A DNA stretch of 64,000 nt, from the NCBI RefSeq assembly GCF_001027925.1, contig NZ_LECT01000007.1:186001-250000 (forward strand), read 5' to 3'. This document shows, piece after piece, positions 1-64,000 of the stretch. Source of the DNA: Rhodopirellula islandica (GTDB lineage Bacteria; Planctomycetota; Planctomycetia; Pirellulales; Pirellulaceae). The notes under the pieces were generated by a model. The model did no database searches, was not told the origin of the DNA, and saw only the letters and a list, made by a program, of their open reading frames with translations. A program made the translations under genes and the position numbers. The stretch's first letter is position 1. Every line of letters starts with the position of its first letter.

Positions 1-1187
1 CCGTGGAAGTGACGGCTGCCATAGAAGTTCGATCCGATCATGCTGCGAAGCGAATGGGCATCGACGTCGTCGATCGACGCGCCGCCGGATTCCACATGGT
101 CGTCTTGATGTACCCAGACGTATTGCAGGGCAACATTGGGCTGGACCGTCACGCCACCGAGTGTGCGATTCCACCCTCGTTCCAGGTACGTGCCCGTTTG
201 CACGCCGTCAAAGTTGCCGGTGATTCCACCGGTGCGAGACGTGTCGTAGTCATCGTAGTTTGCGTTGCCAGCCAGTGTGTAGTAGTTGCCTTCGTGGTCG
301 TGGCGATGCAAGAACGCGCCGACCATGCCGCTGTTGACGTTGGCTTCCGAACCGGCATCGGTGTTGACGTTTTGATAGCCGTAGGCACCATAGAATCCAA
401 CCATCGTGTGAGCGTCGACGTGGCGGAACAGTCCTAACTGAGTCCCGCCGCCGCCGTAGTCGAATCCCGACACACCGGCGTGACCATCGGCGCTACCGCC
501 GACGCCGTAGCCTTGCATCCATCCACCCCATCCGCCGCGTGTCAGTGGCAAGCTGTGGTTGTTGATTTGACGGGCGGCACCCGTTTGATAGCTGACCTGA
601 TCAACGGCTGGCTCTTCGTAACTGACCAAACGAATGGGTGCGTACTCACCGTCGGCGGTGCGGGGTGGAGGGGTCAGCGAGGCCAAGCCCATCGATCCGC
701 CACCGCTGGTGTAGGTGCCCGCCATGTTGCGAACTTGACTGCTGAGCGATTGGAATTGGTAGCTCTGATTTTGGAACTGAGCCTGCGACGTGCTGCCGAG
801 CAATTGCCCTGCTTCAAACGAGGCGAGAGCAAATATGAAGTCGATGGTAAAGTCACCTCCGAAACCAAAATGATCGTCCCATAAGAAGCTGTACATTCCG
901 GGAGAAACCGTGTCAGGGCCTCCATGATCTAGCAGGTTACCACTTTCAGCAAACCAACTTTTACTCCAAAATTCACCTTCGCCATTCAGACGCGTGTAAA
1001 GCTCATCACCCGCATTGCTAACGTTGATGGCCGAGATTGACTCGCCTGCCCCCACGTTGACATCGACGATATCAAATTGGCCGTCGGCTTGCGTGATTCT
1101 GGTATTGGACGAGCTGATGATCGGGCCCGCTGCGTGTGCAGTGGTCACACACGCGATGAGAGCCCAGGTGGTTAAGTGCCGAAGCAT
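1..1187 (-). CDS. Autotransporter outer-membrane beta-barrel protein (3' end beyond window)
   Basis: The reading frame opens at an ATG (1187) and is still open at the window edge, giving 395 residues. Residues 1-19 form a signal peptide ending in TAHA. Residues 20-210 are a short passenger rich in Ser, Gly and Gln (FQNQSYQFQSLSSQVRNM near 138-155). From about residue 218 the sequence changes to the start of an autotransporter barrel: GGWMQGYG, a GFDYGGGGTQLGLFR strand pair (241-255) and MVGFYGAYGYQ (262-272), with alternating aromatic and small residues as in the autotransporter barrel family. By family knowledge it inserts in the outer membrane and exposes or releases the passenger. The passenger is unusually short. 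A decayed gene with a similar Gly-rich passenger lies 60 bp upstream on the same strand. The barrel assignment is fairly secure; the passenger function is unknown. Confidence 0.75.
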   Translation of the reverse strand, partial: MLRHLTTWALIACVTTAHAAGPIISSSNTRITQADGQFDIVDVNVGAGESISAINVSNAGDELYTRLNGEGEFWSKSWFAESGNLLDHGGPDTVSPGMYSFLWDDHFGFGGDFTIDFIFALASFEAGQLLGSTSQAQFQNQSYQFQSLSSQVRNMAGTYTSGGGSMGLASLTPPPRTADGEYAPIRLVSYEEPAVDQVSYQTGAARQINNHSLPLTRGGWGGWMQGYGVGGSADGHAGVSGFDYGGGGTQLGLFRHVDAHTMVGFYGAYGYQNVNTDAGSEANVNSGMVGAFLHRHDHEGNYYTLAGNANYDDYDTSRTGGITGNFDGVQTGTYLERGWNRTLGGVTVQPNVALQYVWVHQDDHVESGGASIDDVDAHSLRSMIGSNFYGSRHFH

Positions 1188-1247
1188 GGTATTCTTCCTT
1201 TTTGAGTTTGATTGGTTGTTTGAGAATCTTCTTCCCTTCGACGGGGC

Positions 1248-1726
1248 TTACCAGACGTAGCTGACGGAGCCTGATCCGACGTGGAAGACTTGGTGATCGT
1301 TGAACTGTGCGTCGTCGTCGGCTCGCAGTTCCTAGCGGTCGCTCGGTCGAGCCGCGAAACCGCCAGCGGCGATCGCCCAGTCTCGACCCAGGTCCAAGCC
1401 GTTGGCCGTGGAGCCTGCCCCGCCCACGCCAGCGAACTGGGCATTGACGATGGCGCCCGTGTTGACGAAAAGAGCACCGCCAGCCCCAGCGTCTCCTCCG
1501 CCTCCTGCATAGCCATCGCCACCGTCACCGCCGTCGGCTCACCCCTCTTTCAGCGTCATGTTAGCGATCGTGACATCAGCCCCGGCACCATTGGAGCTTT
1601 CAATCGCGGCGCGCAGCGACCCGGCCCAGAATCATTGTGGTTGCTGACGTCAAAATCAGCGGCGTTGGCAGAAGGACTGGCGAAAATCGCCATCAACAAC
1701 GCAAGACGTGCGGTTCGTTTTTTCAT
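1248..1726 (-). pseudogene. Decayed autotransporter-like/beta-helix surface protein gene
   Basis: An ATG at 1726 begins a clear signal peptide (MKKRTARLALLMAIFA..SANA) followed by DFDVSNHNDSGPG. The frame then shifts by one base: the expected continuation SLRAAIESSNGAG is in another frame. NDSGPGSLRAAI is a motif typical of the mature N terminus of secreted right-handed beta-helix and polymorphic outer-membrane proteins. The second frame runs through ANMTLKEG, hits an in-frame TGA (1541-1539), continues as a Gly-rich stretch (GGDGGDGYAGGGGDAG, ALFVNTGAIVNAQF), meets a TAG, and ends as VFHVGSGSVSYVW before TAA at 1250-1248. One frameshift and two stops make it non-functional as read. It lies upstream of the intact autotransporter gene and may be an eroded paralogue or a detached passenger. 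Confidence 0.65.
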
Positions 1727-2005
1727 CACATGCAGCGGAATAAGCGTACACAGAGGCACGCCAAATCCCCCATCATCGCATTCATGCGATGTGCCCCTGG
1801 GTGATCTGCAACGTTTCAACAAGTCGCGATGGAAACCGCCGCCTTCACGGTTCCCAAGCACGCGACCGAGTGCCCCTCGTATGTCGTACATCGTCGCAAG
1901 CCGGCTCGTTCGATAATCGCCAGTGAACAAACGTCACAACTTGCCACTTGACGTATTTCCCAGCCGACCCGATTCTTTGCCGTCTAGCCTCAATGCGCTG
2001 GCATC

Positions 2006-2377
2006 TTATGCCTGCCGATGTTGAAAATAGACCTCTTCGTAGGGTTGGACGACGACGAAGCCATGGCCACGAAACAGAAGCTGCACGGATTCGCCGGAGA
2101 CCGCTTTTTTGAGCAAGTTTCAGATCCCACGCGAAAGAATTCCTTCGCGTTCGAATTTGACATTTCCCGCATAGGCGACCATGGCGCCGAGCTTTGTCCA
2201 GACCTCACCGTTCAGGTTGATGTCGAGCATTCGTTCCGTTTCAAGTTCGAAGAGGCCCTGATCGAGATCACGATCACGGGTCTTTTCTATAAACGACTGC
2301 AACGAATAACGGTTCCCAGATTCATGCCACCCACCCAAGCCGCCGCACTCATCTGCTCTTTCCTCCCAAGCACTCAT
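2006..2377 (-). pseudogene. AIM24-family protein remnant with internal deletion and in-frame stop
   Basis: The ATG at 2377 overlaps the stop of the upstream gene as ATGA. Residues 1-85 match the N-terminal half of AIM24 (DUF124) proteins: ELETERMLDINLNGEVWTK, GAMVAYAGNVKFEREG. After ..ILSRGI comes an in-frame TGA (2122-2120). The same frame then continues NLLKKAVSGESVQLLF and GHGFVVVQPYEEVYFQ to a TAA at 2008-2006. In intact family members LLKKAVSGE belongs to the first half, whereas SGESVQLLF..GFVVVQP is the extreme C terminus, so roughly the central half is missing. The join sits where both parts carry an SGE motif. At 124 codons it is about half the usual length. This is a dead gene unless the stop is read through. 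Confidence 0.75.
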
Positions 2378-3135
2378 TTCGCCAGCATCAACGTGGCTCC
2401 TTTCAGCAGACCGATCTGCTCGACGTGGGCAGTCACCGGAGCACCCGTTTCCTGGTTCTCGAACAGAATGTGAACGTGAGTGGAGGTGGCTGGGTGTGTG
2501 AGCTTTCCGACGGCGTCTTTCGCGTAAACGCCGATCAGTTTTCCGCGAACCTTCGGCAAGGTGCTCTCGAAAGGTCGTTCACTTTGGGGCAGATCAATCT
2601 TTTGCATCCGCGCGTGAATCGGACAGGCCCCGTGAATCACATGCAACCTGACGTCGCTAAACTCTCCTACAACACTGAACATGAATGGCTTGTCAGTGTT
2701 CATGCCTGCCGCGGATGCCGCATCACTAATGAACTGGTCAAAGTCATCGGGGCCTATTGCCGTGGCCGTTTCGTGACTGGTCCATGATGCCACGTAGGAT
2801 CCAACGAGCATCGTCGCTTGCTGAGCGTCCGAGTTTTCAAGTGGCTTCATTTGACCATCGGAATCGACCCCGGTGATCGTGACCTTTCCATCGTCGATCG
2901 TCACTTCGCCTTCGAGACCCTGCAGCGCCCCAACTCCAAAGAAATGGGGCCGCTTCACAAGATCACTCAGTTGGACACGCCCCTGATCTTGGTGCTTGCC
3001 GATCGCCTCGTGCATTTTTCCGTATTGAACGATGGATCCATCCTGCGGCGTCTCAGCACGCGATTGAGTCTCGCCCATATTAAATATCGCTATGGTGAAA
3101 ACGGAGACGATTAAGAAATGAACGTTGCTTCGCAT
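2374..3135 (-). CDS. Secreted acetolactate decarboxylase-like protein
   Basis: 253 residues. An N-terminal signal peptide (about 1-28, hydrophobic FLIVSVFTIAIF) indicates export. The mature part resembles acetolactate decarboxylase (BudA/AlsD fold): GSIVQYGKM near 33-41, GVGALQGLEGEV near 67-78, and a C-terminal metal-site pattern with H220-x-H222 and a downstream His237 that parallels the zinc-binding HxH..H of the family. Known members convert acetolactate to acetoin, usually in the cytoplasm; the signal peptide makes a different substrate or periplasmic role possible. Its stop overlaps the start of the AIM24 remnant, so the two were once translationally coupled. Direct repeats of GCAATTCTCAC lie 64-85 bp upstream of the start. 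Family assignment is reasonable; the reaction in this organism is inference. Confidence 0.7.
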   Translation of the reverse strand: MRSNVHFLIVSVFTIAIFNMGETQSRAETPQDGSIVQYGKMHEAIGKHQDQGRVQLSDLVKRPHFFGVGALQGLEGEVTIDDGKVTITGVDSDGQMKPLENSDAQQATMLVGSYVASWTSHETATAIGPDDFDQFISDAASAAGMNTDKPFMFSVVGEFSDVRLHVIHGACPIHARMQKIDLPQSERPFESTLPKVRGKLIGVYAKDAVGKLTHPATSTHVHILFENQETGAPVTAHVEQIGLLKGATLMLAK

Positions 3136-3198
3136 GGTCTGCTCTTTCCTGTTTTCGGTGTGTTTGGCTGCTCACTCTTCATACGCAATGTCCCACAT

Positions 3199-3249
3199 GC
3201 AATTCTCACGCAATTCTCACGCCATTCGCATTTGTCACGCGATTCGCAC
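3199..3249. promoter_or_regulatory. 11-bp direct repeats upstream of the acetolactate-decarboxylase-like gene
   Basis: Two perfect adjacent copies of GCAATTCTCAC (3199-3209, 3210-3220) are followed by a degenerate GCCATTCGCA and by GCGATTCGCAC (3239-3249). They lie 64-114 bp upstream of the start at 3135, where a transcription-factor site could sit. An operator role is inference from position only. Confidence 0.3.
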
Positions 3250-3486
3250 CGTCAGCCAGCCAGTGACACACCGCTGCGCCGATTCGCACAGTGGGAGCGT
3301 CTGATTTGCACACTCGAGATTCAATGGGTCAAACCTCTTTCGGGGAGTTGCCCGGCGAGGATGGGCATGTCCTTGGTCGTCCGCGAGTTCGCATTGACGA
3401 TTCGAGATCCAGTCACCGTGCGCTGGGTTCGATCCAGCCGTCGTCCCCCAGCGGCGCCCTACGCTGAACGCTGTGCGAACTGCCTA

Positions 3487-3611
3487 GTGGTCTGTCAGGA
3501 CTTGTTTTTAGGGTAGTGGACGAGGCCACGAGTCCTGAACTGGCGTCAAATCCAAGGACTCGTGGCCTCGTCCACTACGATCAACCCTAACTTTTAACTT
3601 TGACGGACCAC
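3487..3611 (+). repeat. 125-bp palindromic interspersed element, copy 1
   Basis: Terminal inverted repeats GTGGTCTGTCA and TGACGGACCAC (one mismatch) bound the element. Inside is a perfect 22-bp stem (3514-3535 with 3556-3577, TAGTGGACGAGGCCACGAGT..) around a 20-nt loop. Copies of identical length lie at 23665-23789 (inverted) and 39423-39547. The structure resembles a MITE or REP-type element. This copy lies downstream of the topA 3' end. No target-site duplication was established. Confidence 0.85.
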
Positions 3612-3699
3612 GAGATCAACAAGCCGGTGAGCGAGGGACCGCATCGCCTCTCCCACGAAGGCCCCGTCCGGGGCCGGGGTGTCTTCATGACAGGGCATC

Positions 3700-6438
3700 T
3701 CAAGAGGACTTTTTGATGATGCCTTTTTTCTTCGTCGCGGCTTTGGCAGTCTTCTTTTTGGCGGCCTTCTTCTTGGCTGTTTTCTTTTTCGCAGCCTTCT
3801 TCGCTGTCTTCTTCTTCGCGGCCTTCTTCTTTTTCTTCTTCTTGGTCGGGCCCTTGGCAGCGCGTTCCGCCAACAGATCCAAGACTCCTTCGAACGTCAT
3901 CTCTTGCGGGTCCGTCCCGCGTGGGATCGACGCATTGGTTTCGCCATCGGTCGCGTAGGGACCAAAGCGACCTTCCAAAATCTTGATCTCGTTTTCCGTG
4001 ATCGGGCTTGGCTTTTCGAATTTTTTGATCGGTTCCTTGGGTGCCGCACGCCCACGGGTCTTGGGTTGCTTGAGCAACTCAATCGCTTCCTCAAATGTCA
4101 CGTCCAAGGGTGACTTCTCAGCCGGCAAGGAACGGGTCTCCTTGCCACATTTCACATACGGCCCGTAGCGTCCATCGTGAGCCTGGATCGGCTCCTTCAT
4201 TTCGGGATGCTCGCCCAAGTCACGCGGCAACGAAAGCAGTTTGCAAGCCATCGCCAGATCGACGTCTTCGACCGCGATCGTTTTCAGAATCGATGCGTTC
4301 TTCTTTTCTTCATCGTCCTTCTCACCCATTTGAACATAGGGGCCAAAGCGACCGGCCTTGATGTAAATCGGCTTGCCGGTGTCCGGGTGCGTGCCCAAAG
4401 GCTCGTCTTCCCGAGCGGCGTCCTCGAACAACTCCATCGCTCGAGCGAGTGTCATCTCATCGGGCGCCATGCCTTCCAAGATCGGAGCTTTGCGTTCGCC
4501 TTGCTCCAAAAAGGGTCCGTACTTCCCAACTCGCACGAACACCTCTTCACGGTTCTCGCCCTCGGTTGGAATCCCCAGTGAAAACTTTGCCGTCACTCGA
4601 GGATCGATCTCTTCGATCTTGCTTTCCAATCGGGGCTTCAACCCGATCGCAGCTTTTTGACCGACGACCGGTTCGTTGTCATCGCCAAAGTAGAAACGTT
4701 TCAAATACTCAAGCGACTCGGCTTCTTGCCGACTGATCGTGTCCAGAAAATCCTCCATCTGAGCCGTGAAGTCGTAGTCAACGAGCGGCTCGAAGTGGGT
4801 TTCCATCAAACGAATGACACTGAACGCCGTCCAACTGGGGACCAACGCGTTGCCCTTTTTGTACACGTAATCGCGACGCTGGATCGTGTCGATGATCGAC
4901 GCGTAGGTACTGGGTCGACCAATTCCCTTTTCTTCCAGCGTGCGAGTCAACGACGCTTCGCTGAAACGCGAGGGTGGCTGAGTCGTGTGACTCTTGGGAT
5001 CCAACGTCGCGACAGACAAACCATCGTTTTCATTGACCGCGGGCAGCAAGCGTTCCTTGTCAGCCAACTCGGCCTCGGGATCATCGCTGCCTTCGACATA
5101 GGCTCGCAAGAAACCTTCGAACAGAATGCTCGTGCCACTGGCGGTGAACGTGGTTCCACCACCTTCGATCGTGACACCGATGCGTTGCTTTTTCGCGTCG
5201 GCCATTTGGCAGGCAACGGTTCGTTTCCAAATCAGTTCGAACAATCGAAACTGATCGCGATCCAGTTCGTTCTGCACGGCGGCAGGAACACGGAACGGCG
5301 TCCCGGCGGGTCGAATGGCTTCGTGAGCCTCTTGCGCGTTTTTAACTTTGCCTTTGTAGACTCGCACCGTTTCGTGCAAGAATTTCTCGCCATACTCACT
5401 GCGAACCAAATCACGCGCCGCGTTGATGGCTTCCTTCGACAGTGTGGTCGAGTCAGTACGCATGTAGGTGATGTAACCGTTCTCGTACAATCGCTGGGCC
5501 GCTTGCATGCAGCGGCGTGCGGTGAAGCCCAGTTTCCGGTTGGCTTCTTGTTGCAGCGTGCTGGTCGTGAACGGTGCTTTGGGTCGTTCAGCAAACGGTT
5601 TGACTTCGACCTTGGCGACTCGAAAACTTTCCTGCTGGAGTTTCTGCTTCAATTCGTTGGCCTGCTGCTCATCCATTTGCAACATTTGCGGATTGATCAG
5701 CTTCCCATTGGTCGAATCAAAATCTTTCCCGCTGGGGATTTTCCGGCCCTCCACGGTCGCCAACATCGCGGGCAGCGAGTCACCGTTCTCGGTCGTGAAA
5801 ATCGCTTCCAAATCCCAGTAGGTCGCATCGTTGAACGCGATCCGTTCCCGCTCACGTTGGACGATCAACCGGACCGCGACGCTCTGAACGCGTCCGGCCG
5901 ACAAACCACGGCCGACTTTTTTCCACAGCAACTGCGAAACGTCGTAACCGTACAAACGGTCCAGAATCCGGCGTGTTTCTTGGGCTCGGACCAAACCATC
6001 GTCAATCTCGCGAGGGTCTTCCAGCGCGTGCTGGATCGCCTCCTTCGTGATTTCGTGGAAGACCAAACGGTGAACAGGCACCTTGGGCTTGAGCAATTCG
6101 AAGAGGTGCCAGCTGATCGCCTCTCCCTCACGGTCTTCATCCGTCGCGAGATACAGGCTGTCTGCATCCTTGAGCGCGGCCTTCAATTTGTCGACTTGTT
6201 TCTTCTTGTCCGCCGGCACGATGTAGACCGGCTCAAAGTCTTTTTCGACGTTCACCCCCAGATAGGCCCACGGTTCTTTCTTGAACTTTTTGGGGATGTC
6301 CTTGGCTCCGCCAGGCAAATCGCGAACGTGCCCGACGCTGGCTTCGACCTGGTAACCACTTCCCAAAAACTTCGAGATCGTCCGGGCTTTCGCGGGCGAT
6401 TCGACGATCACCAAACTTTTGCTGGTCGATTTGGCCAT
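3700..6438 (-). CDS. topA: DNA topoisomerase I
   Basis: 912 residues from the ATG at 6438; a TTG two codons upstream is also possible. This type IA topoisomerase relaxes negative supercoils. The TOPRIM domain at the N terminus shows VIVESPAKART (10-20) and the acidic DEDREGEAI motif (100-108). The active-site tyrosine is in YITYMRTDS, Tyr325. The C-terminal half carries four topoisomerase-C repeats of the pattern GRFGPYVQxG (GKYGPFLEQG, GRFGPYVQMG, GRYGPYVKCG, GRFGPYATDG). There are no CxxC zinc ribbons such as those at the E. coli C terminus; instead the protein ends in a roughly 45-residue tail of Lys and Ala resembling histone H1. It is the last gene of an apparent mcsA-mcsB-uvrA-topA run, 93 bp after uvrA. 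Confidence 0.96.
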   Translation of the reverse strand: MAKSTSKSLVIVESPAKARTISKFLGSGYQVEASVGHVRDLPGGAKDIPKKFKKEPWAYLGVNVEKDFEPVYIVPADKKKQVDKLKAALKDADSLYLATDEDREGEAISWHLFELLKPKVPVHRLVFHEITKEAIQHALEDPREIDDGLVRAQETRRILDRLYGYDVSQLLWKKVGRGLSAGRVQSVAVRLIVQRERERIAFNDATYWDLEAIFTTENGDSLPAMLATVEGRKIPSGKDFDSTNGKLINPQMLQMDEQQANELKQKLQQESFRVAKVEVKPFAERPKAPFTTSTLQQEANRKLGFTARRCMQAAQRLYENGYITYMRTDSTTLSKEAINAARDLVRSEYGEKFLHETVRVYKGKVKNAQEAHEAIRPAGTPFRVPAAVQNELDRDQFRLFELIWKRTVACQMADAKKQRIGVTIEGGGTTFTASGTSILFEGFLRAYVEGSDDPEAELADKERLLPAVNENDGLSVATLDPKSHTTQPPSRFSEASLTRTLEEKGIGRPSTYASIIDTIQRRDYVYKKGNALVPSWTAFSVIRLMETHFEPLVDYDFTAQMEDFLDTISRQEAESLEYLKRFYFGDDNEPVVGQKAAIGLKPRLESKIEEIDPRVTAKFSLGIPTEGENREEVFVRVGKYGPFLEQGERKAPILEGMAPDEMTLARAMELFEDAAREDEPLGTHPDTGKPIYIKAGRFGPYVQMGEKDDEEKKNASILKTIAVEDVDLAMACKLLSLPRDLGEHPEMKEPIQAHDGRYGPYVKCGKETRSLPAEKSPLDVTFEEAIELLKQPKTRGRAAPKEPIKKFEKPSPITENEIKILEGRFGPYATDGETNASIPRGTDPQEMTFEGVLDLLAERAAKGPTKKKKKKKAAKKKTAKKAAKKKTAKKKAAKKKTAKAATKKKGIIKKSS

Positions 6439-6531
6439 GAGCAAGAACGAACCGATTCAAGGTGGAAAGAGGGGGGTTTCGGATGTGCGTGACTCGGGTT
6501 TGTCGCTCAAACCCGTCGCCTCGTCAACACG

Positions 6532-9500
6532 TCAAGTGGAGGACCGGGTCCGATCCAAGTGCGTTTTCAAGAACGTTTTCAGCTTGCGACTGCGTGCATG
6601 ATCCACGTCGGTCAAATGAAATGTCAGGGTCACTCGCTCGGCATCACTGAGGTCCAACGTGCCAGTGTCGGAACGAGATTGGAGCACGTCCAATGCCAAC
6701 AATTGCTCCAAATCAATCGCGGACTGAGGCCCCCTCAATTTCAACCGAACACAATCGCTGACCTTGGTTTCAAGCTCTGCCCAATGCGGCAACGGAGTTT
6801 CTTCCTCGCCCGATTCTAACCGAACGGAGACACGGTCCGGGGCAGGGTACTCCACCGCACCTTCGCCCGCGACATTCGACAACATGTCCAGCAACGCTTC
6901 CACCAATTCCAGCGGCCACTGAGGTGGAGTGTTCTCGGGGAACCCCTTCGGCAACGTGTGCCAACGACGCCCCAACACGCGCCACGGTTGCATCGAATCC
7001 GCCGGCTCGTCGCCGTTGGAATCGGATTCCGAAACCATTTCGGCAACCGGAATCTGCGTCTCAGAATCGACTCGCAGAACGGGCGCAGGCTTCGCAACGA
7101 TTGTCGGCGTCGGCAAATTCCCCGTGTTCGTTTCCGCCACTCGACCGTTGACCGTCGGCTGCCAATCCAAGATTTCTCGCGGCTCAGCGGTACGCGTTCC
7201 CGAGATCGCATCGGCCAAGAACGGCGCGGTCGAAGACACCCATTCGTCCGCTTCACAGTTGGCAGGATCCGCCTTCGCCGCCAAGCCTTCCGGCGTTCCC
7301 GCAAACACGACTTGCCCACCGTGGACGCCTGCCCCGGGCCCAATGTCGATCAACCAATCGCAACACTTGATCACGTCCAAATTGTGCTCAATCACGATCA
7401 CCGAATTCCCCAATTCGACCAACCGCTGCATCACGACCAACAACTTCTCAATGTCACCGAAGTGCAAACCGGTCGTCGGTTCGTCCAACAGATAAATCGT
7501 GTGCCCCGTTGCAGGACGAGCCAACTCCGCCGCCAATTTCACTCGCTGAGCTTCTCCACCCGAGAGAGTCGGGGCGGACTGGCCCAGCGTGACGTATTCC
7601 AATCCAACATCACAAAGTGTCTGAATGACACGTGCGATCCGGGAATGCGATGAGAACAACTCGACCGCTTCACCACACGGCATTTCCAGAACATCGGCAA
7701 TCGACTGGCCATGCAGTTTGACTTCCAGCACGTCGTCGTTGTAACGCCGGGCGCCACAATCTTCGCAGGGCACCCAAACGTCAGGCAAGAAATGCATTTC
7801 AATCTTGCGTTGGCCGCTGCCTTCACAAGATTCGCAGCGTCCCCCCGAGACATTGAAACTGAATGTCCGGGGTGTGAAACGCCGCTCGCGTGCAGCGGGG
7901 ATCTCCGCAAACACAGCCCGAATCAGATCAAACACACCGGTGTAGGTCGCCGGGTTGCTGCTCGGGGAATTCCCCAGCGGAGACTGGTCGACTTGAATGA
8001 CTTTGTTGACGTAACGCAAACCATCGATGCCATCATGCTGCCCCGGTTTGACCTTGGCCCGGTGCAATCGTCTCGCCAAAACAGGGTAAACGATGTCATT
8101 GATCAGCGAGCTTTTCCCGCTGCCGCTGGGGCCCGTGATCGCAGTCAAAACTCCCAACGGAATGTCAACGTCCACGTCCTGCAAGTTGTTCTCACGCGCC
8201 CCTTTGATCGACAGGTATTCGACCATCGGCTTGCCCGATTCAGAAATCACCGGGCGGCGAACCGCAGGCAACTCTATTTGCTTTTCGCCGAGCAAGTACG
8301 GCGCGGTGACGGACTGGCTGGCAGGTTCGACCGCATCGGGCTTGCCTTGGGCCACCACCCGACCACCGTGCCGACCGGCCCGAGGCCCGAAGTCGCACAG
8401 GTAATCGCTTCCAGAAATCACATCGTAATCGTGCTCGACCACCAACAACGTGTTGCCTTGGTCTCGCAATCGATGCAGCGCCGCCAGCAATCGCCGGTTG
8501 TCTCGTGGGTGCAAACCAATGGTCGGCTCATCCAGCACATACAAAACGCCACACAAACCACTGCCAAGCTGTGACGCCAAACGAATTCGTTGAGCCTCGC
8601 CACCCGAAAGTGTCGGTGCACCACGGTGCAGAGTCAGGTAGTCCAGTCCCACGTCTCGCAAGAACCGGACGCGAGATTGAACTTCGCGAATCAGCTCGCC
8701 TGCGATCTTCCATTCGCGGCGATCGAGGTCCCACGAATCGATCTCTCGTGACAATCGATCCAGCGGCATGTGCACCAAGTCGCCAATCGTGAAGTCCCGG
8801 AATCGAACCGCCGCGGAATCATCCCGCAGACGCGAACCATCGCAGACCGAGCAGTCGATTTCAGCCACAAAGGCCTCCAACCGCATCCGCAATCCCGGCG
8901 TCAAACGCGAGGCTTCTTCCAGAGCCGGGTAAAACCCTTTGAACTGGAACCGGAACAGGACATTGCCTTCCCCAAAGTGATCACGAACCTCTTCGACGCG
9001 TTCTTTTTCGGCGGACGCGTTGTCATCGGTCGTGTCGCCATGCCGGACCTCGACCCACCGCGGCCCCAAACCATGAAACAGAATCCGTCGCTGCGACACG
9101 GTCAACGAATCGATCGGTTGATGAATCGGAATGCCCGTTGTTCGCGAAAGGGCTCGCAACATCCAGCGACTGACCGCATGATCGACGGACGGCCAAAGCA
9201 ACGCTGCCCCATCGGCCAATGTCGTTTGAGGCGTCCCCATCAAAGCCGCGGGATTGGTCCCCGTTTGGGTTCCCAAACCTTCGCAACCAGGGCACCAACC
9301 GATGCCGGAGTTGAACGAAAAATGGTGCGGGGTCAACTGCGAGAACGACCGACCGCAGGATTCACAAACCAAGTGCTGACTGTGCCGAAGCACATGCCAA
9401 TCGCGTTCGGGTTGATCCGAATCGGCGATCGCCACGTCCATCACGCCAACGCCCAACGACAACGCTTGCTCCACACTGTCACTGATCCGGGATTGTTCCT

Positions 9501-12500
9501 CTGGAGTGATCTTGATTCGGTCGACGACGATCTGCACCAGATGGACCCGCCGCGGGTCGAGTGCTTTCGCGTCATCCAGTTCAACCGTCTCGCCATCGAT
9601 GCGGACGCGGGAGTACCCCATCGCACGATAGCTCTGCCAAGTCGTCAGCGAAGCTTCGCCAGACTGCACCTCGATCGGCGCGAGCAACAAAGCTCGCGTG
9701 CCCTTTGGCAATCCCATCACCTTGTCGATGATTTGATCGGGCGTTTGCGTTCCCACGGGCACCGAACAGTCCGGGCAGTGCATCGTGCCGAGTTTGCTGT
9801 ACAAAATCCGCAAGTAGTCATAGACCTCGGTGACCGTTCCGACGGTACTGCGTGGAGAATGACCGAGGTTCTTTTGCTCCAGCGCCACCGCGGGTGACAG
9901 CCCTTCGATGCGTTCCGCTTTGGGCTTTTGCACCTGCCCAATGAACTGCCGCGCGTAACTGGACAACGACTCGACATACCGCCGCTGGCCCTCGGCGTAA
10001 ATCGTGTCCATCGCCAGCGAACTTTTGCCGCTGCCACTGGGACCACAGAAGACTGTCATCGCGTCACGTGGAATCGCCAAATCGACGGATTTCAAGTTGT
10101 GTTCACATGCACCTTCGACCACCACATGGGTCCGAGACTTGGCCGGCGGAGCAACGATGTCACGGATCGCTTGGCCGCGTTTTTTGGCTTGGCGGCGTTT
10201 GATTCCCAACACCTCGGCCAGCGCCGCACCGGTGTAGCTGTCATCCACTTTGGCGACTTCTGTCGGCCGACCTTCGCCGACCACCCGACCGCCACCGGCA
10301 CCACCTTCGACGCCGATGTCGATCACCCAGTCCGCTGTTTTGATCACGTCCAAGTTGTGCTCAACGATCACGATCGTGTTGCCGCGATCGGCCAATCGAT
10401 TGATCACCCCCAACAACAAATCAATGTCGGCAAAATGCAACCCCGTCGTCGGTTCATCCAGCACGTACAGCGTGCGGCCCGTGTCCCTTCGGCTCAATTC
10501 TCGCGAAAGTTTGATTCGCTGGGCTTCGCCGCCGGACAAGGTCGGTGAAGGTTGACCGAGCTTCAAATACTCCAACCCCACATCGACCAACGTCTGCAAC
10601 TTCTCGGCGATCTTGGGAATGTTCTGGAACAAATCCAAGGCTTCCGAGATGTCCATGTTCAGAACGTCGGCGATCGACTTGCCCTTGAACTGAACCGACA
10701 ACGTTTCTCGGTTGTACCGATACCCTTGGCAAACCGGGCACGTCACCCAGATGTCCGCCAAGAAGTCCATTTCCAATTTGGTCGCACCGTTGCCATCGCA
10801 AGCGGCACAACGACCTCCGTCCACGTTGAAACTGAATCGACCGACCGTGTACCCACGAGCCTTCGCTTCAGGCAATTTCGCAAACAGATTGCGAATCTCG
10901 TCGAAGACCTTCACATACGTCGCGGGATTGCTGCGAGGCGTCCGGCCAATCGGTGACTGATCGATCGCGATCGTTTTGTCGAGATGCTCCAGGCCTTCGA
11001 TGGAATCGTGGTCGCCAACATCCGCTTCGGCACCATTGAGCGCATTGCGAAGCGCGGGTTCGACGATCCCGCCAATCAGCGAACTCTTGCCGCTGCCCGA
11101 GACCCCGGTGACGCAAGTCACCACGCCCAGCGGAATGGAGACGTCGATGTCTTTCAGGTTGTGAAAACGCGCCCCGCGAATCGTCAGCTGTTTTGCGGGA
11201 TCAACCGGTCGCAGCTTTTCTCTCGGCGTGATCGCGCGAGCCCCCGACAAGAACGCTCCCGTGACGCTTTCCTGGGATCGACACAGGTCCTCCATCGAAC
11301 CGGCCGCCACGATGTGACCACCTTTGACACCGGGACCAGGCCCAAAGTCCACGATCGTGTCCGCCGCTCGCATCGTGTCTTCGTCGTGCTCGACCACGAT
11401 CAACGTGTTGCCCGCATCTCGCAAACGAGTCAACGTTGTGATCAAACGGTCGTTGTCACGCGGGTGCAAACCAATCGACGGCTCGTCCAAGATGTAAAGC
11501 ACACCCGACAACCCCGAACCGATCTGGCCGGCAAGTCGAATCCGCTGGGACTCACCGCCGGACAACGTCGGCGCGGTCCGGCCCAGCGTCAGGTATTCCA
11601 AGCCCACGCCGAGCAAAAACCCAATCCGCCCGCGAATTTCTTTGAGAGCCTCGCCGGCGATTTGGGCGTTGGTCTTTGAAAGCGGGATGTCACTGAAGAA
11701 CTCCATCAGCGAATCGATGGAAAGCTCACACAAATCGGGAAGCGATTGGCTCTTCGAGCCGGCAAAGTCCTCCGAGCCTGTCGAGAGACGGACCGCGCAC
11801 GCCTGATCGTTCAGCCGTTTGCCATGGCAATCCGGACAATCCATCGTGTTCATGTACTTTTCGAACTGACGCAACTGCATTTTGTTGCGGCTGGTTCGAT
11901 AGCGATCAAGCAACTCGGGAATGAAACCCTCGAAGTTGCCGACATACTTTTTGGCTTGGCGTCCGCCTCGCCAAGTGAACTGCATCGAGTCGTCGGCGCC
12001 CCACAACCAAATGTGGCGAGCGATCTCTGGCAGTTTGTCCCAGCGAGTTTCCAGCATCGTGCCGGGTTCGAGCTCCAGTTCGGCGTCCATCGCATCGGCA
12101 ACACCGCGATAGATATGACGTCGGTAGCGCCCCAGGTCGCCCCATTTGCCGAGCAATGCGATCGCACCTTTGCGAATCGACAGCGACTCGTCGGGGATCA
12201 ACAACTCGGGCACAAACGTGTACAGCCGGCCGATTCCATCGCAGGACGTGCACATCCCTTGCGGGCTGTTGAAACTGAACAGCTGCGGCGTCGGCGGCCG
12301 GAAACTTCGTCCGCAATTGCCGCACGAATACTTCGAAGAGAACAGTTGGTCGTGACGGACCGGAGGCACGTCCTCCCCGTTGGGCGGCCCGACCGAAGTG
12401 ATCAAGGACGACTCGCCCAGTTTCAGCGCCAACTCCACCGCTTCGACCAATCGTGGCCGGTCAATTTGCCCCGCGACAATGCGATCAATCACGACTTCCA

Positions 12501-13167
12501 CATCGTGACGCCGGGTTCGATCCAGCGGCGGTGGATCGCTCAGCCGAAACGTTTCCCCGTCGACACGAGCGCGATTGAACCCTTGTTTGCGAAGGTCTTC
12601 GAACAGGTCGCGGAATTCACCTTTTTGACCGCGAACCAACGGCGCCATCACCCACAGCGTTCCGTCTTCGATCGCAGCTTCCGTTCCAGACTCCTCGGAC
12701 GATTGGTCGTCCTGCCAACCATCGGCGGCCAACTGCACCAATCGATTGACGATGACATCGGTCGTTTGCGCCGCGATTTCGACATCACAGGCTGGGCAGT
12801 GCCCGGTGCCAACGCGAGCGTACAGCACTCGCAGGAAATCGTAGATCTCCGTGATCGTGCCAACCGTACTGCGAGGGTTGTTGCCCGTCGACTTTTGGCT
12901 GATCGAAATCGAGGGACTCAGCCCGGTCACCAAATCGACGTCGGGCTTGGGCATCTGGCCCATGAATTGCCGAGCCGAATTGCTCAGGCTCTCGACATAC
13001 CGGCGTTGACCTTCGGCGTACAGCGTGTCAAACGCGAGCGAGCTCTTCCCACTTCCCGAAACACCCGAGAAACATATCAGCTCACCTCGCGTGAGCGTCA
13101 AATCGACGTCGCGCAAGTTGTGTTCGCGAGCGCCTTTGACGATGATTTCCCGTTGCAACTTGTCCAC
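6532..13167 (-). CDS. uvrA: Excinuclease ABC subunit A, tandem-fused double-length form
   Basis: 2211 residues, about twice the usual 940, from a GTG at 13167. It is the damage-recognition ATPase of nucleotide-excision repair. Two full UvrA copies are joined head to tail. Copy 1 (about 1-1000) has Walker A GVSGSGKSS at 35, a CGNCG..CTSC zinc module, a second GVSGSGKSS, and signatures LSGGESQRI and LSGGEAQRI. Copy 2 (about 1013-1990) repeats the order with GPSGSGKSS twice, CESCG..CPGC, CESC..CEDC zinc modules and two LSGGEAQR signatures. The polypeptide therefore has four ATPase domains and could mimic a UvrA dimer. A 220-residue extension (about 1990-2211, GRRWHTLPKGFP, QWPLELVEALLDML) has no match I recognise. 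Fused UvrA is known in Chlamydia, so the fusion may be a trait of the PVC group. mcsB lies 53 bp upstream. Confidence 0.96.
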   Translation of the reverse strand: MDKLQREIIVKGAREHNLRDVDLTLTRGELICFSGVSGSGKSSLAFDTLYAEGQRRYVESLSNSARQFMGQMPKPDVDLVTGLSPSISISQKSTGNNPRSTVGTITEIYDFLRVLYARVGTGHCPACDVEIAAQTTDVIVNRLVQLAADGWQDDQSSEESGTEAAIEDGTLWVMAPLVRGQKGEFRDLFEDLRKQGFNRARVDGETFRLSDPPPLDRTRRHDVEVVIDRIVAGQIDRPRLVEAVELALKLGESSLITSVGPPNGEDVPPVRHDQLFSSKYSCGNCGRSFRPPTPQLFSFNSPQGMCTSCDGIGRLYTFVPELLIPDESLSIRKGAIALLGKWGDLGRYRRHIYRGVADAMDAELELEPGTMLETRWDKLPEIARHIWLWGADDSMQFTWRGGRQAKKYVGNFEGFIPELLDRYRTSRNKMQLRQFEKYMNTMDCPDCHGKRLNDQACAVRLSTGSEDFAGSKSQSLPDLCELSIDSLMEFFSDIPLSKTNAQIAGEALKEIRGRIGFLLGVGLEYLTLGRTAPTLSGGESQRIRLAGQIGSGLSGVLYILDEPSIGLHPRDNDRLITTLTRLRDAGNTLIVVEHDEDTMRAADTIVDFGPGPGVKGGHIVAAGSMEDLCRSQESVTGAFLSGARAITPREKLRPVDPAKQLTIRGARFHNLKDIDVSIPLGVVTCVTGVSGSGKSSLIGGIVEPALRNALNGAEADVGDHDSIEGLEHLDKTIAIDQSPIGRTPRSNPATYVKVFDEIRNLFAKLPEAKARGYTVGRFSFNVDGGRCAACDGNGATKLEMDFLADIWVTCPVCQGYRYNRETLSVQFKGKSIADVLNMDISEALDLFQNIPKIAEKLQTLVDVGLEYLKLGQPSPTLSGGEAQRIKLSRELSRRDTGRTLYVLDEPTTGLHFADIDLLLGVINRLADRGNTIVIVEHNLDVIKTADWVIDIGVEGGAGGGRVVGEGRPTEVAKVDDSYTGAALAEVLGIKRRQAKKRGQAIRDIVAPPAKSRTHVVVEGACEHNLKSVDLAIPRDAMTVFCGPSGSGKSSLAMDTIYAEGQRRYVESLSSYARQFIGQVQKPKAERIEGLSPAVALEQKNLGHSPRSTVGTVTEVYDYLRILYSKLGTMHCPDCSVPVGTQTPDQIIDKVMGLPKGTRALLLAPIEVQSGEASLTTWQSYRAMGYSRVRIDGETVELDDAKALDPRRVHLVQIVVDRIKITPEEQSRISDSVEQALSLGVGVMDVAIADSDQPERDWHVLRHSQHLVCESCGRSFSQLTPHHFSFNSGIGWCPGCEGLGTQTGTNPAALMGTPQTTLADGAALLWPSVDHAVSRWMLRALSRTTGIPIHQPIDSLTVSQRRILFHGLGPRWVEVRHGDTTDDNASAEKERVEEVRDHFGEGNVLFRFQFKGFYPALEEASRLTPGLRMRLEAFVAEIDCSVCDGSRLRDDSAAVRFRDFTIGDLVHMPLDRLSREIDSWDLDRREWKIAGELIREVQSRVRFLRDVGLDYLTLHRGAPTLSGGEAQRIRLASQLGSGLCGVLYVLDEPTIGLHPRDNRRLLAALHRLRDQGNTLLVVEHDYDVISGSDYLCDFGPRAGRHGGRVVAQGKPDAVEPASQSVTAPYLLGEKQIELPAVRRPVISESGKPMVEYLSIKGARENNLQDVDVDIPLGVLTAITGPSGSGKSSLINDIVYPVLARRLHRAKVKPGQHDGIDGLRYVNKVIQVDQSPLGNSPSSNPATYTGVFDLIRAVFAEIPAARERRFTPRTFSFNVSGGRCESCEGSGQRKIEMHFLPDVWVPCEDCGARRYNDDVLEVKLHGQSIADVLEMPCGEAVELFSSHSRIARVIQTLCDVGLEYVTLGQSAPTLSGGEAQRVKLAAELARPATGHTIYLLDEPTTGLHFGDIEKLLVVMQRLVELGNSVIVIEHNLDVIKCCDWLIDIGPGAGVHGGQVVFAGTPEGLAAKADPANCEADEWVSSTAPFLADAISGTRTAEPREILDWQPTVNGRVAETNTGNLPTPTIVAKPAPVLRVDSETQIPVAEMVSESDSNGDEPADSMQPWRVLGRRWHTLPKGFPENTPPQWPLELVEALLDMLSNVAGEGAVEYPAPDRVSVRLESGEEETPLPHWAELETKVSDCVRLKLRGPQSAIDLEQLLALDVLQSRSDTGTLDLSDAERVTLTFHLTDVDHARSRKLKTFLKTHLDRTRSST

Positions 13168-13220
13168 TCATTGGGTCGGCGTTTGATACATCCATTCAGT
13201 CAGACGCATCTTCGAGAAAG

Positions 13221-14312
13221 TCAGTTCAGTTCGTCGGTGCGGTCAGCGGGCCCGCACAAATGGCGTTGCAAGTAGCTGGCTCGCTGGACGTTCCGGTCGC
13301 TGGTCGTCAACACTCGCCCGTGCAGCTTTTGCAAGTGAGCCGGCTGGGTGTGGATGAACAGCTTGTTGATCGTTGCCAATTGCACGTCGTCGATCAGCCC
13401 CAGGTTCACGCCCATCCGAACCTTGGACAAGTAGTGCATGGTTTCTTCGCTGCTGATTTTGCGGGCCGTGCTGAGAATCCCCAGCGCCCGGCTGACGTCG
13501 TCATGCAGGTCTTGCTGGCCCTTGTCGATCAGGAATTCGCGAGCCTTGCGTTCGTAATCGATGATCCGTGGAACCACCTCTTGGCCAACCATTTCCAACA
13601 ATTCTTGTTCGGTGTGCCCGAGCGTCACCTGGTTGCTGACCTGGTAAAAATCGCCGGTGTACTGCGACCCTTCGCCGTACAGACCACGGACCGTGACGTT
13701 GATCCGCTGCATGCTGCGGAACACCTTTTCGATCTGCTGAGTGATCACCAAACCGGGCAAGTGCAGCATCACACTGACCCGCAGCCCCGTGCCAACATTG
13801 GTTGGACAAGCCGTCAGGTAGCCGAATTTGCTGTGGAATGCGTACAGCACCTCCCCTTCAATCGCATCGTCGATTCGATCAATTTGTTCCCAGGCACTGA
13901 GCAAATCCAAACCGCTGTGCATCACCTGGATGCGCAAGTGGTCCTCCTCGTTGATCATCACCGAGTATTGTTCGCTGGGATCGATCGCGACGGCACGACT
14001 GCCTTCGGAATCCGCGATTTCTCGGCTGATGAGCTGGCGTTCGACCAAGAACTGGCGGTCCACTTCACTCAGTGTCGCGATGTCGACGTAAGGGATCTCG
14101 TCCCATTCAGGCAGATTTTCCAGCCGGGAACGAACCTGGCGTTCGATTTTTTCGCGGTCCTCGGGACTGCATTTTCGAATGAAGGGGAATCCCGCCAAAT
14201 TGCGGGCCAAACGGATGCGGCTGCTGATCACAATGTCGGATTCGGGGCCCGTGCCACGCAACCATTCACCGCTTTTTTGGACCAACACCGACAGGTCGGT
14301 GGCTTCTTTCAT
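13221..14312 (-). CDS. mcsB: Protein arginine kinase McsB
   Basis: 363 residues of the ATP:guanido phosphotransferase family, which phosphorylates arginine side chains on proteins and in Firmicutes marks them for ClpCP. Seen: VISSRIRLARNLAGFP (28-43), the nucleotide-binding arginines, the catalytic-loop cysteine in ACPTNVGTGLR (Cys169), and VRGLYGEGSQ with the flexible specificity loop. Length is standard for McsB and far shorter than two-domain creatine kinases. Its ATG overlaps the stop of mcsA by four bases (ATGA), so translation is probably coupled. uvrA follows after 53 bp. Function is confident from family; the degradation partner in this organism is not visible here. Confidence 0.95.
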   Translation of the reverse strand: MKEATDLSVLVQKSGEWLRGTGPESDIVISSRIRLARNLAGFPFIRKCSPEDREKIERQVRSRLENLPEWDEIPYVDIATLSEVDRQFLVERQLISREIADSEGSRAVAIDPSEQYSVMINEEDHLRIQVMHSGLDLLSAWEQIDRIDDAIEGEVLYAFHSKFGYLTACPTNVGTGLRVSVMLHLPGLVITQQIEKVFRSMQRINVTVRGLYGEGSQYTGDFYQVSNQVTLGHTEQELLEMVGQEVVPRIIDYERKAREFLIDKGQQDLHDDVSRALGILSTARKISSEETMHYLSKVRMGVNLGLIDDVQLATINKLFIHTQPAHLQKLHGRVLTTSDRNVQRASYLQRHLCGPADRTDELN

Positions 14313-14830
14313 ATCGCGTTTCCTCGACGTTTGGGCTCGCCTTGGATCGCGTTGATTTGATCTCGCAATTCGGACGCTCGTTCGTATTCTTCCCGGTCCA
14401 CCGCGGCTTCCATTTCTTTTCGCAACCGGATCAAGTCCGCTTGTGAATCGGCTGTGGCAGCCGCTCGGGTGGGCCGTTTTCCGGTGTGTTCCAATGAGTC
14501 GTGAATATTCAGCAACAAAGGTTTGAGGTCGGCTTCGAAGAAGTCATAGTCCAGGGGGCAACCCAACCGTCCTGAATTACGGAATTCAAAGAAGGTGATC
14601 CCACAAACGGGGCACTCTTTTTGATCCAACTTCCGCAATTCTTCCTTGGTCTGGCCCAATTGCAACTGCTTGGCCAACGCCCCTGCGACGCTGGAAACCG
14701 GCGTTGGTTCGCCCTTTTGCAACACGTTCCGAGCGTGCTGCTCGCACAAATGCAGCACTTGCGGCCCATCGGGTTCGGTCAATTCGGTGATGTGAAAAGT
14801 CGCCGGTTTATCGCAGTACTGGCATTTCAT
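14309..14830 (-). CDS. mcsA: McsA-like UVR-motif zinc protein, activator of McsB
   Basis: 173 residues from the ATG at 14830; a longer frame to 15019 lacks family similarity. Two zinc modules are visible: CQYC..CEQH at 3-6 and about 32-35, and CPVCG..GCP further on. The C terminus (about 137-166) is a UVR helix-hairpin motif, RLRKEMEAAVDREEYERASELRDQI, the type found in UvrB, UvrC and McsA. In Firmicutes McsA binds and activates the kinase McsB. The overlapping mcsB gene supports that role. It heads a minus-strand run that includes uvrA, and is divergent from trpE with about 240 bp between starts. Confidence 0.88.
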   Translation of the reverse strand: MKCQYCDKPATFHITELTEPDGPQVLHLCEQHARNVLQKGEPTPVSSVAGALAKQLQLGQTKEELRKLDQKECPVCGITFFEFRNSGRLGCPLDYDFFEADLKPLLLNIHDSLEHTGKRPTRAAATADSQADLIRLRKEMEAAVDREEYERASELRDQINAIQGEPKRRGNAI

Positions 14831-15070
14831 GAGAGTCTCGCAGGATGGCTCGCTAAATTCGTGACACAGGTTCCGTGGCACGATGCGGAATTCGCGGTCC
14901 GAAGCGAACTTCGCGGCACGATTGCTGTCATGGTCGGCATCACGGCTCCGTGATGACCGCCCGAGGAGGCGGACTCGTTCACGCCTTGGAATTCTATCGC
15001 TGGCCAACCCGGTTTCCAAGCCCGCCGTCGCACTTCACACTATCGCAACGCCCCAACGTGCCGAAACTTC
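14831..15070. promoter_or_regulatory. Divergent promoter region, mcsA / trpE
   Basis: The 240 bp between the two starts must hold both promoters. No clear -35/-10 pair, terminator-like leader or tryptophan-rich leader peptide was recognised, so there is no visible attenuation of trpE. Confidence 0.4.
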
Positions 15071-16606
15071 ATGACTGGAAACCTCATGCACCAACCGCCG
15101 CTTTCGTCGTTCGAATCGCTGGCCCGTCGGTTCGACTTTGTCCCCGTCTACCGACGCCTGCTGTCTGATACGTTGACCCCCGTCACGGCGTTCATGCACC
15201 TGGACGATGGCGGCCCTGCTTTTCTGATCGAAAGCGTGATCGGAGGCGAAAAGGTGGGGCGTTTCAGCTTTTTGGGCTCCCGACCCCTGGCCCGATTCAC
15301 CGCCAAAGGCAACACGGTTCGGCAGACAAACATGTCCACCGGCGAAGTCGTTGAATCCCAGTGCGACGATCCCCTGGACGCGTTTCGCCAACGCTTCCAA
15401 GACCGCACCGCGACCCTGGATGGACTGCCGCCGTTCATCGGAGGAGCCATCGGCTACGCGGGCTATGACGTTGTCCGCTATGTCGAGAATTTGCCGGACA
15501 CCACCGAAGATGACCGCGAACTTCCCGATCTGAACTTCGCTTTTTATCACACCCTGTGCGTGTTCGATCACGTCGACAAGACCATCACGGTGGTCTCCCT
15601 GGCCGATTGCCGCGGCATCGACGAAGAATCGGACTCCGCGACCATCGCCGCCGCCCGGCAATCCGCCGCCGCAGAAGTCGACCAAACGATCAAGCGTCTG
15701 ATGACCAGCCCACCGGATCTTCGCGTGGACGAAATCATCGAAGAAGACCAACGCCAACCACTTCCGGTCGAGTCCAACTTCACCCGGGAATCCTTCTGTG
15801 ACGCGGTCCGCCACTGCGTTGAATACATCCGCGCCGGCGATATCTTCCAGGTCGTTCCCAGCCAACGTCTGACCGTCAAAAGCGATGTCGATCCCTTCGC
15901 CGTCTACCGTTCGCTGCGTGTCGTCAATCCGTCGCCGTTCATGTTCTTTGTCCGCAATCCCGAATGTGTCTTGGTCGGTTGCTCGCCCGAGATCATGTGC
16001 CGAGTCAAAGACCGCGAGGTCACGGTGCGTCCGCTCGCGGGCACCCGCCCTCGCGGCGCGACCGAAAAAGAGGACAAAGCCCTCGAACAAGAATTGCTGG
16101 CCGACCCCAAGGAGCGTGCTGAACACGTGATGCTGGTCGACCTGGGTCGCAACGACATCGGCCGGATCGCCGAGTTCGGCACCGTGGACCTGACCGAGAT
16201 CATGGTCATCGAGCGTTACAGCCACGTGATGCATATCAGCAGCGAAGTGCGAGGCAAATTGCGGGAAGGCCTGGACGCGTTTGACGCTTTGAAATCATGC
16301 TTGCCCGCGGGAACCGTTTCGGGTGCCCCCAAAGTCCGGGCGATGCAGGTCATCGACGAGATCGAACCGCATCGTCGCGGCCCGTATGGGGGCGCGGTCG
16401 GCTACATCGACTACCGAGGCAACATGGACACCTGCTTGGCGCTCCGCACGATCGTGCACCAAAACGGGGCGTATCACGTGCAAGCCGGTTGCGGAGTCGT
16501 CGCCGACAGCAACCCCGACTCAGAATACGAAGAAACCCTCAACAAGGCCCGCGCCCTGATCGCCGCCATCGAGTGGACCATCGCCCGAGAAGCCCGCAAC
16601 GCCTGA
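15071..16606 (+). CDS. trpE: Anthranilate synthase component I
   Basis: 511 residues from ATG 15071 (an alternative ATG is at 15086). It makes anthranilate from chorismate, the first step of tryptophan synthesis, with an amidotransferase partner TrpG. The N-terminal half has the tryptophan-feedback motif LIES (52-55). The chorismate-binding half shows the C-terminal hallmarks IRAGDIFQVVPSQRL, PLAGTRPRG, VDLGRNDIGR, SHVMHISSEVRG, LPAGTVSGAPK, RGPYGGAVGY and the terminal GCGVVADSNPDSEYEE. The last is typical of TrpE rather than PabB. No trpG or other trp gene is adjacent, so the pathway is dispersed. It is transcribed divergently from mcsA. Confidence 0.95.
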   Translation: MTGNLMHQPPLSSFESLARRFDFVPVYRRLLSDTLTPVTAFMHLDDGGPAFLIESVIGGEKVGRFSFLGSRPLARFTAKGNTVRQTNMSTGEVVESQCDDPLDAFRQRFQDRTATLDGLPPFIGGAIGYAGYDVVRYVENLPDTTEDDRELPDLNFAFYHTLCVFDHVDKTITVVSLADCRGIDEESDSATIAAARQSAAAEVDQTIKRLMTSPPDLRVDEIIEEDQRQPLPVESNFTRESFCDAVRHCVEYIRAGDIFQVVPSQRLTVKSDVDPFAVYRSLRVVNPSPFMFFVRNPECVLVGCSPEIMCRVKDREVTVRPLAGTRPRGATEKEDKALEQELLADPKERAEHVMLVDLGRNDIGRIAEFGTVDLTEIMVIERYSHVMHISSEVRGKLREGLDAFDALKSCLPAGTVSGAPKVRAMQVIDEIEPHRRGPYGGAVGYIDYRGNMDTCLALRTIVHQNGAYHVQAGCGVVADSNPDSEYEETLNKARALIAAIEWTIAREARNA

Positions 16607-16818
16607 ACCACCTTCCGCGGCATCGGCTTTTAGCGAGTGTTGATCGCAAGAGCGTTCCCACGCCCCAAGTCTGGACAAATGACAATACGTGCGTTTGCGG
16701 CGACCGATCCATTGCTCCAGCGGTTCGGTCAGAACTGCCAAGTGAGATTACAATCGCCTCACGCATTGCCTGATATCGGCCTGCGGCGGCAACATTCAAC
16801 TCACCGAAGGAAACGGCA

Positions 16819-17310
16819 TTGATCCACAAATTGCTAGTCGGGTTCGTCTCATCAACGCTCATCGCCTTCTGCGGATGCAGCGAGTCACCGACACCGAACT
16901 CTTCGGTCTCCCCGGTCGTCAACGTTGAAGACGACGACTCAGAAATGAATGCGGCGATCGCCAAGGCACAGGAAACGCTTTCGTTCTTTGAGAACAACTG
17001 GAAGACGATGGGTAGCGATGCCTACAATCTCAAATTCGCAATGCCAACGTCAGATGGCGAATTGGAACACATCTGGTTCACTCCCATCAAAATCGAAGGC
17101 GATGAGATTACCGGCGAGTGTGCAAATGACCCAGAGAACATTCCAAACCTGAAGCTTGGCGATGTCCGCACGGTTACTCGTAGCGATATCACCGATTGGA
17201 TGATGATCGTCGGCCAAAAGTGCTACGGAGGCTACACGATCCGAGTCCTTTCAGAGCGAGAACCTGACGTCGCTCCACCACTCGAGTTCGTTGACCCGCC
17301 AACGAACTAG
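16819..17310 (+). CDS. DUF2314 domain lipoprotein
   Basis: 163 residues. The start is a TTG at 16819, chosen because GAAGGA lies about 7 bases upstream and the N terminus is a lipoprotein-like signal (hydrophobic 4-16, then CGCSES). The body matches the DUF2314 pattern: AIAKAQETLSFFENNW, HIWFTPIKIEGDEITG, and SDITDWMMIVGQKCYGGYTIRVL, a domain that occurs in small, often secreted bacterial proteins of unknown function. It is probably anchored in the cytoplasmic or outer membrane by the lipid on the cysteine. It stands alone, 212 bp after trpE, and converges on the large cytochrome gene across a hairpin-rich region. Confidence 0.7.
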   Translation: MIHKLLVGFVSSTLIAFCGCSESPTPNSSVSPVVNVEDDDSEMNAAIAKAQETLSFFENNWKTMGSDAYNLKFAMPTSDGELEHIWFTPIKIEGDEITGECANDPENIPNLKLGDVRTVTRSDITDWMMIVGQKCYGGYTIRVLSEREPDVAPPLEFVDPPTN

Positions 17311-17324
17311 GCTTGGCCCAAAGA

Positions 17325-17893
17325 GGAGCCTCCCAAAAGACGAGGCAACAATACACGCTGGCCAAATCGTTCTCTGCGACACCCTTCGGGGTCGGCGTTC
17401 GCGAGTGACTGCTGACCGTAGGTGCGCTATCGCGACCCACGGCTACCATCTGTGATCCCGTCGGGATCTTTTGCGCAGACCACAGCTGCCGGCAGGTCGA
17501 TCGTGTCATGAGTTTTTCACTCACTTCCTTTGCTCACCCCACAAAAACGCCATCCCGGAGGGATGAAAGAAAGTAGCCGGGGGTTTGAGCGACAGCGAAC
17601 ACCCCCGGATTTCAAACGCGACCATTCATTCGACCCCGAAGGGTGTCGCAGACTGGTCGCCCGCGTAGGTTTTCATCCCGGTAGGGATGGCAGAAAGTAG
17701 CCGTCGGTAAGCGATAGCGCCACCGACGGACATGTAAACCCACGTCTCCACTCTCCATCCCTCCGTGGCCTCGGCCACGGAGGGATGGAGAGTGTGTTAT
17801 TGGGGCTCGAATTCCGGGGGTGCACTGCTACGCAGCACCCCCCGGCTACCATCTGTGATCCCGCCGGGATCCTCGTGGGGAACCACCAAGATG
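17325..17893. repeat. Cluster of imperfect hairpin repeats between convergent genes
   Basis: About 570 bp without a gene is made of related short units. CATCCCGGAGGGATGAAAGA followed by AAGTAGCCG and a hairpin occurs near 17551, and a variant with GTAGGGATGGCAGAAAGTAGC near 17667. The hairpins are CCGGGGGTTTGAGCGACAGC../..CACCCCCGG, and CCGTCGGT/ACCGACGG with loop AAGCGATAGCGCC. GGCTACCATCTGTGATCCCG occurs twice (near 17441 and 17846). GCGACACCCTTCGGGGTCG near 17379 recurs inverted as CGACCCCGAAGGGTGTCGC near 17631. A 22-bp perfect palindrome is listed separately. Confidence 0.75.
17749..17794. terminator. 22-bp perfect inverted repeat with 2-nt loop
   Basis: Arms 17749-17770 and 17773-17794 are perfectly complementary (CACTCTCCATCCCTCCGTGG.. 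with its complement), separated by TC. It sits between the convergent DUF2314 and cytochrome genes. It could act as a bidirectional terminator, but no U-tract is present, so it may equally be a repeat-element stem. Confidence 0.5.
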
Positions 17894-17920
17894 GATCATC
17901 CAGCCAGCATCAACGCAGAC

Positions 17921-21871
<3,951 letters not shown>

Positions 21872-21951
21872 AGTTTTCTTTCTCGGTTGTCGATTCTTGA
21901 TGTGCAATTTCAGCGGGGCTAAGCAGGTCGGCAGGAGTTGCTCCCACGTAC

Positions 21952-21979
21952 AACCGGGGCGAACGCCCAAACGGCTCAC
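21952..21979 (-). repeat. 28-bp partial copy of the 64-bp palindrome
   Basis: The reverse complement of this stretch is identical to the first 28 bases of the full element at 33841-33904 (GTGAGCCGTTTGGGCGTTCG..). Only the left half is present here, upstream of the large cytochrome gene; the right arm is absent. Confidence 0.8.
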
Positions 21980-22182
21980 AGGGGTGTGTCCGATCATTCC
22001 TGTCCACCTGCCTAGCAACAAGCCAGCGAAACAGGTTCAAAACGAAGCATCGTAACGAGAAGCGAAGGAACATGCACGGGATTTCCGAGGATGTTGCCGC
22101 TGCCACGCAGATGCAATGGCTTAGCATGGGGCGTGCCTTGAGATCCCAATCATGCGACGACGCAACTCAAACGCCCACTGCC

Positions 22183-22652
22183 ATGCTCAAACTCTACCTT
22201 CGCTCAGATACGGAACTCCGGTACCACGAAGCTTGGGTTCACGGGCCAAAAATCACGGAGATTGGGGGCTCGTCGGCGAACGTGGCGAAACAAAAATACA
22301 CAAATGCGACAAGAACCAGTCTGAAAGCGACAATCTTCTGTCCGTTCTCGCCAAGCCGCTGGGCCATGGCTACGCCCCCCTCGATGAAGACGACTTCGAC
22401 GTCCTGCTGATCGAATACGCGATCGAAGGGATGGGAAGCAAAAAAGATCTCAGCAAACGCCATGCTCTCGAGGATCGCATGAACGAGACTCTCGGCTGGA
22501 CTGGATTGGGACACTGCGACGGCGGGAGCATTGGCTCAGGAACAATGGAAACATGTTGTATCGTCGTGGACTTTGAAATCGCCAAACGGGTCATCGCTGC
22601 CGATCTTGCTGGAACCAAATTCGCCGACTTCACCCAGATCATCCTGGAATAG
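22183..22652 (+). pseudogene. Frameshifted small conserved-looking protein
   Basis: ATG 22183 reads MLKLYLRSDTELRYHEAWVH and then, near 22246-22262, sensible coding sequence moves to the -1 frame: WGLVGERGETKIHKC, DEDDFDVLLIEYAIEGMGS, LGWTGLGHCDGGSIGSGTME, VVDFEIAKRVIAADL, ending at 22652. Joined, it is about 157 residues, acidic, cytoplasmic. The shift lies at or near an A5 run (22248-22252): one extra A gives a continuous reading through HGPKNHGDWGLVG. It could be a true deletion, an assembly error, or a slippage site. I do not recognise the family; the region GWTGLGHCDGGSIGSG looks like a conserved core. Confidence 0.6.
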
Positions 22653-22993
22653 CTGGGCAGCATCGACCACGCGATCAGTGAAGCCCACTCATTCCGATCC
22701 TGGCTTCGCAACCGCCGAACGCACGGGAATGCGATTCGATCGAAAGTCCACGGAAGGAGCGTTCGAGAGCGACCGCGTCTCCTTCTCTCTGCATGCCCCA
22801 ATCCCACGCGTCCTGATAATCGTTCCAGATCACACGCGTGCCCCTTCGAGGCGGAAGTTTCCCTGCTTCTCGTCTTGACTCCTGCTCGCCGCGCGATTTC
22901 AGGTGCAAAGATCTCTTCATGCGACGGAGAGAGAGTTCGGCAATGAAGCCGTTTCTCTGAAAATCAGGCCCACGTGGATCAGGAACAAAACGC
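22653..22993. other. Intergenic stretch, 341 bp
   Basis: A minus-strand open frame crosses it (22675-23064), but the translation is Arg-rich, has no recognisable domain and overlaps the following gene. I see no RNA, repeat or promoter that I can support. Confidence 0.35.
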
Positions 22994-23605
22994 ATGAAGT
23001 TGACACGAGTGGACTCTCCCCAAAACGACTTGGCTTTGGACAAACTCATCGAATCGTGCAACACGATTCAAGCTGCAGTCCACGAATCTCAGACCATCGC
23101 GATCTCTCGTGGAGAAGCCGGGCCACTTCGCTGGCTTGAATCATGCGACAAGAAAATCGCGATTGCTGGAGACGTTCTTCAATTCCGCATCACGCTGGAG
23201 CTGCCTCAGGTCGAGGACGAAGACGACGTCGTGCAAGTGGCACTGTCACGCAGCTACAGCCCCAATCTGATGTTCGATCAGATCCTCTCAACTCACATCG
23301 ATGGGAATCCGTCCCGTCCGACCAACCATTCCATGCACCGGAACCTCAACCTGCACTTCAACACGGTCCAAAGTGGATCAACCGTTGTGGTCAGGTACCA
23401 AGCTCGTGTCGACTGCAACGCCGATCCATTGCTGGTTGCCGTCGATGATCTGAACGTCCGTTGGGCGTACCGCTCGCGAAGCACCCACGAAACGACGGGC
23501 AGGGCTCACAAGGCGTCGCAGGGAATCTCGGCTCCACACGGCATCGGCACCGCCAACCACTTCAGCCATTCCAAATCGGCTGCCTTGGCATCCAGCCCTG
23601 TCTAA
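22994..23605 (+). CDS. Hypothetical protein, possible beta-sandwich
   Basis: 203 residues from ATG 22994, preceded by AGGA at a workable distance. No signal peptide. Residues 58-165 have a beta-rich pattern with GDVLQFRITLELPQVEDEDD and GSTVVVRYQARVD, reminiscent of DUF11-type sandwich domains but too weak to assign. The last 40 residues (from about 165, Ser/His/Ala rich) look unlike the rest and could be out-of-frame readthrough after a small deletion. Copy 2 of the 125-bp element begins 60 bp after the stop. Function unknown. Confidence 0.5.
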   Translation: MKLTRVDSPQNDLALDKLIESCNTIQAAVHESQTIAISRGEAGPLRWLESCDKKIAIAGDVLQFRITLELPQVEDEDDVVQVALSRSYSPNLMFDQILSTHIDGNPSRPTNHSMHRNLNLHFNTVQSGSTVVVRYQARVDCNADPLLVAVDDLNVRWAYRSRSTHETTGRAHKASQGISAPHGIGTANHFSHSKSAALASSPV

Positions 23606-23664
23606 GGCAGGTCGGAAATCAAGTGGCATAGGCTTCAGCCGGTGATTGCGTGCAACTCAGGCTA

Positions 23665-23789
23665 GTGGTCTGTCACAGCTAAAAGTGAGGGTTGATCGTC
23701 GTGGACGAGGCCACGAGTCCTTGGATTTCACGCCAGTTCAGGACTCGTGGCCTCGTCCACTACACTAAAAACAAGTTCTGACAGACCAC
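23665..23789 (-). repeat. 125-bp palindromic interspersed element, copy 2 (inverted)
   Basis: Same ends (GTGGTCTGTCA/TGACAGACCAC, perfect here) and same 125-bp length as copies at 3487 and 39423, but in the opposite orientation: the loop reads TTGGATTTCACGCCAGTTCA, the complement of the others with one change. It lies between the convergent genes ending at 23605 and 23841. Confidence 0.85.
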
Positions 23790-23840
23790 TCGAAGCCTGA
23801 GCTACAATTTCAACCTGACACTTCTTCGCTCGGTCTTGAG

Positions 23841-24290
23841 TCAGCGTCGCGGAATGTCTTCACCGACACGGACCGACGCCAAAGTGTAGGACTCATCCAA
23901 TCGCCCTTGCTCACGCAACCGGGCGGCGATGCGTTCTGCTCGAGCGGCTCTTTTCGCTTCCGCACGAGCCAAACGTTGCAGTTGGACTTCTGTCTCAAAC
24001 TGCATCGCAGCGAGTCGTTGTCGCTGCAAGTTCTCATAGGCGACGTTTGCGACTTGCCGTTGGGACGCCAACTGCTGTTGCTGGTACTGCAGCGCGGCCA
24101 AGTTGCCCTGGGGATACCCATTGGAGACCAGAGCGTTCTGCGGATACATCGAGTTGCTTGTGTACGAGGCCGGGCTGCCGCTCGGCGATCTGCCGCCACC
24201 CGACCTGCACTGGGCAACGACGTCACTGCTGCAGAAAGCAGCCGACAGCAAAGCCGTTGCGATCAGGAAGGAGACTCGTTGGAAATTCAT
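23841..24290 (-). CDS. Small secreted coiled-coil hypothetical protein
   Basis: 149 residues from the ATG at 24290, which begins a signal peptide (MNFQRVSFLIATALLSAAFC..VVAQ). After a short Ser/Gly/Pro segment the protein becomes a Gln, Arg and Ala-rich helix (about 65-130: QYQQQQLASQRQVANVAYEN, QRLARAEAKRAARAERIAAR) typical of a coiled coil. It ends LASVRVGEDIPRR. Probably periplasmic. No family recognised. It converges on the hypothetical gene at 22994 with element copy 2 in between. Confidence 0.6.
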   Translation of the reverse strand: MNFQRVSFLIATALLSAAFCSSDVVAQCRSGGGRSPSGSPASYTSNSMYPQNALVSNGYPQGNLAALQYQQQQLASQRQVANVAYENLQRQRLAAMQFETEVQLQRLARAEAKRAARAERIAARLREQGRLDESYTLASVRVGEDIPRR

Positions 24291-24440
24291 CGTGCACCTC
24301 TGCGCGTCGTGAAAGAAAGGAACATGGAAAGGGCGGCCATCACGGCCACGCATTCTCTCCTTCAACAAAGGACGCTTTTGCATCGAAGTGTCACAAGAAT
24401 TCGACTCAGTGCATCGCCAGCCACCGTGGTGACGCTCACC

Positions 24441-24746
24441 TCATTCGCTTGAGCAGTCGTCCAAATCCACCAAGTAATCCACGTCGCTGCCAAAGCAGTG
24501 GTCCACCGCCTCGGTGTCCACCACGCGTCTCCCCGTCGGCAGATGCTGTCGCTCATAAGCGGCAATGCGGTTGATCGACGACGGTTTCTTGTCCTGACCG
24601 GGTGAGCCATCGAGCTCCATGTTCAATCGTTGGACATTCGGGCTGGGCTCAAAATTGGTCATCCTCGAATTGGAAATTCCCGACTGCGTCGTGGCTCGAA
24701 AGAGATGCTCCAAGGGACGGCATTGGCGATGAGATGGACGGGACAT
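24441..24746 (-). CDS. Small hypothetical protein
   Basis: 101 residues from ATG 24746, with GGAG eight bases upstream as ribosome-binding site. The N terminus is basic and polar, the C terminus acidic (GSDVDYLVDLDDCSSE). No signal peptide, membrane segment or known motif. Codon choice fits a real gene only moderately; the SD sequence is the main support. It is divergent from the isoaspartyl peptidase gene. Confidence 0.45.
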   Translation of the reverse strand: MSRPSHRQCRPLEHLFRATTQSGISNSRMTNFEPSPNVQRLNMELDGSPGQDKKPSSINRIAAYERQHLPTGRRVVDTEAVDHCFGSDVDYLVDLDDCSSE

Positions 24747-25072
24747 AGTGAGTTCTCCAGTAGCAAAAACTTGTGTAACGAACGCATCCGCCTACACAAC
24801 ACGTTGCCAGTTTCACGCCGGACCGCCGCCATCTTTTTTAAAAAACAATCCCCGTGACATCAGCCTCAAAAAGCTTCCTTTTGAAGCAGGGAATCCCCAC
24901 CGAACCGGGCCTTTGCCGGCGTTGCTGCAGCCGTCAGAATCCTGCCTCACCTCTTCTTCCCTTCGCCGCGGACCGCCCGATCGCGTCCCCTTCCCGCGTC
25001 TCTCTCGCCGATGGAAGATGGTTTCGACGTTGAATCCAGTTCGTTGTGTCGCCGACGCTTGAGGCCTGAAGT
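24747..25072. promoter_or_regulatory. Divergent intergenic region
   Basis: 326 bp separate the starts of the small minus-strand gene and the isoaspartyl peptidase gene. It must hold both promoters. An A/T-rich patch (CTTTTTTAAAAAACAAT near 24832-24847) stands out in this GC-rich DNA and is the likeliest promoter location; no exact boxes are claimed. Confidence 0.35.
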
Positions 25073-26485
25073 ATGAAGTTCAATGCGACGATCCTTGTCC
25101 CCGCTATCCTATTGGCGTTGATCAGCACAAGGAGCACCCACAGTGAAGAGCCAGCCATGAAACCAACCTGGGCCATCGTGATTCATGGCGGAGCAGGCAG
25201 TTCTCCCGCACAACTCGGTGAGGCATCCAGCCAAAAACGAACCGCCGGATTGCAACACGCGTTGGAAACAGGACGCGACCTGCTCGCCGACGGCGGAACC
25301 GCCATGGACACCGTCGAAGCCGTCATCCGCACCTTGGAAGACAATCCAATCTTCAACGCCGGGCGTGGTTCTGTTTTGACAAATGACGGACGCGTCGAAA
25401 TGGACTCTTCGGTGATGGATGGCAAGACACTCGGGTGTGGCGCCGTTGCTGGCGTGACCAAGGTCAAGAATCCAATCTCGCTTGCTCGCCGGGTGATGAC
25501 AAACACGAAACACGTGCTGCTCGTCGGTCCCGGTGCCGATGAGTTTGCAGAAACACAGCAAGTGCCTCTCGTCGATCCGGCATACTTTCTCTCCCAACGC
25601 GATGGCGATGACGCAGCGAACATTGCTTCCGCCAATCAGGAGGAAGACGAATCCCACTTGGGAACCGTTGGCTGTGTGGTGTTGGATTCGCATGGGAACC
25701 TGGCCGCAGGAACCAGCACCGGTGGCACCGCCCAAAAGCTGCCCGGACGAGTTGGCGATTCACCGATCGTCGGTGCAGGCACGTACGCCGCCAATGGCTT
25801 GTGCGCCGTTTCCGGCACCGGTGTTGGCGAAGAGTACATCCGTAACAGCGTCGCCTATGACATCGCAGCTCAAATGCGTTACGCGAGCAAATCGCTCGAA
25901 TCAGCCGTCACGGAGATCATGCTGAATCGTCTTCAGCCTGGCATCGGTGGATTGATCGCCGTTTCACAAACCGGCGAGATCGTGATGCAGCACAACACAC
26001 CTGGCATGAGCTGCGCTGCAGCCGACAGCACCGGACGATTCGAGACGCACTTGATCCTCGACAACGGCGGAGCCCCTGCGGACACGACGGACCAAACGAG
26101 CTCACCCGCGGCGGAAATCACGGCTCTGATCCAACAGCAAGCCAGCGACTGGAATGCGGGCGACATCGACGCGTTCATGGACGTCTACTGGAAGAGCGAC
26201 CAGCTCACGTTTTCCTCCGGTGGCGAAGTGACTCGCGGGTTCGACGCGACGTGGCAGCGATACAAGAAACGTTATCCAACGTCGAAAGAAATGGGAAAAC
26301 TCACGTTCACGGATCTCGAATTCTTGCCACTCGGCGACGCTGCCATGCAAGTCCTGGGAGTCTGGAAACTCGAACGAGACGAACCGATGGGCGGCCGATT
26401 CACGCTCGTGTTCCAGCGTTTTCCGGAAGGCTGGCGAATCGTCCACGACCACACCTCCAAATTCCCTGATCCACTCAACGACTGA
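25073..26485 (+). CDS. Secreted isoaspartyl peptidase/L-asparaginase fused to a SnoaL-like domain
   Basis: 470 residues from ATG 25073 with GAGG upstream. Residues 1-24 form a signal peptide. Residues 30-335 are an Ntn-hydrolase of the isoaspartyl peptidase/plant-type asparaginase family: VIHGGAG (36-42), FNAGRGSVL (94-102), EMDSSVMDG, and the self-cleavage site HLGTVG with nucleophile Thr198, followed by AGTSTGGT. By family the proenzyme splits before Thr198 and the enzyme releases aspartate from isoaspartyl peptides. Residues about 345-465 are a SnoaL/DUF4440-type NTF2-fold domain (DWNAGDIDAFMDVYWKSDQL, GGRFTLVFQRFPEGWRIVHDH). The fusion is unusual; the second domain may bind a ligand or act as an independent enzyme. 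It is followed after 110 bp by the epimerase gene. Confidence 0.88.
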   Translation: MKFNATILVPAILLALISTRSTHSEEPAMKPTWAIVIHGGAGSSPAQLGEASSQKRTAGLQHALETGRDLLADGGTAMDTVEAVIRTLEDNPIFNAGRGSVLTNDGRVEMDSSVMDGKTLGCGAVAGVTKVKNPISLARRVMTNTKHVLLVGPGADEFAETQQVPLVDPAYFLSQRDGDDAANIASANQEEDESHLGTVGCVVLDSHGNLAAGTSTGGTAQKLPGRVGDSPIVGAGTYAANGLCAVSGTGVGEEYIRNSVAYDIAAQMRYASKSLESAVTEIMLNRLQPGIGGLIAVSQTGEIVMQHNTPGMSCAAADSTGRFETHLILDNGGAPADTTDQTSSPAAEITALIQQQASDWNAGDIDAFMDVYWKSDQLTFSSGGEVTRGFDATWQRYKKRYPTSKEMGKLTFTDLEFLPLGDAAMQVLGVWKLERDEPMGGRFTLVFQRFPEGWRIVHDHTSKFPDPLND

Positions 26486-26594
26486 ACGACGACAACCAAA
26501 GGTGCGGTTCGCACATGCTCTCACGGTTTCATGAGGGCTCTGGGCTCGAGCAAGCCAACGTGGTCACGCGACGTTAGAATCAGGGTCCAACCTT

Positions 26595-27656
26595 GTGACC
26601 ACCAACGAGCAGCAGACGATGGCCGTCGAATTTCCTGAGTGGATTGAATCTGAATCGCAACTCGACACATTGCTGTCTCGACCGAGCGATGCACTGATCG
26701 AGTTCATGCGACAACTCGATGGCGACCTGATCATCTTGGGAATCGCTGGGAAGATGGGTGTCAGCTTGGGCCAGTTGGCCGTTGCGGCAATCGAGAAAGC
26801 TGGCCTGCGAAAAAGCGTACACGGGGTGGCACGGTTTTCCGATGCAGACGCTCGTGCTCGATTGGAATCGGCGGGCGTCAGAACGATCCAGTGCGATTTG
26901 CTCGACCGAGACGCCGTGGCCAAACTTCCACCCGTCCCCAATGTCCTGTTCATGGCCGGCCGAAAATTCGGAACCGAGGGCGAAGAACCTTTGACCTGGG
27001 CGATGAACACGATTGTCCCCGCGAATGTGGCGGATCACTTTCGGGATTCCAAGATCGTTGCCTTTTCAACCGGGTGTGTTTACCCGCTGGCTTCAGTGGA
27101 TCGCCAACCGACCGAACTCACACCACCGGGACCGATTGGCGAGTACGCTCAATCATGCCTGGGTCGAGAACGCATGTTCGAGTACGGCTGCCTTGAGTGG
27201 GGAACTCCCGTCTGTCTGTACCGATTGAATTACGCGATCGACCTGCGATACGGGGTGCTGCATGACATCGCCGCCAAGATTTGGAACGGGCAGCCCGTCG
27301 ACAACTCCGTCCAAGCCTTCAACGTGATTTGGCAGGGCGACGCGAATCATCAAGCGTTGATGTGCTTGGACCACTGCACCTCGCCAGCGAACATTCTCAA
27401 CGTCACCGGTCCAGAAACATTGCTCACCGAAGATGTTGCCCTGCGACTCGGGGAACTGCTGAACAAGCCCGTTCGCTTCACGACCACTCCGGACGATGCG
27501 TCTTACCTGAGTGACAGCTCCCAAGCCAGAAAGCTGTTCGGAGCTCCGTCCGTCTCAGCCGATCAACTGATTCGCTGGCAAGCCCACTGGGTCAAGACCG
27601 GCGGTCGTTCGCTGAACAAGCCCACTCATTTCGAAGTCAGTGACGGAGCCTATTGA
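26595..27656 (+). CDS. NAD-dependent epimerase/dehydratase-like protein
   Basis: 353 residues from GTG 26595; an in-frame ATG at 26619 is an alternative. It has an extended-SDR Rossmann start, DLIILGIAGKMG (44-55), a strand/loop VLFMAGRKFG near 117-126, and VAFSTGCVYP as the active-site Ser/Thr strand. The catalytic Tyr region reads YAQSCLGRERMFE, so the lysine of the usual YxxxK is missing. That suggests altered chemistry or a non-catalytic role. Its end overlaps a possible upstream start of the next gene, and the ATG of that gene is 4 bases past the stop, so the two form a translational unit with a DHDPS-family enzyme. A sugar-acid pathway is inference from this pairing. Confidence 0.78.
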   Translation: MTTNEQQTMAVEFPEWIESESQLDTLLSRPSDALIEFMRQLDGDLIILGIAGKMGVSLGQLAVAAIEKAGLRKSVHGVARFSDADARARLESAGVRTIQCDLLDRDAVAKLPPVPNVLFMAGRKFGTEGEEPLTWAMNTIVPANVADHFRDSKIVAFSTGCVYPLASVDRQPTELTPPGPIGEYAQSCLGRERMFEYGCLEWGTPVCLYRLNYAIDLRYGVLHDIAAKIWNGQPVDNSVQAFNVIWQGDANHQALMCLDHCTSPANILNVTGPETLLTEDVALRLGELLNKPVRFTTTPDDASYLSDSSQARKLFGAPSVSADQLIRWQAHWVKTGGRSLNKPTHFEVSDGAY

Positions 27657-27660
27657 ACCG

Positions 27661-28734
27661 ATGCAGACCAGTGACCTCTCGCCAGACATCCGCGCGAACG
27701 TCCGCCGTGGAATCGTCATCCCAGCGCAACCTCTGGCTCTCGATGCCAGCCGCCAATTCGATCCTCGTTACCAAACGGCGCTGACTCGCTATTACATCGA
27801 CGCCGGCGCGGGGGGCATCGCAGTCGGTGTTCACTCCACGCAGTTCGCCATCCGTGATCCATCGATCGCGTTGTATGAACCCGTGTTGCGTTTGGCGTCC
27901 GAGGTCATTGACGAACACGCCGGTGCGCAAGGCCGTGAAATCTTCAAAGTGGCGGGCGTCTGTGGGAAAACACCGCAAGCAATCCGCGAAGCAGAGTTCG
28001 CCGTTTCACAGGGCTATCATGCATGTCTGTTGAGCCTGGCGGCGTTGGCCAACGATTCGATCGACGATCTGATTGCTCACTGTCGAGAAGTCGCCGAGGT
28101 CATGCCGGTGATCGGTTTCTACTTGCAACCAGCCGTCGGTGGTTGCGTGCTGTCGTATGAATTCTGGCGAGAGTTCGCCGAGATTGAAAACGTCATCGCG
28201 ATCAAACTGGCTCCCTTCAACCGCTATCAAACGCTGGATGTGGTTCGTGCCATCTGTGACGCTGATCGCGACGACGCGATCACTTTCTACACCGGCAACG
28301 ACGACAACATCATCGCGGACCTGCTGACGCCGTACCGCATTGTCACGGAACACGGAGTGAAATCGGTTCGAATTCGTGGCGGGCTGCTGGGGCACTGGTG
28401 CGTGTGGACTCGCAAGGCCGTTGAATTGCTCGATGAAATTCACGCAGTGCTGGATCGCGGCGATGACATCCCTTTGGAATTACTCAGCCGTAACATCGAA
28501 GTCACCGATTGCAACGCAGCCTTCTTCGATGCCGCCAACGGGTTTGCCGGCTGCATTCCCGGAATCCATGAGGTGCTACGCCGCCAAGGTCTGCTGCCTG
28601 GAACCTGGTGCCTGGATCCCAACGAAGTTCTCTCGGACGGTCAATCCCAAGAAATCGATCGAGTGATCGCCGCTTACCCAGCTCTCAATGACGATGCGTT
28701 CGTACGCGAGAATCTGAGTCGATGGCTACGTTGA
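27661..28734 (+). CDS. Dihydrodipicolinate synthase/N-acetylneuraminate lyase-family protein
   Basis: 357 residues from ATG 27661 (a GTG at 27640 overlaps the upstream gene). The TIM-barrel class I aldolase family is indicated by GAGGIAVGVHST, a conserved-position tyrosine in GFYLQP (Tyr154) and the Schiff-base lysine in AIKLAPFNR (Lys182). Members condense or cleave pyruvate-containing compounds; the true DHDPS residues are not all kept, so it is unlikely to be DapA. It is longer than the usual 290-310 residues, with extra C-terminal sequence. The tight pairing with the epimerase gene suggests successive steps in breakdown of a sugar acid, which is inference. Confidence 0.8.
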   Translation: MQTSDLSPDIRANVRRGIVIPAQPLALDASRQFDPRYQTALTRYYIDAGAGGIAVGVHSTQFAIRDPSIALYEPVLRLASEVIDEHAGAQGREIFKVAGVCGKTPQAIREAEFAVSQGYHACLLSLAALANDSIDDLIAHCREVAEVMPVIGFYLQPAVGGCVLSYEFWREFAEIENVIAIKLAPFNRYQTLDVVRAICDADRDDAITFYTGNDDNIIADLLTPYRIVTEHGVKSVRIRGGLLGHWCVWTRKAVELLDEIHAVLDRGDDIPLELLSRNIEVTDCNAAFFDAANGFAGCIPGIHEVLRRQGLLPGTWCLDPNEVLSDGQSQEIDRVIAAYPALNDDAFVRENLSRWLR

Positions 28735-28804
28735 AGCGTCCCACGCAAGCAGAACAACACACCTCCAAAAACACCTGACACCCCATCCCCACTGGAACAG
28801 CGTG

Positions 28805-30262
28805 ATGCAACCGCCCCGAAACTGGATGATCCACTTTCTCATGACGCTTGCGATGTTGCTGATTGCCGCCAAGGCCTCAGCGGCGGATCGTCCGAACATC
28901 TTGCTGATTGTTTCGGACGATCAGGGCTACAACGACCTGGGCCTCCTTGGCAACGGCATCCTCACGCCGACCCTCGACCGCCTTGCCAAAGAAGGCACCC
29001 GGCTGACAAATTTCTATGTGGCGTGGCCAGCCTGCACACCGTCGCGGGCCAGTCTGTTGACGGGGCGTTATCCGCAGCGAAACGGGATCTACGACATGAT
29101 CCGCAACGAAGCTCCCGACTACGGCCATCGCTACACGCCCGAAGAATACCCCGTGACGTTCGAACGCATCGGCGGGATGGACGAACGTGAGGCGATCATC
29201 CCAGCCGTCTTGAAACCGGCCGGTTACAAAAGCGGGATCTATGGCAAATGGGACTTGGGTGCCCTGCGCCGAATGCTGCCCACTTCGCGTGGCTTCGATG
29301 ACTTCTACGGGTTCGTCAACACCGGCATCGACTACTTCACGCACGAGCGTTACGGCGTGCCTTGTATGGTTCGCAACCTCGAACCGACGGAAGAGGACAA
29401 GGGCACCTACTGCACGTACCTGTTCCAACGTGAGGCTCTGCGGTTCTTGGACGAACACGCTGGCAAAGAGCCGTTCTTCTTGTACGTTCCATTCAACGCG
29501 CCGCACAATTCGTCGTCGCTGGATCCGACCATTCGCTCCTCAGTGCAGGCCCCCGATCGATTCAAAGCGATGTACCCGCCCGTGGAGGCGGAAACGAGAG
29601 TCACCGACCGCTATCGCTACGGCGCCCCGGCAACGGTCGCGACACCGCAGGCCCGGCGTCGCGACTACCGTGCGGCGGTCACCTGCATGGACGCGGCGAT
29701 TGGCGAGATGCTGAAGACGTTGGAAGCGAAGCAGATCCTCGATGACACGATCGTCGTTTTCTTCTCCGACAACGGTGGCAGCGGGGGTGCCGACAACTCA
29801 CCGCTGCGAGGCCACAAGGGACAGACCTGGGAAGGCGGCATTCGCGTGCCCTGCATCGTTCGTTGGCCGGCCGGAAAGATCCAAGCAGGGCAGGTGAACG
29901 ACGAATTTCTGACCAGCCTGGAGCTGCTGCCCAGTTTCGCAGCAGCTGCGAGTGTCGAACCACCTGCCGGCGTTGTCCTCGACGGATTCGATTGGTGGCC
30001 CACCCTCCGTGGCGAGTCAGCATCACCAAGAAAAGAATTGTTCTGGAAACGCCGCGATCAGATCGGAGCGAGGGTCAGCCAGTGGAAATGGGTCCAGATG
30101 GGCGAACAAGGTGGCCTGTTCGATCTCGATCGCGACCTCGCCGAAAAACAGGACCTTTCGGAGTCACACCCCGAGGTGCTTGCGATGGTCAAAGAACGGT
30201 ATGCCCATTGGCTTCGCGAGATGGAAGCCGCTGAACCACGCGGTCCTTTTCGCGATTTCTGA
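28805..30262 (+). CDS. Sulfatase (formylglycine-dependent, secreted)
   Basis: 485 residues from ATG 28805; a GTG immediately before it is also possible. A signal peptide (about 1-27, LMTLAMLLIAAKASA) precedes the alkaline-phosphatase-fold sulfatase domain. Metal ligands are in ILLIVSDDQGYNDLG. The formylglycine motif is CTPSR with Cys77, followed by ASLLTGRYP. Other family blocks are GIYGKWDLG, PFNAPHNSS, FFSDNGGSGG and GGIRVPCIVRWP. It hydrolyses sulfate esters, probably from algal sulfated polysaccharides in the periplasm or outside. It follows the epimerase/aldolase pair by 70 bp. A maturase is not in the window. Confidence 0.93.
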   Translation: MQPPRNWMIHFLMTLAMLLIAAKASAADRPNILLIVSDDQGYNDLGLLGNGILTPTLDRLAKEGTRLTNFYVAWPACTPSRASLLTGRYPQRNGIYDMIRNEAPDYGHRYTPEEYPVTFERIGGMDEREAIIPAVLKPAGYKSGIYGKWDLGALRRMLPTSRGFDDFYGFVNTGIDYFTHERYGVPCMVRNLEPTEEDKGTYCTYLFQREALRFLDEHAGKEPFFLYVPFNAPHNSSSLDPTIRSSVQAPDRFKAMYPPVEAETRVTDRYRYGAPATVATPQARRRDYRAAVTCMDAAIGEMLKTLEAKQILDDTIVVFFSDNGGSGGADNSPLRGHKGQTWEGGIRVPCIVRWPAGKIQAGQVNDEFLTSLELLPSFAAAASVEPPAGVVLDGFDWWPTLRGESASPRKELFWKRRDQIGARVSQWKWVQMGEQGGLFDLDRDLAEKQDLSESHPEVLAMVKERYAHWLREMEAAEPRGPFRDF

Positions 30263-30657
30263 TGACTTTCGAATCGCCCTCCGTCGAAGCAAAGGACGCG
30301 AGGCTTCGGAAAAACAGGTGGGTTTCGCCGCACCATACGTTCGACAACCGCGTTGGCCTAGCAGGCCTTTGAACACGCCCCTTGTGGACCACCTGCAGCC
30401 CACTCACAAGTGCACCGCCCTCTTGGCAGTCCCCTATGGCGTGAGGAACCCTCTCGTGAAAAGACGCACTAAAATTTAGGATTCTCGCGAAACAATTGCA
30501 TCGTAGGAGAACTTAATCCCCTTAGAAGTGGCACAACGTGCACCAAGCGATTCTTGGAAAGCGTTGCCTTGTCTACCACTTGGGCATCACAGTCGAACTC
30601 TCGACTTCAGCAATGGCTGGTGCCATCCTTTCGCGATCAGCTCTCGGGGAGAGTCTT
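30263..30657. promoter_or_regulatory. Leader region upstream of the DUF1559 gene
   Basis: 395 bp without a convincing gene. An AT-rich patch (CACTAAAATTTAGGATTC near 30467-30483) is a plausible promoter area. An AGGAG at 30506 is not followed by a usable start. The actual start has its own SD sequence (GGGGAGAG, 30647-30654). Confidence 0.35.
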
Positions 30658-31860
30658 ATGAAGAAGATGCGCAAAAACGGTTTTACATTGGTGGAACTTT
30701 TGGTGGTCATTGCCATCATCGGCGTCCTGGTTGGCTTGTTGTTGCCAGCCGTCCAAGCGGCACGCGAAGCAGCCCGACGGATGAGCTGCAGCAACAATTT
30801 CAAGCAAATCGGACTTGCACTACACAACTATCACTCGGCTTACAACAAGCTGCCTGCTCAAAAAGGCGGGTCCAACAATGCCAACGATGGATCGCTCGGC
30901 GGGAACCAACTGCGTCTGGGTTGGCTGCCTGCAATCTTGCCTTTCATCGAACAACAAGGTTTGTGGGAACAGATCAGCAACCCTTTGGCAATCAACACGG
31001 ACGGGACACTTCGTGCGACCCCTTGGCCTGGGATGGGCCCCGCACCGTGGCGATCCGATTACACCCCCTGGATCACGGAACTGGCGGCTCTTCGTTGCCC
31101 CAGCGATCCAGGAACGGGACTGCCAGCGCTCGGGCGAACGAACTATGCCGCATGCCAAGGCGATGCCGTCGAATACGGAGAAGTCGGCGCATGGGGCGGT
31201 TCCAATCCGTTTGTGATCAACTCGGGTTATGCGGAACAAATCCGTGCCTCAGGTCGGGGCATGTTCATCGCTCGCCAATACACCGGTTTCCGGGATGTGC
31301 TGGACGGCTTGTCCAACACGATCGCGGCTGGCGAAATTGCCACGGACCTGGGTGACCGCGATATCCGAACCGCTCCGATCGACGGTCCCGGCTCGGCACC
31401 CTTGCGGGACAACCCTTCCTGGGCAAGAGACAATGACAAGATCGATCCCGAACGGCCACAATTCTGGCGATCCGGGGAAAACTTGACCACGGACAACGCT
31501 GCTGGGGACGGCGCCCGCGCAAGCTGGGCTCGTGGATTTCACTGGGCAGACGGCGAAATGCAACACTCTGGCATGAACACCATCCTTTCCCCCAACAGCG
31601 AAACCGTCTCTCGCACCACGGCCGACAGCACTTGGGGCATCTACCCACCCAGTTCACGTCACCAAGGCGGAGTGCATGTGTTGATGGGTGATGGGGCCGT
31701 GAAGTTCATCACCGACTCGATTGAAGCGGGCAACTCGCGTGCTCACACCGTCTACAAGGACCACAGCCCAAGCAACGCGGGATCGCAGAGCCCCTACGGA
31801 TTGTGGGGTGCTCTTGGCACAAAAGCCAACAAAGAAATCGTGTCGCTGGACTCGATCTGA
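30658..31860 (+). CDS. DUF1559 prepilin-like secreted protein
   Basis: 400 residues from ATG 30658, chosen for the SD GGGGAGAG and because it begins a type IV prepilin leader: MKKMRKNGFTLVELLVVIAI, with processing expected at G-FTLVE. The rest is the planctomycete DUF1559 domain: AREAARRMSCSNNFKQIGLA, HNYHSAYNKLP, LPFIEQQGLWEQI, LRCPSDPG, and the terminal block SSRHQGGVHVLMGDGAVKFI. These proteins are greatly expanded in planctomycetes and probably form pseudopilus-like or surface structures; no individual function is established. A strong terminator follows, and a small lipoprotein gene comes next, a common pairing. Confidence 0.93.
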   Translation: MKKMRKNGFTLVELLVVIAIIGVLVGLLLPAVQAAREAARRMSCSNNFKQIGLALHNYHSAYNKLPAQKGGSNNANDGSLGGNQLRLGWLPAILPFIEQQGLWEQISNPLAINTDGTLRATPWPGMGPAPWRSDYTPWITELAALRCPSDPGTGLPALGRTNYAACQGDAVEYGEVGAWGGSNPFVINSGYAEQIRASGRGMFIARQYTGFRDVLDGLSNTIAAGEIATDLGDRDIRTAPIDGPGSAPLRDNPSWARDNDKIDPERPQFWRSGENLTTDNAAGDGARASWARGFHWADGEMQHSGMNTILSPNSETVSRTTADSTWGIYPPSSRHQGGVHVLMGDGAVKFITDSIEAGNSRAHTVYKDHSPSNAGSQSPYGLWGALGTKANKEIVSLDSI

Positions 31861-31896
31861 TTGTCGATCAGGCGACCTGTTCGACGCCCGGGAAAC

Positions 31897-31932
31897 GAAA
31901 AGCGTTGTTGCAATGCAGCCACAACGCTTTTC
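31897..31932 (+). terminator. Rho-independent terminator after the DUF1559 gene
   Basis: A 12-bp stem (GAAAAGCGTTGT at 31897-31908 with ACAACGCTTTTC at 31921-31932) encloses a 12-nt loop and is followed by TCTTTGCC. It lies 36 bp past the stop codon. It would separate or attenuate expression of the small lipoprotein gene that follows. Confidence 0.75.
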
Positions 31933-31981
31933 TCTTTGCCAACCTTGTCCCCCTCTTTCTCTCATACGGAACTGAACGCTG

Positions 31982-32167
31982 ATGTCCCGAACCCCATCTT
32001 CCAACCGATCGTTTGCCTTGCTTTCGCTGATCGCTCTCTCTCTGTTCTGCATCGGATGCGACAGCGGCGAATCAACCGTCATCCAGCAACCTACGGATGC
32101 GGCGCAAGAAATGGAAGACTATGAATCGATGATAAATTCCTCTACGAAAGAACCTTACGGCAAATAG
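31982..32167 (+). CDS. Small lipoprotein paired with the DUF1559 protein
   Basis: 61 residues from ATG 31982. The N terminus is a lipoprotein signal (hydrophobic FALLSLIALSLFCIGC, lipid cysteine about residue 26), followed by a short acidic tail (DAAQEMEDYESMINSSTKEP). Very small lipoproteins of this kind commonly follow DUF1559 genes in planctomycetes. It may anchor or chaperone the pilin-like partner; that role is inference. Terminators lie on both sides, so it could be transcribed by readthrough or from its own promoter. Confidence 0.7.
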   Translation: MSRTPSSNRSFALLSLIALSLFCIGCDSGESTVIQQPTDAAQEMEDYESMINSSTKEPYGK

Positions 32168-32202
32168 GGATCCCAACTCCCCAACCGCCGCCACCCGACA
32201 AC

Positions 32203-32234
32203 AAACGCTGGATCCAAACATGGTTCCAGCGTTT
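32203..32234 (+). terminator. Terminator hairpin after the small lipoprotein gene
   Basis: AAACGCTGGA (32203-32212) pairs with TCCAGCGTTT (32225-32234) around a 12-nt loop, followed by TGCATG. It lies 35 bp after the stop and resembles the hairpin after the DUF1559 gene in size and loop length. Confidence 0.65.
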
Positions 32235-32397
32235 TGCATGGAGTGATCCCACTCGGTCGAACCAATCATTGAATGCGAGCCCCAAACTTGACCCAATCGG
32301 GTGGAACGCATACAGTCCCACAGAAGACGATTCCAAATACGAACGGTCATCGCCCTACCGGTGGCACTGGTCTCAATCGATCCGCGGGAACAAACAA

Positions 32398-33744
32398 ATG
32401 GCCGTACGCTTTTGCACCAGTCTCTTGATATCGACACTGATAAGTCAATTCCTTCTCGTCCCAAGTCTGATGGGGCAGGAATCACTTCAGAGCCAATTCG
32501 CAGAAGCCATCGACCTAGCCGGCAAAAGCAATTTCAGCGGCATCGTGGTTGCCGAAAAAGAGGGAAAGGTCATCGCCAATCAAAGCTTTGGCTACGCCGA
32601 TTCCAAATCGAAAACTCCGATCGATTCCAAAACGCTGTTCGAGATTGGGTCGGTGACCAAACCGGTCACGGCTCTCGCGGTGATCATCCTCGACCGACAA
32701 AGCAAATTGTCTCTTGAGGATTCCATTGCGGATCACTTGCCAAATGTCCCTGAGAGTTGCCGTGACATCACGATCCAACATCTGCTGCAACATACCTCCG
32801 GCATTCCGGGCACGAACTATGGCCCTGTGTCAAAAGATGTCGGGAAGGTGACCGAAGCCTATCTGCAAGGCGGTCCACAGCAGAAACCAGGAACCCAATT
32901 TGAATATTGGAACCAGGGCTACGCGTTGCTCGCCGCGATCATCGCGAAGGTAACCGGTCAAACCTACCCAAACGCAATTCGCGAATTGGTTTTGCGTCCT
33001 GCGAAAATGAATGCCGCGTGCTTCACCGGTGACTCCGCCCCCGAGGGCTTCCAGGTGTCAATTGGCAAATCAACCTATGGCGCGGACCGTTCCGCACTGG
33101 AGCATCCATACGGCGATTTTTACGGTTTGCAATATCAAGGAATGGGAGGGATCGTCACCAACGCGGAGGACATGCTCTCCTTTCTTCTGACGCTTCGGAG
33201 ATCCAAAGCGAGCGTGGAACGAATGCTGCAACCCGGCCCCGACGGCAGCTACGGACTTGGCTGGCGAATTGCCGATGCAGGCGAACCTCATCAGCGAGTC
33301 TCTCACACCGGTTCCGTGCGTGGTTTTCTCACCGCGGTCTCTTGGTACCCAGAACAGAACGCCTCTTTGATCGTCCTGGCCAACACCGACGACAAACGTG
33401 GTTTCTTCCTCGCCGAATCAGGCTGCCGAAAGGCTTTGGAGACCATGGTCATTCCACTCCCGAAATCGCAGCAGTTCGAGCAAGAATTTCGCGAATCGCT
33501 CGTCGGGAAGTTCAGACTTCAGTCGAGGGTGATAACGGTTTCGGAAGCCGGCGAAGGTTTGGAAATGGTGATCGACTGGGGAGGCCCCAAAACGTTTGGC
33601 AAACTCGTGAAAACGTCCTCTCCCAAACGCCTTCAATACTTGGATGGATCCGACGACGACGTCAGCGTGTTGCTGGAAGGGCAAGAAAACGGAAAGGTCC
33701 AATCGCTCACGATCCTCAACAGCAGCTATCTCAGACAGAAGTGA
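32398..33744 (+). CDS. Serine hydrolase, beta-lactamase/class C penicillin-binding fold
   Basis: 448 residues from ATG 32398, which begins a signal peptide (MAVRFCTSLLISTLISQFLL..LMG). Catalytic motifs of the beta-lactamase class C/esterase family are visible: SxxK as SVTK (Ser85, Lys88), YxN as YWN (Tyr170, Asn172), and HTGS near residue 302. Flanking blocks LLQHTSGIPG and GMGGIVTNAEDM are typical. The C-terminal 90 residues form an extra beta domain like those on peptide-cleaving relatives. It probably hydrolyses peptides or esters in the periplasm; antibiotic resistance should not be assumed. It converges on the DUF1571 gene across a 64-bp palindrome. Confidence 0.88.
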   Translation: MAVRFCTSLLISTLISQFLLVPSLMGQESLQSQFAEAIDLAGKSNFSGIVVAEKEGKVIANQSFGYADSKSKTPIDSKTLFEIGSVTKPVTALAVIILDRQSKLSLEDSIADHLPNVPESCRDITIQHLLQHTSGIPGTNYGPVSKDVGKVTEAYLQGGPQQKPGTQFEYWNQGYALLAAIIAKVTGQTYPNAIRELVLRPAKMNAACFTGDSAPEGFQVSIGKSTYGADRSALEHPYGDFYGLQYQGMGGIVTNAEDMLSFLLTLRRSKASVERMLQPGPDGSYGLGWRIADAGEPHQRVSHTGSVRGFLTAVSWYPEQNASLIVLANTDDKRGFFLAESGCRKALETMVIPLPKSQQFEQEFRESLVGKFRLQSRVITVSEAGEGLEMVIDWGGPKTFGKLVKTSSPKRLQYLDGSDDDVSVLLEGQENGKVQSLTILNSSYLRQK

Positions 33745-33840
33745 CCTGGCGTGTCGAGATCGAAGTTCGAAACCGTTGCTACGTTCGCTCGAAGCGTGCC
33801 CAAACGAAGCAGCTACGCAGGAATGATTGAGTTGAATCCC

Positions 33841-33904
33841 GTGAGCCGTTTGGGCGTTCGCCCCGGTTCAGTGCGGGAACCGTGGCTAACGCCAAGCGGC
33901 TCAC
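33841..33904 (+). repeat. 64-bp palindromic repeat, complete copy
   Basis: The ends GTGAGCCGTTTGGGCGTTCG.. and ..GGCTAACGCCAAGCGGCTCAC form an imperfect inverted repeat, with a second internal pairing CCGGTTC/GGGAACCG. It lies between the convergent serine hydrolase and DUF1571 genes. The first 28 bases occur again at 21952-21979 on the other strand, showing it is an interspersed family. Confidence 0.75.
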
Positions 33905-33966
33905 ATACCCGATGACAACTGCGTACCTTTTTAGCAACGCAACAACGACCGTCCCGCGAAAATCGC

Positions 33967-35151
33967 TCAGTCTTTGGCGACTGCGTTGGGGCTGACTTTC
34001 AAATCGGCTTCGGTCAGGCCAACGTTGCCGTTCAGTTTGCCTTTTAATCGAGTCGATGCAAACGTGGCATCCGCCAAACCGACGTTCAGCTTCAGATCCG
34101 CGTAGGTGTACTCTTCCTTCAACTCAGGTGCATCACTTTCCGAAGCGGGCCAATCGTAGACTTCCAAACGAATCGGCACGTGCAGTTCGTCGTCGATGAA
34201 CGCGTTGGCACGATGGAATGTGACCCCACCTTCCTGGGTCGGATGTACGATTTGGATGTGCGTGGCTGGACGCCCCATCACCCGAGCGTTGCGAAAGTAG
34301 GTCACCTCGGTGTTGTCGCCGCTGGGATCATTCTCCATGTCGAATTCGATCAGCCCGATCAACCGATTCATGATCTTGTCAAAGCCAATGTCCGTGATGG
34401 GGTAGTTGCTTTGCTCTTGCGCTTGACGCCCGTGTGGGTCGATCGACAGCACCAAGTAGCTCAGTGCCCCACCGCCTTTTCGAACCCTGGCTTTGCCTTC
34501 GTTCTCGCCCTCGATGTAGAGCACGCGACGATCACGGAGGGTGCGCGGTGACTGGTACTGCAGAAACACCGACATCGGTGAGACCTCACCTTGCTCGTTG
34601 GCTTGTTCCACGCGAACCGCCACGTCCATGATTTGAGGGATTTGCAAATCACCATCAATCCGTTCGCGTTTGATCAGTTTGCAACTGTAGTCGCTGACGT
34701 GCTGGCGAATGTGGTCCGCATGAGCTTGGGCAAACCCAAGCGCCCAACTCAACGGATGATCCGCCAGTGGAGGTGTCGATCGATGATCGTCCAAACCACC
34801 AGTGGTTCCCTTCGCTTCGCTCAGCGGAGCAAAGGAGTCGTTGGTTGAAAATGCATTCGCTGGTGAGGTGGCCGACATCTGCTCAATGATGTTCTGCTCA
34901 TCCAACCCCAGCTCAGCGATGGCCTGCTTGGCCAGCTGGTCGGTGGGATCCTCGACGGCAATCTTCTGCACAGAAACACGCCCCTCATTGACTCGACCGT
35001 CGTTGCCCGCATGCTTGACTGCCGAAGCGGTTTCGTCCGCACGAACCGCGACGGGGTTGGACATCGATCCCAACAGAACGCATGAGAGCGTCAACTTGGA
35101 AGCGAGGATGCTTGAAGATCGAAGGCGGTGAATCAGCGATGGGGTCGGCAT
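33967..35151 (-). CDS. DUF1571 domain secreted protein
   Basis: 394 residues from ATG 35151; a longer frame to 35265 lacks a signal sequence. The N terminus carries a long export signal (RSSSILASKLTLSCVLLGSM..VRA). The conserved domain covers about 130-370: HVSDYSCKLIKRERIDG, SVFLQYQSPRTLRDRRVLYI, RKGGGALSYLVLSIDPHG, SNYPITDIGF, and THIQIVHP. This matches the DUF1571 family of planctomycete secreted proteins, a LolA-like beta fold by appearance but of unproven function. It is divergent from the cation exchanger gene. Confidence 0.85.
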   Translation of the reverse strand: MPTPSLIHRLRSSSILASKLTLSCVLLGSMSNPVAVRADETASAVKHAGNDGRVNEGRVSVQKIAVEDPTDQLAKQAIAELGLDEQNIIEQMSATSPANAFSTNDSFAPLSEAKGTTGGLDDHRSTPPLADHPLSWALGFAQAHADHIRQHVSDYSCKLIKRERIDGDLQIPQIMDVAVRVEQANEQGEVSPMSVFLQYQSPRTLRDRRVLYIEGENEGKARVRKGGGALSYLVLSIDPHGRQAQEQSNYPITDIGFDKIMNRLIGLIEFDMENDPSGDNTEVTYFRNARVMGRPATHIQIVHPTQEGGVTFHRANAFIDDELHVPIRLEVYDWPASESDAPELKEEYTYADLKLNVGLADATFASTRLKGKLNGNVGLTEADLKVSPNAVAKD

Positions 35152-35656
35152 GGAAGGTGGCTCCAAATGGCGGTCAAAAGTCCGTTTGTTTCCGGTGGTG
35201 CTCGTTCGGCCCAGGCGGCGATGTCCGTTGGTGCACGAAGCGTGCCGATTGCCTGCAAAAGTCAAAGTTTCAGACTAGCGGCGTCCCGAGTCGAAACAAC
35301 TGAAAAGGACCAAACTGGGCTGGAACGAAAATCTTGGCGCCTGGACGGTCGTCAAAACCGGCATAGCCTTCCGCGTCTCCAGCCCCGCAAAACACGTCTC
35401 GCGGGATGTTTCACGGGGCAGGGGAGTGTCCTTGCGCAGCCACCGCCGAGTCCTCTCAGAGCATTCCGCCTTCATTTTGACATGCATGCATTGCATTCTG
35501 AGACACCTTCGTGAAACCAAATGTGGAACCCAAACACCATCCGGGGCCCTGGCAAACTTGATCCGCCGCTTGTAATTGTTACCGTCGCGATGTCATTCTT
35601 TGCGGTCGCGAGCATTCAACGAATCAAACTCCCTCTTTCCCGTTTCCAAGGCTTCC
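35152..35656. promoter_or_regulatory. Divergent intergenic region, DUF1571 / cation exchanger
   Basis: 505 bp between two divergent starts. Several open frames cross it but none shows a signal, domain or SD. Promoters for both genes should lie here. I see no repeat or stable long hairpin. Confidence 0.4.
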
Positions 35657-36964
35657 ATGGGCATCGTCATCCCACTCGTTCTGATCTTCCTCACCTGCTT
35701 GGTCATCTGGCGAGCCTGCGACGGATTCGAAATCGCGAGTGAGTACATCGGCCGCAATCTTTCCGAAGGCGTTCGTGGCGGCACGATCAATGCCATCTCC
35801 AGTTCCGTCCCAGAACTCTTCACGACCCTGATCGCACTGTTTGTGCTTTCCGATCGCGATGGGTTTTCGATCGGAATCGGCACCACAGCCGGAAGCGCGT
35901 TGTTCAACGGGATGATCATCCCGGCCGTCTGCATCCTCAGCGTGGTGGGCTTTGTCGTGATGGGAGTCCGCGTCACTTCGGTCAACGTTTCCACGCGAGT
36001 CCTTCTGCGTGATGGCCTCTCGTTGATTCTCTGCGAGTTCATTTTGATCCTGCTGATCAACGGGGAACAACTTCATTGGTGGCAAGGTTTGATCCTGATG
36101 CTGATGTACGGGGCCTACCTCACGTACATGCTGACGACGATGAAGCCGTCTGAGAGGAACCCTTCCGAAAACACCCTGGATGAAGAAGACACGGAAGAGG
36201 ACGATGCCCCACGCGGCCTGCTCGCCACCTTGTTCTACTGGATCTCGGGAGGACCGTTGCTGGATCTGGAACGATGGTTTGTCAAAGACCATCACCGCGA
36301 ACAGATGAAGCAAGAAACCTGGAACGGCTGGGGATTGCTGCTGACCAGCACCGGGGTCATCGCCGTTGCCTGCTGGGCGTTGGTGTTGGCCTGCGAGTGG
36401 CTCGGCAGCGGCCCTGCCAACCTCGAGAACCCTTCCTACGAATTGTTCGGCCAGACCTTTGAAGGGCTTGGCATGCCAGCGATGTTCGTCGCGGTCATCT
36501 TTGCATCGATGGCAACCAGTGTTCCGGACACGGTCATGTCCATTCGCGACGCTCGGGACGGCGACTACGACGATGCGGTGGCCAACGCGTTGGGCAGCAA
36601 CATCTTTGACATCTGCTTCGCGCTTGGGTTTCCGCTGTTTCTGTTCACTTTGTTTCACGGCCCAATTCAGATGGAACCTGAGATCGCAGCTCAAAGCGGT
36701 GAACTGCGGTTGTTCCTCTTCCTTCTGACGATCGTCGGTTTCTTGATCTACTACATCGGCAAACGAGGCGTCGCCTCCGATGGAACCAAGACCGTCGAAA
36801 TGAAACGGGGCAAAGCGTTCGCTTTGCTCACCATGTACAGCCTGTTCGTGCTCTATATCGTGGCTCACGAACAAGACGTCGAATTTGTCCACCAAATCTC
36901 GGACCACTTGCAAAGCGTGCTGCAAAGACTGCCTGCAATTGGGGCAATTTTGTGCTCCGGCTAG
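35657..36964 (+). CDS. Sodium/calcium exchanger-family membrane protein
   Basis: 435 residues from ATG 35657. The Ca2+/cation antiporter family is shown by two inverted alpha-repeat regions: SEGVRGGTINAISSSVPELFTTL with GTTAGSALFNGMIIPA in the first half, and ASMATSVPDTVMS with VANALGSNIFDICFALGFP in the second. About ten hydrophobic helices are visible. A central acidic cytoplasmic loop (NTLDEEDTEEDDAP, about 178-192) separates the halves. It exports Ca2+ or another cation in exchange for Na+ or H+. It is monocistronic, with the sigma factor gene 108 bp downstream. Confidence 0.9.
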   Translation: MGIVIPLVLIFLTCLVIWRACDGFEIASEYIGRNLSEGVRGGTINAISSSVPELFTTLIALFVLSDRDGFSIGIGTTAGSALFNGMIIPAVCILSVVGFVVMGVRVTSVNVSTRVLLRDGLSLILCEFILILLINGEQLHWWQGLILMLMYGAYLTYMLTTMKPSERNPSENTLDEEDTEEDDAPRGLLATLFYWISGGPLLDLERWFVKDHHREQMKQETWNGWGLLLTSTGVIAVACWALVLACEWLGSGPANLENPSYELFGQTFEGLGMPAMFVAVIFASMATSVPDTVMSIRDARDGDYDDAVANALGSNIFDICFALGFPLFLFTLFHGPIQMEPEIAAQSGELRLFLFLLTIVGFLIYYIGKRGVASDGTKTVEMKRGKAFALLTMYSLFVLYIVAHEQDVEFVHQISDHLQSVLQRLPAIGAILCSG

Positions 36965-37072
36965 ATCGAGGGCGGGTAATCTTCGACAATCAGGAACGCC
37001 TGCGCTGCACGAACCGAAAGCGGCGTCGACGTGGTGTTGTCACAGGTGGTTTGCGATGCAACAGTTGTTTTA

Positions 37073-37714
37073 ATGTCAGAATCAAGAAACATCAGCCACT
37101 GGATCGACCAAGTCAAAGACGGCGATTCCATTGCTGCCAACCAGATTTGGCAGCACTACTATGATCGGCTGGTGCGATCGGTTCGAAACAAACTCTTCGG
37201 CCAAAACCGCGCCGTCTCGGACGAAGAAGACATTGTCCTGAGCGTCTTCGACAGTTTTTATTCAGCCGCTCAAAAAGGCCGCTTTCCGGATCTTTCCGAC
37301 CGAGACGATTTGTGGCGTTTGCTGTTGAAGATGTCCGCCCGAAAAGTGGTCGACAAAAAACGTCGCGATCATCGCCAGCGACGGGGCGGGGATGTTCAGC
37401 TTCATTCACTGGACAAACGTGACGAAAACCAATCCTTCATCGAGGCCATCGGCGATGAGCCATCCCCCGAGATGGTATTGATGATGGAGGAATCCGTGGA
37501 GCAATTTTTTTCGCATTTAGGTGTCGGGCAACTGCGAGATTTGGCGGGTGCCAAGTTAGAAGGGTATTCCAACACGGAACTTGCCGCACGATTTGGATGC
37601 TCCGAACGGACGATTGAACGTCGTCTGCACCTCATCCGTGAAAAATGTCACCAGGAACTGTTCGATGAGCATTCGCCAAAAGAAACTACCGATCGCGACC
37701 TTGGAACGAATTGA
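37073..37714 (+). CDS. ECF-type RNA polymerase sigma factor
   Basis: 213 residues from ATG 37073. Region 2 is about 15-100 (WQHYYDRLVRSVRNKLF, DEEDIVLSVFDSFYSAAQKG) and region 4 about 145-200 with a helix-turn-helix LEGYSNTELAARFGCSERTIERRL. It matches the planctomycete-expanded ECF subfamily rather than the RpoE type. The kinase gene starts inside its 3' end (50-bp overlap), the usual arrangement in planctomycetes in which a Ser/Thr kinase is thought to control the sigma factor. No anti-sigma factor is seen. Confidence 0.9.
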   Translation: MSESRNISHWIDQVKDGDSIAANQIWQHYYDRLVRSVRNKLFGQNRAVSDEEDIVLSVFDSFYSAAQKGRFPDLSDRDDLWRLLLKMSARKVVDKKRRDHRQRRGGDVQLHSLDKRDENQSFIEAIGDEPSPEMVLMMEESVEQFFSHLGVGQLRDLAGAKLEGYSNTELAARFGCSERTIERRLHLIREKCHQELFDEHSPKETTDRDLGTN

Positions 37715-39416
37715 CGACCTGTGCGCGGACTTCGAGCACAAATGGCAAACCGATCAATCGCCCAGCATTGAATCCTTTCTAACCGAGGACATTCCGCCGG
37801 ACGAACGGGACGTCCTGCTGGCGGAACTGATTGTGTTGGATATCGATTATCGCCGACGACGGGCTGAGCAACCCACCGAGCAAGACTACCTGGATCGTTT
37901 TCAAGACAACGCCCAGGTGATCCGCGACGCATTTCGTGGAAACGGCCAACCCAAGCGAGCCTTCATCCCACCGTCGGTGGAGCAACTGGGAAAGCGATTC
38001 CCCAATTTGAAGATCACCGAACTACTCGGCGCGGGCGGAATGGGTGCGGTCTACAAAGCACGCCAAGAAGGCCTGGATCGTGTCGTTGCCCTTAAAATCC
38101 TCCCCGAAGAATTCGGACACGATGTCAAGTTCGCATTGCGGTTCACTCGTGAAGCTCGCACGCTCGCGAAATTGAACCATCCGAATATTGTCTCGGTCTA
38201 TGAGTTCGGACACGTCGACGACACGTACTATTTCTTGATGGAGTACGTTGACGGGTCCACGCTGCGTGATGTGGTCGCGGCCGGCCAACTCGCCCCCGCC
38301 CATGCGCTCGCGATCGTGCCGCATCTTTGCGACGCGCTCCAGTTCGCTCATGACAACGGCGTCATCCACCGCGACATCAAACCAGAAAACATCCTGATGG
38401 CGGTCGATGGCTCGGTGAAGATCGCCGACTTCGGACTTTCGCGACTCCTCGGCGATCAAGACCAACCATCAGCGCTCACCGGCACCCACCAGATCATGGG
38501 AACGCCGCGGTACATGGCCCCTGAACAACTTGAAGGTGCACGTGGCGTCGACCATCGCGCCGACATCTATTCGCTGGGCGTCGTGTTCTACGAAATGCTG
38601 ACGGGTGAACTTCCGATCGGTCGTTTCGCGGCCCCATCCCAAAAGGTCGAGATCGATGTTCGTTTGGATGATGTCGTTCTGCGAACACTGGAAAAGGAAC
38701 CTCGGAGACGCTATCAACGAGCCAGCCAAATCAAATCCGATATGCAGTCCATTGCGTCCGGTGACCGGGCCGCGCTCGCTCCAACCCAGATCGTGGACTC
38801 GGCGTCACAACGAGACCGTCTCCCTTCCTCCGCTGGGATGCACGAGCAAGAACTCGCCGGCCGTTTGCTCCTGACACGTCGCCAACTCATGGAGCGGGTC
38901 AAATCAGCGTTGCGACCTCTGGGTGTCGGCCAGGTGCTTCAAATTATGATCGGAGTCGCTCTCATCGCGCTGGGTGCTTACTGCTGGGCCCCCAACACGC
39001 ACGTGCCACATCGACTGGTCAGCGGTGTGATCGTGCACGTCTACGGGTTGTTCTTGATCATTTCGGCGGCCAACGTCTTGGTTCGAATCAAACGCATCGA
39101 CACGTCCCAACCGATCACCGAAATTCGCGAGAAGCTCGGCGCCGTCAGGCGTTTTTCTTTGTGGGTCGGTCCCGTCATCGGCTTCGCATGGTGGTTGATT
39201 TGGATCCCCGTTGTCGTGGCCGCAGGGTTCGATCAGGTCCTGCACCCCAACTCACTTTACCCGTCACTGATTGTGGGCGTGATCGGAATCGTCGTCTCAT
39301 GCGGTTTGTATGCCATGGCAATGAAATCAGAACTCGCGCGTCAAAAGATCGGCGGCCGAAGTGTCACCAATGCCGAACGAGAACTCACACAAATCGAACA
39401 AGCCAGCATCCGCTGA
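37665..39416 (+). CDS. Membrane-bound Ser/Thr protein kinase paired with the ECF sigma factor
   Basis: 583 residues from ATG 37665, overlapping the sigma gene by 50 bp. A 100-residue N-terminal region (LERIDDLCADFEHKW..PSIESFL) is typical of planctomycete kinases. The Hanks-type kinase domain covers about 115-370: glycine loop GAGGMG (122-127), ATP lysine K144, HRDIKPEN with catalytic Asp237, DFG at 255-257, and the activation segment end GTPRYMAPEQ. After a linker, four hydrophobic helices (about 425-560) anchor it in the membrane, with almost no extracytoplasmic sensor domain. It probably relays a membrane-associated signal to the co-encoded sigma factor. Copy 3 of the 125-bp element begins 6 bp after its stop. 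Confidence 0.93.
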   Translation: MSIRQKKLPIATLERIDDLCADFEHKWQTDQSPSIESFLTEDIPPDERDVLLAELIVLDIDYRRRRAEQPTEQDYLDRFQDNAQVIRDAFRGNGQPKRAFIPPSVEQLGKRFPNLKITELLGAGGMGAVYKARQEGLDRVVALKILPEEFGHDVKFALRFTREARTLAKLNHPNIVSVYEFGHVDDTYYFLMEYVDGSTLRDVVAAGQLAPAHALAIVPHLCDALQFAHDNGVIHRDIKPENILMAVDGSVKIADFGLSRLLGDQDQPSALTGTHQIMGTPRYMAPEQLEGARGVDHRADIYSLGVVFYEMLTGELPIGRFAAPSQKVEIDVRLDDVVLRTLEKEPRRRYQRASQIKSDMQSIASGDRAALAPTQIVDSASQRDRLPSSAGMHEQELAGRLLLTRRQLMERVKSALRPLGVGQVLQIMIGVALIALGAYCWAPNTHVPHRLVSGVIVHVYGLFLIISAANVLVRIKRIDTSQPITEIREKLGAVRRFSLWVGPVIGFAWWLIWIPVVVAAGFDQVLHPNSLYPSLIVGVIGIVVSCGLYAMAMKSELARQKIGGRSVTNAERELTQIEQASIR

Positions 39417-39422
39417 TTTCGA

Positions 39423-39547
39423 GTGGTCTGTCATGACTTATCCCGAGGGTAGTGGACGAGGCGACGAGTCCTGAACTGGCGTCAAATCCAAGGACTCGTC
39501 GCCTCGTCCACTACGATCAACCCTAACTTTTAGCTGTGACAGACCAG
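39423..39547 (+). repeat. 125-bp palindromic interspersed element, copy 3
   Basis: Same orientation and length as copy 1, starting 6 bp after the kinase stop. The central stem reads GTGGACGAGGCGACGAGTCC and pairs perfectly with its right arm: relative to copy 1, C3527 is replaced by G39463 and its partner G3564 by C39500, so pairing is kept. The right end reads TGACAGACCAG, one base off the full inverted repeat. Confidence 0.85.
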
Positions 39548-39554
39548 CAGCTTC

Positions 39555-39645
39555 CTGAGTCCTGAGTCCTGAGGCCTGAGTCCTGAGGCCTGAGTCCTGA
39601 GGCCCTGAGTCCTGAGGCCCTGAGGCCCTGTGGCCCTGTGGCCCT
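39555..39645. repeat. Tandem array of 7-8 bp units
   Basis: About twelve units drift in sequence: CTGAGTC, CTGAGGC, then CTGAGGCC and CTGTGGCC. The array lies between element copy 3 and the 3' end of the SDR gene at 39654, so it fills the convergent junction. Confidence 0.85.
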
Positions 39646-39653
39646 TTCCACTC

Positions 39654-40391
39654 TCAAACCACTCCCCCATTGGCACGCAGCGTTTGACCATTCACCCAAG
39701 CCCCATCTGGCCCCGCCAGAAAGGAAATCACGGACGCGATGTCGCTGGGTTGGCCGAGTCGTTCCAACGGCGACATGTTGGTCAAGCGATCGATCAATTC
39801 GTCCGATTTGTCATCTAGGAAAAGCTTGGTCGCGGTCGGACCAGGCGCGACGGAATTGACCGTGATCTGGCGCCCTCTCAGTTCGTTCGCCAGGACAGCC
39901 GACATGGCCTCCACGGCCGCTTTGGTTGCTGAGTAGACACCGTAGTTCGGCATCCGCAATCCAATCACACTGGACGATAAATTGATCACCCGTCCGCCAT
40001 CACGAAGTCGACGGGACGCTTCTCGCATCGTGTGAAAGCAACCTTTCAGATTGATATCCACCAATCGATCAAAGTCCTCGTCGGAAAACTCCGCCAGCGG
40101 TTGCATCTTCAGAACGCCAGCGTTGTTGACCAACACGTCCACCCCGCCGAACGACTCCGTCGCGAAATCAAAGAGTTTCTCGACCGCGTCCGAGTCGCTC
40201 ACATCGGCTTGAAATGACTCTGCCGAACCACCCGCTTCTGTGATTCGCTCGGTCAGTTCGTCCGCCGCCTGGGAACTGCTCGCGTAGTTGATCACCACCG
40301 AGAATCCATCGCTCGCCAATCGTTCGGCAATCGCCGCACCGATTCCCCGCGAACCACCGGTGACAATGGCAACCTTCTTCGTTTCGTTCAT
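39654..40391 (-). CDS. Short-chain dehydrogenase/reductase, FabG-like
   Basis: 245 residues from ATG 40391, with AGGAG eight bases upstream. Classical SDR: TGGSRGIG cofactor motif (11-18), NNAG (89-92), catalytic Ser140 region (INLSSS), Tyr153 and Lys157 in YSATK, and ITVNSVAPGPTAT for the C-terminal cofactor contact. It reduces a carbonyl with NAD(P)H; substrate unknown. FabG-like sequence alone does not prove a role in fatty acid synthesis. It is transcribed in the same direction as the WD40 and lactonase genes, 96 bp after the WD40 gene. Confidence 0.9.
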   Translation of the reverse strand: MNETKKVAIVTGGSRGIGAAIAERLASDGFSVVINYASSSQAADELTERITEAGGSAESFQADVSDSDAVEKLFDFATESFGGVDVLVNNAGVLKMQPLAEFSDEDFDRLVDINLKGCFHTMREASRRLRDGGRVINLSSSVIGLRMPNYGVYSATKAAVEAMSAVLANELRGRQITVNSVAPGPTATKLFLDDKSDELIDRLTNMSPLERLGQPSDIASVISFLAGPDGAWVNGQTLRANGGVV

Positions 40392-40487
40392 GCAAAGGAC
40401 TCCTGCTTGCGTTCATGTCGTAGCTGTGTGTTCCATTCAGCAATGACCATCCACCGAACCGGAACGCCACCGTCCCCCAATCCAAGA

Positions 40488-42629
40488 TCATTGATGGAGA
40501 CGAGGCGGTGTCTCGATCACTGGAACACCCACCGCGTCAATCGTTTGAAAAAATTCTTTGAGCGAGTAAAGACGCATGGATTCTTGCCCGTCGTAGCCGC
40601 CCACCGCAATCAGCGTTTCGGTTTTGGCGTCGTAGTCGATGTCGCGTACAGGCCTCAACAAGTGTTCCGGCAATGGTTCCAACCTGGCAAGTTCCATCCC
40701 CGTCTCCAAGTCGATGCACAGCACACTGCCTTTGTAGGTCCCAACAAACAAGTGCTTTGAATCAAACAGACGCAGCACGTGGATTCCACCACGCCCACCC
40801 ACCTCATACGTTTTCAGCAATCGCAATTGGTCATCGAACAATTGCACCACGCCGGTCATGCCACCCGTAACGATCCGCGATCCGTCAGGGCTGACTTCCA
40901 CACAACTGTAGATGTCGGGCGATTGAACTCGATTGAGCTGCTTCGCATCTTTGACGGACCATCGCGTCAACACGCCGATATGATCGGAGAGTCGACCTTG
41001 ATGCCCGTTCGAAAGCAAGGTTGCTGCGTCAGGATCAAAACGCACCCGGCGAATGTCTTCGTCTAAATTCGCTGTGCGAGAAACCTCCCGTCCGGTCGGA
41101 AGATCCATGACTCGCAAAACGGAATTCCGACCGCTGGCGACCGCCAACCACTTGGAATCGCGGGAGATATCCAGCGCATTGACTCGACTCCCCAGGTTCG
41201 ACTTCCAGAGCGGGTTTCCATTTCCCTGGCGATGAACCAGGACCTCTCCCGACGCATAACCGCGCGCACTGAACTGGCCATCAGGAGAAACCATGGCGGT
41301 GACCAGCTTGCCGCGACCTGGCTCGAGCAGCGTCGCCTTTTGCAGACGTTTTCCCTGCAGATCAACTCGTTCAATCGTGCCCAGTTTCGCGACCACCGCG
41401 ATTTCGTCTTTTCCTGGAACAAACCGAACCCCATGGACCGCTTTGTTGTTCCAGGCTCGCGGCCGAGCAAACGCGGGAACGAATCGATCCGCGGGTACCT
41501 GCACATCCAACACAACAACATCCGGTCCGGCTCCCGCTACCACCAAACGCTGTGGGTCGTCGGTCAACTCCATCGCCGCGACCAATTCCAAACCCACCTC
41601 TCGATCGTTGATGTGCTGTCCACGGGCAAGATCCCAGACACGAATGCGGTCTCGAAAACATCCGCTCAGCAACGTCTTGCCCGTTTTTGAAAAGCAAAGA
41701 TTGGTGACCCTGTTGGGATGCTTCCACCAACGAAATTTCTCACTGCCGTCCGCGGTCAAGTGAACAGTGATGGATCCATCATCCCACCCCAATGCCACCC
41801 GATCACCATTGGGCGACACTCGGACAGCACTGATGGCGTTCAGCCCGTTGGAGTCTGCCGTGAATGGCTCTTCGCTGACGACGTCACCTGCTTGTTTTTT
41901 CTCCGCTTGGCCAACAACGCTCGCCGGAAAACGGTGAACCTGCCAGACGTTCGGTTGTGAAACCACCACCGCCACATTGGCATCCCGACTGACCGACAAC
42001 AAGGAACAGGGCATCTCCAGCGAGACCTCCTGCGTCTCGTGCCATCGATCATCTTCCTGTTCCCAAACCCGCAACGTGGTTCCTTCGGAAAGCCCAATGA
42101 GCCGACCGTCATCGCTCCCCACGCCAATCGCGAGCACCTGGTCAATGGGAGCCAACTCCTGAACCTTCTCGCCGGTGCTGGTGGACCACAGAAGCAGCCG
42201 ACCTTCGACATCCAGAGACGCCAGAAACTTCCCCCCACTGAGAAACTGAAGACCGCGGACAATCGTGTGGTGCTCACCGATCATCTCTTGCTGCACTTCG
42301 GGTTCGCCGGTGCGGCGCAGCAAGACTTGGCCTGCGGCGTTGCCGGTGGCCATCCATTTTGCATCTTGCGAGAAGGCGACTGCGATGACCGCTTTGTCGT
42401 CTGCGGCTCCCAAAGCCGGTTGCACGTAACCCGGCAGTTCAAGACTTCGGCGAGTGAACTCCACCGGTTCCCGCCACTTGACCGTCCCAGGCACGCCTCC
42501 ACCCGTGAGGCTTTCACCGGGAGACTCGTCTGCGAAACCGCCATCTGACATGCCGAGCAAACAGGCGATGGACATGACCAGGCAGGGCCCAATCAACAGC
42601 CCCCCAATACAACTCGGAAGTCTCATCAT
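40488..42629 (-). CDS. Secreted WD40-repeat protein
   Basis: 713 residues, start ATG 42629 with GAGGG just upstream. The N-terminal signal peptide (IGGLLIGPCLVMSIACLLG, about 8-26) indicates export. The body holds about a dozen WD40 repeats with the GH..D..I/LLSG..D..IRVWD pattern: LLLWSTSTGE, LISGCFRDRIRVWDL, LAVASGRNSVLRVMDL, RIVTGGMTGVVQLFD. Two seven-bladed propellers are plausible. Such proteins are usually binding platforms; the partner is unknown. It is 72 bp after the lactonase gene, with a hairpin in the gap. Confidence 0.85.
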   Translation of the reverse strand: MMRLPSCIGGLLIGPCLVMSIACLLGMSDGGFADESPGESLTGGGVPGTVKWREPVEFTRRSLELPGYVQPALGAADDKAVIAVAFSQDAKWMATGNAAGQVLLRRTGEPEVQQEMIGEHHTIVRGLQFLSGGKFLASLDVEGRLLLWSTSTGEKVQELAPIDQVLAIGVGSDDGRLIGLSEGTTLRVWEQEDDRWHETQEVSLEMPCSLLSVSRDANVAVVVSQPNVWQVHRFPASVVGQAEKKQAGDVVSEEPFTADSNGLNAISAVRVSPNGDRVALGWDDGSITVHLTADGSEKFRWWKHPNRVTNLCFSKTGKTLLSGCFRDRIRVWDLARGQHINDREVGLELVAAMELTDDPQRLVVAGAGPDVVVLDVQVPADRFVPAFARPRAWNNKAVHGVRFVPGKDEIAVVAKLGTIERVDLQGKRLQKATLLEPGRGKLVTAMVSPDGQFSARGYASGEVLVHRQGNGNPLWKSNLGSRVNALDISRDSKWLAVASGRNSVLRVMDLPTGREVSRTANLDEDIRRVRFDPDAATLLSNGHQGRLSDHIGVLTRWSVKDAKQLNRVQSPDIYSCVEVSPDGSRIVTGGMTGVVQLFDDQLRLLKTYEVGGRGGIHVLRLFDSKHLFVGTYKGSVLCIDLETGMELARLEPLPEHLLRPVRDIDYDAKTETLIAVGGYDGQESMRLYSLKEFFQTIDAVGVPVIETPPRLHQ

Positions 42630-42658
42630 TGCACCCTCTATCGGTGACGCGGTTCGAC

Positions 42659-42686
42659 CGAGGGCTCAGGTCCGCTTGAGCCCTCG
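42659..42686 (-). terminator. Hairpin after the lactonase gene
   Basis: CGAGGGCTCA (42659-42668) pairs perfectly with TGAGCCCTCG (42677-42686) around an 8-nt loop, between the lactonase stop and the WD40 start. No U-tract follows on the minus strand, so termination would be partial at best. Confidence 0.5.
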
Positions 42687-42701
42687 ATCTGTTGATCCCA
42701 G

Positions 42702-43892
42702 CTACTTGCTGAACAGCACGCAAATGGGCGTGGGAACCTGTTGGGTTTGACGTGTGAAGGTCAGTTCGCCAGTGTCCCCGTCGACTTCAAAGACCGTGGC
42801 AGTGTGGCTGTCTCGGCCCGCTGCAATCAACCAGCGACCGCTGGGATCGAGGTTGAAGTTTCGAGGCCAACCGCCGCGAATGGCTTCGACTTCCACCAAT
42901 TGCATTTCACCGGAGTCATCCACACGAAAGACCGAAATGCTGTCGTGGCCACGGTTCGCGGAATAAACAAACTTGCCGGACGGGTGCACTCGAATTTCAG
43001 AAGCACTGTTGAAACGCTCCTTCGCCTTGGTTTCTTCCGACAGGGCAGGGATGGTTTGTCCGGCCGTCATCGTGCCCGCCTTCGCGTCGTAGTCGAACGC
43101 GGTGACCGACAGAGCCAACTCGTTGAGCAGGTAAATGCGTTTGCCGTCTGGGCTGAACTTCATGTGACGTGGTCCGCCACCGGGGATCCCTTCGCCAAAA
43201 CCATGATGTGTCAGACCAGGTCCGTTGGGATCCAACTTCCAAATCACGACCTTGTCCATCCCCAGATCCGGAGTGAACGCGAAGCGGTTGTCTGGCGAGG
43301 TCCCGACCCAGTGTGCATGCGGTGCGTTTTGGCGGTTTTCAACGACGCCTGATCCCGCTGGCGACAACAGGGCATCGTGTTCATGGACCTCCACGCGGCG
43401 TGCGACCGAACCGTCTTCGGCCAATTCATACAACGTCGTCGAGCCACCGCCGTACTGCGCCGACAACAGAACCGATCCGGTGCGATCGGTCGCCAGGTGT
43501 GCGACCCCGCCGTCACCGCTCTCGACCGATCCCAGTTCCACCAACTTCGCGTCCTTCGATTCAGCTTGCACGCGGTAGGCCGTCACGCCACTTCCGCTGG
43601 TGGCGTACAGCACGGGCTTGCTCGGATGCATCGCCAAGAACCCAGGTTGCGAGGCTTTCACTGCCAAGCTCGCCGAGCTCAGTTTGCCCGAATCGGTGTC
43701 GAAGGTGGCATGGTAGATCCCTTCACTGGCACCTCCCCGAGGGGTGGTGGTTCCGAACCAAACGTTCAGTGTTTCCGCCATCGCCAAATTCCCATGCAAA
43801 GCCGCGAAGACAACCGCGGCCACCAGGCCCCGTTTCACCCCCCACCTCGTTCGCGTTGTCACTTGCTCGTTGCCGCTCAATCCGCTGCTCAT
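42702..43892 (-). CDS. Lactonase-family seven-bladed propeller protein, secreted
   Basis: 396 residues from ATG 43892, chosen because GGAGAG lies six bases upstream; an ATG at 43910 would add six residues. A signal peptide ends about residue 39 (..GNLAMA). The mature protein matches the 6-phosphogluconolactonase (YbhE/Pgl) propeller family: GASEGIYHATFD, QNAPHAHWVGTSPDNRF, PDLGMDKVVIWKLD, GPRHMKFSPDGKRIYLLNEL, VHPSGKFVYSANRG, GGWPRNFNLDPSGRWLI. Family members hydrolyse sugar lactones, but export argues against a pentose-phosphate role; an extracytoplasmic lactone or a muconate-type substrate is possible. Confidence 0.88.
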   Translation of the reverse strand: MSSGLSGNEQVTTRTRWGVKRGLVAAVVFAALHGNLAMAETLNVWFGTTTPRGGASEGIYHATFDTDSGKLSSASLAVKASQPGFLAMHPSKPVLYATSGSGVTAYRVQAESKDAKLVELGSVESGDGGVAHLATDRTGSVLLSAQYGGGSTTLYELAEDGSVARRVEVHEHDALLSPAGSGVVENRQNAPHAHWVGTSPDNRFAFTPDLGMDKVVIWKLDPNGPGLTHHGFGEGIPGGGPRHMKFSPDGKRIYLLNELALSVTAFDYDAKAGTMTAGQTIPALSEETKAKERFNSASEIRVHPSGKFVYSANRGHDSISVFRVDDSGEMQLVEVEAIRGGWPRNFNLDPSGRWLIAAGRDSHTATVFEVDGDTGELTFTRQTQQVPTPICVLFSK

Positions 43893-44253
43893 CTGCGTCT
43901 CTCCGATCATGGATGCAATTCTTGCCTGTTTGGTGAGAAAAACTCGCCGAAGGGGGCATCATACCCCAGGAGGCGTGGGAGAGGAGGAAAGTGGCACGGG
44001 GCACGGGGGCACGGGGGCACGGGGGCACGGGGGCACGGGGGCACAGGGGCACAGGGGCACAGGGGCACAGGGGCACAGGGGCACGGGCACGGGCACGGGC
44101 ACGGGCACGGGCACGGGCTAGGAGCTAGGAGCTAGGAGCTAGGAGCTAGAAGCTAGAAGCTAGAAGCTAGAAGCTCTCTCCCCCCATGACATTGCCGATT
44201 CGCAGTGGTTTGATCTAGGATGCGGGGACTTCAAACCTTTCCTGGAATCCGCT
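43893..44253. other. Intergenic region with a composite tandem array
   Basis: 361 bp separate the divergent lactonase and small-membrane-protein genes. More than half is the tandem array at 43993-44174. Promoters for both genes must lie in the flanks; none is clear. Confidence 0.45.
43993..44174. repeat. Composite tandem array of five successive 6-8 bp repeats
   Basis: Five subarrays follow each other without gaps: GGGGGCAC five times (44005-44044), AGGGGCAC five times (44045-44084), GGGCAC five times (44085-44114), then TAGGAGC four times (44119-44146) and TAGAAGC four times (44147-44174). Degenerate GGCAC units precede them. Each subarray differs from the one before by one or two bases or by length, as expected if a unit mutated and was then re-amplified. 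Confidence 0.9.
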
Positions 44254-44445
44254 GTGCTTTCAATTTCGCCCACCTATTTGCTGTACTACCTGCCACTGAT
44301 CATTGCGATCTCGCTGGTGTTTGGTGCGACTCGGCATGAGGATTTGTCGTTGATCCTGCGACACGCCTTCCACACGGCCCGTTGGATCACCGGCTTCATG
44401 GCGGTCGTTTTCGCCTTGGTTCTCGTCTTGGACTGGATGGTCTGA
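44254..44445 (+). CDS. Small membrane protein upstream of trkA
   Basis: 63 residues from a GTG at 44254. Two hydrophobic helices (about 8-24 and 44-62, LLYYLPLIIAISLVFGAT and FMAVVFALVLVLDWMV) flank a short polar segment containing RHEDLSLILRHAF. The stop is four bases before the trkA start, so the genes are translationally linked. It may be a membrane partner of the potassium regulator; this is inference from position. No family name is known to me. Confidence 0.7.
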   Translation: MLSISPTYLLYYLPLIIAISLVFGATRHEDLSLILRHAFHTARWITGFMAVVFALVLVLDWMV

Positions 44446-44449
44446 GCCG

Positions 44450-45796
44450 ATGAGGATTCTGACTCTCGGTGGCGGCACCGTTGGACGCTGGATCGCCGAC
44501 ATGCTGTGCCGACGCCGGCACAGCGTCACGCTGATCGACAGCGATCCCGAAATCGTGCGATCCATCAACAGTGAATTGGACGTGCGTGCGATCGAGGGCA
44601 ATGCCTCCCAGAGCACCGTGCTGTTCTCCGCCGACGTGCTCAGCGCCGACTTGTGCCTGGCCGTCACCGGAGACGACGAGGTCAACATTGTTGCCGCCAG
44701 CATGGCCAAGGCGTTGGGTGCCCGCCGCGCGATCGCTCGCGTTTACGCCCCCGCCTTTCGTGACCTGTCGACGTTTGACTATCAACGTCACTTTCAAATC
44801 GACAGTCTGCTTTCGCTCGAACAGCTCTCCGCTTCCGAATTGGCTCGCGCGATTCGCAACCCCGACGCCATCCCGCTGGAACACTTCGCGCGTGGCCAAC
44901 TGCAGGTCTACGAAATGGACGTGGCAGTCGGATCCGCCGCCGCAGGCAAGAAGCTGATGGAACTGCAACTTCCGCCCAGGGTCCGAGTGGGATCCCTGGC
45001 CCGCGAAGGCCGGATGTGGATCGCCAGCGGTGCCGACGAAACACGTGCGGGTGACCGAGTCAGCTTGGTCGGGATGCCGGACGCCGTCAGTGTTGCCCGG
45101 CAAATCTTTGGCGGCGAAAAACGACGTCGCAAACAGTCCAAGGTCATGATCGCCGGTGGTGGTGAAACCGGTTATCACCTGGCCGGTTTGCTGGGGCGTG
45201 AAGACTTTCGCACCGTGCTGCTGGAACAAGACGCGAAACGTTGTGAACAACTGGCCAAGCTGCTGCCTGACGTCACCGTGGTGCATGCCAACGCCAACCG
45301 ACGCAGCGTTTTGGAAGACGAAGGCGGCGGCACGGTGGACTACTTCGTTGGCTGCACCGGAAACGACGAAAACAACATCATGGCCGGCGTCGAGGCTCGT
45401 GAACTGGGTGCCTCTCGCGTGATGTGCGTGGTGGGGCGACCGGACTACGCCAACGTGGTCGGAAAACTGGGCATCGACTTGGCGGTCAGTGAACGCGACG
45501 TGGTCGCGAGGCAAATCCTGGGGTTCCTCAACGAAGGAGCCATCATCAGCCAAAGCAAATTGCCCAACGGCTCGATCGGGGTCTACGAACTGGAAATCCT
45601 GGAAGGATCCCCCGTCACCCAGGCGTCGCTCGCCAATCTGCCGCTGGCAGGCCGATGTTTGATTGCCGCGATTCAACGCGACGGATTCGTGCGTGTACCC
45701 ACCGCCAGCGATGTTCTGGAAGTCAATGACATCATCGTCGCCTTGATCGATTTGTCCGATGCCGACGAAGTCCTTTCACTCTTTCACAGCGACTGA
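44450..45796 (+). CDS. trkA: Trk-type potassium transport regulator TrkA
   Basis: 448 residues with two tandem RCK units. Unit 1: NAD-binding ILTLGGGTVGRWIADML (3-19) and acidic D-loop LIDSDPE, then a TrkA-C domain (about 145-222). Unit 2: MIAGGGETGYHLAGLLG (about 231-247), then a second TrkA-C domain (about 365-445, GVYELEILEGSPV). This is the peripheral cytoplasmic regulator of a TrkH/G potassium channel, gated by NAD(H)/ATP binding. No channel subunit is in the window; only the 63-residue membrane protein precedes it. serB follows after two bases. Confidence 0.92.
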   Translation: MRILTLGGGTVGRWIADMLCRRRHSVTLIDSDPEIVRSINSELDVRAIEGNASQSTVLFSADVLSADLCLAVTGDDEVNIVAASMAKALGARRAIARVYAPAFRDLSTFDYQRHFQIDSLLSLEQLSASELARAIRNPDAIPLEHFARGQLQVYEMDVAVGSAAAGKKLMELQLPPRVRVGSLAREGRMWIASGADETRAGDRVSLVGMPDAVSVARQIFGGEKRRRKQSKVMIAGGGETGYHLAGLLGREDFRTVLLEQDAKRCEQLAKLLPDVTVVHANANRRSVLEDEGGGTVDYFVGCTGNDENNIMAGVEARELGASRVMCVVGRPDYANVVGKLGIDLAVSERDVVARQILGFLNEGAIISQSKLPNGSIGVYELEILEGSPVTQASLANLPLAGRCLIAAIQRDGFVRVPTASDVLEVNDIIVALIDLSDADEVLSLFHSD

Positions 45797-45798
45797 TC

Positions 45799-47112
45799 GT
45801 GTCCGCCACCACCAACGCTCTCGAGTCCCACCCCAACGCTGTTGTGAACGAATCCACTTTGCCATCCCCGCACGCGTCTTCCGCAATCGCAATGACCCCG
45901 CCAACCATCGTCTTGCTTCGATTCACCGGCGACGATTGCCCGGGTTTGACCGCGTCGATCTCGGAACGCTTGCACCGATTCAATTGCCGAGTCATCGATG
46001 TCAATCAAGCGGTGATCCATCGATCGCTGCTACTGGGCATGCTGGTTCAAATTCCGGGCAGCGAAGACCCCGAAAGATTGATTCGAAAGATGCGACGCAA
46101 GAGTCGCAAACTCGGTCTGAAATGCAAAGCAAAAATCGTTTGCGACCCGGACTACGACGCTTGGGTCAAACGCCAAGGCAAATCGCGATTCATTCTGACG
46201 CTGCTTTCCCGTTCGGTTACCGCCGAGCAATTTGCAGCGGTCAGCCGGTTGGTCTCTGACCAGGGACTGAACATCGACGTGATCACGCGGTTGTCCGGCC
46301 GCCCCGAGCGAGACCCTGGCGACGAACTGACTCGCGCTTGCGTGGAGTTCTCTTTGCGAGGCGATCCAACGGACGCCAACGCTCTCAAAGCCAGTCTGTT
46401 GGATCTGTCCAACCGCTTGAATTTGGATCTGGCATGGCAGCGAGACGATGCCTTCCGCCGCAACCGACGCATCGTCGCGCTCGACATGGACTCAACCTTG
46501 CTGCAAGCCGAAGTGATCGACGAACTGGCCAAGGAAGCGGGTGCCGGAGAAAAAGTCAGTGCGATCACCGAGGCGGCGATGCGAGGTGAAATCGACTTCG
46601 ACGAGTCGCTTCGCCAACGCGTGCAATCCTTGGAAGGATTGCCTGAGAGCGTCCTTCCCAAAGTCGCCGAGCGATTGCAGTTGACCGAAGGTGCCGAACG
46701 ATTGCTTTCCAACCTCCGTCGGTTTGGCTACACAACCGCGATTTTGAGTGGTGGCTTCACTTATTTTGGCGAGCACCTTCAAAAGCTGTTGGGCATCGAC
46801 CATGTGCACGCCAACGAGCTGGAAATCATCGACGGAAAGCTGACGGGACGGGTCCTCGGTCCCATCGTCAATGCCGAGCGCAAAGCCTTGCTTCTCGAAC
46901 AACTCGCCGCCAACGAAGGCGTCGACCGCAAACAGATGATCGCGATCGGCGACGGTGCGAACGACCTGCCCATGCTCTCCCGAGCCGGCCTGGGGATCGC
47001 CTTTCACGCCAAGCCCATTGTGCGGGAATCGGCTGAGCATCAAGTCTCCACACTGGGGCTGGACGCCGTTCTCTACCTGCTCGGCGTGAGAGACCGCGAC
47101 TTGGTGGAGTGA
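45799..47112 (+). CDS. serB: Phosphoserine phosphatase with N-terminal ACT domains
   Basis: 437 residues from GTG 45799, two bases after the trkA stop; an ATG at 45892 would remove 31 residues of weak conservation. Two ACT-like regulatory domains occupy about 35-200 (RFTGDDCPGLTASISERLHR; LSRSVTAEQFAAVSRLVSDQ). The HAD phosphatase domain starts at DMDST with nucleophile Asp229 and Asp231, followed by GEIDFDESLRQRV, ILSGGFTYF and GDGANDLPML. It makes serine from phosphoserine. Tight coupling to trkA is odd functionally but may only reflect compact layout. A REP-like hairpin follows it. Confidence 0.93.
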   Translation: MSATTNALESHPNAVVNESTLPSPHASSAIAMTPPTIVLLRFTGDDCPGLTASISERLHRFNCRVIDVNQAVIHRSLLLGMLVQIPGSEDPERLIRKMRRKSRKLGLKCKAKIVCDPDYDAWVKRQGKSRFILTLLSRSVTAEQFAAVSRLVSDQGLNIDVITRLSGRPERDPGDELTRACVEFSLRGDPTDANALKASLLDLSNRLNLDLAWQRDDAFRRNRRIVALDMDSTLLQAEVIDELAKEAGAGEKVSAITEAAMRGEIDFDESLRQRVQSLEGLPESVLPKVAERLQLTEGAERLLSNLRRFGYTTAILSGGFTYFGEHLQKLLGIDHVHANELEIIDGKLTGRVLGPIVNAERKALLLEQLAANEGVDRKQMIAIGDGANDLPMLSRAGLGIAFHAKPIVRESAEHQVSTLGLDAVLYLLGVRDRDLVE

Positions 47113-47173
47113 CACCGCGGTCACCGTCAGTGACAAAACGAAGACCGGCTTTTCATACCCCTAGGAACGGTCG

Positions 47174-47246
47174 GAAAATCAGTGTCAGGTCCCTTGCCGG
47201 AACTGCCCATGGGTGCTTCGCGCAAAAGGTACCTGACACTGATTTC
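47174..47246. repeat. REP-like hairpin
   Basis: AAATCAGTGTCAGGT (47176-47190) pairs with ACCTGACACTGATTT (47231-47245), 15 bp perfect; flanks extend it (GAAAATC.., ..CCCTT/AAAAGG). GGTACCTGACACTGATTT-type sequences are common as REP-like repeats in many bacteria and are often linked to REP-associated transposases; that link is from memory. It lies between serB and the 5-oxoprolinase gene. Confidence 0.65.
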
Positions 47247-47270
47247 CCGCTCATCATTTCGTGACTCTCC

Positions 47271-50200
47271 ATGAACACTGAACCGATTGAAGTCTGGGTT
47301 GATGTCGGCGGCACCTTCACGGATTGCTTGGTCCGACAAACCCATCCAGACGGACATCGCCAACGCGACGCGATCAAAGTCCTCAGCAGTGGATTGGTGT
47401 CGGTTCGAGTGGTGGACCACAGCGACGACTTCACGCACGTGGATGTCGAACTCCCACCACGATTTGCCATCGATGGCTTCTGGGAATCCGCCAAACTTTT
47501 CGAGCAAGGTGAATCAGCGTTGGAGGGTGACTTGTTCACCGTACTGGGTTGCCAGCGAAAATCCGCGAACACCGTTCGACTGCAATTGAACCAACCGGCC
47601 AATCAAGTTCGCCACGATCAAAGTTGGGTGCTCGATGCTAGGATCGAATCGCCCATCCTGGCAACTCGAGTGTTGCTGGCTTGCCCATTGCCGCAGCCAC
47701 TCCCAGCGCTCTCCATTCGCATGGGAACAACTCGTGGCACCAATGCCTTGCTGACCCGCAACGGTGCCCCGACCGCTCTGTTGATCACCGAAGGATTTGC
47801 GGACCTGCTGCAGATCGGAACCCAAGACCGCCCCGATCTGTTCGCCTTGGACATCGTCAAACCCGAACCTTTGGCGACTCGAACCATGGAAGTTCGCGGC
47901 CGACTGGATGCCCAGGGTGGCGAACTGATCCCGCTCGACGAATCCCATCTCCGCTCCGGTTTGCAGGATCTCAAAGCGTCCAGCCCAGAGGATCTGGTGC
48001 TGGCGATCTGCTTGTTGCACTCCCATCGCAACGAAACTCACGAGCGGACCGTTCAGCGAATTGCGAAAGAAGTCGGGTTCAAAGATGTGATTCGATCGAC
48101 CGAGGTCGCAGCGGTGCCTCGAATTGTCCCGCGAGCCGAAACCACGACACTCGACGCGTACCTGTTGCCCATTTTGGAAGCGTACGTGGCGCGTGTGTGG
48201 GAGCAATTCGGTGGCGAAGCAACCTGCCATCTGCGTTGGATGACCAGCGGAGGCAATCTCGTCGCCTCCGCTGGTTTCCGCGGCAAAGACAGTGTGCTGT
48301 CGGGTCCCGCCGGCGGTGTCGTGGCACTCGGTGAAGTCGCCAAGCAGTGTGGCGTCTCCGGAGCAGTCGGGCTCGACATGGGCGGCACCAGCACCGATGT
48401 CAGCCGCTTCGAAGGAACGGTTGGACGACGACAAGAAAGCATGATCGGTGGCATCCGCGTGCTGACCCCGATGATGGACATTCACACGATCGCCTCCGGT
48501 GGCGGGTCAGTCTGTGCGATCCACGAGGGCCGCTTGACGGTCGGGCCTGACAGTGCCGGAGCATTCCCCGGACCGGCGTGCTACGGGCACGGTGGACCTC
48601 TGACGATCACCGACGTCAACGTTTTGCTGGGTCGACTGCCAATCGATCGTTTCCCATTTCCACTGAACTTGAAAGCCGCACAAAACGCACTGCAGCAAAC
48701 CCACCAACAATTGCCAAGCGACAGCACACTCAGCCCCGAACAACTCGCAGATGGATTTCTGCAACTGGCGGTCACGCAAATGGCCGAAGCCGTTCGAGTC
48801 GTCACCACTGCCGCAGGAAGTGATGCCAGACAGATGGCGTTGGTTGGATTCGGCGGTGCTGCGGGCGGCCATCTTTGCCAGGTCGCTGACTCATTGGAAA
48901 TGTCTCACGTGATCGACCATCCTGATTCGGGATTGCTCTCAGCAGTCGGAATGGGCGCGGCACCGATTGGACGCATCGCGTCCCAGTCTTTGCAACTCAC
49001 GATCGCATCCGCCGTGCCGGACGGTGCACCCCCACACGCCAACCGAACACTGAGCCAGGACGCGATCTCGCCACTGGAATCGGCCGCGAACGACACACTG
49101 CTTCAATGCCAGGCTCAACTCCGCGAAGAAGAAAACATCTCGCCGGACACGCCACTGCAAATTGTCCATCAATGCGATGCACGTCCACTGGGAACTCAGT
49201 CGACATTGCCAGTCGATCTGTTTCCATTGGAAACCCTCCCCGCTCGGTTCGATGCCAAACACCAAATCACGTTTGGCTACCGTCGCGACTCCATGCCGCT
49301 CGAAGTGGTCACCGTTCGCTGCGAAGCCACGCTGGAACGAAATGCCAACCAGACCAATCACCTCGACCCACAGGACAACTCCGAGAATTCCCCCGCCGCG
49401 TCTGTCACTCACGCGAAGCCTGAAACGATCTCGATGTGGGTCCAGGGTGCTGATCGAAACGTCGACCTCTGGGACCGTGAAACGTTGAAGACCGGTCAGA
49501 CCCTCATCGGACCGGCGGTGGTGACGGGCCCTTATTCTGTCTTGGTGGTGGAACCGGACTGGACCGCCACCCTGTCCGCCGAAGGGATCTTGGAGATTCA
49601 CAAAACCAAATCCCCGCGTGTCGAGGAGACCCCACTTCCAGCCGCTGACAAACTAAATGACACCATCGCGATGGAGATCGCCGCGAGACGCGTGCAAGGG
49701 ATTGCCGAATCGATGGGCGAAGTCATCCGTCGAACCAGCGTCAGCGTGAATGTCAAAGAACGCCGTGACTACAGTTGCGCCGTGTTCTTGGGCGATGGAT
49801 CCTTGGTCGCCAACGCACCCCACGTGCCAGTTCACTTGGGGGCGATGAGTCACACGGTTCGCAGTTTGATCGCGGACTACCCGGAGATGTCACCGGGTGA
49901 CTCGTACCTCAGCAACGATCCCTATGCCGGTGGTTCGCACCTGCCTGACATCACTGTGGTGACCCCCGTTTTTTGCGACGAAAACGCGTCCGGTTCGTCG
50001 CGTCCCAAGGATTGGCCCTGCGACTTCTTCGTCGCCTCACGATGCCATCACGCCGAAATCGGTGGCATGGTCCCGGGATCCATGGCCCCCGCAGCCACCT
50101 GTCTGGCAGAAGAAGGCGTGGTGCTGCACAACGAATGCCTGGTCCGCAGCGGGAAGTCTCACCACCCAAGAATTCGCGAACTGCTTTCCACCGCCACGTA

Positions 50201-51239
50201 CCCTTCTCGAAACGTGGAGGAAAACATGGCCGACATCGCGGCGGCGGAAGCGGCAGGGCAGGCCGGTGCGAATCGAATCCAGGCCTTGGCTGATTCGATG
50301 ACCAAGTCTCGCCTGATGGATCTGCTGAAGCAGTTGCTGCATGTCGCGGGAGAAGCCACCGCGACCTGGATCGCCACGCTGGGAACCGAGCCTCGCGTTT
50401 TCGAAGATTCACTCGACGACGGCACGCCCCTGCGAGTCACCCTGCAGCCGGACCAATCGACCGGACGGTTGCAAATCGATTTCACTGGAACGGGTCCGGT
50501 CCATCCCAACGGGTTCAATGCCACACCATCGATCGTGACCGCGGCCGTGCTGTATGTGCTCCGGTGCGTTGTCCCCGGCGAGTTGCCGTTGTGCGACGGG
50601 GTGCTGAAGCGAATCGAACTGGTTATCCCTCCGGGCTTGCTCGCGCCGCCTGCTGGCGACACCCCCGAGAACAGTCCAGCAGTGGTCGCTGGCAATGTTG
50701 AAACCAGCAATCGCGTGGTGGATGTCTTGCTCGGCGCGTTGGGCGTCGCCGCCGCATCCCAAGGCACGATGAACAACCTGCTGCTTGGCGATGAAACCTT
50801 TGGTTATTACGAAACCATCGGCGGTGGTGCCGGTGCAACGGCGACTCAAGCAGGTGCGGACGCCGTTCACACTCACATGACCAACACGCGAATCACGGAC
50901 CCTGAGATCCTGGAATCACGATTGCCGATTCGCTTGTGGCGGTTTGCCATCCGTCGTGGCAGTGGAGGAGCAGGGCAAAACCGAGGCGGTGACGGAATGA
51001 TTCGCGAAATGGAATTCCTTCGTCCACTGACGCTGTCTCTCATCACTTCCCGACGAACAACGCGTGCCTACGGGATTCAAGGCGGGCAACCAGGCCAATC
51101 CGGTCGACAAACCCTGATCCATCAATCCCAACGAACGGAACTCCCCTTCGCGACCAGCCGAGAAGTTGAGGCTGGCGATCGGTTGGTCATGGAAACGCCA
51201 GGCGGTGGCGGCTACGGCAAGGAACGGCCCGCCGACTGA
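47271..51239 (+). CDS. 5-oxoprolinase / fused hydantoinase A-B protein
   Basis: 1322 residues. The HyuA-like ATPase half (about 1-760) opens with VDVGGTFTDCLVR (11-23) and includes GTTRGTNALLTRNG, GLDMGGTSTDVSRFEG and GGSVCAIHEGRLTVGPDSAG. The HyuB-like half (about 785-1322) shows ERRDYSCAVF, HVPVHLGAMSHTV, GDSYLSNDPYAGGSHLPDIT, SRCHHAEIGGMVPGSM, and the terminal GGGGYGK. The fused order and length match ATP-dependent 5-oxoprolinase, which opens pyroglutamate to glutamate; N-methylhydantoinase is an alternative. Only about 60 residues separate the halves. It is single and converges on the PQQ-type gene. Confidence 0.92.
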   Translation: MNTEPIEVWVDVGGTFTDCLVRQTHPDGHRQRDAIKVLSSGLVSVRVVDHSDDFTHVDVELPPRFAIDGFWESAKLFEQGESALEGDLFTVLGCQRKSANTVRLQLNQPANQVRHDQSWVLDARIESPILATRVLLACPLPQPLPALSIRMGTTRGTNALLTRNGAPTALLITEGFADLLQIGTQDRPDLFALDIVKPEPLATRTMEVRGRLDAQGGELIPLDESHLRSGLQDLKASSPEDLVLAICLLHSHRNETHERTVQRIAKEVGFKDVIRSTEVAAVPRIVPRAETTTLDAYLLPILEAYVARVWEQFGGEATCHLRWMTSGGNLVASAGFRGKDSVLSGPAGGVVALGEVAKQCGVSGAVGLDMGGTSTDVSRFEGTVGRRQESMIGGIRVLTPMMDIHTIASGGGSVCAIHEGRLTVGPDSAGAFPGPACYGHGGPLTITDVNVLLGRLPIDRFPFPLNLKAAQNALQQTHQQLPSDSTLSPEQLADGFLQLAVTQMAEAVRVVTTAAGSDARQMALVGFGGAAGGHLCQVADSLEMSHVIDHPDSGLLSAVGMGAAPIGRIASQSLQLTIASAVPDGAPPHANRTLSQDAISPLESAANDTLLQCQAQLREEENISPDTPLQIVHQCDARPLGTQSTLPVDLFPLETLPARFDAKHQITFGYRRDSMPLEVVTVRCEATLERNANQTNHLDPQDNSENSPAASVTHAKPETISMWVQGADRNVDLWDRETLKTGQTLIGPAVVTGPYSVLVVEPDWTATLSAEGILEIHKTKSPRVEETPLPAADKLNDTIAMEIAARRVQGIAESMGEVIRRTSVSVNVKERRDYSCAVFLGDGSLVANAPHVPVHLGAMSHTVRSLIADYPEMSPGDSYLSNDPYAGGSHLPDITVVTPVFCDENASGSSRPKDWPCDFFVASRCHHAEIGGMVPGSMAPAATCLAEEGVVLHNECLVRSGKSHHPRIRELLSTATYPSRNVEENMADIAAAEAAGQAGANRIQALADSMTKSRLMDLLKQLLHVAGEATATWIATLGTEPRVFEDSLDDGTPLRVTLQPDQSTGRLQIDFTGTGPVHPNGFNATPSIVTAAVLYVLRCVVPGELPLCDGVLKRIELVIPPGLLAPPAGDTPENSPAVVAGNVETSNRVVDVLLGALGVAAASQGTMNNLLLGDETFGYYETIGGGAGATATQAGADAVHTHMTNTRITDPEILESRLPIRLWRFAIRRGSGGAGQNRGGDGMIREMEFLRPLTLSLITSRRTTRAYGIQGGQPGQSGRQTLIHQSQRTELPFATSREVEAGDRLVMETPGGGGYGKERPAD

Positions 51240-51392
51240 AACAAAGAAGCAGTGCGAGACAAAGAGCAACCGCCCTGAGCTACCTACCCCTGTCGCTTGT
51301 CGCCGGATTCGCCAGAGTTCGGTTCCTGCAGCGATTCCTGAACTCGGGTGAGTCCAGCTACCAACGAGATTTCGGGACGCCCCTGAAACGGA

Positions 51393-54300
51393 TCATTCCA
51401 GCGTGTCGTCGGCTTCCTCGCTCGCGTCGTCCTCACCATCGGTTTGTGGGGTGAGCTCAGGAACCACGTTGTCACCGGATCCCTCCTCACTGAACGTGTA
51501 CGTCAACAGTTCCAATTGAATCTCCGCCAGCATCGTGTTGCGATGTGGAATCAGCTTCACGCGACTCTCAATCACATTGGTGTTGCTGTTCGTTTCCTTG
51601 CGTTCGATCTCGTGCAACGTCTTGCCATCGACGACGCTGATCCCCATCACATCCATTTGCCGACGACGCACGCCATTGCCGGGCACGGTCAAGTGCGCCC
51701 GAGCCATCAGCAGCATCGGAGTGACCCACGGTTGCTCCACCGTGCATCCCCAGGCATCGTCAAACGAACGACTCCAACGCAGCGATCCATCCACGGTTGA
51801 GATCGCATGCATCGCAGTGATTGGTTGAACCGCCGCACCACCCGAAACCGCCACCGAACGCGTCGCAGCCAAATCTCGATTGGGTTTTCGGTGTCGGGGC
51901 AGAATCAACATTTGATCTTGGATCGACATCACCGAAACCCCGTACAGCCCCTGCCGAGCAGGCACCATGACATCCGCGATTTCGCGTCCGGATAGCAAAT
52001 CCCAAATCGTTGCCCGGCCGGTGTGATCCAACAGCGTGAAGTAGCGACCGTCGGACATTTCCGCGTAGGCCGCCGTTTCGTTCACGTTTTGAGTGTCTGC
52101 GACTCGGAACTGGACCGTTTCTCCCGTTCTCATGTCGATCAGTTCGACCAACTGAGGGTCGAGCATCTCCTTGGCTGCCTCCAGGCTGGCTCGCATTTCT
52201 TCGCTCACATCGGCAGGCACATTGGCTTCTCTGTTCACCTGTGTCACCGTCAACAGATGGGACCCCAGTGACGAGATCACCGATCCCAGCGTCCGTTTCT
52301 GGGTCTCCAGCAAACCGCCATCGTGGATGTCATAGCTTTCGATTTGGTTCTGCGACCGACTGACGACCATCACCCGATCCTCCGCATGCACGATCGCGGT
52401 CCCAACGGCTTCGGTTGTCGTCCGCCAACGCTCTTCCCCCGTCACCGTGTCCAAGCAAATCAGTTCTGTTCCCTGCAACAGAAACAATCGATCCCCCAAA
52501 ACCGGTCCCAGGATCAACTGAGCATCCCCGTTGTCCGCCGTCGCCGAAACCATCATGTTGCGATAGATCTGATTTCCAAACGGAGTTGCCGCACTCCGCC
52601 GCCTGGCAACCGGTTGGCCATCGGTTCCCAGAGTTCGTCGCCAACGAATGGGGTCCTCGCCATTGGCACCCAACGTTCGAAACAAATCAATGGCGATCAG
52701 TTCCGATTGAGTCAGCAACAGCATCAGGCTGCCGCTGTAGGTCAGTTCTTTTCCAAACGATCGCATCCCCGAGAAACCCTCGACCGGGATCGCCCGATGA
52801 ATCCCGTAAGGATTGATCAGTGCCAAGGAGTTCATGTTGTCACTCATCGCATTCCAACCGCGGAGTTGACGCCCCATCAGATGAGTCGTCTTCGCGTAAC
52901 GACGGTCGTTCATCATCATGCTGGAACGAGGCATTCGCATCGATTGCCATTCCAAGTTAACGTTTCGAGGCCACTGTTCGCCCATCTCGTAGTCGCGACC
53001 TCGAACGGGATTGGCTTGCAGCGCGTCCTCAATGAACGTGTCCGCACCAGTGGGTTCCGTCTCGCTCAAACGTTGGCCCAGCAGTTCTCCCACCGCCAAT
53101 CGATCCAGGTTCCACGATTCTTTGCTGTACAGCTTCGACAGCATCAACAGACGATCGTTGCTCAACGACTCCAAGGCATCATCCGTCGTCATGGTGTCCG
53201 CCCAAATCAAACGCTCGGCCAGGAAGCCGTCTTCCATCAACAATGCTCGCGCGGCCATGTCTCGTCGCAAACCTCGCGTCGCCTCGACGACCGGTGAGAA
53301 ATGCTGCAGCGTCCGCATCAACGTGGCCCCGTCCATGTTCCCTCGCGTCGAAACCAATGACTCCACGGCTTGCGTCATTGCCACCATGTCTTCTTCGGTA
53401 GCAGAGGAAACCAACTGCGACACCCGAGCGCTGATCCAATCATCGACCGTGAACTGACGAGCCGCATTGGGAAAGACAGCGTCCATGTCACGATTGAGCG
53501 TTGGATGACGCAGCACCAACTCGGATAAATCCAGCAACAGCCCCAACGCCTTCGCATGCTCGATCTGCGAAGTGGGTTTCGCGACCGCCCCCTTGATCTG
53601 CAGCACCAACAGTTCCGCCCGTTGCTCGGGTTGGTCAATCAACTCCATCAGGGCATCCAAGTCGACACTGGTATCGCTCGGATTTTCGCGAAGACTTCCC
53701 AGCATGGCTTCCACCGACAACATGATCACTTCATCGTTGTCAGGATCCAATTCCCGAGCTCGTCGAAGCAGGCCCAGTGCTCGGGGACGTTGCTCCTGTT
53801 CGATCAACAACTCCGCTTTGCGAACCAAGGCAAAGAAATTGTCCGGATCCTTTTGGAGCAACGCATCGACACGCGGCTGCAGCGATTGTTCACCGTAAGC
53901 GACCGCCACCATCGTGGCCGATTGGGAGATCAACTCGCCATCGATTGCGATCAGGTTCCCAAGCGGAAAACGAACCGTCCGGCGCTGCAACACCTCACCG
54001 TTTTGCAGCGAAATTTCGATCAGTTCGTCGGTGGTGGTGGGCAAGTAATAGCGATCGTTTCCAAACACACCACGGCCCGAAATGCGTTGCCCTGGTCGAA
54101 CCAAATCAGGCGGCGTCGACCAGACCTCCGTGCCGTCTTGCAACGAACACGCCGACACTTCATCGGCACCGACAACAAAGAAGAGGCCGTCTTGGATCCC
54201 TGCAACGTAAGCCAGACGAATTCGATTTCGGGGCGTGAAACGATTGCGTCCGGTGAGCACATCGAGAACCTGCAATCGATCGCACTCAATCGGAGTGACC

Positions 54301-56198
54301 ACCACCGAGGTGCCTTCTGCGATCGCCAGCGAGTGCGTCCAACGGCGGCTCAACTGATTCGAAGAGACCCGGGTGTTTGGCCGGTAGATACTATGAACAA
54401 ATTCCTGATTTCGTGGAATTTGGTTGCCCCAACGAATGGTTCGGTCAACCAGATTGACCGCGACCGTGGCGCCAGCCCCGGTTGGGCAGATCAGCATTCC
54501 GTTGTGATAAGTGGGCATCGCTCCGGCGACTCGGCGGACGGGATCAGCACCAATCCCACCTGATTCCACGGCCACCAACACCTGCTGCCATTGAACCGAT
54601 CCATCCGCGGGATCCAAGCACAGCAGCACCACTTCACCCGCGATCTCGGCGATCACGTACAGGTCACCTCGAAAGGGAAGTGGAGGGCCGAGGAAAAACG
54701 CTTCGGCCAAGGCCGAAGGGGTGGACTCTGACTTCCCCAGTCGCCACAGCAACTTGCCTTGGGTTTTGAGATCCAACGCGACCAACGTGTTGGCGAGTGA
54801 CGACATGCCGCGACTGGCAAACGGACTGAACCGTTCAATTTCGATTTTACTCAGATCATCGATCATGAAGACTCGTTGGCCATCGCTCGAGATCTGCCCA
54901 AACGGAACATCGTTCCAAACACGTTGAACGAGAATATCAACGGGGTCTTCTTCCTCCTCCATCGGATCGGCGAGGTCCGGCGTCAATGTGGCTTCTGGCG
55001 GCGCGAACCACGGATACTGCCAAACTCGTTTGCCCGTCCGAAAATCGACCCCCAACAATCGCTGAGTGGTTCGCATCAGCAACTGATCGCCCACTCGCAA
55101 CGGTGTCCAAGAGGGAGGCGGCAACTGCCCGGTGGCTTTGAGTTGTTGAGTCTTCTCCTGAATCATTCGTTCCTGCCGCGGACTGGCGGACGATTCCACC
55201 ATCCAACGTGGATTGCTGAGCGGCATTTGCCCAGCACCGGAACCATTGCGATCCACCTCACCGCCCAACAACGGGTAATTCTCCGCCAGAGACTCCGCGC
55301 TCACCAATTCAGATTCACTCTGTGCCAGCACCCATTCCTTCCAGGCAATCTCATCAACGGCTTCGCTGGTTGGAAACAACGAAGTGAAGGCCTGGGGATA
55401 CTTCGTCGGCGTCGGGATCGATCGATCCGCACGTGCACACGCAATCGCATGCAAGGTCACCACCGACTCGCCCACTTGATCCACGATGCGTTGCTGACCG
55501 ACCAGGTCATCCAGCAACAACGAACAGGCCAACGGGTTGCCAAGCATCCACTCACGAACCGCCAACAGGACGGATGCTTTGTAGCCGGCTTGGGTGTGGA
55601 AGGTCTCGCGTCGGACGCGTTCGACCGTTTTCCAATCTCGCTTCGGCCCGGCATCTTCCAGCAGCTTGCCAGCCAAAGGCCCGTACCGCAGTTCGTAAAT
55701 CTCCAAGCCTTCTTTCGGGAGACCACCGATCAAGTCACGGACATGGTCCAGCAGGCTACGAGGCAATTGACTTTGCAACCGCGCCAATTCTTCCGCTTGA
55801 GCGGCCTCGTCATCCAACGGCCGCCCATTGCGATCGAGCATTCCCTCTCGGTTGCCAAGCGGTTGTCCTGGCTGCACACGTTGGTCGTCGGTTTCTTCCT
55901 CGGCATCCGACGCGATCGGAGCGTAATAGTCCTGCATCATTTCCGACGCAGGATCGTCGCTTGACCGCAGCAGAAGATCTCCCAGTCGGACGACCGCGTC
56001 GCTGTAGCGTTCTTGCTCGATCGCCTCTTCGGCATCGCGAATGATTTGTCGCATGCTTCGTGGGGGCGGCAAGAACTCGGCATCCCCCATCTGCATCCGC
56101 GAATCGAACAAGCCTTGAGCGAGGGCCACTTTCGATGCCCCAGGTGTGGCAAACAGCATTCCGGCGAAGATCACCGCCGCCATTGTCGAGCGAGTCAT
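51393..56198 (-). CDS. Large exported PQQ-type beta-propeller protein
   Basis: 1601 residues from ATG 56198; the frame extends to 56312 without a plausible start. A signal peptide (MTRSTMAAVIFAGMLFA..VALAQG) leads a helical region with TPR-like character (about 30-290, AEEAIEQERYSDAVVRLGDL). A first PQQ/quinoprotein-like propeller covers about 350-770 (FRTGKRVWQYPW, LLCLDPADGSVQWQQVLV, NLVDRTIRWGNQIP). A helical TPR-like stretch follows (about 770-1050), then a second propeller (about 1080-1560, ELICLDTVTGEERWRTTTEA, GSLRWSRSFDD). The acidic C terminus ends DDASEEADDTLE. There are no PQQ-site residues I can confirm, so it is more likely a scaffold than an enzyme. It may be co-transcribed after the permease gene, 210 bp away. 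Confidence 0.85.
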   Translation of the reverse strand: MTRSTMAAVIFAGMLFATPGASKVALAQGLFDSRMQMGDAEFLPPPRSMRQIIRDAEEAIEQERYSDAVVRLGDLLLRSSDDPASEMMQDYYAPIASDAEEETDDQRVQPGQPLGNREGMLDRNGRPLDDEAAQAEELARLQSQLPRSLLDHVRDLIGGLPKEGLEIYELRYGPLAGKLLEDAGPKRDWKTVERVRRETFHTQAGYKASVLLAVREWMLGNPLACSLLLDDLVGQQRIVDQVGESVVTLHAIACARADRSIPTPTKYPQAFTSLFPTSEAVDEIAWKEWVLAQSESELVSAESLAENYPLLGGEVDRNGSGAGQMPLSNPRWMVESSASPRQERMIQEKTQQLKATGQLPPPSWTPLRVGDQLLMRTTQRLLGVDFRTGKRVWQYPWFAPPEATLTPDLADPMEEEEDPVDILVQRVWNDVPFGQISSDGQRVFMIDDLSKIEIERFSPFASRGMSSLANTLVALDLKTQGKLLWRLGKSESTPSALAEAFFLGPPLPFRGDLYVIAEIAGEVVLLCLDPADGSVQWQQVLVAVESGGIGADPVRRVAGAMPTYHNGMLICPTGAGATVAVNLVDRTIRWGNQIPRNQEFVHSIYRPNTRVSSNQLSRRWTHSLAIAEGTSVVVTPIECDRLQVLDVLTGRNRFTPRNRIRLAYVAGIQDGLFFVVGADEVSACSLQDGTEVWSTPPDLVRPGQRISGRGVFGNDRYYLPTTTDELIEISLQNGEVLQRRTVRFPLGNLIAIDGELISQSATMVAVAYGEQSLQPRVDALLQKDPDNFFALVRKAELLIEQEQRPRALGLLRRARELDPDNDEVIMLSVEAMLGSLRENPSDTSVDLDALMELIDQPEQRAELLVLQIKGAVAKPTSQIEHAKALGLLLDLSELVLRHPTLNRDMDAVFPNAARQFTVDDWISARVSQLVSSATEEDMVAMTQAVESLVSTRGNMDGATLMRTLQHFSPVVEATRGLRRDMAARALLMEDGFLAERLIWADTMTTDDALESLSNDRLLMLSKLYSKESWNLDRLAVGELLGQRLSETEPTGADTFIEDALQANPVRGRDYEMGEQWPRNVNLEWQSMRMPRSSMMMNDRRYAKTTHLMGRQLRGWNAMSDNMNSLALINPYGIHRAIPVEGFSGMRSFGKELTYSGSLMLLLTQSELIAIDLFRTLGANGEDPIRWRRTLGTDGQPVARRRSAATPFGNQIYRNMMVSATADNGDAQLILGPVLGDRLFLLQGTELICLDTVTGEERWRTTTEAVGTAIVHAEDRVMVVSRSQNQIESYDIHDGGLLETQKRTLGSVISSLGSHLLTVTQVNREANVPADVSEEMRASLEAAKEMLDPQLVELIDMRTGETVQFRVADTQNVNETAAYAEMSDGRYFTLLDHTGRATIWDLLSGREIADVMVPARQGLYGVSVMSIQDQMLILPRHRKPNRDLAATRSVAVSGGAAVQPITAMHAISTVDGSLRWSRSFDDAWGCTVEQPWVTPMLLMARAHLTVPGNGVRRRQMDVMGISVVDGKTLHEIERKETNSNTNVIESRVKLIPHRNTMLAEIQLELLTYTFSEEGSGDNVVPELTPQTDGEDDASEEADDTLE

Positions 56199-56408
56199 CC
56201 AGGAAACCTTGGCATCGAGACGAAGATTGGCGTGGGAATTCACTACACAAACCGATTGAAAACAAGCATTCGAACAAGCGTACCTTGCTCGCACGGAACC
56301 AGAGGCACACACGGAACACGAAAACGCGATCTCATTGTATCGCCCCGGGTTCCTCGCAAACCAGTGTCATCTTCCGCCGAACCGGACTCGACGAAATCTT
56401 TCATCCCT

Positions 56409-57614
56409 TCAAAACAGGCTGGCCGGATCCGCACGCACCAATTTCCGCAGTGCCAGCAACCCGCTGATCAGACACATCAAGGTGGTCAGGGCCAGCACAG
56501 AACCCGCCCGAGTCAGCGTCAACGCCATTGGCAGCCCCGTCAGTGATTCCAGCCCCTGGAACAATGCCAACGCGATCAGCACCGCGGGGATGAACCCCAG
56601 AACCGACAAATAAACCGACTGCCGGACCACCAACCCCACAAAGAACCGGTTGGGATACCCCATCGCCTTCAGCGTGGCGTATTCCGACATCGCGTCTTGC
56701 AAATTGGTGAACAGAATTTGATAGCAAATGATGACTCCAACCGCGAATCCCATCAGCGTGCCGATCAGAAAGATCATCCCAATCGGTGTCTGCTCGCTCC
56801 AGAATGTCTGCTCGCGATCTCGAATTTGCTGCCGCGTGAGGACTTCCCACTGGCCCCTGGCCATGTTCGTCAATCGTTGAGCGGCTTGCTCCGGCGAAGC
56901 ACCGTCATGCAAGCGGATCAGCCCCAGATCCACGGTCTCAAGCGGCTTGCCATAACCACGCTGAGGGAAATAGTTCGCGAACGAAGACTCCGCGATCAAC
57001 AACGACCCTTCATTGGCAAAGTCGGTGCCCAAGGTGAAGGAACCGACCAGTTCGATCGATCGCTTGGACAACTCGATTCGTTGGTCGGCCGGTTGCCCCG
57101 ACGCTTTGAATTGAAATCCGTATTCTGACCGCGTCTTGCGATCGACCAGTGCGGTCGCTCGCTGTCGGAGTTGATCACGGTGTTCATCCAGGCCCGGGAG
57201 AGTCAACCACGGTCGCGACGCGTCCTCGGACATGGCCGCAGGATACAAACTCGAGTCCGGTACCGAGATCACTCGGATCGGTCTCGCAGGACTGCCCTCG
57301 ACCCGCACCCGGGCCATCGTTCGTTCGATCAACAAGGCTTGCACGTCCGCGACCGCGGGATCCGCCTTCACACGGCGAAGCAAAGACCGCGGGAATCGTT
57401 CATCCACCGGCAGCATGTATCGAGCCGGACTGATCGCGACCAATTCGCAGTCCACCACCTCGATCAACCGCACCGGACTGTCCAGCAACGCGTTGCGGAA
57501 CCCATTCTGCGTGAACATCAGCACCGCCGCAAAACCCACCCCTGCCGCCGCCACGCACAAACGTGCCGGGTTGCCGACCAAATTCTTCCAGGCCAGGGGG
57601 GTGCTTCGACTCAT
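56409..57614 (-). CDS. ABC transporter permease, DevC/FtsX-like
   Basis: 401 residues. One N-terminal membrane helix (about 15-38) is followed by a 230-residue extracytoplasmic domain (MacB-like core, PSLL/VKADPAVADVQALLIER), then three helices at the C terminus (about 275-298, 328-352, 363-388). The FtsX-like blocks are EYATLKAMGYPNRFFVGLV and ALTTLMCLISGLLALRKL. This is closest to DevC permeases of DevBCA-type exporters, which pump substrates such as glycolipids or peptides. No ATPase or membrane-fusion subunit is adjacent. Its ATG overlaps the nrdR stop by one base (TGATG). Confidence 0.88.
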   Translation of the reverse strand: MSRSTPLAWKNLVGNPARLCVAAAGVGFAAVLMFTQNGFRNALLDSPVRLIEVVDCELVAISPARYMLPVDERFPRSLLRRVKADPAVADVQALLIERTMARVRVEGSPARPIRVISVPDSSLYPAAMSEDASRPWLTLPGLDEHRDQLRQRATALVDRKTRSEYGFQFKASGQPADQRIELSKRSIELVGSFTLGTDFANEGSLLIAESSFANYFPQRGYGKPLETVDLGLIRLHDGASPEQAAQRLTNMARGQWEVLTRQQIRDREQTFWSEQTPIGMIFLIGTLMGFAVGVIICYQILFTNLQDAMSEYATLKAMGYPNRFFVGLVVRQSVYLSVLGFIPAVLIALALFQGLESLTGLPMALTLTRAGSVLALTTLMCLISGLLALRKLVRADPASLF

Positions 57615-58084
57615 CAGCGACCGTCCAGCTGAGCGTCACGCTGCAGGTTCGAAACGATCTGCAGAAAATCTTTCGCGTCGTCAAAATCTCGGTAAACGCT
57701 AGCGAACCGGATGTAAGCCACCTCGTCTAGCGTCGCGAGTTTCCGCAGCACCACTTCGCCGATCGTCGCGGTGGGAATTTCCATGTCAAATTCGGCGTAA
57801 ATCGCCTCTTCGATTTTCTGAACGGTCTTTTCGATTTCGTCGCTGGTCACGGCCCGCTTGGAACACGCCCGCTCGATCCCGCGTTTGATCTTCTCTCGAT
57901 CAAACGGTTCTCGCGTTTCGTCACTTTTGACCACGCGAACATTCAGAGCATCGATTTGTTCCAAGGTGGTGAAACGCCGCTGGCACGTTTGGCACAACCG
58001 TTTCCGCCGAACCACATACCCGGCCTCGGCCGTCCGTGAATCTTGGACTTTGTCGTTATCGGAATGACAGAACGGGCAACGCAT
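57614..58084 (-). CDS. nrdR: Transcriptional repressor NrdR
   Basis: 156 residues, the standard size. An N-terminal zinc ribbon, C3-x2-C6 and C31-x2-C34, binds DNA (MRCPFC..RRKRLCQTCQRRFTT). An ATP-cone domain follows (about 49-139, VVKSDETREPFDREKIKRGI). By family it represses ribonucleotide reductase genes when dATP binds the cone. No reductase gene is near, so its targets are elsewhere. It overlaps the DevC-like permease gene, an odd partner. No NrdR-box is obvious in the 326 bp upstream. Confidence 0.96.
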   Translation of the reverse strand: MRCPFCHSDNDKVQDSRTAEAGYVVRRKRLCQTCQRRFTTLEQIDALNVRVVKSDETREPFDREKIKRGIERACSKRAVTSDEIEKTVQKIEEAIYAEFDMEIPTATIGEVVLRKLATLDEVAYIRFASVYRDFDDAKDFLQIVSNLQRDAQLDGR

Positions 58085-58410
58085 TGGCGGTCAAATTCAA
58101 GATGGAAAACAGACCCGGATTTCAAACGCTCCAGCCCACTGGACCTGGCAAGCATGATTCACGAGTCTTTCGAAGGTGTGCTATGATCGTCCAGAACGTC
58201 TTCGGATGCGAGGTGTCTGGTCCGGCAATCACGGACCGAGCCATCACAGTGTAGCGCCCCAGAACACCAGGTTTTCGGCCCAGAAGGTCAACCTTTTTGG
58301 CCAACGAGAATCATTCGGTTCTGCGCCAACATGCTGACTTTGGCATGTTTTTTGGAGTGGCACCACTCGTGAACCAACCCTCGAATTGAATCAACAGGAA
58401 CGACTCAACG
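58085..58410. promoter_or_regulatory. Divergent intergenic region, nrdR / PH-domain gene
   Basis: 326 bp hold both promoters. CAACATGCTGACTTTGGCAT near 58326-58345 contains a weak inverted pair (ATGC..GCAT). I found no convincing NrdR-box or terminator. Confidence 0.35.
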
Positions 58411-59127
58411 ATGACCACTCCCGGCAATCCTACCGACGAAAACGCCCCTTCCAAAGCTGATACGCCAACGGATTCGGTCAACGATCCGCTTTCGTCGGCT
58501 GGTTCTTCCACCCCCGCCCCTGAGTCCGGCGGCTCAGTCCCACCCCGGGGCACAACGCAACCCCGTGGCACAGCGCAACCGTCGGCAGGCACCCCTCGGG
58601 AACGCTTCATGGAGGAAATCGCCAAAAAGCAGTCACTGGACGACCACGAACCAGAAGAATCTCTCTGGGAAGGCGGCTACAGCCCCAAGGCGATGATCGG
58701 GTCCTGGATTGGATTGACGATCCTCAGTGTCGTTTTGCTGGTCGCAGCCGGATTCATCGAGCAATTCACGTTCGGCATCGCTCTGATTGTGATCGTCATC
58801 CTGTGGATTTTGGTCGGCCTGAACTACGCCGCCAAACGACTGGGCGTCCAATACGAACTCACCAGCCAACGATTCATCCACCGAACCGGTATCTTGACGC
58901 GTCGCACCGATCGCATTGAAGTGATTGACATCAGCGATGTAAGCTACGAACAGGGTCCGATCCAGCGAATGTTCAAGGTCGGTTCCATCTCCATCATCAG
59001 CACGGACAAGAGCGATCCGACGCTGGAGTTGGTCGGAATCCACAACGTCGGTGAGGTGGCCGGTTTGATCGACGACATTCGACGTGCCGAACGACGACGG
59101 CGCAGCATCCATATCGAGCAAAATTAA
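58411..59127 (+). CDS. PH domain-containing membrane protein
   Basis: 238 residues, AGGA upstream of ATG 58411. Residues 1-75 are a Pro/Ser/Thr-rich disordered leader. Two membrane helices lie at about 98-117 and 120-141. A bacterial PH (bPH2, YdbS/YdbT-like) domain covers about 146-225: YELTSQRFIHRTGILTRRTD, VIDISDVSYEQGPIQRMF, SIISTDKSDPTLEL. Bacterial PH proteins of this sort sit on the inner face of the membrane; function is unclear. The GYF gene begins two bases past its stop, so they are translationally coupled. Confidence 0.85.
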   Translation: MTTPGNPTDENAPSKADTPTDSVNDPLSSAGSSTPAPESGGSVPPRGTTQPRGTAQPSAGTPRERFMEEIAKKQSLDDHEPEESLWEGGYSPKAMIGSWIGLTILSVVLLVAAGFIEQFTFGIALIVIVILWILVGLNYAAKRLGVQYELTSQRFIHRTGILTRRTDRIEVIDISDVSYEQGPIQRMFKVGSISIISTDKSDPTLELVGIHNVGEVAGLIDDIRRAERRRRSIHIEQN

Positions 59128-59129
59128 GC

Positions 59130-59519
59130 ATGTCCGTTTGGTTTGTTCAGAAAGGCGATGAACAACTCGGTCCGTACAAGCCCGCCGAATTATTGGCTTT
59201 GGTACGTGACGGATCGGTGGTGGCGGAAACCAGGATTCGCAAGGACGATTCCAATTGGTTCACGGCCTCCCAGGTCGGCGGTCTGTTCGAAGCCGCTCGC
59301 CGGCCCAGCATCGAACACTACTGCCCCCAGTGCAACGTTCGCGTGGGACAACCGCCGACGATCTGCCCTGAGTGCGGCAAAGACCTCGAACGAACCAAAA
59401 CTCGCATCATCGAACACAGCGTCGGGCAAGAAAAACGATCGTCCAACACTCCCACGACCGGCCCCAGCGACTCAGCCAAGCGTTGGCTGCAAAAGAAAAT
59501 CCGACGCGACAAAAAATAA
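59130..59519 (+). CDS. GYF-2 domain / zinc-ribbon protein
   Basis: 129 residues. Residues 1-52 form a GYF_2-type domain (WFVQKGDEQLGPYKPAELLA, VRDGSVVAETRIRKDD..W), which in other proteins binds proline-rich peptides. A four-cysteine zinc ribbon follows, C65-x2-C68 and C79-x2-C82. A basic C terminus (RWLQKKIRRDKK) could touch nucleic acid or membrane. The adjacent PH protein has a Pro-rich N terminus that is a natural candidate partner; this is inference. Confidence 0.8.
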   Translation: MSVWFVQKGDEQLGPYKPAELLALVRDGSVVAETRIRKDDSNWFTASQVGGLFEAARRPSIEHYCPQCNVRVGQPPTICPECGKDLERTKTRIIEHSVGQEKRSSNTPTTGPSDSAKRWLQKKIRRDKK

Positions 59520-59559
59520 AGCCACCGAGGAACCCCCGAAGGGACTCGCCGATGGCTTT
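59518..59559. terminator. Probable bidirectional terminator
   Basis: AAAGCCA (59518-59524) pairs with TGGCTTT (59553-59559), with weaker internal pairing CCGAG/CTCG. It starts at the GYF gene stop and lies between convergent genes, so it could serve both. Confidence 0.45.
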
Positions 59560-59645
59560 CGTTGTCTCTTTGTCTCGGTCGGTCACGGATGATCAGAACC
59601 GCTCTTGGATATCGAGCGGTGTCCTGTGCCACCGTGGGGCTGAGA

Positions 59646-60911
59646 TCAGTACTTCAGTTCAGCACCGACGGTCAAACCGATGAAGAACACATCGTCATCG
59701 GCGATCAGCCCTCGGCCAAAGTTCGGGGTGACGGTGGCGGAGCTGATTTGCTCTTCCGAGGTTGCCACTCCGGTCAGGTACCAAGCCTCGAAGCCACCGC
59801 GAACGGCCATCATCTCGCCAACCTGATAACGAACCCCCGTCCCGAATTCGAACATGCCGGCGAGTTCGGAGGAACTGTCCGAACCATTTGCCAGAATGTC
59901 GGCGCCGTTGCGAACCAGGATGTCGGATTCAGCCAGGTTCAAGTAACCGCCTGCACGAGCCCGAACGTAGCTCGACGAAAAACGTCCGATCGGATTGTAG
60001 ATGTCAGCTCCGACCTGCAAACCAATCATCCGGTTGGCAGCGTTGTTTCGCAGCAAACCAGTGTCGGCGACTGGGTCAGCTCCGTTGACGGTTGAATAGT
60101 TGAAGTCCTCTTCGAAGTCGATGTAGCGTCCACCGATCAGCAACTTGGCCACGTCCCAAGCCATCATGGTTCGGCTCATTTCAACCGACCAGAGACGGGA
60201 TTCGTAGATCTGGCGTTGAGCGTCGGCTTCATCCAAGGCATCAAAACCAAAGGTGCCCAGGGTACCGGGCTGCAAAGGATCTTCGATCAACAAGGTCGAG
60301 AGATTGTCGTTGTCCGCAACCGAGATATCCGAGTCCCAATCCAGGACACCGGTGAAGCTCACTTCCATGCCGTTGACGCAGTCAGGAACCACTCCGACGG
60401 TGATCCGTGGAGCAATCTCGAAGTCCACATCATCCAGAGCAAAGTCACGAGCGACGGTGAAGTTGTCGACTCCTTCGCGACGCATGTACAACGCTTCGAC
60501 GCTGGCGTAGCGATAAGGATCGCAGGTAGGACATGCCATCCCGCCGCCGTAGCCAGCTGAACCGTAACCGGTCGATCCGCAAGCTCCACCACACTGGGTT
60601 CCGCAACTGCCACACGATTGTGACATCGCCCCGTGATGGTGGCCGACCTGAGCAATTTGATTGCCGAAGGATGACGACGAAGCGTCAACCGCTGACTGCA
60701 TCGCATTCAGGTCCCAACCAGCGGATGCCGGATCAGAGGCCTGAACGACACGGAATGCTTGGCCTTCGTGCATCAGCGTGTTGCTGGGTGCCGAACCGCC
60801 AAATTGCTGAGCATGCGTGGCAGCGGTGCCCAAACCCGACCAAGCCAAACCAACCGCGGCAAGGGTGCCGAACAATCGTGCGGCGAATCGAGGAAACCAG
60901 TTGTTGTTCAT
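59646..60911 (-). CDS. BBP7-like outer-membrane beta-barrel protein
   Basis: 421 residues, GAGG upstream of ATG 60911. A signal peptide (about 1-35) is followed by a Ser/His segment and a Cys/Gly-rich stretch (about 95-130) with GSCGTQCGGACGS and CPTC. The rest (about 135-421) is beta-rich with a terminal phenylalanine/tyrosine pattern (FFIGLTVGAELKY), typical of outer-membrane barrels. ASVEALYMRREGVDNF near the barrel start recalls the planctomycete BBP7 family. It follows the pilus-N/BON gene by 80 bp on the same strand. The Cys-rich linker may form disulphide links at the cell surface. Confidence 0.72.
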   Translation of the reverse strand: MNNNWFPRFAARLFGTLAAVGLAWSGLGTAATHAQQFGGSAPSNTLMHEGQAFRVVQASDPASAGWDLNAMQSAVDASSSSFGNQIAQVGHHHGAMSQSCGSCGTQCGGACGSTGYGSAGYGGGMACPTCDPYRYASVEALYMRREGVDNFTVARDFALDDVDFEIAPRITVGVVPDCVNGMEVSFTGVLDWDSDISVADNDNLSTLLIEDPLQPGTLGTFGFDALDEADAQRQIYESRLWSVEMSRTMMAWDVAKLLIGGRYIDFEEDFNYSTVNGADPVADTGLLRNNAANRMIGLQVGADIYNPIGRFSSSYVRARAGGYLNLAESDILVRNGADILANGSDSSSELAGMFEFGTGVRYQVGEMMAVRGGFEAWYLTGVATSEEQISSATVTPNFGRGLIADDDVFFIGLTVGAELKY

Positions 60912-60991
60912 AATTGAACCTCAGGACGAACAAAGCGGCACGGTGACCGACGGTGGCTGGGTAGTGGTAGGTTGGACGAACGGGACAGGAG

Positions 60992-62746
60992 CTAGCGAAG
61001 GATCAGCTGATCTTCAACTGGCACCAGGAATGTCTTTCGAATCAAACGAACGATTTCTTTTGCGTCTTGGGAGTCATCGCATTCACCTTGAACGACAATG
61101 CGGTCACCTTGACGCGTGACTTGCACCGATGCGGTGCGAAACTTTTGCTCGATCAGTTCCATCAACGATCGCTCTTGCTGGCTCTCACCACCACGAACGT
61201 TGCTGGACGCAGCGACGTGCAATTCATAAATTTCACGAAGCGAACCTTCTTGGCCGGCCACTTTTTGCTGCACCAACACGCGGGTCTTGCCAGGGCGAAC
61301 CCCAATCAATCGCAAGTGACGTGAAGTGCTGCTGATGACTCGCGCCACGGAATCGTCTTCGACACGAACGGCCTCGATGATGCCATCGACCGTCAACGAA
61401 GTGACATCGTCTGGGTCACACACGATCGCATCTTGGACCAGCAACGTGGATCCCGAACCGTTGGACGAATTTTGCCGTGATGGTCCCCGATGGCCGGCCA
61501 AGGCTGCCGGCACAATCAGTGTCGCACTCACCCGTCCTTCCGCCGGAGCGTCTTGGGACGGTTGTGCAACCGCGACCATCGGTGGTGCTTCAACAGCGAC
61601 CGCGGCACGGTGCCGAACCGGAGCCTCGTGCATGCGTTCCGAAGCGACATGCTCGAAGTGAGCTGGAGCGTCAATTTTCACAGGCAGGTGGCGGTGTTGT
61701 TGAACCACCATCTCGCTTGGCAAATGGACTTGCACCGGCTGTGGCAACAGCGGCAATGACGCTGGTGCAGCCGACTCCTGAACTGGTGCTGCAATGCTCA
61801 ACGGCTCGGGCATCGCAATCGATTCTTCGCCCTTGTTTTCCGATGCTTCTGAGCCAGAGAGACTGGCATCCGAAAAGCTAAGTGAAACAGATTCGGCGTT
61901 CATCGAATCCATCGCATCATTGAGCGAAAACTCAATGGGCTCCGATTCTTCGGCGATCGCCACGTCTGCTTCCTCAGCAACGACGGCTGTGACCTTCACA
62001 GGCTCAGACGACGGCGTCGGAACGGTGGCTTCGACGACAGGTGTCTCGGCAACGACTTCTTCCGCCACAATTTCCGGCTTCACCAACGGCATGGTTTGGC
62101 GAGCGATCCTCGGCTGAGTCCACTGCAATTCAGGTGGAGTTTCGAGCGATTTCGTCGGCTCCACCGCAGGTGAAAGCTGAGCATGCTTCCATTCGACGAT
62201 GCCGCCGGACTCCACTCGGTCGTAGTCCGGCTGGGCATGTGGGTTGATTCTTGTCTGCGGAGCACGAGGCGGCTCCACGACCAAGGGTGTTTTTTCCGAA
62301 ACCGGAGCACCAATTGGCAGCAAACCAACAGCGGTGCCGATCGACTTCAGTTTGATCTCCGACATCGTTTGATCGGATGTCTGACGGATCGGGTACAGCG
62401 TCGTCTGCCCCTCCGGTGCAACGCTGCCATGGTTCTGGAGCAAGTTCACGTTGCTCGCAGCCGCATGGCCGTTGACTTTGGTTGCCAGAATCGGACCAAC
62501 GGCCTGATGGGAAGCAGAACGCTTCACAAATGGGTTGCTGTGCATGCTCCCCGAAACCAGACGAATCGGTGGCAGTTTGTCAGTTGCAGTTTCGTCCGCC
62601 AACGCCGTGCTTCCGGCGACTTGGCTCGCGGCAATGCAACCTCCCCATACAACGGCTTGGGTCAACCAACGAGCGAGCCGTTCACGTTTGCGGCGGCTAA
62701 CCATTTGGTTCGAGCCCATCGGGTTCATTGTTTTGCCAATCAGCAT
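60992..62746 (-). CDS. Exported pilus-formation N-domain / BON-domain protein without a secretin barrel
   Basis: 584 residues from ATG 62746 with AAGGA seven bases upstream. A signal peptide (about 25-50, LTQAVVWGGCIAASQVAGSTALA) leads a roughly 360-residue low-complexity region rich in Pro, Val, Glu and Ala. The conserved C-terminal part begins near 430 with a T2SS/T3SS pilus-N-like domain (LLVQDAIVCDPDDVTSLTVD, RLIGVRPGKTRVLVQQK). It ends with a BON-like domain (about 520-584, VQVTRQGDRIVVQGEC). In CpaC/RcpA proteins these precede a secretin pore, absent here. It might scaffold a pilus or the neighbouring barrel protein. Confidence 0.7.
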   Translation of the reverse strand: MLIGKTMNPMGSNQMVSRRKRERLARWLTQAVVWGGCIAASQVAGSTALADETATDKLPPIRLVSGSMHSNPFVKRSASHQAVGPILATKVNGHAAASNVNLLQNHGSVAPEGQTTLYPIRQTSDQTMSEIKLKSIGTAVGLLPIGAPVSEKTPLVVEPPRAPQTRINPHAQPDYDRVESGGIVEWKHAQLSPAVEPTKSLETPPELQWTQPRIARQTMPLVKPEIVAEEVVAETPVVEATVPTPSSEPVKVTAVVAEEADVAIAEESEPIEFSLNDAMDSMNAESVSLSFSDASLSGSEASENKGEESIAMPEPLSIAAPVQESAAPASLPLLPQPVQVHLPSEMVVQQHRHLPVKIDAPAHFEHVASERMHEAPVRHRAAVAVEAPPMVAVAQPSQDAPAEGRVSATLIVPAALAGHRGPSRQNSSNGSGSTLLVQDAIVCDPDDVTSLTVDGIIEAVRVEDDSVARVISSTSRHLRLIGVRPGKTRVLVQQKVAGQEGSLREIYELHVAASSNVRGGESQQERSLMELIEQKFRTASVQVTRQGDRIVVQGECDDSQDAKEIVRLIRKTFLVPVEDQLILR

Positions 62747-63120
62747 GGCGGATCCTTACGCTCACGATCTTTTTGGGATCCTGTACCCCCCCGGCACATT
62801 CTCCATGTCGTTGGTCAGACGAAATTCATCGCCGGACCTCCGAACACCCTCTGTATCGTCGCCGGGTGGTTCCGGCATTAACGATTTTGACAGATCGAAC
62901 GCTTGGTTCTGTTGAATCGATCTTGACACCCATGCCGATTGGACCTGCCAACCCCACACGAACGGGGAAGAACCACCCCATTTCCAGCTCGGTCCACGTG
63001 GTTCAGGTCAGGTCGGTCGCTTCACAGTGGCTCGACGACGCAAATGGTTTCACGAGGAAACACGCTGCGCGGATCACGCTGTGACACCGATCGAACGTGG
63101 CGCGAGAGAGTTGCCTCGCC
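62747..63120. promoter_or_regulatory. Intergenic region upstream of the pilus-N/BON gene
   Basis: 374 bp after the RNA methyltransferase gene. GGATCC..GGGATCC (62752 and 62775) forms a short inverted pair near the start of the downstream gene. Nothing else is supported. Confidence 0.35.
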
Positions 63121-63960
63121 TCAACTTCGCTGCCGCATCGCTTCGTAAGCCACAATCGCGGCGCTGACCGACACATTCAAGCTGTCCACGTGGCCCGCCA
63201 TCGGCAACGCCACGGGTTCGACGCACTCAGCCGCCCAGCGATCTGCCAAGCCATCCGCTTCGCTGCCCAGCACGACCGCGAGCTTGCCACGCAAGTCCGA
63301 TTCGAATAGCGGTCGCGAGCCTTCCACTCGCATGGCGGCGACTCGATAACCCTGAGCCTTCAAAAACCCAGCGATCTCCGACTCGCTGCCCGATGCGGAA
63401 GGGACCGTGAACACCGCCCCCAACGAACCGCGAATGGCATTCGGGTTGAATCGATCCGAGGGGCAATCCGACAACAAGACAGCGGACACGCCCGCCGCAT
63501 CGGCTGACCGAAACACGGCGCCCAAATTGCCCGGTTTTTCAACCTGATCGAGCACCAACACCAATCCCTCGCTCCAAGCGGGATGAGCCGTGAGCCGGTC
63601 GAGTGAATCATCCGGGGCCACAAACTCCGCCACACAGCGATCCGTCGACGCCGTGTAAGCGATTTTCCGCAACACCTCAGGCGTCACCCAACGATGCACG
63701 CCCGAATCGATCGCCTGGCGACGAACGACCGCCTGCTCTGGCATTTCAGATTTCGGCGACAAATCCGAGGGCTTCGGTTCGATCTCGTAAAAAGCGACCA
63801 GCTTCAACCCAGCCTCGATCGCCCGCAACGATTCTCGGGGCCCGTCCACCAAGACAACGCCAGCAGCCCGTCGTTTCCGAGAACGGCGCAGCGAAACGAT
63901 TCGGCGGACGGCGGCATTTTGCAAACTTCGGATGGTTTCCATGGGGCCACACTTTTGCAT
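63121..63960 (-). CDS. TrmH/SpoU-family RNA methyltransferase
   Basis: 279 residues; ATG 63960, with a second possible ATG at 63942. An N-terminal substrate-binding domain (about 8-110) precedes the SpoU methyltransferase knot (about 125-275). The three conserved blocks are visible: LDQVEKPGNLGAVFRSADAA (motif 1), VVLGSEADGL (motif 2), and LPMAGHVDSLNVSVSAAI (motif 3). These enzymes 2'-O-methylate rRNA or tRNA using S-adenosylmethionine. Substrate unknown; RlmB, TrmH and TsnR are all possible. Confidence 0.92.
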   Translation of the reverse strand: MQKCGPMETIRSLQNAAVRRIVSLRRSRKRRAAGVVLVDGPRESLRAIEAGLKLVAFYEIEPKPSDLSPKSEMPEQAVVRRQAIDSGVHRWVTPEVLRKIAYTASTDRCVAEFVAPDDSLDRLTAHPAWSEGLVLVLDQVEKPGNLGAVFRSADAAGVSAVLLSDCPSDRFNPNAIRGSLGAVFTVPSASGSESEIAGFLKAQGYRVAAMRVEGSRPLFESDLRGKLAVVLGSEADGLADRWAAECVEPVALPMAGHVDSLNVSVSAAIVAYEAMRQRS

Positions 63961-64000
63961 ATTCGCTTCAATGGGAGAACCAACCCGAGTCTGCTATCTT

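Follow-up and report, generated by a model that had tools for sequence, protein, structure and literature searches.

A 125 bp palindromic element is present three times in the stretch of Rhodopirellula islandica DNA analysed here (64 000 nucleotides in full; hereafter the window), and it raises the question of what moved it and from what it was assembled. The original prediction, made from the letters alone, considered either a MITE mobilized by a transposase that is absent or a domesticated RNA or DNA structure. The three copies are present at window positions 3487–3611, 23665–23789 and 39423–39547, with copy 2 inverted, so that the predicted length, positions and orientation are borne out in the sequence. 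As judged from sequence comparison, the element is an IS630-derived MITE in multiple dispersed copies. Two points go beyond what had been proposed: the core is a repeat in its own right, namely a REPIN, and one of the arms is the fossil 3′ end of a transposase gene. With the ends of an IS630 MITE and a REPIN core, the element is a chimeric MITE/REPIN.

A 123 bp frame, running from TGGTCTGTCA to TGACAGACCA between 4 bp CTAG-type repeats, suits the unit better; the 125 bp frame is 2 bp too long because its outermost G and C belong to these target repeats. The terminal inverted repeats proposed for all three copies stand in part, with exact GTGGTCTGTCA at four of the six ends and variants at the right ends of copy 1 (GTGGTCCGTCA) and copy 3 (CTGGTCTGTCA). 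The central hairpin has the predicted loop of 20 nt, but the stem on either side is 23 bp long and not 22 bp as given; a single stem mismatch is found, in copy 2. The core stem motif has six matches in the window compared with a shuffle mean of 0.01. Relative to shuffled sequence, copy 1 folds with −76.2 kcal/mol (z = −10.8) as RNA and −43.4 (z = −10.2) as DNA. The coordinates of the features are collected in Table 1.

Table 1. Features of the three copies in the window (positions are those of the window).
Feature	Position	Strand	Basis or remark
Left target repeat of copy 1, CTAG	3484..3487	+	Sequence
Copy 1, 123 bp chimeric MITE	3488..3610	+	Sequence, genome copies
Fossil transposase C-terminus in arm A, YPKNKS*	3495..3515	-	IS counterparts YPKIKM*, YPKIRL*
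Core of copy 1: GTAG-tagged REP dimer (REPIN), 23 bp stem, 20 nt loop	3513..3578	.	Bare copies, RAYT-like locus
Arm B of copy 1, counterpart of IS 5′ end	3579..3610	+	Comparison with IS ends
Right target repeat of copy 1, CGAG (single difference from CTAG)	3611..3614	+	Sequence
Target repeat of copy 2, CTAG	23662..23665	+	Flank reading
Copy 2, 123 bp chimeric MITE, inverted	23666..23788	-	Sequence
REPIN core of copy 2, one stem mismatch	23698..23763	.	Stem comparison
Second target repeat of copy 2, CTCG on + strand	23789..23792	+	Flank reading
Left target repeat of copy 3, CGAG; CTAG in empty-site orthologues	39420..39423	+	Flank reading
Copy 3, 123 bp chimeric MITE	39424..39546	+	Directly 3′ of protein-kinase-like ORF ending at 39416
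REPIN core of copy 3; subfamily with G-C form of covarying stem pair	39449..39514	.	Stem comparison
Right target repeat of copy 3, GCAG	39547..39550	+	Flank reading

The source genome comprises 7.43 Mb in 55 contigs. The three copies in the window had been taken to imply many more, and a genome holding only these three would have spoken against that view; the search found the element's core in at least 70 places, a floor that is drawn from the retrieved loci. The 40 genome candidates that were scored, out of 136, are all copies at 95% identity or higher, and the end motif GTGGTCYGTCA occurs 108 times in the genome compared with four times for a reversed-pattern control. The loop motif was located at 72 places in the retrieved loci, and at 57 of these the target repeats are separated by exactly 123 bp; two of the 72 loop matches lack the stem and are due to chance, which leaves the 70 element places.

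Target-site duplications, which the original prediction had named as something to look for, probably take the form of CTAG-type 4 bp repeats. Identical 4-mers are found on both sides in 26 of the 57 copies and are CTAG in 22 of these, with GTAG/GTAG and CTAC/CTAC among the other identical pairs. A G at the outer base is present on both sides in three copies, on the left only in one, on the right only in one and on neither side in 52 (p = 5e-4), and the corresponding counts for a C at the fourth base are two, two, one and 52 (p = 0.011). The flanks favour a 4 bp repeat over a TA repeat, with most copies being compatible with both. ISY100, a member of the IS630 family, duplicates TA according to the relevant text of PMC2170065, which also cites work on an IS630 preference for CTAG. 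CTAG is itself scarce in the window (27 occurrences, where equal frequencies of all 4-mers would give about 250), with 13 in called ORFs and 14 in spacers, ten of the latter in divergent spacers.

The site of copy 3 can be compared with orthologous sites, as a kinase-like orthologue (89–93% identical protein) is present in four relatives. In two of these the site is empty and reads TGATTTCTAGCTTCTAG (gene end TGATTTCTAGCTTCTAGC), and the source genome reads TGATTTCGAG-element-GCAGCTT. The third relative has a CTAG array at this position, TGATTCCTAGCTCCTAG, together with another insertion, and the fourth does not align. Copies 1–3 have no counterparts in the syntenic stretches of the four relatives, and the REP tag, with up to one mismatch allowed, is absent from the 12 stretches that are syntenic to these copies; copies 1 and 2 have no clean empty site because the spacers of the four relatives do not align. 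A longer version of the element is present in a relative of the same genus (G006), where the distance between the CTAG repeats is 389 bp in four loci and 390 bp in a fifth (L125–L129). It consists of the element and a nested insert between 9 bp copies of CTCGTCGCC. CTAG is found on both sides in all five of the loci read, and eight such end pairs were listed. L127 and L128 have flanks in common, and this flanking sequence also occurs without the element in L145 and L146, where it reads GGATACGAGAGCC; the L127 junction reads GGATA-CTAG-element-CTAG-AGCC. With these shared flanks, the five loci represent four settings and provide one more near-empty site, and L127 and L128 may be one insertion that was copied with its surroundings.

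A full-length transposon with the same ends, for which the original prediction had suggested looking, was found in relatives and, as far as a DDE_3 profile search reaches, not in the source genome. When 14 genomes were searched with DDE_3, 30 loci matched, and each of these was examined for the ends of the element. Both ends surround a transposase, 1.22–1.24 kb apart, in L357 and L347 (same genus) and in L345 (same family); one such end lies beside a piece of transposase in L353, L362 and L365, and these ends were not found in the remaining loci among the 30. Two public MAG loci (L211 and L271) are IS630-family elements of about this size with both ends. A public genome collection contains at least 118 loci with the end pattern; a homologue of the IS630 transposase is present in 19 of the 118 end-motif loci listed and lies within 20 bp of the motif in 16 of these 19. 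Among the 80 public records that were listed as having the end motif, 68 are labelled as planctomycetes. Going by the record labels, the motif is also found in Desulfococcaceae, Bacteroidia, cyanobacteria and Neolewinella (L226, L253, L228, L233 and L284), and an IS630 homologue adjoins it in L226 and L253. HTH_32 and DDE_3 score above the Pfam cut-offs in the IS transposase; the DDE halves of L347 and L345 lie above the NCBIfam IS630 cut-off, with their HTH halves matching below it, and the DDE frame of L357 contains a stop. The terminal inverted repeats are thus common to the element and to full-length IS630-family copies.

In the source genome, the DDE_3 profile search identified two IS630-type loci (L031 and L032), neither of which has these ends: those of L031 are of the CTAAGCACGTC kind and L032 has an end reading CTAGTGCCTCCGG. 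Both were rejected as a source and, because the IS630 loci of this genome have other ends, the proposal of an absent transposase fits as far as the DDE_3 search reaches. Among the other candidates, L315 and L225 were discarded as autonomous parent copies, because what lies between their end motifs is an unrelated gene or a different IS; L280 was not counted as a full-length parent, since the IS630-like HTH piece between its ends is accompanied by unrelated sequence and masked bases. The MITE alternative of the original prediction is supported by the copies, the CTAG repeats, the empty orthologous site and the matching IS630 ends in relatives.

The two arms correspond to the two ends of the IS. 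Arm A shares 27 of 33 bases with the 3′ end of L357, and arm B shares 28 of 33 with the 5′ end. The 3′ end of L357 matches arms A and B equally well (27 of 33 bases each), and the 3′ ends of L353, L362 and L365 match arm B slightly better than arm A; since the base counts do not favour arm A, its assignment relies on the codons together with the GGGTAG junction. The IS transposases end in YPKIKM* (L357 and L345), YPKIRL* (L353) or YPKIRV* (L347), with the stop inside the terminal repeat. The reverse complement of arm A in the 57 aligned copies encodes YPKNKS* in 36, YPKIRL* in one and other variants in 20, a few of which are without the stop. Because its codons and stop match the IS C-termini, arm A is read as the fossil end of a transposase gene. 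The element, at 123 bp, has no transposase gene of its own, and only the last codons and the stop remain.

The 66 bp core is not IS sequence. It consists of two inverted REP units with GTAG tags on the outside and, matched by description, is a GTAG REP dimer (REPIN) of the kind reported in the text of PMC3733652. A single REP unit has a weak internal stem by eye. The core tag GTAGTGGACGAGG occurs 201 times in the genome and its reversed control does not occur. In relatives, positions 27–92 of the query, which correspond to the core, are often matched without the arms, and the source genome contains bare dimers (for example GTAGTGGACGAGGCAACGAGTCC...CTAC) that differ in their loops and have unrelated flanks. 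Among 20 further tag loci, 12 are bare dimers or single units, six are MITE copies (some of them broken), one is a tandem array (L112) and one is unclassed (L123). At each of the 70 exact AGTGGTCTGTCA ends, the loop on the inner side is that of the MITE; because these ends carry one loop and the bare dimers carry varied loops, the MITE has multiplied as one unit.

In the tandem array (L112; contig C10, 83800–86200), a 186-residue ORF (L112:920–1480) has four REP units on either side, eight in all, in REP-dimer arrays with a period of ∼119 bp. The ORF contains the motif PDHIHMVW, which we take to be of the HUH type. It matches NCBIfam REP_Tyr_transpos with an E value of 3.1e-9 and a score of 36.9, below the curated value of 80, and Pfam Y1_Tnp with an E value of 0.042. 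The other 11 Y1_Tnp loci of the genome have neither the core REP nor the end motif in the retrieved stretches; since these 11 loci are without the REP and the Pfam Y1 search omitted L112, the RAYT-like ORF was recognized only from the tandem array. A PDB search with this ORF gave no convincing match and a viral scan gave no match. From these sequence features, the RAYT-like gene is a diverged candidate and is probably the core's own transposase. The IS end carries GTAG in CTACCCTAAAATTAAG, and the GTAG tag of the REP is the opposite strand of C-TAC, which includes the Tyr codon; this correspondence suggests the site at which the core was joined.

Similar ends enclose other cores elsewhere. The exact end CTAGTGGTCTGTCA is present in 12 of 149 sampled genomes of the family, and the cores between these same ends differ among the elements read, with GTAGTGGATCTTGTTAAAGATCC dimers in G010 (same genus) and G172, a GTAGCGAAAG-type core in G012 and AGCCG...CGGCT palindromes in G165, G026 and G112. 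Other genera have the same ends with different palindromic cores.

The element is very probably a non-autonomous derivative of an IS630-family (Tc1/mariner-type) element with a REPIN core, spread at CTAG by an IS630 transposase acting in trans. Arm B would represent the 5′ terminus of the IS and arm A its 3′ terminus, including the last transposase codons and the stop. Between the two, a GTAG-tagged REP dimer, a type of hairpin repeat linked with RAYT transposases, would have replaced the remainder of the transposase gene, which was lost. An autonomous relative would supply the IS630 transposase in trans, which would cut at the terminal repeats, and the whole 123 bp unit would insert at CTAG, so that copies spread. 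Entry of the REPIN was probably at the IS's own GTAG (opposite C-TAC with the Tyr codon), either by RAYT action or by recombination at the 4 bp match. The comparative basis for this scheme comprises the matching ends, the fossil C-terminus, the CTAG target, the empty site, the bare REPINs and the amplified longer unit; we infer the role of this particular IS lineage as the transposase source, the cut-and-paste movement and the manner of REPIN entry.

Two other modes of mobilization were weighed against this scheme. The whole 125 bp unit could be a large REPIN moved by a RAYT (Y1) transposase, with the outer repeats incidental, as might be supposed from a core that is a GTAG-tagged dimer and from a genome with a RAYT-like gene flanked by the same REPs. 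However, the unit moves with its ends at CTAG, as seen in the 389 bp version and the empty site, and has one loop at every exact end, whereas other loops are found in bare REPINs; its arms match IS630 ends and codons, and other cores lie between the same ends. We regard this explanation as very improbable. Scarcely credible is an origin from another CTAG/YTAR-targeting IS of the IS5 or IS701 type. These types make 4 bp YTAR repeats, and such an origin would explain the 4 bp duplication, including the GTAG/GTAG and CTAC/CTAC pairs among the 26 of 57 copies in which the flanking 4-mers agree. Against it, none of the 30 PF01609 (IS4/IS5) loci that were read, from 40 matches in eight genomes, has a transposase bounded by these ends, and these transposases were rejected as a source; the sole near case (L207) is a transposase fragment nested in such a MITE, and IS630 elements do carry the ends.

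Whatever their origin, the copies might be retained chiefly for a function as RNA or DNA hairpins, such as bidirectional termination between convergent genes. A crude ORF rule placed 63 of the 70 copies (the flanks of the other seven being too short), with 27 between convergent genes, 25 between tandem genes, nine between divergent genes and two inside a short ORF. The excess of convergent over divergent settings has p = 0.028 against the spacer lengths of the window, a small background of eight convergent and seven divergent gaps, but avoidance of promoters accounts for this context equally well. The stems are 98% conserved compared with 91–93% for the subterminal arms, a contrast that is biased because the copies were gathered partly by core similarity. 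One core stem pair covaries (C-G in 42 and G-C in nine of 57 copies); it is, however, the only core stem position with two-sided change, and one informative pair is too little to argue for RNA selection by covariation. An Rfam search of the window gave no matches above the gathering score, and the lack of counterparts of copies 1–3 in the four relatives also speaks against retention for function. Maintenance mainly as functional hairpins is considered unlikely.

Several known systems share parts of this architecture. RUP of Streptococcus pneumoniae and the Correia elements of Neisseria, named as IS630-derived MITEs in the pertinent text of PMC2817692, are likewise non-coding, share terminal inverted repeats with IS630, have many copies and are presumed to move in trans. 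As far as that description extends, the present element differs in having a REPIN and not leftover IS sequence as its interior, an arm that keeps the transposase stop and C-terminal codons, and flanks that fit a 4 bp repeat. The GTAG REP dimers or REPINs with RAYT, as portrayed in the corresponding part of Di Nocera (2013; PMC3733652), have in common with the core the outside GTAG tags, the head-to-head dimer, the bare copies and the array around a RAYT-like gene; in contrast, the dimer here is locked in a larger unit that has itself multiplied with one loop. The same text places R. baltica among the species with several GTAG-REP families. The closest precedent found for the present element is provided by the GTAG-15 dimers of Anabaena variabilis, described there, in which a REP dimer is regularly embedded in a longer inverted repeat; that account gives the outer palindrome no stated transposon origin, whereas the outer arms here are IS630 termini. 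MITEPsy1 of Pseudomonas syringae, as outlined in PMC3189936, is similar as a 100 bp MITE with a 4 nt CTAG or YTAA duplication, but is tentatively assigned there to IS5 and has different terminal repeats. A search of the open-access literature found no description of an IS630 MITE combined with a REPIN core. Both MITEs and REPINs are familiar kinds of repeat, and what is unusual here is that the two are joined in one unit.

For bacterial MITEs and REPs, origins usually have to be pieced together from partial remains. The present case offers a nameable parent IS lineage and, besides, a fossil stop codon, REPINs in bare form, a RAYT candidate and a site without the insertion, which makes it testable how a MITE gains a foreign hairpin core. 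Where REPs are counted in such genomes, copies carried within the IS630 MITE may be tallied along with free ones. A broader proposal, which we put forward tentatively and as possible rather than likely, is that the IS630-derived MITEs of this bacterial family are hairpin cassettes, in which the same CTAG-bounded IS ends repeatedly took up different REP dimers at the GTAG opposite the terminal Tyr codon, that two unrelated transposition systems share one element, that a hairpin core is required for the success of short IS630 MITEs and that this lineage duplicates 4 bp and not TA.

Some further arrangements were observed. In L056 (contig C17, ∼216619) both arms are arm A, giving an almost perfect palindrome, such as fold-back copying of a single half might produce. 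Elements with GGATTATTCA-like ends are inserted inside MITEs of the same superfamily in L160, L162 and L207, and in L207 a DDE_Tnp_1 transposase fragment is nested in the MITE. In a relative (G002, contig C1, ∼1906500–1909200; L135), a superfamily MITE with a different GTAG core is part of a 349 bp tandem unit, and four ends are found in this array at 349 bp spacing. Elsewhere in the window, an ORF of 2211 residues on the minus strand (6532–13167) resembles by eye two UvrA proteins fused head to tail and is adjoined by a TopA-like ORF.
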